Source: Dicyema japonicum (lineage: Eukaryota > Dicyemida > Rhombozoa > Dicyemidae). From it: a stretch of 64,000 bases of DNA. This document shows, piece by piece, positions 1 through 64,000 of this stretch; positions within the stretch are counted from its first letter, which is position 1; each line of letters opens with the position of its first letter. The stretch is from NCBI GenBank assembly GCA_011109175.1, contig RDEW01000015.1, positions 1,026,882 to 1,090,881 on the forward strand, given 5' to 3'. A program made the translations under genes and the position numbers. A model generated the notes under the pieces. That model was not told the DNA's origin. It worked only from the letters and a program-made list of their open reading frames with translations, and made no database searches.

Positions 1-2
1 AT

Positions 3-515
3 GGCAAGGAATTTGTAAATGAAAAAATGTTCGAGTTATGCTCAACATATGGTATAAAACACGTCAGGGGGTGTCCTAGGTGTACATGGGTGCAGGGACA
101 AGTAGAGCGTCTGAATCAGACATTGAAATTTATCATTTCTTCAAAAAATTTGAATTCCAAGTGGATAGACATAATTGAAGAAATTACAAGTTCCTATAAT
201 TCTGTCCAGCATTCAACAACTTTGCACGCTCCTTTTAAACTGATGTTCGGAGCTTCTGCCAATGAAACCATAAATAATCAATACTCAGAAGAGGAAATGA
301 ATGAAATATTCAAGCAAATTGATTCATGGAATGAAGAAACACAAACTGAAGCAACTGAATATCTTGCATGGTTTTGGTCATCAAATGAAACTTCGAGAAC
401 AAAAGCAATTTTAAATTCAAACAATGCTGAAAGAAAAATGTTAACAAAAAAATGTGGAAGAATGATATTTATATTTTTAACATCGGTGATCGAGCTGTTA
501 GAAGGGTCATTTTGA
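3..515 (+). pseudogene. Integrase-core fragment (KRBA2-like / Ty3-type)
   Basis: The open frame entering from the left edge reads GKEFVNEKMFELCSTYGIKH and continues with RGCPRCTWVQGQVERLNQTL. This is the C-terminal half of a retroviral-type DDE integrase core, with the last acidic residue in GQVERLNQ. The wording is close to KRAB-A-domain protein 2-like integrases, which are domesticated or free-living Ty3-type elements. The catalytic domain starts outside the window, and the frame ends soon after the core with no recognisable C-terminal domain. I read it as a fragment of an LTR or Ginger-like element. Which class is uncertain; the integrase identity is clear. Confidence 0.75.
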
Positions 516-984
516 TAATAATAAAAAACACGAAAAATGGCTTAAACGAAACACATTGATCCATTCATATATGTTAAAGGAGTATCTGCCACAGAATGAT
601 TGATCTAGAGGAAGATGCAATTTGACAAGACACAGCAGTAATACACAATTTAAATTGAAATGGCAAAAATCACCAATGTTACTAAGAGAAAAAGTATCCA
701 TTAAGTCAGGGGTGTCGAACTCATTTCCCTTTGAGGGCCACATTGACAAGCTGATAGTCGGCTCGATATACTGGTTGTAGAGATGCTCCAATGCCGAGTT
801 GTAAGATCTTCTGTAATGTCCAAAAAGGACCTTCACGAAGTTTCTTTGGGAAGAAGATATCATATTATTTAATGCGTCCCGAAAATCATCAGGAAAAGTC
901 ATTTAGTAACGTTTTTCTGCTATTTGAAAGCGACGTCCTAGCTGCGTTGCGCGTCGTTGGCAGCGACGCTTGAAGTGATTGAAC
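516..984. repeat. Possible hAT (Charlie-like) terminal sequence in non-genic DNA
   Basis: At 707 the sequence CAGGGGTGTCGAACTCATTT, followed by GAGGGCCACATTG, closely resembles the terminal inverted repeat of hAT-Charlie type elements. No matching opposite end was found nearby, so the element is incomplete or its other end has diverged. The rest of this stretch has no recognisable gene. Confidence 0.35.
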
Positions 985-2535
985 AGCTAAGACGAAAACG
1001 TCAATGTCCCCCGGCAGATTATCGTTAATTCGTGCTCCCGGGAAATTTGCCAAGAACGACTGTCAGCGAAGGCGAAGTGCGGCGTTTGCGACGAGTAGCA
1101 GTGGAAATCTCGATTGCTTGCGGCCAGGTCACATCAAGGATCTCACGGTCGGAACTACTGTAAAAGTTGACTGCAACCTTATGAAATCAATTACAAAGCT
1201 GGTTATGTGTATTTTGAACAGATATATTCCTACTCACGCAAGGAAGTTTTTTTAGCGCACATCTACTGGCCTTCAACAAAGCCGAAGGTAAGATCCGCCC
1301 CATCGCGGTCGGAAACTATTTCAGAAGGCTGACTGCTAAAATTGCATGTAGCATTGTCTGTCCGAGAATATCTGAAGAATTTTCCCCCTCCAACTAGAAG
1401 TCAGTGTAAGGAACGGATGTGAGGCGGCGGTCCATGCTACGAGGTGCTTTTTTGGACAGAAAGACGGACAAAACCTACACATTAGGGTCAAGCTGAACAT
1501 CTATAATGCCTTCGATTGACTGCGGAGGGATCAAATTCTCGAAACTACAAGCTTCGAGCCCCGGAACTTATTCCACTCGTCTACCTCGCTTATGGAACCA
1601 ACTCTCCACTTGTTTTCGGAGACAGGATTATCTTTTCGGATACTGAAGTCCAACAAAAGAACCCACTTGGTTCATGTGGTTGAGTTTTTTAACTCGGTAC
1701 TACCTAAAATTACTGTAGTACCTAGGGAGCGGACATACTTTCTTGGGTTTTCACTTGAGAAAAAAAACTGCGGAGTTATTTACTAACAAAAGAGGATGTT
1801 TCTAAAGTTACGGAGAAACTCTCTTTACTCGATGCTCATGCAGCGTTTTTTTTGAAGGATAGCATCGGCTTGTCCAAACTCTCATACGCTCTCCGTGTTC
1901 TCCCTGGTTCAAGCATGTCACTGGATAGGACATTGAGAAAATCAGCCGAATCGCTTCTAAACATCTACTTTGACGTGCCGAGTTGGAATCAATGTAAGCT
2001 TCCTACACGCCTCGGAGGTACGAATCTCAGGTCGGCGCTGAAGATCGCTTTTTCAGCATATCTGTCGTCGCTCTCAAGTGGAAGTCTTTTGGTCCAAGAT
2101 ATCCTATGTTTTCCAACCGGACTTTTTTGGGAAAAATTCTTCGACGAAGCTCGTCGCGAATGGTGTGAAACTAGTTTTGATACGCCGAACGATCCTTCGA
2201 GGCAATAAGACTGGGATGAAATCTACTCCGAGAATATCTTCGACGTGCTATAGTCTGAGGCCAACCAGCATCGTCTTACATGCCTCGTATTCACCGTCAA
2301 CCATGGGTGCGGAGCATGGCTGGATGCATTCCGTGTTTCTCTCTGGGGACCTTTTTGGACGATAACTGTATTCGGGTTGGGATCGCACAGCGCCTGGGAG
2401 TTGATTTATTGGCCATCGTAAGAAAGACGTGGGGGAAGCGGTTTGGCTGAGGCGACGAATTGAGATTTTAGTTGTCCGCGGAAACGCTTACCCCTTAATT
2501 TCAGCAGCCGCTCTTTCCCGTTATTGTTAATAAAT
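985..2535 (+). pseudogene. RLE-type non-LTR retrotransposon copy (family A), decayed
   Basis: Joined across several frameshifts and stops, the translation gives an RT N-terminal region (LRPGHIKDLTVGT...LNRYIPTHARK), then LLAFNKAEGKIRPIAVGNYF and RRLTAKIACS. Palm, thumb and C-terminal pieces of the same family follow, ending near ILVVRGNAYPLISAAAL. The last 70 bases match, in inverse orientation, 3' ends at about 54,050 and 62,950, which fixes the family's 3' end. At least seven copies or pieces lie in the window. The C-terminal nuclease-like block is missing or badly eroded here. The RLE assignment rests on better copies (19,300; 47,300; 54,400). Confidence 0.7.
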
Positions 2536-2589
2536 TATCATTATTATCAACCCAAGAACAATAGTTAACTTAATTACTAAATTAATTAA

Positions 2590-3800
2590 GTGATTTCGAA
2601 GACCTCTATCAGATTTCTCATTTTTTCCTTGTGCTCTTTCTGAGATCCAACGCGACTTCTAGGTTGGCGGGGTGGTTTGGGGAATAGGAATTGGAAAGGG
2701 GTGATGTATACCCTTCTCATAAGACACATCGTGACTGTGTATTGTTGAGAGTTTCAATGCCTGCAAAGGGTTGCAGATCTCTTTCAATTTTGTCGGATGA
2801 GGTCTTCTAATGATGAAGGGATTTGTTTTTTTAGTTTCCCAAGATTACTATTAGTAGTGGCTGTTAAGGTCTGAATGTTGCGGATTCTTTGTTTGTTCGT
2901 TCAGGACAGATTGATTCCCTATGACGCACAGGCATAGCTGACAGATGACTCAATGAATTGTTTGTACAATAATTTCAATACTGGGAAAGGAGTCTTATGC
3001 CACGATAAATAGATTTGATTATTCCTAATTTTCTTTAGCAGCTTTCGGAGACGCTGTAGACATCAGAGGAAAGAGACTTGTGTGTGTCGAAGGTGATCCC
3101 CAAGATTTTTAGTTTCTTCGTGAAAGGTATTTTGGTCTGGTTGATAAATATATCCACGGTCATTTTTCCAAGTCGTTTGTCTGCGGTAAATTAGAATGAA
3201 GATGGTTTTCCAGTAGATATATAAGCCGGTAATAATTTAGTCAAATTTGAATTTTGTGAAGGTATTCTTGTAGTTTTTCTGATGCCTTTAGGAGATCTTG
3301 ATCAGGGGATCCGACTAATAGGTCATCAGCCTATTATAGGAGGAAATCGTCTTTATAATATAGTTGTGGTAAATCGGACATGTATAAGTTAAATAAAGCG
3401 GGCTATAAAAAGGAACCTAATGGGACACCATCTTGAAACTGATTTGGTCCTCTTCCATTGATGAAGTTAGCAAGCCAGAGTTTTATATTGGGTTGACGGA
3501 AAGGCCAAACAATTTCAGGGTTACGATTTTCCTAGAGACAGAGTCGAAGGCATTTTGTAAATCGATCGAGCAAATGACGGTTTTGAGGTGGCTAGGATTT
3601 GTGTTAAAGCCTTCAAGGGTAAATTGGTTGAAGGAAGTGAGGTGGATAGAATCGCACAACCCCTTCTGCATCCATGTTGTGAGGATGAAAAAGGAAAGGA
3701 CTAAGAATCAATTTTCCAATTATAAGATTAAAAATCAATATTCCAATAATTTTGAGTCCATAGTAAAGAGATTGGTCGAAATGATGCAGGATTGTCCTTA
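2590..3800 (-). pseudogene. Jockey-like non-LTR retrotransposon copy (family C), decayed
   Basis: On the minus strand the RT palm is readable. Motif A appears as VICSIDLQNAFDSVSRKIV (about 3,580-3,520). A GVP...FNLYMSD stretch follows, then a damaged YADD-like motif near 3,330, then the thumb with YKQFIESSVSYA near 2,960. Many stops and frameshifts separate the blocks. It lies head-to-head with the next Jockey copy. Confidence 0.7.
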
Positions 3801-3929
3801 GGCTTCCCAGGATAAAGGATTGGACATATATAGGACGTTTCCAGATAGTTAGAATTGTATTCATGTTTATTGAATAGTTGAAATCAATAAATAATATATC
3901 CGACATAAAATTAGCGTGCGTCATGTGGT

Positions 3930-6775
3930 TCGCCTAGTCTTGTGGAGTCAGGTACAAACCAAAAGTGTATCCAAAAAGAACCATTTGTCAACGACCACCC
4001 AGAGGAGTTCCCCCTGGACGGCACTTCCTACACATCCGTGCACTTTTCTTAAGGAAAATCGTCATTTCAGGAAATGTTGAAATGAATCTGGAACCAAAGG
4101 CATTAAAGATACTTAGACTGAACATTAACGGATTTAGAGGCAAGGCATCCTAAGTGAGAATATATTTGGAGAGGAATAAAAGTGATATCTGCCTTCTTCC
4201 AAAAACCAAGCTTTCTGGGAATTCCACTATTCCTAAATTTACCGGTTTCTATGAATCGAGAGTCGATCGACAATCGGTCCGAGGTAGAGGACTATTGACC
4301 CTCGTCAGGAGAGGCATTGTGTTTGATAAACACTCCTCAATTTTCAGGAATCTGATAGAAGACGCAAACACAGAAGTCATTGGGATTTCTGTACAGACCT
4401 CTCTCGGAGCTATTATTATCGCCAACGTCTATGTTCCCCATCCAGGTTCCTGTACAAAAGGATTTTCTATGGATTTGTCTGCCCTAGATATGATAGAAAA
4501 CTTGTTGGTGTCCGGAGATTTTAATACCAAGTACCCTTCGTGGTATGAGAAATAACCTCCAGACACGAGGGGGTTTTACATTATTTCCAAATTACAAAAT
4601 CTGTCCATCATGAACGACTCAACCAGGAATACACGAATTCCGTATACTAACAAGGATTCAGTTACATCACCGGATATTATGTTATGTTCACCACGACTTG
4701 CTCCGATTATATGCTGGTCTGTAAACTATGACTTACGAAGCGACCATAATCCCATTCTGATCAAAATCAATTATAAGCCAATGCCGCGGTCAAAACACAT
4801 CATTTTTTATGACTATTTAATGCTGACTGGACAGGATTCAGAACGTGGATTCGGCCCATTGAATTTCCATCCGATTAATTTCAACTCAATTGATAGAGCC
4901 GTCTATCACTTTAATAAAGTGATTCTGGAAGGGAGAAAACTTTTTGTCAGAAAAGGATTCCTAAAACTCTCCAATAAGAAATATGATGCAAGCACAATCC
5001 AACTGATAAAAGAAAGGAATTGTCTCAAACGTAAAAAGCACCTAACAAAACATAATACTAACAGAATCCGTGCACTGAACATAAAGATCAACGAAAATAC
5101 GAAAATTCTTTAAAAACAAAACTGGGCCGAATTTCTAGTGCTATGAAAAAAATAGTTCACTTACCAAGATGTGGAGGATGCTGCGAAATGTCAAAGATGC
5201 TGAAAACAAAATCTAGGGAGACCGTGAAAAAGAGTGGACCTGAATAAATTTATCAATTGTGAGAATAAATCACAAACCATTAAAAAGGATACATTCCCCC
5301 ACAAAAAACCGAAACCGAAAAAGGCATACTACAATGTATTTTCTACCGGGAGATATCGCTTTGGAGATCCATCGAACAAAGAACACACATTCCTGTAGAC
5401 CGGACGGGATCCCGGTTATTCTGTTGAAAAAAATGGGCACAGTGAGCGTATCAGAACTAACATACATCTTCAACAACTCAATCAACTTCAACTGTTTTCC
5501 CGCTATATGGAAACTTTCGAATATTCATCCAATACTGAAGCCTGGGAATCCAAGGGAGGACCCTGCTTTTTACAGGCCTTTGTCGCTCTTGTGCGTCCAG
5601 ACAAGAATCCTAGAAAGGATGATTATGACACTCACACGACATTCCCTCTCAGATGCCAGTTTCAGCATGGTTTTAAAGAGGGACGATCAACTATCACACC
5701 TAAATACATTAATGAAGTTCATAACAGATGGCCTTAACAAAAGACCAGGACAGAAAAAGACGATTGTATGCTCAATTGATATCCAGAAGGCTTTTGACTC
5801 GGCTTCGAGGAAAATTATCACGCACATAATATATTCGTCAAACATTGACGCAAACCTGAAATTATGGTTGGAAAGTTTCTTGAGTGGTCGACGAGGACGA
5901 GTACACTATGGCAATCGATGCTCCGTATCGAGACTATTAGCAAATGGCGTTCTTTAAAGCTCCCCATTATTTCCCCTATTGTTCAACGTTATGATGGATG
6001 ACTTGCCACTCCCTCAGAGGACGATGACACATTATTGACGTATGCTGATTATATAGTCATTGCTTCGAGAGATGTGAGTATGTGGGATCAACGAGAAAAA
6101 TACAAGACAATATGAATAAAATAAGTTTATGGCTTTGGGAAAATCAATTGACTGCTAGCCCGGAGAAGTCGGTGTCGACCCTATTCACGACAAACAGAAG
6201 ACTAGGGAAAGTATCAATTGACGTCACACTGGATGGGAAGATTATCCCGCAAACAAATACCAGAAAATCCTGGAGTCACCTTGACACCTTCGTAACCTTT
6301 ACAAAACATGTCGAAAATATGTTATTGACTTGTACGAGGAAAATCAACTTCCTGAAAGCGTTCTTGGGAAACCTAAGAGACATAAAAGATCTGAGTGGTC
6401 TGGATGTCATATACAAACAGTTCATCGAGGCTACAATAGGATACGCATGTAATATCTGGGGATCTAACCTTTCTGCAACGAATTTGGACAAGATATGGAA
6501 CATTCAAGTGAAGGCAGCAAACCTACTAAGGAAATATTCCCGAGTGGAAATCATGCCTAGAAATCTAGAAAATATGATAGAGGCGACTGGAACAGTGCCT
6601 CTACGAAGGACTCGGGTATGCGGACCCCGTCAATTTCGGAAATGCGTAAGAACGCAGTCGGAACACCGAGAAAAGATGTGGAGACTGCTAAGGGAGGCTG
6701 GGATCACCTGAATTGTTTATTTTGATATGACGGTGGTTTTTTGGTTCAATAAAATTAAAAAAATAAATAAAATAT
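3930..6775 (+). pseudogene. Jockey-like non-LTR retrotransposon, near full-length but broken (family C)
   Basis: This is the longest Jockey-type copy. The 5' part gives FLRKIVISGNVEMNLEP and then the start of an APE-type endonuclease, LKILRLNINGFRG. The endonuclease continues over 4,154-4,555 (VSGDFNTKYPSW) and 4,610-4,800 (SPDIMLCSPRLAP...YDLRSDHNPI). The RT covers 5,340-5,960 with RPDGIPVILLKK, FYRPLSLLCVQTRILERMI and motif A VCSIDIQKAFDSASRKI. A frameshifted YAD lies at about 6,040. The thumb and C-terminus run 6,082-6,711, ending QSEHREKMWRLLREAGIT-stop. The 3' UTR ends in an A-rich tail near 6,775. About six frame breaks are visible, so it cannot encode an active protein. Confidence 0.85.
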
Positions 6776-6845
6776 TGTTAAATGTTAAATAAAACGTGTT
6801 TTGATAAAAAACTCCACATTTAAATATAAATTCCATCATTTAAAC

Positions 6846-6951
6846 CAGTGGTTCTCAACCTTTTTTTTAATCGCCCCTTATTTCAAAGTCAAAAAGTTAT
6901 AATAAAATAATTTTGATCAAAAATCTTTAAGATCACCATAATATGAATATA
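6846..6951. repeat. Solo hAT-type terminal end
   Basis: CAGTGGTTCTCAACC at 6,846-6,860 is a typical hAT terminal inverted repeat. It closely resembles the ends of the hAT element at 20,811-22,572 (CAGTGTTTCCCAACC). About 90 bases follow before the Tigger element begins. I could not find the opposite end on the far side of Tigger, so this is a fragment or solo end. Confidence 0.5.
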
Positions 6952-7195
6952 CAGTAGGACCCCGCCCCAATAGAAAAGTGCCCCAAATATAGAGAGTATA
7001 CTAAATTATTACATTTTTAACTTCTCTATTCGTATTTTTAAATAATTATTTTTACAATACAATGTTTTGCTTCATATTGCAAAAAGGAATCAATTTATTT
7101 ATGAAAAATAATCAGTTATTTTGTTCCCAATGGAATATTTGTTTTTTAGCATTTTTGAAATTTTAATCCTAAATTCATAGTATTCTTTAAGCCCT

Positions 7196-9644
7196 TCAAC
7201 AAATGTTAAATAATGAAGATTCAAGATTATTCATAATTTTTATTGTATCTTTTAAATATAGCCCATCCATCTCATTATTTCCATTATACAAAGCCTCATT
7301 GTCTTCTATTCCATTTATTTCAAGTTCTGTTAAATCTGAAATATGTTCATCAATTAATTCGGATTCTTTTTTTGAATTTGTTTCATGGACAAATGTTCTT
7401 TGCTCATTTATCTTTTTCCAACAATTCAATATTGTAGTTTTTGTTACACGAGTCCATGCTTCTCCCACAAATGCGACTACTTGTCTCATATTGATCTTCA
7501 ACAGGGCATCATAGTATTCATTAGCATCGTCAAGACATATCATTTCATAAAGAACATTCTTATAACATGATTTGAATGAGTTTATGATCCCCATATCTAA
7601 AGGTTGAAGAAGTGCTGTTGTGTTTTTAGGAAGTTTAAGAAGTGATAAGTTTGAATATTCCTGACATTTGTGACAACGTGCATTATCCATAATAATCAAA
7701 ATTTTCCTGTTTTTTTGAACCATTTCGAAGTTTATTTTTTGTATGTATCAAAAATATCCATCGTCATCCATGCATTTTTTGAAGCTGTATTATTATTATT
7801 ATAAGCAACTACATAGAATCATATAAACTATAATTCTATTCGTGCCGCGTCTGAACAATCCTCTTAATTAGCCTTTCCCATCTCCTCCTGTCCGATGCCA
7901 AGTGCCGCAGACTACTAAGGTCTTCACCGTCCTTTAGTTGTCTGGTTACTGATCTCAGGTCACCATTAAGGACTTCCGGAAGAGTTATTCTTGGACGACC
8001 TCTGAACTTCTCCCCTGACGTATCGAAGTATTCTTCCATGACGACGTTTGCTGGCGTGTCTTGTTCCAATCTGAGAATATGGCCAAACAATCTCCAGCGA
8101 GCCTTCATGATCATGGTGCTCAGAGGTCCGGAACCGCATCTTCTATATAAATTTTCACTCCCTACACGCATTGGCCACTTTAGTCCCAAGAGAGACCGAA
8201 GTTGCCTTCTGTGAAAGGAGTCAAGGTTTTGTTCGTCCGTTTTCGAAATTCCCCACGTCCCAGAGTTGTATGTTAGTATGGGCCTCACGAACGCCAACCT
8301 GAGTCGGAGTGATGGCCCGACCGAGCATTTTCTTATCCAACATTTCATAAGTTTTTGCATAGTAACCGTAGATAACAATTTTCTTCTTGCAATGTCTTCG
8401 GAGTCTCCGAGAAGAGAGCCAAGCTTTACGGTCTTCCTCCAACCTTCACTATTGCGTAGTTCCATCCGCTTAATTTCAACAATATCCGTTTTCTGAACAT
8501 TCAGTGATAGACACCATTTGGCCAAACAGCCTGATGCAACCTCCAAGAGACGTAAGAGTGCTTCTTTGTCAGTCGAGATAAAGTCAACATCATCGGCATA
8601 CACGATCTCCATAATATCATTGTTGTAATACTTCCGGAGGTCTTGCAGAGCCGATTCAAGGTATATAGCAAACAATACTGGGGAAAGGGAATCTCCTTGG
8701 GGTGTGCCCACTGTTGAAATAATTTCCCGTGACAAACATTTTCCAATACGCACTCGTAACCTCGTGTTTGATAAGAGTATCCGTATCAGAATAACCGAGT
8801 CTTTATCCAGGAAACTTTCAAGCACTTCAATGAGTTTTCCCCGACGGACAGTGTCGAAAGCTCTGGTCAGATCAATTCCAAGGATAGTCTTTGAGCTCCG
8901 AAGCTGTATATAGAACCTAAAATTAACCCAACACAATATACCCCATAATCTTCTGTATTTATGTTTTTAAGCATCTTGGGGATTTGAATTTCCCGATAAC
9001 AAGGGTTTTAATTTCTCGCCTTCACGGCTGCAGCATAAAAGAACTGAAACTCGGTCTTTACTTTTCGTTTTACCAAAACAATCATCATTTGAAAGAGACA
9101 AATGATCTACATGAATTTTTTTTAATAAAAAGAGAAGTTTCGTCGCAGTTAAAAATATCTTTTTTATCGTATTCCTCAAATAAACTGTCGTAATTGTTAA
9201 AAAACTCTTTAAGTTTTTTTTGTCGGATGAGTTTTTTTCACCCGAAATTACTTTGAATAGTAATTCATGTCGCTTTTTAAATCGATCAAGCCATCCATTT
9301 GATGCCTTGAAATCATTAAACTCAAATTTGGCAGCAATCTTTTTTGCAATATTTTTGAGGAGACATCCAGATACTGAAATCCCATCCTTTCTCAAATTGT
9401 TGAAGACTTCGAATACTAGTCGATCAATTTGAATAGAAAGGTCGGATTCAAACTTCTTGCATGATACTTCCTCAAAAAAATACTTCTTTGTTTAACGAAA
9501 TATTTTCCTTTCCAATTTCTTTTTAATTCAAGAAACAGTTCCTTTTCCAATCTTGTATAATCGACAAATTTTTTTTTCTGACATATTTTTATTTATTAAA
9601 GAAAATCTGTTGTTTCAAATTACGACTAAGCTTCGCAGGCATGC
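7196..9644 (-). pseudogene. Tigger transposase, interrupted
   Basis: The N-terminal part (about 9,640-8,942) contains a CENP-B-type helix-turn-helix: a divergent N-terminus, then VSGCLLKNIAKKIAAKF and NGWLDRFKKRHELLFK. A frameshifted LVIGKFKSPRCLK follows. A 25-nt GT-AG segment (8,917-8,941) removes cleanly and joins NINTEDYG to VLYTASKNAWMT across the RTE insertion, giving the usual Tigger YKANKxAWMT block. The DDE half (7,780-7,196) shows ILIIMDNARCHK, with the second catalytic Asp, and TTALLQPLDMGIINSFK. Its C-terminus has YNGNNEMDGLYLKDT and ends at a stop at 7,196. At least two frameshifts plus the insertion make it a pseudogene. The short intron would be like the host's own. Confidence 0.85.
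7791..8899 (-). mobile_element. 5'-truncated RTE-like LINE inserted in Tigger (family B)
   Basis: A 1,109-bp insert is flanked by a 10-bp duplication, GAAGCTGTAT (7,781-7,790 and 8,900-8,909). It carries an open RT frame on the minus strand. Motif A is TILGIDLTRAFDTVRRGKL, then GTPQGDSLSPVLFAIYLE, the catalytic EIVYADDVDFIS, and the thumb RPILTYNSGTW. The typical C-terminus follows: RWRLFGHILRLEQDTPANVV and GRPRITLPEVL. The 3' end is a TTATAATAATAATA tail at the left edge. The reading frame is continuous from 8,899 to 7,836, which is unusual here and suggests a fairly recent insertion. Endonuclease and RT N-terminus are missing. Confidence 0.9.
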
Positions 9645-9849
9645 TGACAATTATTTGAAAATTAATAAAGATAAAAATTAAATAATAGATTTTTAAATTT
9701 TCTAGAGAAAGTGCCCCAAAAAGCGGGGTTTTCATTTTGAATTTATGAACGAAAAATGTGAAAAAATGTAAAAGATCATTTATAATTATATTTATTTAAA
9801 AAATCGCCCCAAAATACAGAGGGTGCCCCGGGGGCGGGGTCCTACTGTA

Positions 9850-11270
9850 TGTTCATACAGTGCCATCCGCTTTGAGTGTTTATATGAACTTGCTCACAAA
9901 ACCATCCAAATTAGCACCGGGAGTAATATACACAACTCTATAGTGATGTATTAATGCTAATTCACTGGTAGATCGTGTTTATGTAGTTTCTCTACTTCGA
10001 ATAGGTTTAGGGAAGTTGTAAAGTTAGCATTATTTTTATTTTATCAAACACTAAATCATCTGAAATATTATTGTGCACCTCTGTTTTTTACATCACCAGT
10101 ATAAATGATATCTTTAGAATTCATCAGTTAAGTGTTTTAATGAATTCCCCCATAAATACAATAAAATAATGAATTTGCTCAAGGTAGGAAGCAAGTCATC
10201 TAGAAACGGAAGTGTGAGACATAAAAAATAAAAACAAGTCGGAAATTTTTTAAAGCAACTTCATTGCTTGTAGTGTAGTAGATGTTAAAAAAGTCTATTC
10301 TGAAAATGTACATTCAATTTTTGTATTTATGGTGAAAGGTCAGGAACAATCTACGCAACCAAGCCACGTCTATAATTGACCTCAGAGTCCGGAAATTCTG
10401 ATTTGGTGATAGATATTGCGCAATCTTATGCCTGACTTTGTTGGAATTCAATCAATCTTCCTCGATACAATTACATATTTTTGTTTTATTCTATTGTAAC
10501 ACTGGAAATTTTTCAATAAAAAGTGAAACATCGAATCAACTTGTAGTGCGGCTTCAAGTTAAATAGAATTTCAAATAATCTACAAAAAGCAATATATAAA
10601 ATTACAAACGTATCAATCGTCATAATCACTTATAAAATTAAATGAGCATCATTGACGATTTGCTATCTTATTTGAAACGCTTCTATCGACTTGCTAAGAA
10701 TTGATTTGTAAGATTGAATTCGTCATGATTAAAATTGCACATAACTATTTCTAGCATTTCAAACATTTGAAAGCTTCAGGAAGGTAATAACTGCAACCGG
10801 AAATAAAATTTAATTTCTATTTTTGCTACTTCTCTATGCATTTGATTTTCTTTAACCGATTCAATCAATAAACCCTAAAATCAATAAAAGCATCAAAATG
10901 CATCATAGCAACGCTACAATAACCAACAGCAAAAAAAGCCGAAGGAAATCATTTATTTAAATTAAAGTTAAAACCAAACCGAAACCTAAAAATAACAATA
11001 AATATTAATTTGATAAAATAGTAATCAGCGCACGCAGGACAAACCAGTAATAATAATACATTCGTGTTCAATATTATTTGCTAAGTGAAAAATATTCTAC
11101 TGAAAACTATTGTAAACTGATATATCCATAATTATACAAACATTCTCGTTCAAATTTGCTAAGGAAAATATCCAATTATTCTAATTATTGCTAATTCATA
11201 TTGCTAAGCATTTTTTTGCTAGATATATTAAATCTGGCTGCTTTAATCGAAATGCATACCAATGAAATTA
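9850..11270. other. AT-rich intergenic DNA without recognised features
   Basis: About 1.4 kb between Tigger and tra2. I saw no long open frame, no RT or transposase motifs, and no exon with the short-intron pattern of host genes on either strand. It may hold tra2 3' flank or diverged repeats. Confidence 0.5.
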
Positions 11271-11274
11271 TATC

Positions 11275-12042
11275 TCAGTAGCGATTCCCTAAGAATAAAT
11301 AAAATAGCTACTTGAGCTGTTGTAGCGCCTTCTTGGGCTTCTAGAGCGACTTCTAGACGGAGAATAGTGCCTCCTCCTTGAGGAGGAATAATCTCTTCTC
11401 TTTCTATAAGGGGATCGTGAACGAGATCTGGAGTAGGACCTCCCCCGTGAACGGTTTCTTCCTCCATCTCGAGGACTAATGTTAATCGTATTGATGACTA
11501 CATTGTTGGCTTCCCCATATAAATTCCAGGTGTAGGTGTATGTGGGCGTTCAGTAATTGAATAATCCACACGAATACGTCTACCATCCAATTCTAGTCCA
11601 CATGTCTCATCCTTTGCGGCTGTTGCTGACTCAAGTTCAGTGTAGTAGACAAATCCAAATCCACGTGAAACTCCACTCTTAAAATGTCATATAGATATTA
11701 AACCCTTCGGTCAAATACAATATTTATGTTGTCAATTTCACCAAATTTTTTAAAAACGTTTCTGAGGTCTCTCTCAGTTGTACTCAAGCTTAGTCCAAAA
11801 ACTCCGAGACATTTATTAGGCCTTGGTACATCACCATTGGATACTCTACGTTTCCTAAGAATTATGTTAGTTCAATATACACCTTGAATCACTTGGTGAT
11901 GGTGAACGCGAATACCTCTTTCTGGCATCACGCGAACCTCTGCTAGATGCGCTTCTTGAACGGGAATAAGAATTATTTCTTCTATCAGGAGAACGAGAAC
12001 GAGATCGTGACTAATAAAAATAGAAAACATGACAACAACCAT
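11275..12042 (-). CDS. tra2: Transformer-2 type SR splicing factor (RRM between two RS regions)
   Basis: The product is a serine/arginine-rich pre-mRNA splicing regulator. Spliced exons give an N-terminal RS segment ([13 protein letters not shown]...[12 protein letters not shown]) and then one RRM. Its RNP2 is [20 protein letters not shown] and its RNP1 is SRGFGFVYY. The Tra2-specific linker [20 protein letters not shown] and IYMGKPT follow, then a C-terminal RS tail ([19 protein letters not shown]...) ending NSSRNRY-stop. Order and linker are diagnostic of Tra2 proteins. Introns of about 29, 28, 26, 26 and 23 nt restore a frame of about 211 residues. The start is uncertain: I chose the ATG at 12,042 because a short intron then joins it to the RS region. 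Acts in the nucleus. Human TRA2A/B are about 282-288 residues, so this is a compact version. Confidence 0.9.
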
Positions 12043-12189
12043 GCAACCTGCTTATCCTAAATTGATTTTTAATTGATTGAAGTCCATAGGCTTGCCTTAT
12101 TAAAATATTTTTATTTAAATAAATAAATTTTAATTCAATCAAAATATCTCTTATACTTATTAATCTATTTTTCAACAATTATAATTTAT

Positions 12190-13296
12190 TTTTGGTATAT
12201 CTCTGACTTGCAACACATCAAAGATATTGCAATGCCATCCACATTCAGGAATAGATCTATCAAAAGCCTTTGACTCGGTTAACAGGAAAAATTGATGACA
12301 GTGCTGGAAAGGTTTATGACGAATCGAGTCTAAGAATGATTCAAATCCTTCTATCTAACACAGAACTCCTTGTGAGAGTTGGAAAAACCTACTCAAGAAA
12401 ATTTAAAACAAACACAGGTACTCCTCAAGGAGACTCCCTCTCTCCCCTACTATTCACAATATACTTGGAGGCCGCTATGAGGGAACTGAGACCATTATAT
12501 CAAGGAAAAATAGAAAAAGTGCTCTGACGACCTAATTTCTGAAGACAAAGAACTCCTGGAGCATGTACTAGAAAAAGCACCAGATATACTTGAGAAATGG
12601 TTTCTCACCGTGGACAGGGAAAAAACAGAACGGACAGAGATAAGAAGAATGAACAACTCACTCGAAAAAAATGGGACACATAAAGAAACTTGGTCACTAC
12701 TAGGAGATAGAAGACATCATACGGAGAAAAACATTGGCAAATGCGGCATTACAAAGGCTGAAAAATCTTTGGCTAAAACGGAAAGGATATAACATAAAAC
12801 AAAGGATTATGTTATACGACACTTTCATCAAAACCAATTCTACTATACAACTCTGGACCTGGCCACCTCTAAAGAGGAATTGAGAGGCTAGACTCATTTC
12901 ACAGGAATCATCTAGAAACATAACTGGAATGTCCTGGCCATCCAAGATCTCGCGAATGGACTGTACAATAAGTGTGACTGTATACCATTAAGCCACGAGA
13001 TCATTAGCTCTCGTTGGAGACTTTTTGGACACGTCCTGAGGTTGGACCCGATATCCTCTCCGAACATCGCAATGGAAGATTACTACTCCTCCAATGTAAA
13101 ACGCTTCGTGGAAGACCGAGAACTTACCCTCGTTCTACAAGCCGTGAAGAAACATTGGCATCTGGTGACGATCTGGACTCACTGATGGACCTAGCAAAGA
13201 ACAGAAGAGCTTGGAGCAACCTAACTAATTCTTTTATACTTTTTTGCTGCACATACGGGCTATAAATATTATGGCTCTCGTGAAAGTGCTAATAAT
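12190..13296 (+). pseudogene. RTE-like LINE 3' half (family B)
   Basis: The RT begins at motif A (GIDLSKAFDSVNRK, frameshifted) and continues TNTGTPQGDSLSPLLFTIYL. A damaged YADD region and thumb follow, then the C-terminal block RWRLFGHVLRLDP spread over frames to about 13,260. The 3' end reads ATGGCTCTCGTGAAAGTGC followed by TAATAATAATAAT. The same 3' sequence ends copies near 26,880 and 42,000. Numerous frame breaks. Confidence 0.8.
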
Positions 13297-13319
13297 AATA
13301 ATCTCTGACTGTCTACTCT

Positions 13320-13485
13320 ACGAGTGTGCCATAACCGATTGGCCTTCTGGCTGAACATAACGTCTGATGACATATGATCTGAAGGTAGTTTGGTCGAATC
13401 CGGAAAGATGGAGTTTTCAGCGAAGGTCTTTTAAACAGATCCCACCCGTGCGGTGACGAGTCATTCTTGCACGACACAGAATACG
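13320..13485 (+). repeat. tRNA-derived SINE, 5' part (SINE1)
   Basis: This segment matches the reverse complement of 15,540-15,685 over about 150 bp. It has a polymerase III A-box-like GGCTGAACATAACG and a B-box-like TTGGTCGAATCC about 45 bp downstream. The body is ...GTTTTCAGCGAAGG... and CAGATCCCACCCGTG. It stops before the 3' body seen in the other copies. Confidence 0.7.
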
Positions 13486-13559
13486 ATCAAATCCCTAACA
13501 CCCACTACACAAAACTTGACTGTTCATCTTATCACTCTGATTAATTATTAGCTTCAGTC

Positions 13560-14600
13560 TTGCACAAAGATTTATCCAATCATTTTATTTACTTGAAGAT
13601 TCAACCAGAAACCTTCACAGACCGGATCTTATCTCCCGACGGATATCCATCGGAAAATATCTGGACGTGGAATTCTGTAAGAGAGGTTCGGATTCTATCC
13701 CTATTATGGAACTCGGGCATCTGGGTCCTCTGGCGTTGGAGATGCTAGCTCTAATATTTAATCTGTCGATAAATACGAATTGTATCCCGGAAATTTGAAA
13801 AGGATCACACATAATACCAGTTAGGAAGGTTGGCAAACCCGCAGAGGAACCATCATCTTACAGACCAATATCAATTCTACGCGCGGTTTCAAAAATTATT
13901 TAAAAGAAGGTCCTCGATTGTATTCGAGATGAGATCCCAATGTCTGCCTTTCAACATGGGTTCCGAGGTAATTATTCAACTTCCACACACTTGACGATCC
14001 TCTCCAATTTATTTTAGGATTCAACGACCGAAACCACATTTAAAGATTGTTCTTTCTCTTGATATTACTAAAGCATTTTATTTAGTCTCAAGAAAGCCTC
14101 TAACGAGAAAGATATTTGAGATGAATATCCACCTAACCTGAAAAGATGGCTCTCTAACTTTCTGAGCGGAAAGAGTAGCAGGTAATTTGCAACAACGTGA
14201 AATCATAGAAATGCTTTCTCTCAAATGGGGAGCCCCAAGGATCCCTACTATAACCATCGCTGTTCAATTTGTATATACATGACATGCCACAGCCTACAGA
14301 TGAAAACACTCTCCTCCTTTTATAAACGGACGACATAATTATTGCTCCAAGGGACAGGGACTATGAATGGTTCAGAGAATGCTCAATTCCTCAACCAATG
14401 GTTGGAAGGACTAGTCCTTGGAATGTCAATTCAAAATCATTTCTGACCCACTTTATATATTGCAGACAACATTATAGAATGAGGCCTAAGACCACAATCA
14501 ATGATGCGCCCTTTTACGGCAACACCAACTGTCACTTAGTAAGTTGGGAACTTTTTCTCTTTGTTCGCTTCTCAGGAATCGATGATTGTTACTAGTTGGC
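13560..14600 (+). pseudogene. Jockey-like LINE RT fragment (family C)
   Basis: Readable pieces in shifting frames include ILSPDGYPSE, a VRKVGKPAEEPSSYRPISI block near 13,820-13,880, FQHGFRGN near 13,950, LDITKAF near 14,050 and LLFNLYIHDMP-like sequence near 14,260. A damaged ADDI lies near 14,330 and PLNDAPF near 14,500. It is heavily mutated and lacks the endonuclease. Confidence 0.65.
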
Positions 14601-14689
14601 AGCAACTTAAATCAATTTATTATCGCAACATTCATTCCTGAAAAGCGAAAAAAAATTTGTATTTAATTAAATTGGACAAAATCGATAAT

Positions 14690-15100
14690 AGCAAATAGGT
14701 TTTACCTAGACTTATTCAGATCTATGTTAAGTCGCGTCCGATTCTTAAGATCTCATGAACGAGTTTCCTCCACTCTTCCCGATCCGTTGCATTTTGGAGT
14801 AGCCTTGATATAAGCATTTCCGTGACGTCTTCCACCGTGGATAGCCACCGAGTCCTTGGTCAACCAGGTCTTCTCTTCCCAGTAATATTGCTCAGCATAA
14901 TGGTTCTTCCTAGGGAGTCAGAGCTGACAACATGCCCAAAGAACGCCAATCTGTGTTTTACGATTCTTCCTTCTAGCGATATGTCCGTCTCCACCCGTTT
15001 GAGTAAATCGATGTTTGTTATTTTTGAAGTCCAAGGGATTCTTAGTAACCTCCTCCAGCACCACAGTTCAAAAGCATCAATTTTATTTGCCTTATTCAGA
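14690..15100 (-). pseudogene. RTE-like LINE 3' fragment, divergent subfamily
   Basis: The minus strand encodes LRRLLRIPWTSKITNIDLL, then LAFFGHVVSSDSLGRTIML and a GRPRTRWLSTVED stretch ending near 14,720. This is the thumb-to-C-terminus of an RTE-like protein. It resembles the family B copies only at motif level, so it is a separate subfamily. Confidence 0.7.
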
Positions 15101-15249
15101 CTAATTCATATAAATTCAATGAAATTTCTCAATTTGAAAGTTAATTAAATAATAAGCAGGAAGTATTAATCATTTCTCAAGAGGCTGGGACGTCTGACCA
15201 GATGGCTTCTACATTTGATCTCTATCACTATCGTAAGAGTAACATCGCG

Positions 15250-15690
15250 CTATTATTAACCTCAGGCTTACCATTGTAAGCACAAACAGTCATAACTAAT
15301 TAATCCAAGGAAAAAACCAAAGGGAGAACATCTGCTTGTGTCGACCAAATCCATCTTCCAATACTTCATTACAGTCTTCCGCTTCCGAAGAGAGGTGGGG
15401 AAGTAGGTCCGCCCTCTTCCATTTCGTCGCACGTCCCACCGTCGCGGACATCATTTCATTTTTCAGCGAAATAGTTTTTCATAATGTAATCTTCATCAGA
15501 GGATTTGGTCAGGGAGAGGTAGGAATATCTCTTTCAACTACTTTGTCGTGCCAGAAGGACTCGTCGCCTCACGGGTGGGATCTGTTTGACAAGAATTGAC
15601 CTTCGCTGAAAACTCCATCTATCAGATTCGAACCCACGACCTTCAGATCCGATGTCATCAGACGTTACAATCAGCCGAAAGGCATAAATA
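15250..15690 (-). repeat. tRNA-derived SINE, near full-length copy (SINE1)
   Basis: Read on the minus strand, it starts with TTTCGGCTGATTGTAACG (A box) and GTGGGTTCGAATCTGA (perfect B box GGTTCGAATC). The conserved body with CAGATCCCACCCGTGAGG follows. The 3' body (TCTTCGGAAGC...GATGGATTTGGTCG) ends AAGCCTGAGGTTAATAATAG. The head matches 13,320-13,485 and the 3' body matches 63,190-63,450. Length is about 435 bp. The TAATAA tail is like that of the RTE-like LINEs. Confidence 0.75.
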
Positions 15691-15826
15691 TTAAAACCGT
15701 GACAATGGAAATAATTTGGAAATCTTAAAATTACAAAAAAATTAATATATATTTAAAAATAAAATATTTAAGTAATATATTGAATAATAAATAATCAAAT
15801 CATATTTAAAAATATTCTTGTTGCCC

Positions 15827-17704
15827 ATGAATTTAGAATATATTGGTTATTTTATTAGTAAATTTTATTAGAAAACTTTGTGCATACATTTCCCGATGTT
15901 AATTTATATATAAATTATTTAGACTCTTGAGGGTACCCTCGACTGTGTGAGCAGAGCCCTTACATTTTCCTTTAATAGACTAGGAACCCTGCTAGCTGTA
16001 GGTTGTAGTGACGGAAGAATCGTTATTTGGGACTTTGTCACAATTTGCATCAACAAAGTCATTACAGCACATGTTTATCCCATTTCTAGTTTGAGGTTTA
16101 TTTTCAAGCATTTTTTACTCAAAATGAACATTTTATAATTTTAGCTGGTCAAGAGACTATAAGATTGCCTCTGCTTCTAGCGATAACATGTGTCTATATG
16201 GGATGTTCCCACTGGGGACTGCCTTTATACGTTCCGGTATTTGCTGTTCTTATTAAGATTTCGTCTAGTGTTTACAAAGTTTCCTTCAATCCTCGAAATA
16301 TGGACGAGATTTTAGTTGGAACAGTAAAATCCTCGATTATTCAAATCAAATTGAGCACGTGTGGTTTTTCTCCAATCTCTATGAGTCCAGACGTTTGACG
16401 ATATCTTTATTTTTAGCAAGATGCCAATATATGCTTTTCGTATGACAGAAGAGGAGAGTATATTCTTTTAGGGAATAGTCATGGATTGGTATCATTATTT
16501 CGTTAGTTTTTTAGGTGGATGTTTACAAATCTAAGGATCTTGAAAAAGTTGCATCATTTCGAGTCCAGACGACTTCGTCGAGCCCAACTTCAGTGAAATC
16601 AATCGAGTTTCCGAGACGCTCAGAGTATGTGTATTTTACTCATAATTATGTAATTCCAATTTTATCACTATTTGCCTTTTTCGTGTCATTTTTCCAATTT
16701 ATTAATTTTTCTAGTTTTTTTCTCGTTAATTGTGGAGACAAGACAATTCGGATATTTGATATTTATGTTGTCTTGGAATGTGGAATAGAAGGAGAGCCGC
16801 AGTCGTTGCTTAAACTGCAAGATCTTGTTAATCGTTGCTTTAGCTTGTTAAGTGAAGAAATTATTGGACAAACTGCCGTTTCTCTGGTCATGCAAAGTAC
16901 ATTTGTTGCGGCGTCAGGCAAGCAAAACTTGATATACATATGGGAGATGGCATCCGGTGTTCTTGTCAAAATGCTAGGGGATTCACAGAGTGACGTTTTG
17001 CTTGATCTGGCTGTTTTACTGTTTTAATTAATTAATTAGTGGAATCCTCACCGTTCGATAATCTGTTCTATATCGAAAATGGTTGTGAACATTTGGTCTC
17101 GAGTCATGCAGGTTGGAGGATTGTTTATACTTGTGTAGGAAAGTTGGAGTGCCTATGCTCCAGATTTTAAGGAATTGGATGAAAATGTTGAATATGAAGA
17201 ACGCGAATGTGAGTTGACTTTGATGACGAAGATGGGTTGCCATTTGTGAAAGACGTAGTTATTTTTACTTTATTCTTACATGATATTTTTGATTTTCTTA
17301 GCTGAACAACCAAATGGATATATTGACGTTCTTAGAATTCAATTTATTAATGAATTCATAAGCAGGTGACTATTATTGAACACACTTATTATCTATTTTA
17401 AAGATGACACTTTAGTGATGAGACCCGCCTTCAAAAATTGTTAAACTCTTGAATTCCTTTCTATTTCCCCTGAAATTGACGATCCGAGGATTACGTTGAG
17501 CCAGATCAAGTTTGTTTGCTGAATAATTAACTAAAGGATGAACAAATGTCCAATGAAAATACTTTAAAGTCATCGTTGCCAAAAAGAGATAAAATTGTTG
17601 ACATTTTGTTGACAGACAACACTACTGATGGTTTTTATTATGTGTATTAAAATGAAGAGGAGCTCGAACATGAGAAAGAAGATGAACATAAGATATCTTT
17701 CTGA
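15827..17704 (+). pseudogene. RBBP5: RBBP5 (COMPASS/MLL WD-repeat subunit), frame-disrupted
   Basis: RBBP5 is a core subunit of H3K4 methyltransferase complexes. Exons give [52 protein letters not shown], then CFSYDRRGEYILLGNSHG, KDLEKVASFRVQTTSSS, GEPQSLLKLQDLVNR and YIWEMASGVLVKML. Next comes the diagnostic SWSAYAPDFKELDENVEYEE, and LEFLSISPEIDDPR near the C-terminus. Colinearity with RBBP5 is complete up to the C-terminal tail. However, single-base shifts are needed near 16,190, 16,265, 16,837, 16,908, 17,213 and 17,450. Several introns are also longer (49, 90, 45, 36 nt) than in neighbouring genes. Either this is a decaying unprocessed copy or the local base calls are poor. All splice sites remain GT-AG. 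Confidence 0.88.
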
Positions 17705-18060
17705 ATGTCATTTTTCGATTTTTTCATTTACTTTGAATAAATTTTTTTTTTATATTTTTTTTGTTTATTCTAAAAATAAAATGATGACACATGGTTTTTT
17801 AAGAACATTGGCTCGTGATCATGAGGAGTAACTCCCATCGAGTGCTCAATGCCTGGAGAAATAATGGAGACCTTATAATAATAACTGATTTTATTGATTT
17901 TTATTCAAATAATAATGTTATTAGTTTAAAAAAATAGTGTGCATAATGCCTATTCCCATATTTTCTGAATATCATTTCCCTTTATTCTCTGAATATTATC
18001 TACCCGTATCCTCTAATATTATCTCCTCGCATCCTCTGAGTATCCTGTTCTCACTGAGGA
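17705..18060. repeat. Low-complexity tract with imperfect tandem repeat
   Basis: At about 17,948-18,050 a unit of about 24 bases of the form TATTCTCTGAATATTATCTCCC recurs four times with several mismatches per unit. The rest is AT-rich flank of RBBP5 with no gene seen. Confidence 0.5.
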
Positions 18061-19760
18061 AAATCGTACCAGCGAAGTCAGCCTAGAGATGTTCATCTTG
18101 TCGGCTAGTCAGATCTCGGAAGCGTAGAATCTCCTGCTTGTGGAAATTTCTTCCGCCTTGGGTGTGTCAAACTATCCAAGTCCCCGCGAGTATGGCACTG
18201 CCATTCATACCTCGGCCTATGCAGGGAGGTTCCTCTTAACGCGCCATTGTTAACTCTCCCGTTAATTGCTTATCACCTACGGACCCCGAAACAATTCTAC
18301 GTCTCATCTCGGGGCGATGTTCTTCATGGATTATCCTGATGAAGATTCCCAAGGCCGTACGCCCTGTCACTGCGGAGGCCCTTTCCAATACGATCGAACA
18401 TGTCCTCCGGACGAACGTAATACAGGACTGGTCCGTCTACTCAATGTTGCATCTTCCGCATTGATACTTTATCGAGGTGGTCACATAAAGGAGTTTCTCG
18501 CTGCTGCCATGAGGATCAACATTCATTCTTTTATGGGAGGAACCCATATCCCCGGTTCTTCAGATCCTCTAACTAAAAGTGGGAGACAAATATTCCAAAC
18601 AAGGAAGTGGAAGTGCTCAGTCTCAAAAGAACTGTTTGCTCGAAGTCAATTGAAGTTGTTACCTGAGCAGCAATCAGCGGACTTACTTTAAGTGAACTTA
18701 GAAAACCGACTCCCAATGCCTACAGCTTTTTGCTGAAAAAGCATTATCTGCCGCCCCACAACCTACGCCCAGTCGCTCCCCCAGCTGGAGTGAGTCTTCT
18801 GAATGTATCAAAGATGAAGTACTCATCTCAAAACGGAATTTTGCCATAGTAGCAGTCGCAGGCTCGACAGAATGAGACCTAGCTATCTGAAAGATCTAAC
18901 TTTTTTGTCCGTAGGAGATCCAGGACTTTGTCTTACAAATTCAATTACCTCATAAACCTTATTCTGTCTGTAGAACTCCCCTAAGTTGTCATCCACGTGT
19001 TGTTCTCCGCCAACTTAATAGCCTTCGATAAGAAGGGCTGCAGTGTACGACCAGTTGCGGTTGGGTTTGTCTTCAAGACGCTGGCTGTCAAAATTGCCTT
19101 CCTATATTCTATTCTAATCGTCGCAGGCTTGTGTCTACTTGACTTGCATACGTCGTTACTCCTACCGAAGAACAGCCTCAATGTACAGAAGGCTTGCGAA
19201 TATCCTGAGGACTGCTCACTCAATGAGACCAACTCGTACACATCTTCCGTTTAACAGCTGAGTGTATCTTTAACACATGGCCTTGAACAAAGTCGTTAGG
19301 CAAGCTTTGAACGCAACCGGAAATCCTACTATGCTCGAACCAGTCGGTCTTTGTAGGCGTGACGGGAAACGACCAGATGGGATGACCATCTTCCCTCTTG
19401 AAGTAGGGAAACGTTTTGTCTGGGACGTCACCTGCACAGACGCATTCTCCCCCTTGCAACTTACATCAAAGTGCCTCTGGAGCCTGTTCTAGCAGCCGCC
19501 TTATCCTTTCTCATTACTCCTCCTGAAAGCCGAGAGGTCAAAACAGGAAAAGTACGATGCCCTACCTGAGGATTTTTTGCTTGTTCCGCTCGCTATTGAA
19601 AAGGTTCCCTTATACCCACCACTCTTGAATTCTTGAGTCGTCTAGGGAATCGGATTTCTGCACGAACAGAAGATCCCCGTGAGCGCTGCTGGCTATTTGA
19701 GTGAATCTCGCTTCCATCATGAGAGGGAATAGCTACTCAGTCAGGGCGGCCGCTGTATGA
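18060..19760 (+). pseudogene. RLE-type LINE copy (family A)
   Basis: Near 18,990-19,130 the RT block reads LIAFDKKGCSVRPVAVGFVF and then KTLAVKIAFL. Directly downstream (19,277-19,460) is the C-terminal nuclease-like block RQALNATGNPTMLEPVGLCR, RDGKRPDGMTIFPLEVGKRF and VWDVTCTDAF. The spacing of RPD, 12-15 residues, then WDVT resembles a PD-(D/E)XK restriction-like endonuclease core. The RT palm between the blocks is deleted, because the two lie only about 150 bp apart. The end (about 19,690-19,757) encodes WLFESRFHHERE-like sequence and matches 63,110-63,190. Confidence 0.75.
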
Positions 19761-20810
19761 CTTTTTGTTTATTTTATTTAACAAAAGTTAAAATAATAAA
19801 AACAAAGCAAGCTGTCAGCTGTCAAGAGACGGTGACATTGCCGCTGTCTCAAAGTTGTGTCTCTGGCCTATATTAATTAAATCTTCAATTTCACTGATGG
19901 CCTATATTAATTGTCTTTATTGCCCATAAACTTGTAATTAGTTAGAATTCTTTATTATACTTTAGATTTTATCTACAATGAAGAAAACCACTGATAACTA
20001 AGTTTCTCTTGTTGCCTTTGTTCGTTGATTGAATTATTTTTCGGTATATAAATTTTGCAAAATCTATTGACTTTAATATCTATCAGTTATCTTGCAATAA
20101 ATAGTGGCTGAACTATGCCACATGGCGACAATGTTAGTTTGGTGCTCCCCGAGGCTTTTTTTGTATCCTACCATATTCAACTTGCACCCAAGAGATATTC
20201 CAACCAATTCCAAAACACTTTTCGTATCATATGCGGATGTCCTGATTATCGCCTCTAAAGACAATGACGTTAACGAAGCAACAAAGAATGTTCAGAACCA
20301 TTTGAAAACCATTGAAGAGTGGCTTAAAGCAAATATTTATTCCCCTCTCCGTCGAAATCCACCGTAGAAGTATTCATTTCCAACGTCCACAAACTAAATT
20401 TTCAATTAATCTTAACAATTCATAAACACACACTCCCCGTTACGAAACATCCCAAAATACTTTGAGTCATTTTCGATCAACTACCAACTTTCTCGAAACA
20501 TGTGGAACAACAATTCACAAAGGCCTCTCCCAAAATCAACAATTTGAAAGCTGTGTCAGGGCATTTTTTGGTTAAAACAAAGAAGCCATAACTATCATAT
20601 ATAAACAATTTATTCGAACCACAATGCAATTCTTTGGTCGACCTCTGCCTCCCTCACTTCTATCGACAAACTACAAAAAGTCCAACACATTGCGCTCAGA
20701 ACAATTACTGGATGTCTCAGATCAACCCTATTAATAATCTACACTGAGGATCAAGAGACCATCTCGAAATGAGAGCCCTGCAGTTCCTCTCTCAAGCACA
20801 CAGCCTAGAC

Positions 20811-22572
20811 CAGTGTTTCCCAACCTGGGTTCCGCGAAATATTCTAGAGGTTCCGCGAAGTTCAAATGTTTTTTTTATTCTTTTTTCAAAAGAATGATTT
20901 TTCAAAACGAATTAATTTAATTTGCGCGTGTCTAAATGGAGTCTTGTGACAGTGCATATCTTAAAGCTCGATCATATCGATAAAGTTATATTGCCCTTGG
21001 TTTCACATGGACTGGGTCATAGATTGCCCTCTACCACTTTATGTTGTTTGCGGTGAAAAACTTGCGAATAGTGCTATGGCTTCAACGAAACGTAGACGTC
21101 ATTAATACATTAAGCACCCTAAACTTTCAAAGAAAAAAACGAATATTTTATGCGGAAATTGGACCAGAATAAAGTTCAAGCATCCCGTTTTACAAAAAAA
21201 TAAAATAAAAATCACTGCATGTTAGTTATGCTGTTGCTGAGATTGCCGCTAAATATATGAAATCGCATACTCTCGCCGAAACTGCTATTTTGCCTGAATT
21301 CAAAGAAGTACTGAAGCCAATGTTCGGAGAAATTGCTGCCGGTGAGCTCGACTTAATTCCTATTTCTAATAATTCTGTGAGCAGACGCATCAATGATATG
21401 TCTGATGACATTGAAACCAATTTGGTTCGGCGAATAAAAAAATCTGTGTTTTTTGCGCTTCAAGTGGATGAAAGCTCAGATATTACAAAAAATGCAACTC
21501 CTTGTTTTCGTTCGATGCATGAATGATGAGTCCATTGTTCAAGATTTTTTTCTTTGCTGCAAAAAGTTGCTCGGAACAACAAAGCAATATGACATTTTCA
21601 ATCCTATAAATTCATATTTTGAGGATATAAAGTTCGATTAAAATGCATGTGTTGGTATCTGCACTGATGATGCTCCGGCAATGACTGGGCAGTTAAAGGC
21701 TTTGTTTTATTGCGAAAAATAAGAATCCGAACATTATTCACACGCATTGTTTTTCTTCACCGCGAGGCATGGTCGCAAAAACTATTGGACGTGAATTTCA
21801 ATGTGCTTTGGATATGGTTGTAAAAATAATTAATTACATAAAAATGAAGCAGCATACCTCGCCGATATTTTTAATGAACTCAATGTTCTCAATTGCAGCA
21901 TTCAAGGAAGAAATGAAAAAAAACTACAAATATGAAACGAAATATCACGAATGGAAACTTGGAATGTTCCCTCGTGTGAAGGAAAGAAATTTTAAAAAAT
22001 TGTTCCACAAATTGTAGACCATTTGGAGTAACTATTTACATGTATGAATAATTATTTTCTACCCATATCAGTTGAACTATATGATTACGAGAAGAATCCT
22101 TTTGCTGAGTACGAAATAACTGGATACGAGCTATCATTAAAAAAGGGAGAACTTGCTTTTGTTTAAAGTGACAGAACGTAAAAAATGGAACATTTACAGC
22201 TTGATATTGATTCGTTTTGGCTGATTGTTAAAAAAGAATATCCTATTCTGGCAAACAAAGCTTTAAGAGTTTTCGTTCAGTTTTCAACGACTTATCTCTG
22301 TGAAAGTGGATTTTCTGAATTAACAAATATAAATCATAAAACGCGCGAACCTACTGTATAGGAAGAAGACCTGCGTTTATCTGTCAAGGACAAAGCCAAA
22401 TATTACAGAGCTATGCAAGAGACATCAGCCTCAACCATCTCACTAACTAGCATTTTATTTTTTTATATTAGTAAGTAAAATACTGATAATTGTTGAAAAC
22501 TATATAAGGGTTCCGTATAAAATGAAAAATGTCGATAGGGTTTCGTGCTCTCAGAAAGGTTGGGAACCACTG
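20811..22572 (+). mobile_element. hAT transposon with exact 8-bp target duplication
   Basis: The ends are CAGTGTTTCCCAACCTGGGTT on the left and, reverse-complemented, CAGTGGTTCCCAACC on the right. Both sides carry the identical 8-bp duplication GCCTAGAC (20,803-20,810 and 22,573-22,580). An 8-bp duplication and CAGTG ends define hAT. Length is 1,762 bp. It interrupts the Jockey copy described above. Confidence 0.95.
21060..22445 (+). pseudogene. hAT transposase (ZBED5/FAM200-like), frameshifted
   Basis: The product would cut and paste the surrounding element. After a broken N-terminal zinc-finger region (KHPKLSKKKTN), the frame 21,257-21,526 reads FKEVLKPMFGEIAAGELDLI, ISNNSVSRRINDMSDDIE, ALQVDESSDITKNA. 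The frame 21,453-21,641 gives VRCMNDESIVQDFFLCCKKL. The frame 21,769-22,017 gives ALDMVVKIINYIK. The hAT dimerisation domain lies near 22,260-22,400 (FVQFSTTYLCESGFSELTNI). At least four frame breaks are present. The order follows the ZBED5-type transposase. Confidence 0.85.
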
Positions 22573-23156
22573 GCCTAGACCATCCCTGCCACTTTCTATG
22601 CAAACCCCAAAAAAATATTATGACAACCAGTGACCTGTCTCGAATGCTATCATCCATCCATTCCATCCCCAATGACCGAAGTCGTATGAAACGGATACAC
22701 GATTTTCTTTCAACGAGAAGCATCCAAAGACTCGATGATGATAAAATACTACACCGGCCCTCTCCTCCGATAGACCAATCAGAATCCCCTCTTCCAAGGG
22801 ACATCTAGATAAACCTGGCTCGTCTACGATGTGGGCACCACCCCTTCTCTACCGAAGTACAATGTCCTCTGTCCCTTTTGCAACCTCTACGAGTTGACAA
22901 CAAATCTCATATTTGTATGTCATGAATTATCACAACGTTTGTCTACAATGCAAGCACTGACTACATTTGCTGCGTCCTATTTAATTGACGTTGGCCTCCT
23001 ACAAGTTAATGAGGCCGGGGTTACTTAACTAACTATACTTTCCCAATGTCACATCAATCCATTAAAGGGGAATTTGATTTCCCTTTTGACATGAATCAAT
23101 GTATTGATATTACTTCAATGTTCTTTTTATAAATCATCCTTAAATCTAAAACTAAA

Positions 23157-24214
23157 ATGCATGATGGAGGTGAGAATAAATTTTACGATTCCGTTGAGAT
23201 TGATCTACATCAGATAACAAACTCAAAGGTTATGTAATTTAAATATAATTAGAATGAGGGATCTACGTACTTATCAGTGATGAATGTTTTAAAATCTTTA
23301 CGAAAAAGCAAGATCAACGAAAGTTCATTTATTGAATCAATAAAAATCTTCGTCTTATTAATAAAAGAAGAATTCGAAATTTGAAAATAGTAAATTTCGA
23401 TAGAAAAAAAAGAGTTAAATATTTTTTAATAAATATTAAAAATTATTCCTGGCCTATTGTGTTCCTTATTATTTTGATGTCATATTTACTGTCGTGGTTT
23501 ATATTTGGAATTATTTGGTATGGGGGGGTGGAACTTTCACATTCAAACATCTGCGTGGCAAATGTTGAATCGTTTCTTGGAGCTATGATATTTTCTATCG
23601 AAACCCAGAGTTCAATTGGGTTCGGATATATGTATATTACTGGTAATTGCACATGGACTGTATTTGTTTTAATATTACAAGCTTTTTTTGACGCAATTGT
23701 TGGAACTTTTACTGTAGGATTTTTACTTGTTAAATTTTTCGCTCCAATTTATAGAGAAAAAACCTGGTTTTTTTCGAAAAATGCTGTTATTTGTAAACGA
23801 AATGGAATTGATTGTTTTATTTGTCGTGTAATTAATATTCAAAAATCACAAGTAATTAATACAAAAATTCGTCTCTATATGGTTTTAACCAGGATTACTA
23901 TGGAAGGAGAAATAATTCCATTTTATTTGAGAAAAATGAAGGTTGAAGATTCATCTAGTGGTTGTTTAAGAACCGTGGTCCATAAAATTACCCCAAATAG
24001 CCCATTGTGGAAATATAATGAACAAAAGTTTAATAATAGAGGAGTAGAAATCCATGTGTATATTTCTGGATCGAGCGAATCATCTGGATTAATTGTGTAT
24101 TCCAAAGAAAGTTATAAAACAAATGAAGTTGCGTGGAAATGCAAATTTAAGGAAATCATTGAAAACAATTCATGGAAAATTAATCTCAATGATTTTAACA
24201 CAATTATTGACTAA
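23157..24214 (+). CDS. Inward-rectifier potassium channel (Kir), one apparent frameshift
   Basis: The product is a two-transmembrane K+ channel subunit of the plasma membrane that sets resting potential. Exon 1 (23,157-23,228) and a 24-nt intron lead into a long exon. M1 is about YSWPIVFLIILMSYLLSWFI. The pore helix and filter read ETQSSIGFGYMYITG, where most Kir channels have T-T-I-G-Y-G. M2 is about TVFVLILQAFFDAIVGTFTV. The cytoplasmic domain begins FAPIYREKTWFFSKNAVICK and ends WKINLNDFNTIID-stop, matching the Kir fold in order. In the N-terminal cytoplasmic part (about 23,341-23,347) an A-run is one base short. One more base would join ESFIESIK-type sequence to LRLINKRRIRNLKIVNFDRK, the usual segment before the slide helix. 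About 344 residues if corrected. Probably a base-calling error; a null allele is possible. Confidence 0.88.
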
Positions 24215-24239
24215 CAAATATTACACTCCTTTATTTAGT

Positions 24240-24640
24240 TTGTAAATTACTAAGACTATACACGGTTTGTAAATTACGACCCAATGGGGATTATTTGGAC
24301 ATATATTACGGATGAGTCATGCCTCTTTAAGACGGTAATTTGCATATTGGCTTGTAAATACCTATCAACTCCCAACTTTAATAAATATCCCTTGTGTACT
24401 GGCGATAATTCCCTACCATGTTATTACGCATGTTATTAACAGGACCTTGCGTATACATTATGGCTAATCTGGTAGCCAGGCGGACATACTTATGCTTCTT
24501 ATCGGTTACTACCGTTTACAAACGATCTAACTATGTAATCTCAACTCTACAGTTAAAATCTCTCCTGAGACTTTTTCATGCACCACAATGTCCGGATTAT
24601 AGTGTTTGACAATAATGGAAGTCCGAATATTGCTATCGAC
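24240..24640 (+). repeat. Short RTE-like scrap and unassigned sequence
   Basis: At 24,280-24,325 the plus strand encodes WGLFGHILRMSHASLRR, the C-terminal signature of family B. The remainder up to the next element shows nothing recognisable. Confidence 0.45.
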
Positions 24641-24654
24641 CATTTTTTGACATC

Positions 24655-25480
24655 CATTTATTTATTTTATATAAAAACAAGAATAAAAGACAAAGTAAAT
24701 GAGAGTGAAGCCGTCAGGTGATCCCGGCCTCCTTAAGCAGCCGGGTTATCTTTTTTTGGGTAGAAACATCTTTTTTAGTATCAAAATAGTGTTTTTAAAA
24801 AGTTTATTTTCGCTGGGAAGAGATGACGTTGCTCACATGTTTGCTTAAGGTCATTAGTGGGTCATATGTGACCCCCAGTTATTTGGTTGAATTTTTGGAG
24901 GGGATTGTTATTTCATTTAGGGTCAATGAAGGTACCGAGTTTGTCAATCTTCTATTGGAAGTAAAATCATGGATCACAACTTTTCAGGACTTGTAACTCT
25001 TGTAAACGGGTATTCGCTGTGTGGATACATTGGTCTCTTGTTGCCAGGATTATGTCGTCAGCATAAGCAAGGAACAGAGTATCGTCGCTGCTTTGGGAAG
25101 GCATGTCACTCATAAAGAGGTTGAAGAAAATGGGTGAGAGAGAAGATCTTTGCGGGACTCCACTCGGCAGAAATTTGGTGACAGAAATATGGAATATGAA
25201 ATTACTCTTTCTCTTTGTCCGTTGAAGAAGTTTGCAAGCAAAATTTTCAAGTTGTTTGGAATGTTAGAGCCATAAATCTTTCTAGTGAGAATTTCCTCGA
25301 AATAGAGTCAAAAGCCCTCTTTATGTCAATGGAACACATAATGGTATTTTGATGCCGAGGTTTGCATTGTAGGCCTTCCTTGATGAATTTTGTCAAGCAA
25401 GTAAGGTTGGTAGTTGTGGAGCGAGTTCAAGGTATTTGCATTGAAGAGGATTGAGTGAAAGGCTTCCAAGTTTTTTTTTT
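24655..25480 (-). pseudogene. Jockey-like LINE 3' half (family C)
   Basis: The minus strand has LPSGVPQRSSLSPIFFNLFM and SDDTLFLAYADDIILATRDQ (about 25,165-25,020). After deletions the conserved end KEAGIT-stop follows, at about 24,717. The catalytic YADD is intact in this copy, but the thumb is deleted. Confidence 0.8.
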
Positions 25481-26640
25481 AAATCAAGGTTTCTTTCTGT
25501 AACTTGATCAACTCTTTCACATTCCCAACCTCACAAACTGACTGAACAGCAAAAGCAAACAAAGGCTGCGCATACATTCGCTAAGATATTTTTCACATCC
25601 AAATAAGTGAGTTCCCATGAGAATACAAAAGACACGTGTTAATCAAAGCTTGTTCCTTAGCACCCTGGAAGTTCTAAGTTAATTCTCGGGTATAATACAA
25701 TTAATATCGACAAAACTTGCGACCTAATTCGACACTAAATTGGTCTCAATTTGTATCAGGTGTGGATACATGCTATCGGGTGTTAATTTGTCAGGTCACA
25801 TTTGATTGTCCATCTTTGGAATCAAAAGGTGATTTCAGAACAAATCCAAGTTGAAATTGACTCCAAGTTATCAATAGATTTTTGAATAAAACTACATATA
25901 AAGTCGTGATCGAGAAAGCAGTTCTTGATAAAGAAATTATGTCAAACCCGGGTATTTTCCAATAGGAAGAGTAAACAACTCCCACTAAACTTCTTTCGAA
26001 TGTCGGACACTACAAAAAACTCAGTCGTCAAAGGTATGGTCTCATCTAGAACAGGTTTCACCGACCCTTTTCGGGTTCGATGTTTCCACTCACTCCCCAT
26101 GACGTAAAAAGTAAAAAATGGCACACACTGTCGATGATGGGATTGGTGGATACTATATCCACAATATCTGAACACCTTCTTTTTAAGCATTGGTTGTTCC
26201 CCGCAATAATAGTAAGATCAGACTTCATGATTTTAGAACCTTCGAATCTCCAAAAAAGGGCCAACAGGTTGCGTGACTTTCAGTTATTTTTCGACACAAA
26301 TATCAAGCAGCATTTAGCAATTCCAAGTCTGAACTGTGCTTTCCACCAGATTATGAGTATTAGCAGTATTCCCTTTGTTCATGTAAATTGAAACAATTTT
26401 TTTATTGTTAGAGGTTCGGTTAGTTTCCATGACCGAAATTTTCCCGTGTTGAATTCGCGTCCGTTTGGGTTAAAAAATCACATTTTATGGGATGTGTAGA
26501 GTATCCCGAAATACATTCAACATCTTGAAGGTTTTCATCGACCCTGATTAGCAAGTCACTCAGCATATCACGCAAATTATTCAACACTGAGTTTTTTTCT
26601 ACCGAAATCCGACCATTAACTGATCATATCGTACATATGG
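25480..26640. other. Unassigned region
   Basis: About 1.1 kb. Minus-strand open frames between 25,790 and 26,265 (for example RKKFSGSCLLFLLENTR) show no family I recognise and no short-intron exon pattern. It may be an old transposon remnant. Confidence 0.4.
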
Positions 26641-27930
26641 ATTCCGATTTGTCAGGTTCGTTGAGCTTTCTGCTTGTAGTCGTAATTGCTTCTGTGGAAG
26701 CAAGAACATAACGATTTTTGACTGTATAGGTCTCGTTCCATTCTTAGAATGTGACCAAATACATTTTTAATTATGGTGATTGTTTCCTTCCACAATTCTA
26801 TATTCCTTCCAGTGGTTTCATGCTTCGGCCAGAGTGACCTTATATCTCTCTTGGGTTGTCTAATAAATATAATAATAATAACAGCTTTTTCATGAGAGCC
26901 ATAATATTTATAGCTCCGCATAGGAAGGACACACAAGTAAAGAACAGTTAATTTTAACTAATCGTAGAACCAAGGAAAACTCTTCATAAAAATCTTCTCC
27001 ATTAAGGACATCGGGAAGCGTTATACGCGGACGGTCTCTGAACTTTTTTCCCCAGATGTTTCAAAAAATTCTTCCATGATGATGTTTGCTGGAGTATCTC
27101 GTTCCATTCTTAAAATGTGACCAAATAGTTTCCACCGCGTCTTCACGATCAAGGTGCTCAGAGGTCCAGAAAAGCATCTTTTGTACAATGTTTCACTCCC
27201 AAGAGAGACCGAAATTGATTGCTATGAAAGGAGTCGAACCTTTGTCCGTCGGTTTTCAAGATTCCCCATGTTTTAGAGTTTTACGTAAGGGATTTGGTTT
27301 CACGAAAGCCTTCAAACAATCTGAGTCGGAGTGATAGACAGACTGGACGCTTTTTGGATCCATCCTTTTGCAATGGTTACCGTGGATAACAATTTTCCTT
27401 CTGGCAATGTATTCGGAGTCCCCAGAAGTGAGCCAAGTATTATGGTCTTCCTCCAGTTTTCGGTACTGGCGTAGTTCCATCCGCTTGATCTCGACGATTT
27501 CCGTCTTCGAAGCGTTCAATAATAGAGACCATTTAGCCAGGCGGTCTGGTGCTACCTCCAGTAGACGTATAAATGCATCTTGTTACTAGAAACAAAGTCA
27601 GCATTAATCGGCATAAACAATTTCCATAATATAGTCGCTGTAGTACTTCCGGAGATCTCGAGAGCAGGTATACAGCGAACAATAGTTGAGAGAAGGAATC
27701 TCCTTGAGGTGTGCCCACTGTTGTCACGATTTCTTGTGACATACATTTTCCAATACGCATTAGGAACACTGTGTCAGATAGAAGTTATCGGTATTTAAGG
27801 TGACCGAGTCCTGATCCAGGAAACTTTCCAGCACTTCAATGAGTTTTCCTCGACGGACGGTGTCGAAAATTCTGGTTGCGATCAATTCCAAGAATAGCTA
27901 GTTTTAGTATCCGAGTGAACCTTGCGTAGT
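26640..27930 (-). pseudogene. Two overlapping RTE-like LINE 3' ends (family B)
   Basis: One 3' end with the TAATAATAAT tail and the GGCTCTCATGAAAAAGC signature lies at about 26,865-26,920, with FGHILRMERD upstream near 26,730. A second, longer piece (27,900-26,990) has VGTPQGDSFSQLLFAVYLL, a broken catalytic region, LEEDHNTWLTSGDSEYIAR and the thumb with WKLFGHILRMERDTPANII. It is closely related to 7,791-8,899 but with many frameshifts. Confidence 0.8.
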
Positions 27931-28022
27931 TTTTTGTTTCGTTTTAATTAATAAATTATTTTATTTATAATTTAATTAAAAATATAATAATTTTGCATGT
28001 TTTCATGTGTAAATCTAATGTT

Positions 28023-28553
28023 ATGAAATTTCCTGGATTTATACGGACTGCTTTATGCTACTTATCAGATAATCATGAAAATAGAAAAATAATTATTCGA
28101 TATAGTAAATCAGGTGGTCATGGAGGACAAAAAATTAACAAAAGTAAAAGACTATAAAAACATTAAGGAAATTCGAAAGTCGAATTAAAATTTCACGTTG
28201 ATTCTGCTAACTGGATAGAATGTGAAATTAAAAAAATTTTATACAATAGAGTGAATAAGATTATGTATAAATAGTTTAAGTCAAAAATTAATGATAACGG
28301 ATTTTTTATAATCTCCTCAGAAAATTTTAGATCTCAACACTTAAACGAAAAAGATTGCTATGAAAAAATACAAAATATTATTGATACTTGCAGGAATATT
28401 TTAGAGGAACAAAATAAACTTATAGATTATGAAGAATTACTCAAACAACAGGAAAAGTAATCATTAATGAATTGTTTTAGAACAAAAATGGCTTCAAAGA
28501 TTAGAGTCGACAGAAAGAGAATTGATTCTTACTATAGAAAACGTAATTTATAA
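28023..28553 (+). CDS. MRPL58: Mitochondrial ICT1-type peptidyl-tRNA hydrolase (mL62)
   Basis: The product rescues stalled mitochondrial ribosomes and is a component of the large subunit. Four exons (28,023-28,143; 28,168-28,250; 28,275-28,456; 28,481-28,553) are separated by three introns of exactly 24 nt. Spliced length is 459 nt, or 152 residues, with no internal stop. The protein has a short N-terminus, then KIIIRYSKSGGHGGQKINKR with the catalytic GGQ, followed by NSKVELKFHVDSANWIE, KINDNGFFIISSENFRSQ, and a basic tail SKIRVDRKRIDSYYRKRNL. The tail resembles the ribosome-entry tail of ICT1. The order SGGxGGQxxNK...SKVE...FH...W fits ICT1 rather than a full-length release factor, which would be over 350 residues. 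Confidence 0.93.
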
Positions 28554-28810
28554 TAAATTTCTTAATTTTTTTTAAATACAAAACCCCTCATAAATTAAGA
28601 CAACCAAGAAGGTATCAAAGACAACGAATTAAGTGATCTCAGATTTTAATAACTCGTGTTCCGGGGTCGATCCTACCGCTTTCTGGAAGTGTCTTTTTAA
28701 CGTCAACGGATTACCTTGTTTTTCATCTATAGTATAACGGAGTCAGAACCCGGATAATAGAAAGTGTACTTCCTTGATGTTTTGCCGTCATTGGCATTTA
28801 TTTTGATATT
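28554..28810. other. Intergenic stretch, nothing recognised
   Basis: About 250 bases after ICT1 without an open frame of interest. A GGGTTCTGACTCC-like segment on the minus strand (near 28,745) is not enough to call a SINE or tRNA. Confidence 0.4.
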
Positions 28811-29245
28811 TAATATGAAGTTTTAAGACAGGTTAATCCAAACTTTTAACTGACCGACAGTTTTCTTTGACATTTTTAAGCATTCGACAACCAATAAATA
28901 AATAAAAGCCTTAGGTCGTTTATGTGTGACTGAAGTTCTCATTTTGCCATATACACATATCTGTTTCTGTTTGCAATAATTAAATCGTAAGAGTTTTGTC
29001 ACTAGGCGCGATATCACACAGGTATGGAAATCGACCGGTAAGATGAAAGTGAGGCTTTCGATTTCCTGGTTTTTAGGCGTGTATGATGTGAGTTCTTCCA
29101 TTTGTAGGAATATCGTTGCGTTTGAGACATTAAAAATTGAAGTAATCGATGTGATTGCAATCCCTCCAAGATGCTTTAGCAGAATTCCGAGAATACCATC
29201 TGGACCACATGTATATGACTACTTCATGGATCTATTAGAGTTACC
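28810..29245 (-). pseudogene. Jockey-like LINE RT fragment (family C)
   Basis: The minus strand starts TCGPDGILGILLKHLGGIAI and continues with an IFNVSNATIFLQMEE stretch. This is the start of a Jockey-type RT palm, equivalent to RPDGIPVILLKKMG at 5,400. The frame degrades into MEELTSYTPKNQEIESL and ends. Small, 5'- and 3'-truncated. Confidence 0.6.
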
Positions 29246-29333
29246 TTGACTTATTTGCCCCAATGTATATAATAGCTCTCTGGATGCTATAAATTATAAA
29301 ACAATTTTTAATTTTAAAAGAATGAAAAAGATA

Positions 29334-32300
29334 TTAGACATATGACGTATTTGAGGAGTCATACTAAAATATTATTATAGGTAACCTTCCTCTTCACACC
29401 CTTATCAATAATTCTTTGTCGATACACTAACAGTTGAAATTTCTCTGAATCCAACTCCAGTGCATTTTTGGCAGCATTAATTTGTGATTGTCGAATAGTA
29501 CAACCAATACCAACAGCTAGTTTACGTCCCATAAATGAAACATTAGTTACAAATTTATCTTTAGAATTTTCTGAATGTGGTTCCAGTCTATATATAAATA
29601 TAACTAATTACTCATATATAGGAAAAGGACTAAGATCAGCGGAGTTATTCATAATCGACTGCATTTGACAGCATTGCTTTAACAATGCCTTTGGATCACT
29701 CCAGTCTTGATTATATATAAAAGTCTAAAATGTATTAATCAAAATACATTCAGTTTACTAAAAAGACGAGTCTTGCATAAATTTAATATTGATGTAAATC
29801 CTCCTGAATCCAAATAAATTGAGGCGACAAAAGCTAATATAAATTTTAAAATTACCTTCAAATAAATCTGCCTTATATTTAATCAACTTGATAGAGTTTA
29901 AATCATGAGCATTCTTCGAACTATCAGAAGTAAATCGATTAGTGAACAGACCCAATTCATCACAAATAACGCTTTGCACATTTGAGGATACTAAAAGGCT
30001 CTTAAGAATCTAAAAAATCAATTTAAATAAAACAACCGAAAGTAGACCTTCTCTAAATGTGGGAAATCTGTTATATAAATATTCAACAATTATGAATTTG
30101 AGTAAAGAATCACCCAAAAACTCCAACCTTTGATTATATAAACTCAAATTATTAATAATTTTTACAAATAAATATTATTATTTTTTGTTCCTTTGTGAAG
30201 GGCTAATGCTAAAAGTTCTTTGCGTTTAAAAAAAATTCCAGTAGAACATTGTAATTTTTCTAATTTCTAATTTTAGTAATAAAATAAACTAAAGAATGAT
30301 CTTCTAATAATAATTTTCTAGAAAAAGAAGAATTTCTTTCCTAAAACATTAGGTTAATTCACAACTAATAGAGAAAGGGATGGGGGATTACGCCAATACT
30401 CAGTAATTCTATCATCCTCATTATCATAAAATAGAATTTTTCCAATAAAGTCTCTAATAGTTTGGAGTGAAGAGCTATCAACATAGATAGCCCCTATCAA
30501 TGCTTCAACAGTGTCGGCCAACATATTTTCACATCCGTCATTATAGACTACATCAGGATTTGCCAAAATGTATTTATGGAAACCGAATCCCTAAATAAAT
30601 AAACAATTAACTTTAGAAATCTTAAATAAATTTCTATTTCCAACTAAGGCAGAACGATATGAACTCAACAAATTCTCGTCGTGGAAAGGAAAAGCGTTGA
30701 ATAAATCAATACTAAAAAGAATAATTATATCTTACCTAACAATAATCTCCAGAATAGCATCACCAAGGAATTCTAGTCTTTCATTAGTGATTCCTAATGA
30801 ATCGTTAAAGTAATCCACTTTCGGTACATGATTACAATTAGAAATAGTTTTCATAAGTCCAAAAAGACCTAATATTTTCATATAAATATTTACCTTTCTG
30901 ATGGCTACGCTTATTCATTACTTTAAGTGTTTTTCCACTGAATCTATTTCCAGTGTTTGATAAAGAATTCTTTAACTGATCAGAATTAATCGCATATCTC
31001 ATAGAATCCTGAATAGGAAGTAAAGCTTGCTAACATGAATATATAAATTACCATTAATAGAGCTCGGTTATTAAATTTATAATCCAAAATAGATTCTAGT
31101 CCACTCAGTGAAATAAAATGGTAAATATGACGGATAAATTGAGACAAAAGCAAAGCGCAGTGTGCGACATCATTGTACAGCCCAGTAGTATAAAAACCAG
31201 TCGTTTCCAAACAAATGGTGGTTGATTTTCGTTTAGATCTGGTAATTATAAAAACTTACTGTTTAATATCAATTAATTTATTAATCAGTTCTAAGTTTTC
31301 CTGAGAATCCTCACTATTTTTTTCAGTCTTGAGTTGAGATCGAATTCTAACATGATTCAGTTTTTTACAGGTGTGTTTATATCTATAATATTCAAATAAT
31401 AAGCAAACCTTTTATCAGCAAAATATGACAAAGTCTTGGGACGTATTGAGAAATGTATGATAGCAATGGTTTGATCAATATAAGGATGAGATTCTATCCT
31501 ATCAATTCTTATTGCCGCAGGCTTCTATTAAAATTATACTATGAATCACTTTAGAAGGATTTGTAACAAGTGCTCCTTTCAAATGTTTATTAAAATCTTC
31601 TAAATTTTCATAATTAGGTTTAAAAACATCATCGAGCAATTTAAATGAATGAATCAAGTATCTAATAATTTCTCTGATTGAAAGTACATCCTCTCCATCT
31701 TAATCATTAAACACAAAATACCGTTTGATTTACACACAAAACGTGGAAAAATATGAAGTCGTGAAGGTATGGCCATATTATAAAAGTCAAATAATTCAAG
31801 AATATCATAATAAAGATATCGACTAAAAAGATCTAAAGTATTTATATATTCTTTCTAAAATATAAAATTATGAACAACATCAAAGTCATGAACCCTCTCA
31901 TCCGAAATGCTCAAAGAATAAAACATATTACTCAATTTTAGGGTAATTTGAGGTAACTAATAATGAATGCAATATTTACATCATTAATAGGAAAGTGGGT
32001 CAAAATATCGAATCCATCAAATTTATAAATTTTACCTCCATTTTCTATTTCGGTTATATTGGATGACTTATAATGATAACAATTACGTATACCTCAGGTA
32101 ATAAGGCTTTAAAAAATAAAGAGTAATAGTAAGTCTTAATATTTTCAGAACATTCTTTACATACATCGCCGAAAAGTTGATAACTTGAATTTTCACAAAA
32201 GTATTCTTTGATGTTTCCAAAGTTATCCTTAATAATGCAAATTAATACTTTAGCATGTTCATTATGAAAAATTTCATCAGAAAGGTTGTTAGGATCTGCT

Positions 32301-32457
32301 AAATGTTGCTGCAAATAGGCTAAAAATAACATAATATATAGTAACCTTTTTTGTCGGTATTAATCTCTGATGGATTATAAGGTGTTCTCTCATCTCGTAG
32401 TCCATTCAGAATATCTAGCACACAACGATCAAAATAGCGTGCAGCACTACCAATCAT
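29334..32457 (-). CDS. DROSHA: Drosha, nuclear RNase III of the Microprocessor
   Basis: The product cuts primary microRNA hairpins in the nucleus with its partner DGCR8/Pasha. Twenty introns of 21-27 nt, all GT-AG, leave 2,652 nt, a frame of 883 residues with no internal stop. The order matches Drosha's catalytic half. A central domain comes first ([66 protein letters not shown]). The first RNase III domain follows, with Drosha-specific [20 protein letters not shown] and catalytic [13 protein letters not shown] and [15 protein letters not shown]. The second has [15 protein letters not shown] and [16 protein letters not shown]. The dsRNA-binding domain comes last ([16 protein letters not shown]...[14 protein letters not shown]). 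There is no PAZ domain or helicase, which excludes Dicer. The P-rich and RS-rich N-terminal third of human Drosha (1,374 residues) is absent. A further upstream exon is possible, but retrotransposon sequence begins at 32,589. Confidence 0.95.
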
Positions 32458-32588
32458 TTTATGTTTAAATGTTTGATTTGAGTAACAAAACGCCACGGCT
32501 TTAAATTTAAATTAATAATATTTTTTTCATATCTTAGCTTTAAAATATTATTTTTTTATTTTGCTTCATTTAAAAATAATGATTAAAA

Positions 32589-33230
32589 ATGGCCGCGGAA
32601 AGAATACAAATTGACCTGGACCGACTCAACGTTTGGATAATAGAGAACCGGCTCATGGTGAATGTAGAAAGGTCGATCGCGTCCCTTTATATCTCGGACA
32701 AAAGATTTGAAAGGAAGACAGTCACCTTGAAGTTAATCAAGGTCGACACCCCTTTCAACAAATGTCAAAGGATCTTTGATGTGACACTTGATATGCATCT
32801 TTATCTATAACTCGACGTAGAATACATTTTTGTGAAATGTGAAAGAAATTAAAGTTTATCTGGAATATGGAAGATTGGTGCTCTCCAGGTCCTGATGAAC
32901 GTGTACAGACATTACATCGAGCCATGTTTCTCATGTGCATACGCCTCGTGAGGACCGTATCTTGAACAAATATGAGGAAAATCGAGGAAATGCAAAAAAG
33001 GGCTTTCAAAGTAACAGAGCTTTGGATCTGTGTAGAACTCCGAATTGGACCGACGCTTCTAAAGTTAACTAGACTCTAGAATGCTGCCTCGTAGATTTAG
33101 TCAGTCGTCCTGTACAATCATCGCGGGCACGAGGGAGAAACACCGGGCAAAAATGAGGTCACTTATGGAAAGAATTGGGATCATGTGATAGTTAGATTGG
33201 TTTTACATGGTCTTGAAATTTTAAATAAAT
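32589..33230 (+). pseudogene. Jockey-like LINE 3' end (family C)
   Basis: It starts with AAERIQIDLDRLNVWIIENR and LMVNVERSIASLYISDKR, the segment after the RT catalytic site. Thumb remnants follow, and it ends EKHRAKMRSLMERIGIM-stop near 33,189, the family's terminal signature. It lies about 130 bp upstream of the first Drosha ATG, in opposite orientation. Confidence 0.75.
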
Positions 33231-34287
33231 AAGTGCTACAGTGCTTTGGCTTGACGAGCGACGTTGTCATCACTGAATATTTCAATACGGAAGCGGATCT
33301 CTATTACAATAAATGAGGAGTTGACGTACAAGTCCAGATCACCCAGAAAATGGCTGGAGCAGATCTGTGCCAAGATTACTTGGAGACAAACAGAGTTGGA
33401 AGGACTGGAAAGGCATATAAGTAGTGTGACGAGAGGGGTTAAAGGAAAAGCACCGCCCATAGTAAGATTGTTACTTAGTAAAGCGGTGTTCCCAAATGGA
33501 GCCTCATAGAGTTGAGGAGGGCAAAGGCGGAGTTAGAGGAGTATAGAAGGAAACTCTATACCCATGAAAGTCAGTGTAAAAAAGAAAAAATAATCAGTTC
33601 AAATTTAATCGCTAATTATTTTACCGTCGCCTAGGACTCCAAATTAATTTTAGAAAATTAAATTCAAATTCATTTTAAATATATTTAAATACAAAACCTT
33701 TTCTTAATGTTTCGACGTTGTCTCGTTCAGTATTGTTTTCTACTACAGTATTAAATCTGGAATCCCACGATATCTTTGGAACTATGACAACTTATTTGAT
33801 CACAAAGTTGTAGAAACCTAAGTCTGCTTCAAATTATTGACCAAAAAACCTGCATCCCAACCCTGTATATGCTGATGACTTAATTGGTTTCTAATGAGGT
33901 CAGCAGTTTTGTGAGGCCAATGAAATTTTCTCCGAGAATGACGATTGTAAGGTAGCAAAATGACAAGTTTTGATCAACAAGCCCCTTTCTGTGTATCATG
34001 GAAACTCACTTTTTTCATGTAGGTGGATGTGATGAAGGCTTATGATTCAGTTGATCATTCTTACTTTGTCGAGTGACTATGCATTATGTATATGCCTGTG
34101 TGGGTTCATCAGCTTTATAGTACCATCGTCTGGGGTTGATATTGTCCCCGGGAGGAGAGAGCCTAAAGGTCCTTTTTCGATGGGTATTAGGCTCCTCTTG
34201 GGGTTCCAAATCCTTTTTAATGGGTTGACCACATAACGTCACGCTAATTTTGAATTGTCAGGCACTTATGACACACAAATATAATTT

Positions 34288-34330
34288 TAATTTATTAACC
34301 CCGGATACACCGAGAAAGAAGTTAAAGTAA
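34288..34330 (-). repeat. 3' end of SINE2, truncated
   Basis: TTAACCCCGGATACACCGAG and AAAGAAGTTAAAGTAA match the 3' end of the SINE2 copies at 35,690-35,965 and 43,775-44,010. Only about 40 bases are present. Confidence 0.6.
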
Positions 34331-34339
34331 CGCTTATGA

Positions 34340-34970
34340 CACACAAGAAACCCTCATCGATACACACCTACGAACTGGACTAACATTCTGTACAAAAATA
34401 CTCATTTGTCCCTTATGGAAGCGGAAGACCTGCACCGTAGAGCTTGCATACTGGCAGCCTCTTCCCCCACAGCGGTGCTTGGCTGAACGCGTTCCCATAA
34501 TCGTCAATTGGTTATTTTCTTGATCAGGACGCCCTCCTGGATAGTTTTTCTATCCATCTAGGGATCGACCTGTGCCAGCCTCATCCATGCCGTTGTGGAT
34601 CTGCTGTAAACTGCAAAGGTCTTCTTGAGGCGGCTGGATTCCCGTCGTCTCTGGAACCGATCGTGGAGATGGAAAACGCCCAACTGTCTTTTCTTCTCTC
34701 GAGGGAAATGCTTGATTTGGGATTGAACTTGTACTGACACCTTTTCCCAGTCAAGACTTGCTGGTTCCGCGTTGAAAGCTGGGAAGGATGCTCAGACTTT
34801 CGAGAATTTCAAGATAAAGAAATACGACAGCCTCTCTACAAGATTCCATGTTTAACCCATTGTTGTCGAGACAAATGGAGTCTTCAGACTCAAGACGGTC
34901 TCTTTTGATGGATTGCTTGTGTCAATGATTTCGAAAAAAAGCAACGAGTGTCGGGAAACCGAATGGGAAT
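34340..34970 (+). pseudogene. RLE-type LINE 3' fragment (family A) inside family E
   Basis: In changing frames it gives DLHRRACILAASS, LEAAGFPSSLEPIVEMENA, WDTCTDTFSQSRLAGSALK, FENFKIKKYDSLSTRFHV and VETNGVFRLKTVSFD. These are the C-terminal block and tail of family A and parallel 45,345-45,830 closely. Family E sequence on both sides shows it is an insertion or rearrangement. Confidence 0.65.
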
Positions 34971-35689
34971 GGTTGGGAAACCTAAGTATAGTGTTTATGA
35001 TGGTGGGCTAGTAAATGTGAAGGCGTTGATTAATTAGTTAAGCCACTCGTCGATTGCTCATTTAGCCACTCGGTGCGGATCCATGTTCTGCCACGACTAT
35101 GTGTGGAAACATGACGAGGTAGCAAGGAGTCTTCATCTTTACTATGCAATAAGTATGGTATTCGCCACATCAGAAAGTTGCGGACTCATAAAGAGCAATC
35201 TGTAGTAGAGAACGATTAAGTCCAAACCAATGTAGACAGTGCTATTCAAACATCCGTGCTAATAAGCACAATAGGCTGGACATCTTGGTAAACGATATGG
35301 AGTCTGGCCTAGTCTTTATCATAGAAGTTGGCATTATGTCTCAAGACCGTTTGCAGAATGTGGAGGTGGTTAAAAAAGGAAGTATGACTTGCTTGCAAAC
35401 GAGATGGGGCAGATTCTTAGTTGCAAAGTCCTCGTTATTCCAACGTGGAAAAATTGCAACAAAGTACCACGAGGGTTATCTAAAGCAGTTAGAGGTAGAT
35501 TGAAAGATCCAGGCCTATCTACATTCCACTGTATTAAAGCGGACTCTAGAGAGGCTGACACTGGATTATAAGACACAGAACCAAAAAATGCCACATGGGA
35601 AGAAAGTTCAATTGGACAAGGCGCTCTCAGAGTTATTTCAACAACCGGAAACGAACTTGCCTGATGAGGCTAGCGAACAAGAAGGTTGT

Positions 35690-35965
35690 TAGTTATTTAT
35701 TAACCCCGGATACACCAAGAAAGAAGTTAAAGTAAACAACTAATTAAGTGTATCCAGTTTCCACTTCTACAGAAACAGAGTCCATCCGGAATCAACATAC
35801 AGGGTAAAAGACGTACATACTTGCAGTTGTAGAAACCCCTCCAGTGGAGTGGGGGAAGCAAATGATCTTTTTTTGTGCCGGGCTGGCTCTGGGCGCCACC
35901 TAGACAAACGGATAACATGACGCCACTTTAATAGGAAGAGGGAGAAGGAACAGACGAACAAACAG
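35690..35965 (-). repeat. Dispersed short repeat SINE2, longer copy
   Basis: Read on the minus strand it starts TTTGTTCGTCTGTTCCTTC and GTGGCGTCATGTTATCC. It passes GTCTAGGTGGCGCCCAG and a CCCCCACTCCACTGGAGGGG segment, and ends GGTGTATCCGGGGTTAATAA. It matches 43,775-44,010 on the plus strand, which lacks about 55 internal bases. No coding capacity. A tRNA or 5S origin is not proven. Confidence 0.7.
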
Positions 35966-36149
35966 AATCTTCAACCAATTAGCCACGAAGCACCACATGG
36001 CGCCACTCGGCTATTACCAAAAGTCTATAAGAAGGTTGTTGATTATTAAATATTAACTTGTTATTGTTGGTTAAATAAATTGGGATTTGTTTTTTAAACT
36101 CTAAATATTGAAATTATTATTTTAAGTTAAATTAAATAAATAAAATTAT

Positions 36150-36475
36150 ATGAGCGACGTGAGCAAGGAAAAATTAGAATGTAGAAAATATTATATTGGT
36201 AAAATATGTGAAGTTATCTAATTAGCTGGATTTTTCTTTCTTCCTATTTTTTGGGCATTAAATATATTTCTGTTTTACAAAAAATCCCGTCAAGATTCTG
36301 AATTTTATTCTTGTATCATTGATTTTGTTTTTTAGACGTTAAAAAATCAGCTTTAATGCTCGTAATATCATTATTATCTCTTATTTCTTGGATTATTGTA
36401 TTTCAAACATGCAGACTTAATTGGGGATTTACTGGTGATAGATTATTGTTCTCATATTTTTCGGGTTCACTCTAA
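36150..36475 (+). CDS. PSENEN: Presenilin enhancer 2 (gamma-secretase subunit PEN-2)
   Basis: The product is a small membrane subunit that activates presenilin in gamma-secretase, needed for Notch cleavage. Three exons (36,150-36,198; 36,226-36,312; 36,336-36,475) are joined over introns of 27 and 23 nt. They give 276 nt, or 91 residues, against about 101 in human. The start MSDVSKEKLECRKYYIAGFF corresponds to the CRKYYLGGF region. Hydrophobic FFLPIFWALNIFLFYKKS and LMLVISLLSLISWIIVFQTC follow, then RLNWGFTGDRLLFSYFSG before the stop. Human RPRWGALGDYLSFTIP fits the end. Splicing restores the frame exactly. Confidence 0.93.
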
Positions 36476-36768
36476 TAGTGCTAATTTTTCGGTTGATTTA
36501 TAACAATTTAATTTTTTGATTTTAAAAAATAAGTATTCAAATGGGTTATTGAATAAAATATTCATTGCCAATCATTCTGGAAATGAACAATTAGTTTTGA
36601 TTGATCTCTCAATTTCATCTGGTAGTTTTAAGCACAAAAAAGAATTGAGAGTACTTTTATAATATTTTTAATAATATTTGACAAATTATTCAAAATATTT
36701 TGTCATTGTGGTCTATATACTGGCATAAATTGATTTGCCTTATTTTTGATTATAATATTTTATTGATG
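36476..36768 (+). other. Intergenic, with one exon-like segment
   Basis: At about 36,538-36,660 a frame reads NGLLNKIFIANHSGNEQLVL and IDLSISSGSFKHKKELRVLL-stop. It looks like protein sequence but matches nothing I know, and no joining exon is evident. The rest is AT-rich. Confidence 0.35.
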
Positions 36769-36769
36769 T

Positions 36770-38995
36770 GTGCTCTTTAGTAAAGGTGGTTACGTGCCTC
36801 TCTTGCACAAGATGTCTTCTCCATGCAATCAATCTTCCTGCTCTCTATTGGATCATTAAATGTGAGAGGATTCAACCATACGTAAAAAGACAACTCTTAT
36901 CTGCGGACCTCAAAGATACGGAATATATGTATGCTGTCTCCTGGAGACTAAAGTCCCCAATGGCCTAGATGAAACAATGAACGGGTATCGACAGCTTCTA
37001 TTGCAGTCAGACTGCCGATATTATGGGATGGGGTTCGCTATGCGCGTGGACGCAGTTGTGGTGGCTCATAGAGCATGGAGTATCAACGACAGGATTGCTA
37101 TCCTCCAACTACGCTTCGGAAACAACCGTAAAACTACTCTATCGATTATTAATTTACATGCACCGACCACAGTGAGGGCATCCCAACGCAGAAGAACTTG
37201 AAAATTTCTAGTCGTCCTTATCATCGGCTTACTCCTCGCTGTCCAGCTCCTACATGCTCTTTATAGTGGGAGACTGGAATTCCAAAGTGGGAAAAAAGCG
37301 GGACGAATCAAATTGCTTGGGCAGCAACGATCGAGATCAGAAATCTGTCCAGGGAGGCCCTTATACACTTCTGCGAGTCATTTGGAGTATTCCTTTGTAA
37401 CACGGCGTTCCGACATGCAGCGCGACATATTATGTCACATGGGCGGCGCGTAACGCATGGGCAGCCTGTTACACTTTTTCGACCTTGAAAAGGTCCTTTG
37501 ATTATCCGACATTTAATTTTGTATATCCGATTTATATCGTGATTTAATCCTGTTAAATTAGTTTTTTATTCATAAATGTTATGATTATAAAGACGACGTG
37601 GACAGGGCAGAGGAGAGACTCCTGTGGAAATCGAGTCCATATATTTAGCCAAATCGACTACATACTATGCAGACAAACACAGAGGTGGCTACTCACCGAC
37701 TCCCGTATGTACAGTGGCATGATGACCTCGAGTGATTATAGACTACTAGTGGCACGTCTCATTCTAAAGCTACGCTTTGGAATCTCATGAGCACTGGCAG
37801 TTCGTACGCGGAGCAGGATTTTGGCCGTGAAGGCTCTATGTGCTTACGACAATACTTGTAAAAAGTTCGGCGAGAAAATATCGAAACTGCTGGAAAATAT
37901 CGACACGAATATGTCACCCGGCTGATACGTAAAAATATTTCTATGAGTCAGGCAGGCTGCTGGGATTGTACTGGGAAATCGCCCAAAAAAGTTCAAAGGA
38001 ACTTTTGACAAGGAAATAGAACTATCAAAAAACCAAAGGAAACTCCGACTCTTAATCGAGTCGTCTAACTCGATAAGGGTGGCTAAGTTAATCTGCACAG
38101 TCCTGAACAGGACTTTCAAATGTCACAGTCCATTTGATGCGGGGAATGGAACCTTGTTCCCAATTCAGAAACCTGGAAAGGAAAGAGGAAATCTAAACAC
38201 TCTACCCCCGATTACACTAATGAATACGATAAAGAAAATACTCTCCCTTGTTGTGCTGGATCGTATTTCAGGCCATGTAAATGAGTTCCTGAACCCAAGT
38301 CAAGGTGGATTCAGACCTGGAAGGTCGACGGCAGACGTTGTATGGAGCTACAGTTGGAGGTGTGCAAGGCGTAATCTACGCAGATGATATTGATTTCGTC
38401 TGCCGGGATAGGGATACGCGTAAACTATACTAAAAGTGATCCCTCAAGGGTTGGAGGACTGGTCCCTGGTAGCAAACCCAGACAAAACGGAAAGAACTAG
38501 CATATCCCGTTGCAAAACGAGAAACTAGTTAAAGTGGAGAACATGCATGAAAGTTGGATCTCTCCTCGAGAACTCGGAGGACGTTATTCATAGGAAAGTT
38601 CTGACGGTTGCTTTTTTCAAAAAATTGTAGGCGATCTGGATGCGGCGAAAGTACATAGGCACTCGCCTTCGAATTCGGTTGTACAACTCCTTTATCGAAC
38701 CAATTCTACTTTATAACAAGAGGGTTTGGGGCCTAACGACCAAAGAACTGGAGAACCTCAACTCTTTTCACAGAAAACAACTACGACTTCTCCTGGGTAT
38801 CTACTGGTCAAAACAGATGACCAACGACGAGCTCTACAGAATCGATCAAACATCACAGATTGGTAATAAAGTGACTTCGGCGAAATGGCAGCTCTTTTGA
38901 CATATCCTAAGAGCTTCGGAAATGGCACCAGCCAGTCAGGCCATGGAATCTTACTTCTCTAAATTAAACAAAATAACGTATCGAGGTCGACAAAG
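36770..38995 (+). pseudogene. RTE-like LINE, long copy with endonuclease (family B)
   Basis: The 5' end GGTGGTTACGTGCCTC is shared with the copy at 40,935. An APE-type endonuclease begins SIGSLNVRGFNHT. It continues with broken frames (SYMLFIVGDWNSKVGKKRDE, SQIDYILCRQTQRWLLTDSR, TSSDYRLLVARLIL), followed by RT start sequence (38,080-38,390): FLNPSQGGFRPGRSTADVV. The catalytic VIYADDIDFVC comes near 38,375. The thumb has PILLYNKRVWGLTTKELENL and NSFHRKQLRLLLGIYW. The RT palm between GRSTAD and the YADD is deleted, since about 30 bp separate them. Confidence 0.8.
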
Positions 38996-39151
38996 AACAA
39001 CATAACACGCTAAAAGTAATCGTATAGATTTAAAAAAAATTAATAGCGGTAACATGCTAAGGATAAAAAATTAATTTTAGTTACATGTATTATTTGTTTA
39101 TCATATAAAATAAATTCAAATAATTATATTAACAACGTGGTTCAATTTGGG

Positions 39152-40122
39152 ATGAATTCCTTAGTAAATTAATCTATCTCACTATTAGTTCACATTAGAA
39201 AAACAAATTTTAAGTAAATTTCAGGGAATTTTGACAAATATTTCAAAAAGAACAATCTCTTCAATATGTTTATTTATTTTTTTAATTTTAGCGCAACCCA
39301 ACACAGTTAGACCACCAGAAGAGATATGGGTTGAGAACATGGATTCTGTAGAACGTAAATTTATTAGAATTGAAAAAATAAATTCAGACATTTTTTCTAC
39401 ATATCCACGGTTTATGGATAAATTTATTATAGTATTGATATTCTTCACAATAATATTGTTTGGCAGACAAAATATAAGAAAATCGTAACATTTCTACTAA
39501 ATTAAAAGGATTACCGGTTTGTCGAATCACGTGCAGAAAAGCGTGGTGGGGGACGAAAACCATGGCCTCAAAAAAAAGTTGGTAGAGCAGCTCAAGGAAG
39601 TATAAGATCTCCTCATTGGGTAAATGGAGGTGCTGCTAAAGGGCCTCGTGGTCCCAAAAGTTATTATTATATGCTTCCATTTTACAAACGTGTTCTTGGT
39701 CTTAGAGTAGCTCTCACTGTAAAACATATTCAAGTTTTGTATTTTTATGCCTAGAAATCATTGTTTGTTGTTGAAAATTTAAATTTACCGTCAGATGACC
39801 CCAATGTACAATATTTTTAATATTAATAGTATATTAAAGAATTAGTAGAGGCACGTGAATGGGGTCATTCTGCTCTTTTTATTAGCGAGTAATGTTTTTA
39901 TTAAGGATAGAACTGACTTAGTCGACCCATCAATATCAACATCCTTGGAAGGAATAGATCATTTTAATATAATGCCATATTATGGTTGTTTTATAATACT
40001 ATTCAGGATTAAATGTGTATAGTATACTCAAACACGAGGCACTCATTATGACTTTGCCTTCACTTAGATTGATTCAAGATAAACTTATCACTGCAATGAA
40101 ATCATCTAGAAAATTTGGATAA
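39152..40122 (+). CDS. MRPL4: Mitochondrial ribosomal protein uL4m
   Basis: The product is a structural protein of the mitochondrial large subunit. Eight introns of 21-25 nt leave 786 nt, giving 261 residues with no internal stop. The N-terminus [19 protein letters not shown] fits a targeting sequence. [20 protein letters not shown] and [20 protein letters not shown] follow. The signature [40 protein letters not shown] and [19 protein letters not shown] comes next. The C-terminal part has [20 protein letters not shown]. Human MRPL4 matches in order (GLNVHSMLKHQTLVLTLPT). The start was chosen because the first intron then joins in frame to the conserved part. Just downstream, from about 40,150, is a hAT fragment. 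Confidence 0.95.
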
Positions 40123-40149
40123 AATAAATTAATTTATTCTTAATTATAA

Positions 40150-40719
40150 TTTATTCTCTTTAGTTTTACAATCTTAGGTCATGGCTCGCAGTTGATTTTA
40201 ACATATCTATATGTCTTTTTTTGATCTATAATTGTGTATTGCATTAGGTTTTATAAATCATGAATGTCAAATCATCTAAAGATTTTTCATCCTGAGAAAC
40301 CTGATGCAGATATTAATTATTTTTCTTTCCGTGCAGCTGTGGTACGGCCCTAATCTAAAATTTAATTATAAAAATCGTCTTATGATCAATCAAATATTTA
40401 CTAAAAATTCAAAGATGCTAGAAATGGCCTATTAGCATCATGAAAATATCGCAATTGATAGCAAAATCAAGAAAACCTCAAGCTATTGGAGACTCCTTAA
40501 TATTACGAACTGTCAAAGAAATACTTGATTTAATAGTTGATTGTGAATCTGATCGAATAATTTCATCAATTCCTCTCAGCAATAGTTACGTCTCTTCCAC
40601 AATTGAGGAAATGGCATTTGATATTGAAGAATCCCTATGATCATTGCTAAGATCAACTAAATTTTCAATTCAGAATTGTATCAAAGGAGGGCGCTGACTT
40701 AAAAAAATAAGAACCACTG
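40150..40719 (+). pseudogene. hAT transposase N-terminal fragment
   Basis: Frames give SNHLKIFHPEKPDADINYFS (end of a BED zinc finger), then ISQLIAKSRKPQAIGDSLIL and ISSIPLSNSYVSSTIEEMAF. This parallels the PLSNDTVSRRIxEMAxDIE block of ZBED5/FAM200-like transposases, as in the element at 21,257. Only this part is left. GAACCACTG at 40,711-40,719 may be the right terminal repeat, which would make it an internally deleted copy. No left end was found. Confidence 0.65.
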
Positions 40720-40929
40720 AATTAGACTGCCATCAAAAAACTTTATCCCTCAAATATTAACGAGTCGACGATATCTTGATCTTGTTGATCGATCAAGATC
40801 TTAGGTAAAATATCCGTAGATCTGATAATTTTTTATTATTTTTTTTTTAGTAGACAACAAAGTAAGCCTCATTCGTGCACACTATAATCTATTTGAAATC
40901 CAAATTATTAAATTTCATAAATATAATTT

Positions 40930-42010
40930 TTTTTTTGGTGAGGTGGTGACGTGCCTCGTTTCTTGATTGGATCGCAATTGAGAAAAATGTCTAAAAGGCA
41001 ATGGATACAAAGCAATGCATCTCGTCTAAAAGTCCTTACGTTCAATGCTAGAGGCTTATCTTATCTACGACAAGAAAATTTGAAACAAATACGGGCACTC
41101 CACAAGAAGACTCTCTTTCTCCTCTACTATTCACAATTTATTTGGAAGCCGCTATGAGGGAACTTAGACCGTCATACCAAGGAAAGACGGAAGAAGTAAT
41201 CTACGCGGACGATGTAGACATAATTTCTGAAGACAAAGAGGTCCTGGAAAACCTATTAGAAAAAGCACCAGATGTACTAGGGAAATGGTTTCTTACTGTG
41301 AACAGATAGAAAACAGAACTCACAGAGATAAGAATGATGAGTAACGTCCTAGAAGAAAAGTGGCGACAAGTAAAGAAGCTCGGTTCACTCTTGGGAGATA
41401 GCGAAGATATTTTACGTAGGAAAACTCTAGCCAATGCTGCGTTATATAAACTGAAGAATTTATGGCTCAATCAAAAAGGCATCGACACGAAAATGAGAAT
41501 CCTATTATACAACTCATTCATAAAACCCGTACTTTTATATAACGCTGGAACTTGGGCGACCTCATCAGCGGATATGGAAAAACTAGACTCGTTCCACAGA
41601 GGTCAGCTGAGAAAAATAACAGGAACTACTTGGCCTACGAGAATATCGGAATGCTTTATATAAGAGATGCAGCACTAGACCTATCAGCTTAGAAGTACTG
41701 GAATCCCGATGGAGGCTCTTCGGACACGTGCTGAGGATGGAATTAACATCCCCACCGAACATATCTATGGAAACATACTATGTTAGTCAAGAAGGCCGCT
41801 ATCGTGGAAGACCAAGATCAACACTGCCAATAGTCTTACAAAAAGACCTGGTCAAGATCAAAAAAATCTAATAAATGCCGACGACCTGGACAGCATGAGA
41901 GCCTTGGGTAGGAACAGGGGAGCATGGGAAAAGGATGACATCTAACATTGTTTCTTTTGCTGCACATGCAATAATTAGTATGGCTCTCGTGAAATGCTTA
42001 AATAAATATA
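40930..42010 (+). pseudogene. Internally deleted RTE-like LINE (family B)
   Basis: The 5' end GGTGGTGACGTGCCTC matches the start of the copy at 36,770, and the endonuclease begins LKVLTFNARGLSYLRQ. At about 41,070 the sequence jumps into the RT: TNTGTPQEDSLSPLLFTIYL, then EEVIYADDVDIISEDKE. The rest of endonuclease and palm is missing. The thumb is long and open (41,334-41,663: LGSLLGDSEDILRRKTLANA, KPVLLYNAGTWATSSADMEK). It ends with the 3' sequence ATGGCTCTCGTGAAATGC. Confidence 0.85.
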
Positions 42011-43000
42011 ATAAATATTGTGTCGTATGCTATCGCGTCCGGCGTGCCATAATGTCCGGCAAATTCTAAAGTTTGAACATCTCACAACCAATGTTTAATC
42101 ACCATTAAAATTTTTATTTTGAATAATATTCGATTTAAATGATTAATATTTTTAGCTGAAATATGTACATGAACTTCGGCCCGCCCAATAAGGTTAGGAT
42201 TTGGGATTAGAGTTAGGTTAGAGTCAGGTTTAGGATTGGAGATAGAGACAGGGATTAAGCTTCTCCAGACCAGATAATTGATCACTTACAAGAGATCTGG
42301 ATTCCCTACTTTTTTCTCTTCGCCCATCTCCGTAATTGGTGGGGAATTTAGACGATGTTGCTCCGAAAAATCTTTCGAAAGGTTGCTGGAATACTCGAAC
42401 CAACATTTCCACTCTTGTATGTTTTCCAGAGCATTTCTTGATAGTTAGGTTTGGCTCAATCCAATTCCATTCCGAGTACTCGGGACTTTTTGAACTTTTC
42501 TCGATTCGAGTATGAATCTCATTGTACTTGGACTAAAGATATATGGGCCACAACAGTGCGGTAATCATATTGAAAGTTTCGGACTACACCCAATAGTTTG
42601 CGGGAGGAGGGCCAGAAGGACATTTTGTGGGATTCTCGTGATGATTGAATCGTGCTCAATACGAAAGTCATATATAACATCATAAGAAATGACAGCTGCA
42701 AGAGAAAGATCAGCAAAAAAATTCGGGTGAAGAAGGAATGTAACCCTTAAGAGACAGGGTCGTGTGTGTTTACTTGGGAGAGAGCGATGTAGTTAGACAA
42801 TTTTTGTCCGGATTCCATTAATGTTAACTTTCATTATGAGTTTGGTCCAGGATTATCTTCGACATCTCATCAGGAAAGGAGCAGGATACGACACCATCCA
42901 CGCCTCCATGATTTTGGGATAAGGAGTTTGCGGCTCTTTTCTAACATTTCAAGTGAGTAATGTCATCATGTAGGTGAGTCATGAAGCATTTTTTTCCTTT
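42011..43000. other. Unassigned region
   Basis: About 1 kb of mixed composition. Short frames on both strands show no family I know. A TTAGGATTTGGGATTAGAG-like stretch near 42,190-42,245 is locally repetitive (GTTAGG, GATTAGAG). Probably old transposon debris. Confidence 0.4.
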
Positions 43001-43740
43001 TCCGTGCAGCTATGGCTAATGTTGAAAAACAATTTTCGTTAAGTATCTTCGAAACTTCTGGAACGTCTGAAACAATTGGTAAATCCACAATCGAAGAAAA
43101 TGAAAACTGTTTGTGAACCAATGGAAACAACAGCGGTTACAGTAGATCCTTGGAATAGCCATTTTCTTTTATATTCAAATTTAATAGTCATAGCTTTAAT
43201 AAGAGAATTACTTACTACGGTTATTCCAAGGGTATGGTGCCGAAAATGTATTGGAATAGTCAGTTGAAATGCCCATTGTTTCTCGAAAGTCGATGTTTAT
43301 TTATTTATCCAAAACCAAATTTAAAACCCAAAAATAAGGGCTTATTTTCTGAAACCCTGTTAATCGTTAATTACCCACGTGATTTTACATTAGTCATTTC
43401 CAATTATAATGTTGATTTACTGACAGCCTCCTGCAAAACTTTTACCTGGATGGCTATACTTCCTTAGACGGAGTAGTCGCTTATTTCAACCGCTCTATAT
43501 TGGATGCAAGACCCAAACAGCACTTAACCACATCAGGCAATGAATGTTTGGTCAACTAATGAGTAAAATCGAGGGAGCAATGCCATAAAACCATGTTGTT
43601 TAAACACCAGAAATCAAAATAGACACATGTGCTCTCGTCTTTAAACTGAAGTAGATATCCCGCATAAGTTTGGAAGACCATTCGGGATGTTTCGAGAGCA
43701 GATGAAAGGTAATTTAATATGTTCTAGTTTTAATAATGGA
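43001..43740 (+). pseudogene. Possible Ty3/gypsy RNase H fragment
   Basis: Near 43,450-43,560 a frame reads SLDGVVAYFNRSILDARPKQ and HLTTSGNECLVN. This resembles the RNase H segment PIAYASRxLxxAExNYSTTExECLA of Ty3-type polyproteins. Sequence upstream (43,076-43,470) has open frames without a recognised domain. The call is tentative. Confidence 0.35.
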
Positions 43741-43774
43741 TTTCACAAAGGATTAATGCCCCACAAAAATCATA

Positions 43775-44010
43775 TCCATGGAAGTTTTAGTTTTGTTCGT
43801 CTGTTCCTCCTCTTTCTTCCTATTAGAGTGGCGTCATGTGATCCACCTGTCTAGGTGGCGCCCAGTTCCAGTCCGGCACGAAAAAGGATCATTTGCTCTC
43901 CCCCACTCCACTGAGGGGTTTCCACAACTGCAACTATGGAAACTGGATACACTTAATTAGTTGTCTACTTTAACTTCTTTCTCGGTGTATCCGGGGTTAA
44001 TAAATAAATA
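43775..44010 (+). repeat. Dispersed short repeat SINE2, internally deleted copy
   Basis: TTTTGTTCGTCTGTTCCTCC, GTGGCGTCATGTGATCC, TAGGTGGCGCCCAGTTCC, CCCCACTCCACTGAGGGG and the end TCGGTGTATCCGGGGTTAAT followed by AAATAAATAATAAA. It matches the minus-strand copy at 35,690-35,965. The GTTCCAGTCC inside resembles a B box. Confidence 0.7.
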
Positions 44011-44029
44011 ATAAAAACCATATCAGATG

Positions 44030-44750
44030 TACCTCTATTCTCTCAACTAAACTGAAGAAGGAACTGAAATAACATACTTTACTGAAAACAATGTATGAAA
44101 TGTATTGATGATCATAAAAACAACTAACTCTAAAGGACCTGACAAAATCAAATGATATCCCTAAAGAATCTTTTTTCCGGGAATTTAAAATCTATTTTCC
44201 GGCTTCTTCATGATGATCTCTTTTAACTTTTTAATTAAATCTATTCCTGCCCGATCTTTCTACATCGGAAACCGAAAAAGATATTATATCACTTATGCTG
44301 ACGATATTGTAAGAGGACGGGCTATTAGGTGTCGCTTGCTGTCATACAGGCTACTACTTAAAGATTGCAACAAAGTTTTTATCCTCTCACTGATTGGTTA
44401 TTAAAGAACCACCTTACGACCAGTCCTGCATAACTCTTTAAATCAGAAAGCGACTAAGAGAACGGACAGTCAAATCGAAGTAAAAAATGTCATTATTCAC
44501 TTACGCAGATCACAAAAGATCCTATGGCTGATTTTTGAATTCTGGTTCTCATCATTTTAAAAATGTAGTTACAAAATGCTAAAAGAAGACTAACGTGCTG
44601 AAAAGTCTCTCAAGATTATTAAATATAAGAAATTATATATTCTTGAAACTATTTACAGGCAGTTCATCGAACCATGTATTTCTTACGTGCTCTTTATGAG
44701 TTTCGTGAAGATCTAAGCCAGCTAGAAAAGGGCAAAGTTACGGAGCAATA
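44030..44750 (+). pseudogene. Jockey-like LINE fragment (family C)
   Basis: Around 44,230-44,310 the frame reads IPARSFYIGNRKRYYITYAD and DIVRGRAIR, an RT catalytic YADD motif. Later a thumb remnant RQFIEPCISYVLFM is seen near 44,660-44,700. Heavily decayed. Confidence 0.6.
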
Positions 44751-44751
44751 T

Positions 44752-45160
44752 TATTATTATAGGCAACTATCTTAGAAATATAATTGTTATATTTCCACAC
44801 GTGCTTAAAGCAATTTTTCGGATCAATCCCGTCCATCTTTCCCTGTTACACGCCAAACTTCTCATATCATCCAGATCCTCCCCACTTACGAGCTTCAGGT
44901 TGATTGCCTTGAGATCCTTATCCAGCACCCCGGTAGCGTGGTACGCGGGCGCTCCCGATATTTCTTTACACTTGCAGCGAAATATTCCTCCATTGCCAAA
45001 TTTGCAGGTGATGTGGGGTTCATCCGTAGGACGTGTCCAAACAGTCTCCATCGGGCCTCCACCATATCCCAAGTCACAGGTCGAACGAAGCAATAGACTT
45101 TTGGTAAATCTCCTCTCCAATGTTTCTGAAATCTCTAATCCATAAAAACTGAAAGTCATC
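44752..45160 (-). pseudogene. RTE-like LINE 3' end (family B)
   Basis: The minus strand gives GLEISETLERRFTKSLLLRS, then EARWRLFGHVLRMNPTSPAN, LAMEEYFAASVKKYRERPRT and LKLVSGEDLDDMRSLACNRE. The end is a GTTGCCTATAATAATAATAT tail, almost identical to the tail of the copy inside Tigger. Confidence 0.85.
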
Positions 45161-45164
45161 CCAG

Positions 45165-45300
45165 GTTATACTTCCGACAACTGCTTGTGTGGGCTCGATG
45201 GAAGAGCATCGGACCAAGATAAGACCTCTGATGGATCGGATCACGTGATTAGTTATTTTGTGTTATCGTTATCTTCTTAGTTTTTATTTATTCTTGAAAT
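45165..45300 (+). repeat. Jockey-like LINE terminal piece (family C)
   Basis: MEEHRTKIRPLMDRIT-stop (about 45,199-45,249) is the C-terminal signature of family C, here with the AG of AGIT missing. Only the last tens of codons and 3' UTR are present. Confidence 0.55.
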
Positions 45301-45344
45301 ATCATGTGATTTAAAAATTAAATTTAATAATTTTATTAAATTTA

Positions 45345-45830
45345 GGTTCCCGAGACATGCAGGGTTGTGAAGCGCTCTCTTGAGGTGGCTGGATTTCCGT
45401 TTTCTCTGAAACCGGTAAAGTTGGATCGTGGAGATGGAAAGCGCCCAGACAGTCTTACTGTCTTCCCATTCTCTCTAGGGAAATGGTTGATTTGGGATTG
45501 AGCCTGTACTTACACCTTATCACAGTCGAAACTTGCTGGTTCAACACTGAAACATGGGGCTGCTTCTCGAACATTTGAGAATTTCAAGATAAAAAAATAC
45601 GACATCCTCTATACCAGATTCCATGTACAGGCCATTGTTGTCGAGACAAATGAAGTCTTTGGGCCCAAGACGGTCTCTTTTCTAAGATTCTTGGGTCAAT
45701 GATTTCGAAAGTTAGTAATGAGCGTCGGGAAACCGAGTGGTTGTTCCAAAGGATTTTCTGGCAGTTTTCAGGGATAACACCCATTCCATCCTATCAGCTG
45801 GGTTATTTTGATTATCTTGTTACGTAATAA
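45345..45830 (+). pseudogene. RLE-type LINE 3' end (family A)
   Basis: Frames give VVKRSLEVAGFPFSLKPVKL, DRGDGKRPDSLTVFPFSLGK, LIWD, FENFKIKKYDILYTRFHVQA and VVETNEVFGPKTVSFLRFLG. The nuclease-like block GKRPDS...WD is well preserved. Several frameshifts and stops. Confidence 0.75.
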
Positions 45831-45879
45831 ATTGTTTTAATCTCAATATTTTATTAAAGGGGCTAATTATTTCTAAATA

Positions 45880-46020
45880 AGTCAAGAGAAGGAAGAATTC
45901 TTACAAGCTTTAGAGGTGTTATTGAGGAACACCGAAAAAAGATGAGGCGGCTGCTCTAGGATGCCGGGATCACCTGACGGCCCCTACTCTCCTTTTTTTG
46001 TCGGTGACACTTAGTTCTAA
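45880..46020 (+). repeat. Jockey-like LINE terminal piece (family C)
   Basis: EEHRKKMRRLL followed by a stop and DAGIT-stop near 45,928-45,979, then CGGCCCC. The terminal signature of family C with little else. Confidence 0.55.
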
Positions 46021-46538
46021 ATAATTAATTAAAAAGTCAAGGTATGTGAATAAAAATATATAAACTCAGCAGATTGATTCCATTTGAATATATTCCGGGA
46101 CCTTAGTACTGAACATACTTATGTAAGTGCCCATAGCTACACCAAATGTTATTGGATCTTTCAAAATTTATTTTATGAAACTGCACTCTCAATCAGCTAT
46201 CCTTCTTGTCTATCCCTCAATCCATCTAACTACCAACCGATAAAACGTAATGGATCTTACGGTTTCAGCAGCGTCGAGAAAGAAAACAAACTATCCTCTT
46301 AAGTTTTATTTGAGTTTTCTCTGAGACTAATCCTGGGTGAGTGGCTATCAGCGTTGAGAACCAAGTCAGGCATTTCCCATTCTTTGAGGCCTATAGCTCA
46401 CGGTGACATTAATGATAAAAGAATGGTCTCAAAGGTTGCAATGAGCAAGCCAATAAAGCAACTCGACAGTCAGGTTAATTTTGTGAAAAATCAAATGAAA
46501 GAAAGTATGTTAGATAATTAATAATTAGGGAAATCTAA
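46021..46538 (+). other. Unassigned, possibly RT-derived
   Basis: The frame 46,084-46,302 contains SLNPSNYQPIKRNGSYG, which is reminiscent of the PSNYRPI motif of LINE RTs. The frame ending near 46,523 reads VAMSKPIKQLDSQVNFVKNQ and stops just before the 3' end of the IF1 gene. Neither can be assigned. Confidence 0.35.
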
Positions 46539-46971
46539 TCATTTATCCAAAGAATCATCCAAAAGCAATTGATGCTTACTAAGTTCCTCCTAAAACTAAT
46601 ACTAATGTAATCAAAACCTTGTGACGTTTTATAGCATTTTCATGAAATTCAATGGAAGATTTATGTGACTCTTTAATCTTCTTGAGTTGTTCAGCTTGCT
46701 ATAGATCACATAAAAATGAGATAACAAGTTTCCTGAAATATTGTTCTTCGTGAACATGTGCTTTCTTCCCAAAAGATCCACCAGCCTCCCTAAAATTAAT
46801 TGAAAGTTATCACTTAATGCTTCCATCCTATTTTTTAAATTAAAAAGTACTTTCCCAGTTCCTGATCCCGATTCAGATCCAAAACTTGACATTCTTATAT
46901 TATTGCGGATCGTATTTCTTAATATCCTAATTTTATTATTGAAACACAATGAACCTAGAGTTTGACAACAT
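46539..46971 (-). CDS. ATP5IF1: Mitochondrial ATP synthase inhibitor IF1
   Basis: The product blocks ATP hydrolysis by F1-ATPase when the membrane potential falls. Five introns (about 19, 23, 24, 27 and 28 nt) leave 312 nt, or 103 residues, close to the 106 of human IF1. The N-terminus MLSNSRFIVILRNTIRNNIR is a basic, hydroxylated presequence. SSFGSESGSGTGKDGSIKEA and GGSFGKKAHVHEEQYFRKL follow, the inhibitory segment ([24 protein letters not shown] in human). The coiled coil QAEQLKKIKESHKSSIEFHE and NAIKRHKEELSKH comes last. The first intron (19 nt) is the least certain. An alternative start at the internal ATG (46,892) would remove the presequence. Confidence 0.9.
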
Positions 46972-47049
46972 AAAGACAATTCAGTAAATGCAATTTTAAT
47001 TTTTTAATTAAAAATATTAGTTTTTTATTTATATATTGATATAAATATT

Positions 47050-48870
47050 AAACCGGCCAATACTGGAACCAGAAAGATCGAGAGATGACCCAGAGTTAGG
47101 ATCCGGAAGTCTCCATTGCAAGGGGAACAAATTTGACATTATCGGGAAGATCGACGTATTTTTCGAGTTTGGCCTTCTACGCCTTGACGGCTACAGAGCA
47201 GGCCCTTGAAGCGCACTCGTGAAGATTGTTCGGGGCGAACGTGTCACGTCCACGTCCAAAAAGTGGTTTCCCGGCTTCAAAGGGAAATATGTCACGTCCC
47301 AAACAAGTGGGTTCCCGGCTTCAAAGGAAATATCCCCGTCCGGTCGTTTCCCGTCACTTCTGCATAATCCGACCAGTTCAAGAATAGCCGAGTATCCAGC
47401 AGCATCCATAGCCCGCTTGACATTCTCATTCAGAGCCTTGTGCCTTAGAGATCTGCCAGCGTTCCTCTTGCAGACGAGAGGGTGCAGGCCATAGCAGTCT
47501 ATCAGGATGCCACATCGGCACGGATGAGGTACATATACTTTTAGTCCCAGCCGCAGAGAGATACCACTTCTAACGCATTCATCGTCCAGAAAGGTGCCCA
47601 GAACTCTATTGGAGATGGCGTTTAGCCAAGCTCCACTCTCAGGGGAACCTACGCATAGGAGTTGTTTTTGTCAAGGAAGACATGCTTCATCGCATTCCTA
47701 GTGATCGGGGATCCAAGAAAAATCATTCGTTTTCAGGGGGTCGAAATCCCACCAGGAAACAAAGAGCAAAATTTTGGAACAATTAAAGAAAGTCATCGTC
47801 AGCAAGACCACAGTTTGTTATTTCACATTTCGTTGTATTCAACTCAAGACCCACCTCGGACAACGCGAGGATGAGTACTTCTAACTCCTGGAAGACCGTT
47901 TCCGGGGGACCTCATAAGACAGCGTCATCGAGGTACCAGATGTTGAGTGGGCATCGAGAGAGCTTCGTGATTCTCTCAATTCCAATGGAGAACAGCAGTG
48001 GTCCGAAAGGGTCGCCCTGTTGAACACCTGAGGACGATGGAACTATGAAATCCCCGTGCAATAGTGACGTAGGCTTTCCATATGAATAATTGACCAGTTC
48101 AAATATATATGGGCATCTTTCTTTGCAAGCCTCCAAAATGCAGTCTCTTCTTAAACTGTTAAAAGCGTTCTTGATGTCCAGCTTTACCATAATGTGCATT
48201 TTAAAGTCTTGAATGCTGCGGTTCCTGAATGTCCTGACGGAGTGAACGGTTGCTTCACATCCAAGACAAACTCCTACTCCAACTCGACTGGGAAGTAAAG
48301 ATTTTGACAAGATTGAAGTAGAAAATCTGGAAGCAATCTTGGCTGTTAGTCTCCTGGAGGTGAATCCGACCACGATCAATTTGTCTGCAAAGATGTTTTA
48401 CGAAGTTCAAGAACTATTCGAAGGCAAATTTGATTGGTTTCAGAACGTTTGTGGATAATTGTCTATCGGGTCTCGAAGACTTCCCTGTTGACGAGGCAGC
48501 CAAGATATTAACTTCAGTTATTCAGAAACCGGACAGAATGTTCATCCCATTATCGTCTTACAAAACATTCAATGCGAAACTATCTTGGGCATCCTGCACT
48601 CATCAAGAAACGGGATGCCTTGAAGAAAACCGGAATGTAATCAGATGGCTCTATATCGTCCATACGCTCTCTAAACTGCAGAATTTCCCAACTAATCCGT
48701 GCTAACCACAGACACAAGTGGAGGCGGCTTGTTAGTCGACTATGCCACAAGAACTCTTGTGGAACTTTCTGGAAGACACTGAGAAGTATCAACTGTTTTA
48801 TAAAGGAAGATGGCGGCGGAGTGGAAACCGTTACCCCAATTACCTTGGAACCTGCACGGAAACTTGCAAA
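47050..48870 (-). pseudogene. RLE-type LINE copy (family A)
   Basis: The minus-strand RT (48,379-47,912) is one of the best preserved. It begins MIVVGFTSRRLTAKIASRFS, then GVGVCLGCEATVHSVRTFRN. Motif A is MVKLDIKNAFNSLRRDCILE and the next block is SSGVQQGDPFGPLLFSIGIE. The catalytic motif reads WYLDDAVL, so this family uses LDD rather than ADD. The C-terminal block (47,409-47,191) reads ELVGLCRSDGKRPDGDISFE and LVWDVT. Frameshifts separate the parts. Confidence 0.85.
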
Positions 48871-48879
48871 TAACCTTAT

Positions 48880-49430
48880 AAAATATTATGTGTCGATCAG
48901 CCACAAGAATTTCTCTCACTCTGCATGTCAAACGATGTGGACTTGAGATATTTTTCAGAAACATTCCCATCCCTTATACGCGAAACCAGAAGATCCTTGG
49001 AGTGACATTCGATTCTCTTATGACGTTCTCCAGTCACACGGAGGAAGTGTTAACCAAGGGTCTTCGAAAATGGAACGTAGCTATCATAAAGATGAGCCCC
49101 TTCCCACTTACTGCTTGTATCAGAAAAATATATCTTTAGTTATTGTGTCGATGATTGAATATGCCTGTTCTGCTGGAGATTCGCTATTCCTCTACGAGGG
49201 TCGAACTTATGAACTCTCTCAGACGAAAGATCATGCGGCATATGCAATCAGACACCATATCCACCCCCAGTCTCCTTTCAGAAAAGGTGACAGTGAGAAA
49301 TGGCCAAGACTTCCTACGTATGTGCAAGGAGATAGGAAACCTATTCAGAGAGAGCAGCTCATGCGGAGGAATTCAGATCGGCATTAAAAAAGTGCAATCC
49401 TATAGAATTCCTCTGCAGAAATAAAAAAAG
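48880..49430 (+). pseudogene. Jockey-like LINE C-terminal half (family C)
   Basis: RNIPIPYTRNQKILGVTFDS and LMTFSSHTEEVLTKGLRKWN match the post-catalytic region of Jockey-type RTs (KxLGVTFDxxLTFxxH). The thumb is broken (VSMIEYACSA), and LRRKIMRHMQSDTISTPSLL follows. Shares this order with 59,450-59,900. Confidence 0.75.
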
Positions 49431-49734
49431 ACAATTCAGGAACGCGGTTGGTTCACTGGCTGAGCATTCGAAGAGAATTCGGCTGAATAAAATGGATGCG
49501 TTCTTGTGGATGTTGTTTGCGGCGAAAGTATCCGTACAGGTGACGTCCAAGACCAGAGGCTTCCCGACTTCAAAAAAGAAAATGGACATTTATCCATCAT
49601 TCCTACAGAAGACTACATGTATGATCTAAGACAGATAAAAAGCAGCATCCATATCCCGTCTGCGCCCGATTGTGGTCGGGTTTGTAACCCCTTCAAGTAG
49701 AGTCAGGGTACGTCTCAGATGCGAGGCTCCTGTT
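49431..49734 (+). pseudogene. RLE-type LINE scrap (family A)
   Basis: Around 49,655-49,790 the plus strand encodes LRPIVVGFVTPSSRVRVRLR and CEAPVHFVRIFQNRSMENSR, the same RT segment as 48,330-48,200 on the minus strand. Upstream, 49,360-49,590 on the minus strand has LVLDVTCTDTFAANNI, the C-terminal block of another copy. Small rearranged pieces of two copies. Confidence 0.55.
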
Positions 49735-50360
49735 CATTTCGTTCGAATATTCCAAAACCGCAGCATGGAAAATTCCCGAGGACATATCCTTGTCAAAATG
49801 AAGTTCAAGAATGCTAAAAAACAAATTGGAAGAAAAGGCTGAAATATTCGAGTCAATGAGGGGGAAAATTGTATGTAGTTTTCAAAATAGTAATTTCCGA
49901 TCTTCCATGACCATGTGAGATATTTCAACATGCTAGTTTTTTCACAATTTGTTATTACATTTTCAACATTGGCGAGAATGCGCATGTCCAAAATCACCCG
50001 AGGATCTTTTGAGATCTTCTAAACGGGATGACACCATTGCTTGTTTTTAAATCGACCGTTAGTCTTTCCAGTCACTTGTCTGATGTGAAGAGAGTTGTGA
50101 AGGACCTCTCAGCGTTGGTCGACATGTAGTTTTCTGAATGTGTTCTTATGTTTTGACGGGTTATTCATCACCGTGAAAGGACCTGTCTTCGGTAGTAATA
50201 CCTTCCCTATTGTCTCGGATGGTTGATTTGCAATCCATAGAGGGTATTTGGCGTTGATATCTCCACCGATGATCATATCGTGGATAAATCAGACATAGCG
50301 TAGTGCTTCTGGCAAGAACCAAATGGAGGCACGTAGATTTTCCCAAAGGTAATTTTTAAT
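49735..50360 (-). pseudogene. LINE endonuclease fragment (Jockey-like)
   Basis: At 50,270-50,120 the minus strand encodes MIIGGDINAKYPLWIANQPS, ETIGKVLLPKTGPFTVMNN. This is the IVGGDFNAxxxxWG region of an APE-type endonuclease. The rest of the segment is not assigned. Confidence 0.5.
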
Positions 50361-51590
50361 TTGTTCTTCCATTTGAGATTGTGTTAATTTCAGTAATATC
50401 GTCGTATCCCTATAATAACTCTATTGACGCACCCATCAATTTTACTACTTTATTGATATTTTATGTCTATTTTTTAAGTAGCCTAAAGTACTTAACCTTT
50501 CCTTTTCGATATTTTATGTATATTTTTAAATTCCCTTCACATTTCACACACTTTTCTAATGAGGGGTAATAAGCCCCCGATCTTCATCCAGTCGGTACTG
50601 CGCAGTTCTATCCGTTTGATCTTGACGATATCATTTTCGAAGTGTTCATTGATAGAGACCATTTGGCCAGGCGGTCTTGTGCTACCTCCATGAGACGTCG
50701 AAGTTCTTCTTTGTTATTTGACAGTCATCGCGTAACAATTTATAATATAATCGCTATAATACTTCCGAAGATCTCGTAGAGCCGATTATACAGCGAACAC
50801 TGCCGGAGAGAGTTTCCTTGACGTGTGCCCATTGTTGTCAGAATTTTCTTTCTGTAGTATCCTCTCTCCTAGTTCTGAAAAGTTTGCTATCATGTCATTC
50901 ACCAATCTTGAGAGTTTTTTGCCAAATTTTTAACAATTATGGGGATATTTTGTCTGTTCCGGGAAAGTGACGAATTTTGACATTCTTTATCGTTCGGGAG
51001 ACCTCCTCCGGTAAGATGATCGAGTTTGGTGTTTTCCGGCATGAGATCCGAATCTAATATTGATATTTATTAGCTGCAATCAAAAAACTTGTTTATTAAA
51101 GTTCTCTAACTGGAACAATATGTTCTATTTTTTGCACAGATCTAACTGGAACAATGTGTTCTATTTTTTACAAAATGTATAAACTCGTTTGAAGTTTTGA
51201 AACCCTTATATCAATCAATTAAAAACAAATACAACGTTTGATTTGAAAAAATATCCTAAATAAAATACAAAAAAAACTATTTCCAAAAAATAAATACAAT
51301 ACAAAAAACTATTTTCCAAAATATTTTCCAAAAAATTAGCCTAGCCGACAACAATCGCATTCCAGATTAAGTAGACAACTTCTTTATTATTCTCCCTCTC
51401 GCTCCAGAGGTTTCGAAGGCGGGGGAAATAGTAGAAATTATCTTGAAAGAACAAATATTTGTTCAGTTTTTATTAGACTTAATTTCAACAAAACCAAAAT
51501 CAATAGACATACAACTTTATTAAAAATCACTGATGTTAATTATAACAAAAATCTTAAACCACAACATTCATTGAATCTCTACTTTACCGT
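50361..51590. repeat. RTE-like scrap, AT-rich DNA and a 36-bp tandem duplication
   Basis: Minus-strand RTE-like sequence lies at about 50,580-50,870 (the LRSTDWMKI, VNEHF and LAKWSL region, plus a TPQG remnant). At 51,105-51,176 a 36-bp unit starting TCTAACTGGAACAATATG occurs twice in tandem with few differences. Further on, CAATACAAAAAACTATTTTCC-like runs repeat irregularly to 51,340. No gene seen. Confidence 0.55.
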
Positions 51591-52090
51591 CGACTGCTAT
51601 GGACATGCTTTTTCTTGCCGAAAAAGTGCCAAGACATAAGAAGATTAACGGAATTGTTAAGCGAGCTGGATTCCTATCCATACTTGAACCTGTTTGCCTG
51701 GACAGAGGAGACGGAAAAAAACCAGAAGAATCATATTTTTCCATTCGAGGGGGGATAGCCTTTGGTATGAGATGCTACGTGTGTTGACCCCATTTTTCAA
51801 CAGCATTGTGGGGAGCGCGGTAGACACACTTTATGCCGAGGAAAAAATGAAAGCAAAGGAAAAAAAATACGAAGTGTTGCACTATTGGTTCACGTTCTGT
51901 CCCATCGTAGTTGAGACAACATGAGAAATAAATGGGAAATTGTTTCGTTTCCTAAAGAAACTGGTACGTTTAGCTACACTAAAAAGCCACGACGCACGTG
52001 AGACTCAATGGCTTCTCCAGTTAATCTCTGTTGCGATCGTGAGAGGCAACGCAACGTCGATTATGTTGGGGGGGATCATTTTTGATTAAT
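51591..52090 (+). pseudogene. RLE-type LINE C-terminal end (family A)
   Basis: The frames read KINGIVKRAGFLSILEPVCL, DRGDGKKPEESYFSIRGGIA, then KMKAKEKKYEVLHYWFTFCP and IVVETT. The tail has ETQWLLQLISVAIVRGNATS near 52,000-52,070. The RPDG motif is altered (KPEE). This is the 3' end with the nuclease-like block. Confidence 0.7.
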
Positions 52091-52504
52091 AAATTCATTC
52101 AAATTATAAAAAAAAACTATAAAATAAAATTTTTATTTTGAAAATCTCTACACCAGCTGACTAAGTACTGAGTTATCGACAGATACATCAATTCTCTGGT
52201 CTCAGCTAACATGGCTATGGAGGAGATTTCATCAGATGCTCCCCGATTCTTTGAGTGACCAAGGACGACCTTCCTGATAATCATGGACTTCCAAAAGATT
52301 AAGAGCCGTCTATGGATGACTTTGACGGACTACGGGTACAATTTGAAGAGGATGATTTATTACTGATGACAAAATGAAACCTTCACAATTTAAAAATGAT
52401 TTATGTTAGAGCCATCGAAAACCAACAATGAGATAGTTGTATCATTATAGCCATATTACCAAACCAAGAGAATAATGAATTATGTTAATCGAGTAATTAA
52501 TTAA
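52091..52504 (+). other. Unassigned, one acidic open segment
   Basis: Around 52,300-52,375 a frame reads EPSMDDFDGLRVQFEEDDLL and LMTK-stop. It could be a terminal exon of an unknown gene, but no joining exon is convincing. The rest is AT-rich. Confidence 0.35.
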
Positions 52505-53146
52505 TTAACCTTTACTGTTGTAAATTAGTCTTTCGTAGGCTTCATCAGTTCTCCCCTTAACATGGAAATCATCTTGCTTAAAATTAATATCTAAATGAAA
52601 CCACAGGGACAGGTCGACGCTTAGAAAACATAACGTAAAAGATGATCATAAAGACTAAAAGTATTGATGTAACTGAAATCATCAATAAAGACAATTTCTT
52701 GTGAAGATAAACCTAAATATTATTAAAAACGGTGAACAAACCCAATAAATTATCGGATTTTTATAATTTACAATGTAATGAGATTCAATATCAAAGTGAT
52801 TAAAGTCTGTTTAAATACATTCAATACTTGTTGGGTCTTTATCCTTTTCAGGAAGACTTTCATATTTCAATGTTGTCTCTGAAGAGTTTTGGGACAAATT
52901 TTTGAGATTTTCGACTAAAGCTGATAATAACAATGATTTATTACATTCAGCATTCCCAAAGAGAGCATTCTTTCTATCCTCTAAAGCATTTTGAACTAAT
53001 AATTAATATTTTACACAAAAAATCATACAATCTTGATCGTCATCGTAAACTTCTGGATCAATATATTTTTCAAATGATGAGAATGATGAAACAAGTAGAA
53101 CCAGCTATAAATTAAAGAGGTCAATACAAACATAACAAGGTAGCAT
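52505..53146 (-). CDS. Predicted small type I membrane protein, no known family
   Basis: I do not recognise this protein. Five GT-AG introns of 27, 21, 21, 29 and 25 nt leave 519 nt, giving 172 residues with no internal stop. That splicing result, identical in style to the recognised genes, is the main support. The N-terminus MLPCYLVLLVSSFSS looks like a signal peptide. The lumenal part is acidic (YIDPEVYDDDQDC) and has NLSQNSS, two possible N-glycosylation sites. One strong transmembrane segment, LSLLMISVTSILLVFMIIFY, is followed by a basic stop-transfer FSKRRP. A cytoplasmic tail of about 30 residues has DEAYERLIYN, with a YxxL-like sorting or signalling motif. It could be a fast-evolving homologue of a known protein or lineage-specific. 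Confidence 0.7.
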
Positions 53147-53309
53147 TTAAATTATTTTTATTGATTAGATTGATTAATTTTAAGACTAACCAGAAAATAA
53201 AAAAAAATAAATTAAAAATAAATAATAAAACTATTTAAAAATTTAGAAACTTAACTAGGCTCTATGGACTTTTTTATTTTAAAAACTCACCTACTATCAG
53301 ACTTTTTTT

Positions 53310-54020
53310 GTCTGCTAAGTATGGTGTTGATGATGGTGGATTAGTCAATGTGAAGGCATTGATCGAATTACAATATAATATTTTGATTAAAAAGATCAAC
53401 TTAAAAAGCCTTCATAAGGTCCTCTTCAGAGCATTAAAGAACTAACATGTCGACCTTAACTCGTCGACAATATGGTTAAAATACGGTTGCAGCACACGCA
53501 AGTCCGAATATCAAGGTATACATTGTTATCCGAACCTACGTGCTAGTCAAGCACAATAGGCTGGACATTGTGGTACACGATAACGAGTCTGGCAAGTCTT
53601 ATCATAGAAGTTGGCATTATGTCTCAAGATCGTTTGCAGTATGTGGAGGTGGAGAAAAAAGGAAGTATGACTTGCTTGCAAACGAGATCGGGCAGATGCT
53701 TGGTTTCAAGGTCCTCGTTATTCCAATAGTAATGACGTGGGAAAGAATTGCAACAAAGTACCATAAGAGTTATCTAAAACAGTTAGGGGTAGATAAGAAG
53801 TTCCAGGCATATCTACAGTCCACTGTTTTAAGCGGACCTTAAAGAGCCTGACACTGAACTATAGGAGGCACAGCCGGAGATGCCATATGGGCAGAAAGCA
53901 CAATTGGACAGGGCGCTCACGGAGCTTTTCAGCAACCAGAATCGAATCTGCTTGAGGAGGCTGGTGAACAGGCAGGCGAGGAAGGTTGTTTATTGTTATA
54001 TATTAACTTTTTCGTAAATT
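53310..54020 (+). pseudogene. RT element C-terminus (family E)
   Basis: The region matches 35,000-35,680 at about 85% by eye. Readable parts are HNRLDIVVHDNESGK, then across a frameshift IIEVGIMSQDRLQYVEVEKK and RKYDLLANEIGQMLGFKVLV. IPIVMTWERIATKYHKSYLK follows. RLDIVVHD...IIEVG resembles a PD-(D/E)XK nuclease core. RT sequence is absent upstream. Confidence 0.7.
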
Positions 54021-54044
54021 AACTAACAATAAAATATTATTTAT

Positions 54045-55985
54045 TAACTAAGGGGGAGATCGGCTGCTGACATTACGGAGTAAGCGTTTCTGCGGACAAC
54101 TGCGATCCCAATTCATTGCCCCAGCCAGACTACTTCCCACACGTCTTTCTTGCGGTGGGCAAATTTTCCCCTAATTTCATTCAGGAAAGAGGCTGTAATA
54201 CTTCTGGCCGCACCAGACGTCTCGATTGCCACTGGTACAAAGCGGTCCCAATTTCGCCATATTTTTTAATCTTGATTTTCTCGTCCAGATCTGCTGCCGA
54301 TTTAGCGGACTGCACCGAGCTGAGTATCATCGAATTCGAGACAGAATCCACAACAGTGCAGTCCCATACGAGCGATTTTCCCTTAGTGAACGGAAAGATA
54401 GTTAACCTATCCGGTCTTTTCCCGTCTTTGCAGTCCAATCCCACAGGCTCCAGTAATCTACTGCCGGGAATCCTGCCGCTTCAAGAGCTCGCATGACAAT
54501 GTTGTTCATAGCAGCATGGCAGGTACTCCTTTTGCACGAGAGCGGATGCAGTTCTTTGGCATCGACGATCCCTCCACAACGACATTGTGTTCGACGCAAA
54601 CATCAACTTCCAGGCATTGTGTGATCCCAATCCGAATACAGTCATCTTCCAAAAGGGTCCCCAGGGAGGAATACCGGAGTGCATCCAGCCACGTTCCGCT
54701 CCCATGGTTGGCGGTGGACACGAGACATGCAAGACGATGCTGGTTGGCCTCAGACTTTAGCACGTCGAAGACTTTTTCCCAAGAACGTCCAGTTGGAAAA
54801 CGTAGGATATCTTGGACCAAAAGGCTTCCACTTGAGAGCGATGACGCATTTGCTGAAAAGGCGATCTCCAGCGCCGATTTGAGACCCGTACCTCCGAGGC
54901 GTGTAGGAAGCTTACATTGATTTTACGTCAAAGTGGATGTTTAGAAGCAATTCAGCTGATTTTCTCAATGCCCTATTTAGTAACAGGAGGATGTCACGAT
55001 GTTTGAAGCAGGGAGAACATCGGAGAGTATTCTTCAAAAGGAAGAACGCTGTATGAGCTAGAGTAAGGAGAGTTTCTTTGTAACTCTAGAGAGTTCATCC
55101 TCTTTTGTTAGTAGATGGCTCCGTAGTTTCTTTTCGTCAAGTGGGCACCCAAGAAAGTATACCCGCTCCCTGGGTACGACGGTAATTCCAGGTAGTACCG
55201 AGTTGAAAGACTCGACCACGTTGATAAAATCACTCTCAGAGTATGTGATATTTATTAGCTCCGATTTTTTATATTTATCTCAAGTCCGAGGTTTCATAGT
55301 GCCGGCACAGCATGTGCAGAACGTCATAAACTTTTCTCCACGGTCCTCCAATCGTCGTCATCAAGATACCAGAGGTTTAGTTGTATGTTGATAGAGCGGA
55401 CAATTTCATCGATGGCCAGAGCGAAGAGAAGTGGACCAAGTGGGTCCCCTTGTTGGACTAGTCTCCGAACAGATAATCTTGTCCCCGAAAACCAGTGAAG
55501 AATTGGTTCGTAAGCGAGGTAGACAAGTGGAATAAGTTCCGGGGCTCGTTTTCTTGTAGTTTCAAAAATTTGATCCCCTCAGTGAATTGAAGGCATTACA
55601 GATGTCCAGCTTGACCCCAATGTGTGGGATTCGTCTTTCTGTCCAAAAAACATCTCGCAGCATGCACTGCCGCCTGCATCCGTTCCTTACACCAATCCCC
55701 ATTAGAGGGGAAATTCTTTAGATATTTTGTCAGACAATACTGCATGCGATTTTCGCTGTCAGTCTTTGAAATAGTTGCCGATCACGATGGCGCGGACCCC
55801 ACCTTCGGGTTTTTTGAAGGCCAGTAGATGTGCACTGAAAAGAAGCTCCCTTGCGTGAGAAGGAATATCTCCGTTCAAAATGCGCATAACCAGTTTTGTA
55901 ATTGATTTGATAAAGTTGCAGCCAGCTTCTGCGGTACCCCCGCCGTAAGATCCTTGATGTGACCTGGCCGCAAATTTTCTCGTTG
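54045..55985 (-). pseudogene. RLE-type LINE, near full RT-to-3' end (family A)
   Basis: From right to left on the minus strand the parts are: LRPGHIKDLTAG, then the IVIGNYF block (55,770), motif A region GVKLDICNAFN (55,610), and a broken GDPLGPLLFA region (55,450). The diverged VVPRERVYFLGCPL follows (55,150). The middle part is DILRFPTGRSWEKVFDVLKS and TANHGSGTWLDALRYSSLG. A Cys-rich finger comes next, QCRCGGIVDAKELHPLSCKR (54,600). The nuclease-like block is DCKDGKRPDRLTIFPFTKGK and SLVWDCTVVDS. The 3' end is at about 54,050. The C-x-C...H-x3-C finger before the nuclease block is typical of RLE LINEs such as the R2 group. Many frameshifts. Confidence 0.85.
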
Positions 55986-56958
55986 GTTAAATAAAGCTGA
56001 GTTTAAAAATTTAGGAATTTTCAAGCCTTAATAACGCCCCAAAAATTAATTTTTTAATTTATAAAACCCACAATTTTTATTTGAAAACAACAGAAGTTGG
56101 TAACAAATCACACTAAGAGACAGTGAAAGTCGCCTCTGACTATGGTCATTCCGAGGTGATGTGAAAACCATCTCCGTTTGAGCAAAGTTGTGCAACAATC
56201 GCCTTTTCCACTTACGAAACTTATTTGAAAGAACAGTTAATAATTATGAATAAATTATCGTGCATCCACAGTTTTTTGGACGCGAACATCTCATATTGTT
56301 GAGATGTCAAGGTTTTGAAACTTGTGCTTCTGAATGATCCAAGAACATTTGATATAAAAATACTTTTCTCAGTTTATCTTTGTCAGGATCTTTAAGTCTT
56401 GGATCAGTATACAGAGAATGATGAATACCTGGTTGGTAAAAAGAGAACTCACTAATTAGAAATCATTGTTTTATTATTTAGGATTCATTTTTAAAACAAA
56501 AATCTCAATCTGTTTTTAACTAATCGTATTCTTTCCTCCCAAATGTTGAAATTCGTCATACAGGGGTGGATATTATCTAACAATATTAAGTCGAACAATT
56601 ATATGCTATTTTAAGGGTCATTTTTATGATTCTGTAGCCAATAAATATGTATGAATTGGGTAAAATGAAAACCAATGTTCTGAACAGTGTCAGACGCATA
56701 CAGGTTTTGGGTTCAAATCTCGTCTGGCAGAAAAAATTAAGAAACTCTGTGGATCATGTTTATATGTTAGCAAAAACTCCACGTATAGTTAGAAAGACTA
56801 AATACATGGTTCCATTACATATTGCTTATCCCACACTCATTTTTATATTTTTTACTAGTTTATCCATCCAACTGTAGAAAAGGCAGTGAAATTAAGAAGT
56901 GACTACAACTAAACCAAGTAATGTTTGTAATAAAAAAACAAAATTAACAAATAATAAA
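55986..56958. other. Unassigned region between RLE LINE and TOP3A
   Basis: A minus-strand frame near 56,430-56,310 reads GIHHSLYTDPRLKDPDKDKL. It has a splice-acceptor-like AG before it but no assignable partner exons. A plus-strand segment at 56,647-56,877 is open in two frames (one with GFGFKSRLAEKIKKLCGSC) and likewise cannot be assigned. I list them as candidate exons only. Confidence 0.35.
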
Positions 56959-59161
56959 CTATTTAAAATATGACCTAACCGAATTCATTAATTTGTTAAA
57001 CTGTAAATAAAAAATAAAGTATACCCCATTATTAGCCTTTTCATACAATTCCTCATAAATAGCCAGTTGTTCACTCACAACATCTTAGAATAATGCAAAA
57101 TTTTACCATTTTTATTTCGATCACCAGTAGAAATTCTAAAACAAATTATATAAAGGAAAACAATTGAAGTTGTCTTTCTAATCTAGCACGAGTATCAGGT
57201 AAAGACATATCTATACCAATGTCACAATAGCCTAAATTTATAACAAAAATATACCATTAACTAAAGCCATACCTAATTTTCCTGGCAAAAAACGCATTTC
57301 TTTCATTCCAACATATGAACGGCTTTTAATTTTCTCAATATGGTCTGCATGAGTAGCATCCGTGCCTTATTTATATGAAAATTATAACCAATTTCATGCT
57401 TTTCCATTAAAGCAATAAGCTCACTTTCTGTTAAAAGCTGAGGAGGCATAGTTTTACCCTCAACAAAATAAAAATAATATTATTATATACTTTGATATCA
57501 TCGGGGATAAATGTTGTATTCTCCTCAAAATTAGGAAGTTCTTTTCCATACCATTTCTGATAAGGATATACATCCAAAAAGTTTCGTTCAATAATAACTA
57601 ACCCACTTGTTGTAAACTACAATTAAATATTATATTCAAACAAGTTCACCATTGGCTTCCACAATTACTTTTGTTTCGAACCCCTTAGCATCACAAGAAA
57701 GACACGCTAGAAAATGTCGGGTAATTAGTTTGTATAATGTCCTTTGATCGTCTTGCAGAACATCTCCACTTTTGGTCGGATGAATAGGGGGATGTGCTTT
57801 GTCGGTTTTATTTCCATTATTAGGATTTACTCCAGTTTGTAGTAATTTAGAAGCAAAGTCTAATGGTTCGTAAAAAGACAACCTCCCCAATCGGGGTCTC
57901 CGAGTTGATGTTTCACACAAGCATTCAGATCTAGACCTTCAGGAAATTGATTTGTCTCAGTTCGCGGATATGAAATGAATCCCCCGTTGTACAACTTCTC
58001 AGCTATTGTCATCACTTGCTTTGCCGACATTTTCAACTTTGAACAACCAAGTTTTTCTAACGCCTTTAAAGTAAATTGATTTAAAACCACAGTGTCCAAA
58101 GCAAGTGGTCTCTTCTTAGTAACAGACTTTTTTTCAACCGATTTGACCAAGACATCTTTCTAAACTATACCATAAACGAACCTCCGAACAATGTTTTTGA
58201 AGTGCTACAACAACATCCTTATCAAAAATGCGTCCTCTAATAATTTATTTTGTAAAAAATAACCTTTTCCAATGGAAAACAATTTCCATGTCATCTACTT
58301 TTTTAAAAACTATAATATTTATTATAATAACTATTAATTGTCCAAAATGGTTCAGAAATAAAATTTTGAATTTCTTTATATCTTTTGACTACAAACCCAA
58401 GAGTCGGGAATTGACAGGGTCCGTAACTGATCATTTGGCCTTTTAAACATGGAATATTCACGTGTAAATTAATTGTCTGCATCCTTGTGAAAGCTGAACC
58501 AATCCTTAGATCCAATTCACATCTGCAATTCACTGCTTCTACCAAGTTCATATTTATAGTCTTTAAATTTTTAATGGCATTGTTCACAGCACTAAGAATT
58601 AAATGAAACTCAACAGTTCTGTTATTTCGGAAAATCTGGCCCTCTTTACATTGAGATTTGGTTTGACTAAAAATATTATTAAGCAAATTGTAAATTAATG
58701 ATAAATATACCTCTTAGACAGACGTTTACAATTTCATTTCCTATATGTTCACCTTCCCTATCGCAATCCGTCCAAATTATAAGCTGAGAGCAAGTTTGCA
58801 CTTGTTTTTCCAACATTTTCTAAAATAACAACCATTAATTACTTTTAAAATTAAGTTATAATTTGTATAACACACAGAAATTGGAAGATGAAATAAATCA
58901 CGTGGGTTGGTTTTATTCCAATTTTTGTAAGATTCATTAAAATCAAAATGTGTTAAGTGACCACTCACAGAAGTCATCAACATTTGAACATTTTGTCCCA
59001 TGAGATTGTAATGGAATTCATAAATCATATTATATTTTGCTTCCGTCTTTATCTAATGGTAATTAATATGTACAAACTAATTTACTGTTAGATTTTGACA
59101 TGATTTTAGATAAACATTTTGCTGCGTCATTCTTTTCGGCAACATTCAATATTCTCATCAT
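56959..59161 (-). CDS. TOP3A: DNA topoisomerase III-alpha, core enzyme without C-terminal zinc fingers
   Basis: The product is a type IA topoisomerase that, with BLM and RMI proteins, dissolves double Holliday junctions. The start MMRILNVAEKNDAAKCLSKI opens the TOPRIM domain, with acidic motif IIWTDCDREGE. Next come VNCRCELDLRIGSAFTRMQT and ISYGPCQFPTLGFVVKRYKE. The active-site segment GGFISYPRTETNQFPEG carries the catalytic Tyr. DPDWGDFASKLLQTGVNPNN, NGNKTDKAHPPIHPTK and the closing LTESELIALMEKHEIG plus TDATHADHIEKIKSRSYVG follow. Many introns of 22-33 nt were read. The last exon ends FNKLMNSVRSYFK-stop, right after the core. The several C-terminal zinc fingers of human TOP3A (1,001 residues) are therefore missing; length here is about 600. 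Motif order favours TOP3A over TOP3B. Confidence 0.93.
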
Positions 59162-59299
59162 ATCAATCAAACAACGCGCGATTTTAAAAATTTTACCATT
59201 AATACTTAAAAATAGTAAAATTAATTTATATTAAATTAGTAAATGTCATCCAAATTTCATTCTTGAATTATTTAAAATAATATTGAATCTTTTGTGGTT

Positions 59300-60430
59300 C
59301 ACTTAACCTCTGTACCTTTGACTCGGTCTGGTGTTATTATTGTTCTAGACTATTGATTCTCTTATGTACCGACATCGAAACAAACCTTGATCCACGTGGA
59401 GACTTAATAATTGTACAACTAAATGGAATCAGAAGGAAGATTCTGGAATTTCGGACTTTTCTCTCCGAATTGGTCTTCGATCCTTCACTCTGTTTCAACA
59501 GACAAGTGGAGGAAGTAATGACAAAAGCCAAGCGGAAACTTAACATATTACGGGCAGTAGCTGGCCACTCAAACGGTCAGCAAAAAGAAAACTTAACTCT
59601 TCTCTACAAACAGTTCATCAGGACTACACTCAACTACGCCTCACCAAGTTGGGCCCCTCAATCTCCTTGTCCCTTTCTCAAGAACTGCAGAAAGTGCAAA
59701 ACTCGGCGCTGAGAATAATAACTGGCTGCTTAAAGTCAACCCCCACCGACCATTTACATTGGGAGTCGAAAATCCTCCCGCTCTATGACCACCTGGAAAT
59801 GCGTAATTTACAATTCCTACGGCAGTCGTTCGACCCGAATCACCCAGTTCACGCTCTGCTAAGTAACAATAACCGCAGATACATACGCAGGACCCTCTTT
59901 GACCTACAAAGAGCCTTGTCGAAGATCACCCCCCCTCAAGAAGACTCAACTTGGACCCGCCGAATCCATGATTTCATCTCAACACGGGCCATTAGGACAC
60001 TTCAATATAACAAAGTCTTGGAGCGCTTCCCCCCTGATATCAGTCCAACGGAACAATCGCTCCCGAGGAAGATCAGAATCGGACTGGCTCGCCTACGATG
60101 TGGACACCACCCTTTTCTGGCTGGCAGAGTAGTTCGGGACCTTTTTCCCTGCCCTGGACCACCGGATGCAAAAGTCGAGGATCTCTGGGAGCGGCCTGTC
60201 CGGACTGCACGCTCTCTGATGGTCGCCGGCTTCCCACTTGCTGGCGAAGCCGGGGTTAATAATTTAATTTATACAGGATCATAGGTCACTACTCAAGGAA
60301 GCTACGAGGGAAGACCACAGACGATTGCGGGAACTGGGATCACCTAACTGTTTGAAGTTTTTTTCTGTCTTTCCTTCCCGGTGATTCCAGGGTTCTAAAT
60401 AAATTTGGCAACTGTAACTTTTAAAATTTC
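59300..60430 (+). pseudogene. Jockey-like LINE with internal deletion (family C)
   Basis: It begins LLILLCTDIETNLDPRG, then the endonuclease start IIVQLNGIRRKILEF. It jumps within the same frame into the RT thumb: FDPSLCFNRQVEEVMTKAKR, then KLNILRAVAGHSNG and YKQFIRTTLNYASPSW. The C-terminal region (59,649-60,284) is fully open: VQNSALRIITGCLKSTPTDH, MRNLQFLRQSFDPNHPVHAL, STWTRRIHDFISTRAIRTLQ, RKIRIGLARLRCGHHPFL and EAGVNNLIY. A second terminal signature DHRRLRELGIT-stop follows at 60,300-60,345. The endonuclease-RT middle is deleted. Confidence 0.85.
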
Positions 60431-60479
60431 CACGACAATGTTTATCTACAATGACGAAAGTGACGGGGATCTATTGGAG

Positions 60480-62162
60480 CTACCTTATTTCCAATCTCTT
60501 ACTTAATAGTCACTGGACTCTAAAATGATGGTAGGTTAACTCGACTAACTAATTCAGCTACGATTTCTCTACATCAAGAGCACTCAATTTTTTTGTGGCT
60601 GGTTGGATCTAACCAGAGAAGCTTGATTGTGGATAAAAAATTAATTATTTTTAAACAAGCTACAGAGGAACTGATAAACAACATCGTGAAACGGAGAAAA
60701 TTTCAAGACAACATGAAGCAACACACATCACAACTAAATATGGAAAAAAGACCAGACATTCTCCTGGAAAAGTTGGTTAAACAGGCCGCGACGGATACTA
60801 TCGGCTACAGAAGTACACTACGCAAATTATGCTTCAAAACTAAGAAAAATGTCATAGCGCACAAGAAACATCCGCCTTAGAATTGAAAATTGCTGTCTGA
60901 ACACCAAAAAAGAACTAAGGAATCAACGAAACAAAATCCTTCATGAAATAAGAGTCCGACCACGTCTATATGGAAGAAATACTTAGACGAGAAGGCTACC
61001 GAAATTGAAAAGCTTTCACCTGAAAGTCAAATGTTCATGGCTGTGCGTTGCTTAATCGGGGTTCCCGAAATTCCAAAAAATCGATATGAGATGAATCGGA
61101 ACACTTAATATTTTATGATGGGGACAAAGCCTCACGAATTGCTGACCACTTTCAGAATCAATTCCAAACAGATGATACCTAGCACCCACGCTTATTGGGC
61201 ATCTGCGGAGCTTGTCAAGCGAAATAACACATTTGGAGGTCCTAGAAGCATTTTATTATATGAACGACAACAGAGTTGCAGGATGTGATCAAGTCCCAGG
61301 GGAATTACTCAAATACGCTCCCGATAGTCTGGCGAGTTTCTTCGCACAAATACTGAACAAGGCTTTTTCATTACAATTCCCGCTTCCAATCTGGACCGAA
61401 ATATTAATACCTGTTCATAAACCGGGCAAAAGAAGGGGACCCTTCGGAAGCTTAAGACCTATTGTGATAGTCACCACTCTAAAGAAAACTCCATCGACTA
61501 TTGTTCGAGGCCGTCTATCAATGTCGATCGATCGATATCTCTATTACGGTGGTTTCAGGCCTGGAAGATCCACAGCTGATGTTGTCTGGAGCCATCGCTG
61601 GATCACTGCAATATATCAGAAGTACAAACGAACCTTTCAAATCCTGGAATCGACATGAGCAAGGATTTTGATAGCATCAACAGGAGTAAATTATTTATCG
61701 TGTTGAAAGAAGTTGTTGATTAAGACAGTCTGCGCATGATACATTTTATTTATCATCTACCTGGAGGCAGCTTTGAGAGATCTAAGAGAACAAATTGGAT
61801 GACTGGACGACCACTTTATGGAACTCATTTACGCGGATGATGTCGATTTCGTCGCGGAAGATCGGGAATTTATATACGTTACTATGGAGAAAGCGAAAAA
61901 TGGTCCCTCAAAGTCAATGAAGACAAAACTGAAATAACCACTATTGAAAGAACGCCAACCCGCGTTGAAGAGAAGTGGACCACCCCAAAATTCGGATCAC
62001 TACTTGGGGATTCAGAAGATATCACACGACGAAAAATATTGGCCACAATAGCACTTAAAAAATTACAATCCATTCTTATGAGAAAGAATCAAATTTCTAC
62101 TAAGATGCGATTACGCCTATATATTGGATTTGTCCGACCAGTCCTCATGTACAACGCAGGGA
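60480..62162 (+). pseudogene. RTE-like LINE, RT portion (family B)
   Basis: 60,593-60,880 encodes the linker after the endonuclease (ELINNIVKRRKFQDNMKQHT). The RT begins at 61,212: ITHLEVLEAFYYMNDNRVAG, CDQVPGELLKYAPDSLASFF, IWTEILIPVHKPGKRRGPFG and YGGFRPGRSTADVVWSHRW. The catalytic ELIYADDVDFV lies near 61,820. KFGSLLGDSEDITRRKILAT and RPVLMYNAG follow at 62,000-62,162. A Jockey piece then interrupts it; the rest continues at 62,496. Confidence 0.85.
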
Positions 62163-62173
62163 AACATCAAAGA

Positions 62174-62484
62174 AAGAAGTACAATGATAATAATATTAAT
62201 AACACCAGAGACCACGGTCATACAAACTAACTAATCACGTGATCCCAGCACGCTCTAGCAGGGAGCTCATCTTGGTCCGATGCTCCTCCCTCGGCCCCAC
62301 ACAAGCACGTATCGGTCGAGTGACTGGACCTTCGCAGTCACGACGGCGAGTTCCATGGTTCACTCGTATCAAATCTTCAGGAGGCATTGGTGGCTGTAAC
62401 TCTTCAGAAATCCAGCGTTCCGTGATTTTGGAGGCTCTTTTCCGGCTAGCCTCGATCTTCAAGACATTCGTCCAAGAGATGAGG
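62174..62484 (-). mobile_element. Very short Jockey-like insertion with target duplication (family C)
   Basis: A 311-bp insert is flanked by an 11-bp duplication, AACATCAAAGA (62,163-62,173 and 62,485-62,495). On the minus strand it encodes the last 80 or so residues of the family: LKIEASRKRASKITERWISE, PEDLIRVNHGTRRRDCEGP, and the terminal EEHRTKMSSLLERAGIT-stop. A 3' UTR ends in TATTAATATTATTATCATTG. Severe 5' truncation is usual for LINE insertion. Confidence 0.9.
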
Positions 62485-62495
62485 AACATCAAAGA

Positions 62496-62925
62496 TAGAC
62501 ATGGAACAACTTGACTCGTTTCACAGAAGCCAACTAAGAAAACTCCTTGGATACTCTTGGCCAAAGAAAATCTCAAACAATAAATTATACAGACTGACTG
62601 ATTGTGGACTAATAAGTTTGAACGTACTTGAAGCCCACTGGCGCCTTTTTGGACATATTTTATGGATGGGTGAGCAGACACCATGCAATGCCGCCGTGGA
62701 AGAATTTTTCGGCCGAGTTTATCTCCTGCATTCAGAGGACGTCCAAGAAATTGTCATCCAAGGTCACTTGCAGAGGATTATGCAGTGGACAAATTCAGGA
62801 GACAAGCACGACGACGAAATGGATAATGAAAACTAACGGAAAGGATAGTCGAAAAACATGGCACAAGCGAAACCATAGTGTTATCTGGTAATGTGGATGT
62901 GCTTTAATTAACTTTTTTAGAAGAA
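62496..62925 (+). pseudogene. RTE-like LINE, 3' part (continuation, family B)
   Basis: IDMEQLDSFHRSQLRKLLGY, SWPKKISNNKLYRLTDCGLI, then ARWRLFGHILWMGEQTPCN in the common C-terminal form, and FIPAFRGRPRNC-like sequence across a frameshift. It resumes exactly where the RT part at 62,162 stopped. Confidence 0.85.
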
Positions 62926-62934
62926 ATACATATA

Positions 62935-63030
62935 TTAACAAAAAAATATTATTTATTAATTATGGGGGAGAGCGGCTGCTGACATTACGGAGTAAGCGTT
63001 TCCGCGGACAACTGCGATCCCATTAATAAA
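62935..63030 (-). repeat. 3' end of RLE-type LINE (family A), truncated
   Basis: GGGGGAGAGCGGCTGCTGAC and GAGTAAGCGTTTCCGCGGAC match 54,050-54,115 almost base for base, and the inverse of 2,455-2,530. Only the last 90 bases or so are present. Confidence 0.75.
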
Positions 63031-63099
63031 CTAACAAGATTTGTGTTATAATTGCTTGTTTTTTAGAGAATTTTTTATTAAAAATGATAAGGACAAAAC

Positions 63100-63195
63100 A
63101 TTAGTTAGCTGCCGCCCTCACTGCGTGGCTGTTTCCTCTCAGAATTGAAAGCGAAATTCGCTCAAACAGCCAGCGGCGTTCGCGGAGATCTCCAT
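63100..63195 (-). repeat. RLE-type LINE 3' tail fused to SINE1
   Basis: The minus strand encodes RERRWLFERISLSILRGNSH and AVRAAAN-stop, the last residues of a family A subfamily also seen at 19,690-19,757. SINE1 begins immediately to its right. Confidence 0.6.
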
Positions 63196-63450
63196 TATTA
63201 TTAAACCCAGGCTTACCATTGTAAGCCCAGCACAAACAGTCATAACTAACTAATCCAAGGAAGGAACCAAAGGGAGAACATCTGCTTGTGCCGACCAAAT
63301 CCATCTTCCAATACTTCATTACAGGCTTCCGAAGAGAAGTGGAGAAGTAGGTCCGCCCTCTTCCATATTTGTCCCACGTCCTACCGTCGCAAACATCACT
63401 TCATTCTTTAGCGGAATAGTTTTCATAATGCAATCTTCATCAGAGGAGAT
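63190..63450 (-). repeat. tRNA-derived SINE, 3' part (SINE1)
   Basis: It matches 15,257-15,506 at roughly 85-90% by eye, including TCTCCCTTTGGTTCC, GATGGATTTGGTCGGCACAA and the tail AAGCCTGGGTTTAATAATAA. The tRNA-like head is missing. Confidence 0.7.
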
Positions 63451-63570
63451 CTCCATTGCATGAGGTGATCGCTTATTTTATTACGAGATTATTGAAAACC
63501 TTTGAACTTATTTAGAAATAAAAAACTGAATTGACAAACTAGTTTATTGAATAAAAGTAAAATGAAGATT

Positions 63571-64000
63571 CTATAAATTTTGAGTGACTCTGGCGGTGTG
63601 ATCAACTGAACAGGTTATCATGTTTACCTTACCAATAGGATCACTAAAAATAAATAGAAACAAAAAACCTAAAAATATAAAAATCAGTAATAGCATCATT
63701 ATGGGATTGAAGAATTTTACCAATACTTCCAGTCAATGCCATTATCATATAAACCTTACCACATGAAGTCGACACAAAGCACGTGTCATCAAAAATTAAT
63801 AGTTTAGTGAGACATATCTATATCACAACATTAATTATTACTTGTAAATCAATCTGATAACGGATTTTAGAATGAGTTATATCAAAACATGTAAAAACTC
63901 CAGAATTTAAAGCACAAATGAGTAACTCTAAATCATTTCTAGCAATTATCAATTCCAATTACATTCTGGCAAATTTAACTCCCTCGACAGAAGGATCCCC
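63571..64000 (-). CDS. AAMP: AAMP-like WD-repeat protein, C-terminal part
   Basis: Four exon pieces joined over introns of about 24, 24 and 25 nt read DPSVEGVKFAR, NDLELLICALNSGVFTCFDI, THSKIRYQIDLQ, KLLIFDDTCFVSTSCGKVYM, LTGSIGKILQSHNDAITDFY and then SDPIGKVNMITCSVDHTARV, ending TQNL-stop at 63,571. Alternation of ...GxLxxYD, ...TGRLL..H and ...T(x)SxDHTAKV matches the last WD repeats of AAMP, a conserved cytoplasmic beta-propeller protein. The gene continues beyond the right edge. WD repeats are easily confused; AAMP is the best fit, not certain. Confidence 0.65.

Follow-up and report, generated by a model that had tools for sequence, protein, structure and literature searches.

Short GT-AG introns of about 23 nucleotides and putative U12-type introns in the genome of Dicyema japonicum

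The window analysed here is a stretch of 64,000 nt of the D. japonicum genome (contig RDEW01000015.1, positions 1,026,882 to 1,090,881), in which a first-pass annotation had proposed introns of 19-34 nt, typically about 24 nt. This raises the question of whether such segments are spliceosomal introns and how they would be recognised. Only about a dozen free bases lie between their donor and acceptor signals, and they therefore test how little a spliceosome needs.

Our analysis of the ICT1-like gene (28023..28553, forward strand) gave three GT..AG introns of exactly 24 nt each (28144..28167, 28251..28274 and 28457..28480), whose removal leaves a coding sequence of 459 nt, just as had been annotated. 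The first intron lies directly 3′ of the GGQ stretch within the RF-1 domain match, and for the second an acceptor 6 nt further on was favoured by one model. The spliced protein matched the Pfam RF-1 domain with 52.6 bits (cut-off 35). The PSENEN-like gene (36150..36475, forward strand) likewise kept its annotated structure, with introns of 27 nt (36199..36225) and 23 nt (36313..36335) and a coding sequence of 276 nt; its spliced protein matched the PEN-2 domain of Pfam with 67.1 bits. In the MRPL4 (uL4m) gene (39152..40122, forward strand), the eight annotated introns were recovered with lengths of 25 (39164..39188), 24 (39268..39291), 23 (39410..39432), 24 (39485..39508), 21 (39734..39754), 24 (39806..39829), 22 (39889..39910) and 22 nt (39985..40006), leaving a coding sequence of 786 nt without an internal stop. 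Introns 1 and 2 lie outside the conserved part. Introns 3 to 8 are placed by homologue alignment, and across them the query showed zero gaps against 15 of 15 animal homologues, hand-chosen among 120 listed of 770 relatives. Many of the 120 listed entries are unlabelled, and the names given include none of a dicyemid. For intron 7, the realistic-cost gene model described below picked 39864-39885 instead. The gene finder also excised a 21-nt coding stretch that all 15 homologues retain, which indicates that the model introns include false ones.

In our model, the Drosha-like gene (29334..32457, reverse strand) has 20 introns, as annotated before, but their lengths are 21-26 nt rather than 21-27 nt and the coding sequence is 2,655 nt with the stop codon rather than 2,652 nt. 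Because both the range and the coding sequence (3 nt apart) differ, at least one junction must differ as well. In the realistic-cost model, introns 1-5 are at 32320-32345, 32067-32092, 31957-31979, 31855-31878 and 31699-31721; introns 6-10 at 31525-31549, 31383-31408, 31239-31259, 31030-31051 and 30869-30893; introns 11-15 at 30712-30735, 30591-30611, 30341-30362, 30267-30289 and 30143-30165; and introns 16-20 at 30010-30033, 29834-29855, 29725-29747, 29588-29611 and 29364-29385, all on the reverse strand. Three gene models disagree at some junctions. A Pfam search with the spliced protein, combined by eye out of two of the models, found two stretches of RNase III and one dsRNA-binding motif (dsrm).

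A loose finder, in which any GT..AG segment of 15-60 nt could be deleted and which had no control set, predicted 152 genes with 5,865 introns in 264 kb. An open frame alone is thus little proof, and loose gene finding was dropped as gross overprediction. A strict finder seeded from ICT1 only was also dropped, having missed Drosha, PSENEN and MRPL4. Once costs were set realistically, the finder called 15 genes containing 123 introns across 53 sequences totalling 355,904 bases; two control sets, one Markov and one reversed, yielded no gene. In a blunt model, splice sites were described by GT plus 3 bases and by NAG, and the length prior placed 85% on 15-35 nt and the remaining 15% on all other lengths to 200 nt. 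It called 13 genes with 98 introns, of which 29 measured 23 nt, and at nine thresholds it called no gene in the Markov and reversed sets.

Introns common to two gene models were mostly (68 out of 73) of 20-28 nt, and the median of these 68 was 23 nt, a selection that omits longer introns. Removal of 19 introns from MRPL4, Prp8, Cav, SMAP and GGPPS gave gap-free protein alignments; all 19 measured 21-26 nt and had GT-AG ends exactly where the alignment places the boundary. The typical size first proposed holds; the range of 19-34 nt is wider than these alignments support. One further SMAP intron would require a GA donor. Lengths of 16, 18 and more than 30 nt are gene-model predictions outside the alignment-supported set.

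All ten spliced proteins tested matched the expected Pfam families above the cut-offs, six of the ten being trimmed, merged, or taken from a non-final version. In Prp8, with ten introns of 22-26 nt spliced out, the domains had as many residues as profile positions (406, 151 and 91), while the unspliced sequence gave three overlapping or broken domain pieces. In the CCT chaperonin genes, where no gene model was used, 17 out of 17 close pairs of neighbouring pieces implied 22-26 nt, a close pair being one with a profile gap of −8 to 3, limits that were fixed after viewing the table; the 14 looser pairs, out of 31 pairs in all, scattered from −56 to 167. By A/T content, 56 introns of the models could be told apart from 251 decoys (exonic GT..AG segments) with an AUC of 0.979, a partly circular test, given that intron placement follows the needs of the frame.

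Short dicyemid introns, including the missing branch-point signature, are already known. That dicyemids are noted for them, as the first-pass annotation stated, is borne out by reports in print in 2007, 2008 and 2019 (PMC2222250, PMC2483917, PMC6543705, PMC6736024). The portions of these papers available to us give means of 26.2 nt (n = 16) and 24.9 nt (n = 41) and a median of 27 nt, as compared with 23 nt among our 68 agreed introns selected at 20-28 nt. They also describe weak donors and an absent branch-point signature, and hold no mention of minor introns. Paramecium introns are alike in their median of about 24 nt, A/T richness and uniform length (PMC12862383; cited in PMC2222250), as are, in part, those of the Bigelowiella natans nucleomorph, with 18-21 nt and weak signals (cited in PMC2222250). 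The latter, however, is the remnant nucleus of an endosymbiont, whereas the present genome is an animal nuclear one with slightly longer introns.

Searches for snRNAs in the genome of 64.67 Mb gave 11, 25 and 10 hits for U1, U2 and U6, of which 8 copies each were read. A comparison of U1 and U2 had been suggested together with the first annotation, and their key elements proved canonical in the copies read. The branch-binding GTAGTA of U2 and the ACAGAGA of U6 were each present in 8 out of 8 copies, and ACTTACCT of U1 in 7 out of 8, although all 11 U1 hits fell under the Rfam cut-off (best 69.0 vs 69.5). As for the proteins, SF1-HH had a partial match (positions 59-114), and the gene finder gave no sensible SF1 model on that sequence (L025). 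Pieces of U2AF65 were found on one contig (C114), where gaps of 22 and 23 nt separate pieces contiguous in the profile; a third pair implied a gap of about 68 nt, and every single U2AF_lg match fell short of the cut-off.

A branch-point motif was also looked for, and nothing firm was found at a fixed place. A was most frequent at −7 and −8 (0.48 and 0.49) in 104 introns from a model that scores those positions; among 64 introns also called by the blunt model, z values for this excess were 1.5 and 2.5. Among five motifs tested in these 64, only TAAT, 12 nt from the end, reached p 0.04 (uncorrected). Enrichment of motifs in the introns was mild (ATTA, z 3.1; TAAT, z 2.2; 15 tried, uncorrected). 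Given this, a weak branch signal is possible.

Genes of the minor spliceosome were found as well: U12 (85.4 bits, cut-off 53) and U6atac (37 bits, cut-off 33), from which the genome is predicted to retain this machinery. Three AT-AC introns of U12 type, of 48, 52 and 53 nt, were identified at the SMAP, GGPPS and Cav loci (G000:C137:646004-646051, C148:743067-743118 and C83:990521-990573), and each host gene also carries a major intron of 23-24 nt. All three have the donor ATATCCTT and the branch motif CCTTRAY, partly by construction, as they were found by pattern. Their excision gave gap-free alignments of 97, 106 and 101 residues, with frames read by eye and peptides compared with PDB sequences. 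The donor and branch motifs lie 25-30 nt apart, and the final A of CCTTAA is always 7 nt from the intron end (n = 3 for both). A fourth candidate locus, PLC, is excluded from these well-supported three. The gene finder bridged the junction with a gene at one of the four loci (score 1.2), and occurrences of the U12 pattern at a spacing of 0-30 were not in excess (22 against 19).

Intron boundaries in the conserved genes, the size distribution and the canonical key elements of the snRNAs were observed directly. We are confident that the short segments represent U2-type spliceosomal introns of the ordinary kind that have shrunk to a narrow range, about 22-26 nt, in a genome that has kept a U12 spliceosome whose three well-supported introns, at 48-53 nt, measure roughly twice that length. 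We prefer this reading because of the GT-AG ends, the expected domains, the lack of net indels across conserved junctions, and the presence of U1, U2 and U6 genes. Such introns would probably be removed by intron definition, with canonical U1, U2 and U6 acting on donors of the form GT[A/T][A/T] and on acceptors that are mostly TAG. Near-constant length, together with the A/T richness of introns against less A/T-rich exons, might replace most of the motif information. SF1 and U2AF65, both partial matches, would act on these introns at a branch point without a fixed place. Since the key snRNA sequences look unchanged, the economy would lie in the proteins, in length and composition, or in error tolerance.

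It is less probable, though worth weighing, that recognition is independent of U2AF, SPF45/RBM17 with Smu1 and RED replacing it at a branch point nearly fixed about 7-8 nt from the end. In the available parts of the respective reports, short human introns whose pyrimidine tracts are truncated depend on SPF45 instead of U2AF (PMC8363638), and short introns are served by Smu1 and RED (PMC6692369). The A peak at −7/−8 in 104 introns would fit, but it comes from a model scoring those positions and has z values of 1.5 and 2.5 in the agreed introns, and pieces of U2AF65 are present in the genome.

The other two alternatives were rejected. It is highly improbable that these short segments represent internal eliminated sequences, which would be removed from the somatic DNA and not from the RNA. 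Their size and A/T richness resemble those of ciliate elements, and tens of thousands of 'circular' contigs have been reported for Dicyema sp. in the part of that paper available (PMC6543705). However, the ends are GT..AG and not TA (the models impose this, but alignment-fixed boundaries show it too), the genome has a full-looking set of spliceosomal RNAs with hits for U1, U2, U6, U12 and U6atac, and dicyemid introns of like size have been published as spliceosomal (PMC2222250, as far as available). It is hardly credible, too, that much of the result is an artefact of picking frame-opening deletions in decayed or miscalled genes. The loose finder does open frames almost everywhere, and the trained finder produced at least one false MRPL4 intron, but this reading is already contradicted for conserved genes by homology that is gap-free across 19 introns, as well as by the empty Markov and reversed controls and the CCT estimate, which needs no gene model.

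Returning to the reading as spliceosomal introns, we suggest tentatively, and with some doubt, that a dicyemid kept its minor spliceosome while its introns shrank, so that two smallest sizes coexist within single genes, with U2-type introns of about 23 nt and U12-type introns of about 50 nt. The U11/U12 di-snRNP spans donor and branch site at once, while U1 and U2 bind in turn, and the size gap may reflect this spanning requirement. If true, minimal spliceosome geometry could be tested within one animal. We did not find a minor spliceosome in dicyemids in print. Minor introns of animals and Blastocystis share the ATATCCTT donor, the TTCCTTAA branch motif and AT-AC ends, and those of human are often in calcium-channel and phospholipase C genes, like hosts and the candidate PLC host here, according to the accessible parts of PMC10639083 and PMC6865273. 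The same sources give a mean below 42 nt and a median of 39 nt (introns below 30 nt excluded) for Blastocystis, shorter than the 48-53 nt found here, which counts against a general floor of about 50 nt. The retained U12-type introns provide an internal comparison. The ciliates considered in PMC12862383, as far as its available text goes, have no U11/U12 or AT-AC introns, in contrast to the U12, U6atac and AT-AC introns of this genome, and such a comparison is impossible in these equally short-intron ciliates because the minor spliceosome is absent there.

Most introns in such a genome would escape gene callers or surveys with a lower limit of 30 nt, the limit used in a pan-eukaryotic survey according to its available description. 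The window also contains a topoisomerase gene with Toprim and Topoisom_bac domains (56892..59161, reverse strand), for which 16 introns were modelled, 13 of them of 22-27 nt and the remaining three of 16, 32 and 44 nt.

Two intron classes of unlike size in one reduced animal genome are the part of this analysis worth following: major (U2-type) GT-AG introns of about 23 nt and minor (U12-type) AT-AC introns of 48–53 nt. The short-intron observation itself is real and mostly described before. Earlier papers on Dicyema give intron lengths of 26.2 nt (n = 16; PMC2222250) and 24.93 nt (n = 41; PMC2483917), a median of 27 nt (PMC6543705), and a mean over all predictions of 38.2 nt (PMC6736024), so the headline was already known.

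Our analysis recovered three introns of 24 nt each and a CDS of 459 nt in ICT1, and introns of 27 and 23 nt with 276 nt after splicing in PSENEN, exactly as the first-pass annotation had claimed. Its eight MRPL4 introns of 21–25 nt, leaving 786 nt, were also correct; here it was our gene finder that erred, by excising a coding 21-mer kept by 15 homologues. The MRPL4 alignment was gap-free over introns 3–8 against 15 homologues, which were picked from 120 listed of 770 found. For Drosha, the number of introns (20) stood, while our model gave lengths of 21–26 nt and a product of 2,655 nt with the stop codon, 3 nt off the 2,652 nt claimed.

An open frame after deletions is weak evidence. Run over 264 kb, a loose finder that could delete any GT..AG stretch of 15–60 nt produced 152 open genes, with 5,865 introns between them. 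With realistic costs, the finder predicted 15 genes and 123 introns in 53 sequences (355,904 bases); it called no gene in either of two control sets, one first-order Markov and one reversed. A blunt model, which scores only the GT plus three bases and NAG and places 85% of its length prior over 15–35 nt and 15% over the remaining lengths of 12–200, yielded 13 genes. Of their 98 introns, 29 measured 23 nt, the most frequent length, and both control sets stayed free of genes at each of nine thresholds. The two models agreed exactly on 73 introns, 68 of which were 20–28 nt long (mean of these 23.4, median 23).

Expected Pfam families were found above curated cut-offs in all ten spliced proteins tested. 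Prp8, the Sec7-PH protein, the inward-rectifier channel and ICT1 were taken from unaltered models. Merging or editing by eye went into Drosha and the Sel1-repeat protein; the latter was also trimmed, as were the topoisomerase, the ketoacyl synthase and PEN-2. For uL4 the nine-intron version was tested. Prp8 is the sharpest case. Its PROCN, PRO8NT and RRM_4 domains cover 406, 151 and 91 residues on equal numbers of profile positions, and ten introns of 22–26 nt lie inside these ranges. PROCN scored 747.9 bits when spliced, versus pieces of 559, 64.9 and 38.6 bits in unspliced DNA, the first of which runs through ten stops. The inward-rectifier potassium channel gene (window 23157–24214, forward strand) has IRK and IRK_C domains, and its introns depend on the model: 24, 23 and 45 nt with realistic costs versus one of 134 nt in the blunt model.

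The CCT chaperonin family gave a test independent of gene models (40 pieces, 31 adjacent pairs). Subtracting the profile gap from the genomic gap left 22–26 nt in every one of the 17 pairs whose profile gap lay between −8 and 3. The other 14 pairs gave 11, 69, 167, 22, 22, −1, 20, 62, −56, 22, 69, 22, 37 and 26, a scatter that is expected with missing or read-through pieces and is no proof of short introns. Profile-contiguous pieces of a U2AF65-like gene on contig C114 were separated by 22 and 23 nt, and one further pair implies about 68 nt.

Among 104 introns of 21–27 nt, donors had A or T at +3 and +4 in about 90% and G at +5 in 13%, and T preceded the acceptor AG in 68%. The genome (64.67 Mb in 191 contigs, window included) contained 25 matches to U2 (22 above the cut-off), 11 to U1 (none above it) and 10 to U6. 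Of eight copies inspected for each, GTAGTA was present in all of U2, ACTTACCT in seven of U1, and ACAGAGA in all of U6. Six of the 25 U2 matches lie within about 111 kb (G000:C115 851074–962467). A partial SF1-HH domain was also found. No fixed branch point emerged. The 104 introns have their highest frequency of A at −7 and −8, but the set derives from a model that scores these positions; in 64 agreed introns the excess gave z of 1.5 and 2.5, respectively. When five motifs were searched for a preferred place, only TAAT reached p 0.04, uncorrected. This agrees with the absence of a branch-point signature in dicyemid introns, as stated in PMC2483917. The interior A/T content averaged 0.90 in 56 model introns versus 0.63 in 251 exonic GT..AG decoys of 20–28 nt (AUC 0.979, in a partly circular test), and a threshold of 80% passed 50 of the 56 versus 14 of the 251. 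The comparison shows that length and composition could be sufficient as recognition information for the short introns, whose recognition mechanism is inferred.

For the minor spliceosome, a single U12 snRNA match was found at 85.4 bits (cut-off 53) in the extracted stretch L046 (1501–1629; ATGCCTTAAACTTATGAGTAAGGAAAAT), and a single U6atac match narrowly above its cut-off (37 versus 33) at G000:C34:237761–237858. The U12 donor plus branch pattern showed no excess at a spacing of 0–30 (22 matches versus 19 for the reversed pattern). At 25–55 it gave 15 versus 6, and with an AC end 11 (nine distinct starts) versus 3, both counts being inflated by repeats. Four A/T-rich candidates were examined and three were upheld, all AT-AC: 48 nt in SMAP (L052), 52 nt in GGPPS (L053; one of three AC ends, picked by frame) and 53 nt in a Cav2-like channel (L054). 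Their donor-to-branch-motif distances are 25, 29 and 30 nt, and the last A of CCTTAA lies 7 nt from the intron end in each. The adjoining GT-AG introns measure 23, 23 and 24 nt, and therefore, within these three genes, a minor intron has roughly double the length of a major one. With both introns excised, the peptides aligned gap-free with SMAP1 (2crr) over 101 residues, GGPPS (2q80) over 97 and Cav2.2 (7mix) over 106, respectively; the SMAP1 alignment also needs a 24-nt stretch with a GA rather than GT donor to be excised (in L052, on the reverse strand and 267 nt upstream from its U12-type intron). In the phospholipase C candidate (L051 near 300–350; G000:C126:181460) an AC end would break the frame; this would be accounted for if the intron ended in AA or the sequence differed by one base. 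The passages seen in the open-access main texts searched contained no report of a dicyemid minor spliceosome, and those of PMC2483917 report no U12 introns for Dicyema. According to PMC12862383, U11/U12 are missing from ciliates whose introns are equally short.

Two open frames in the window resemble mobile elements by eye, a retroelement integrase at 3–603 on the forward strand and a DDE transposase at 7196–7723 on the reverse strand.
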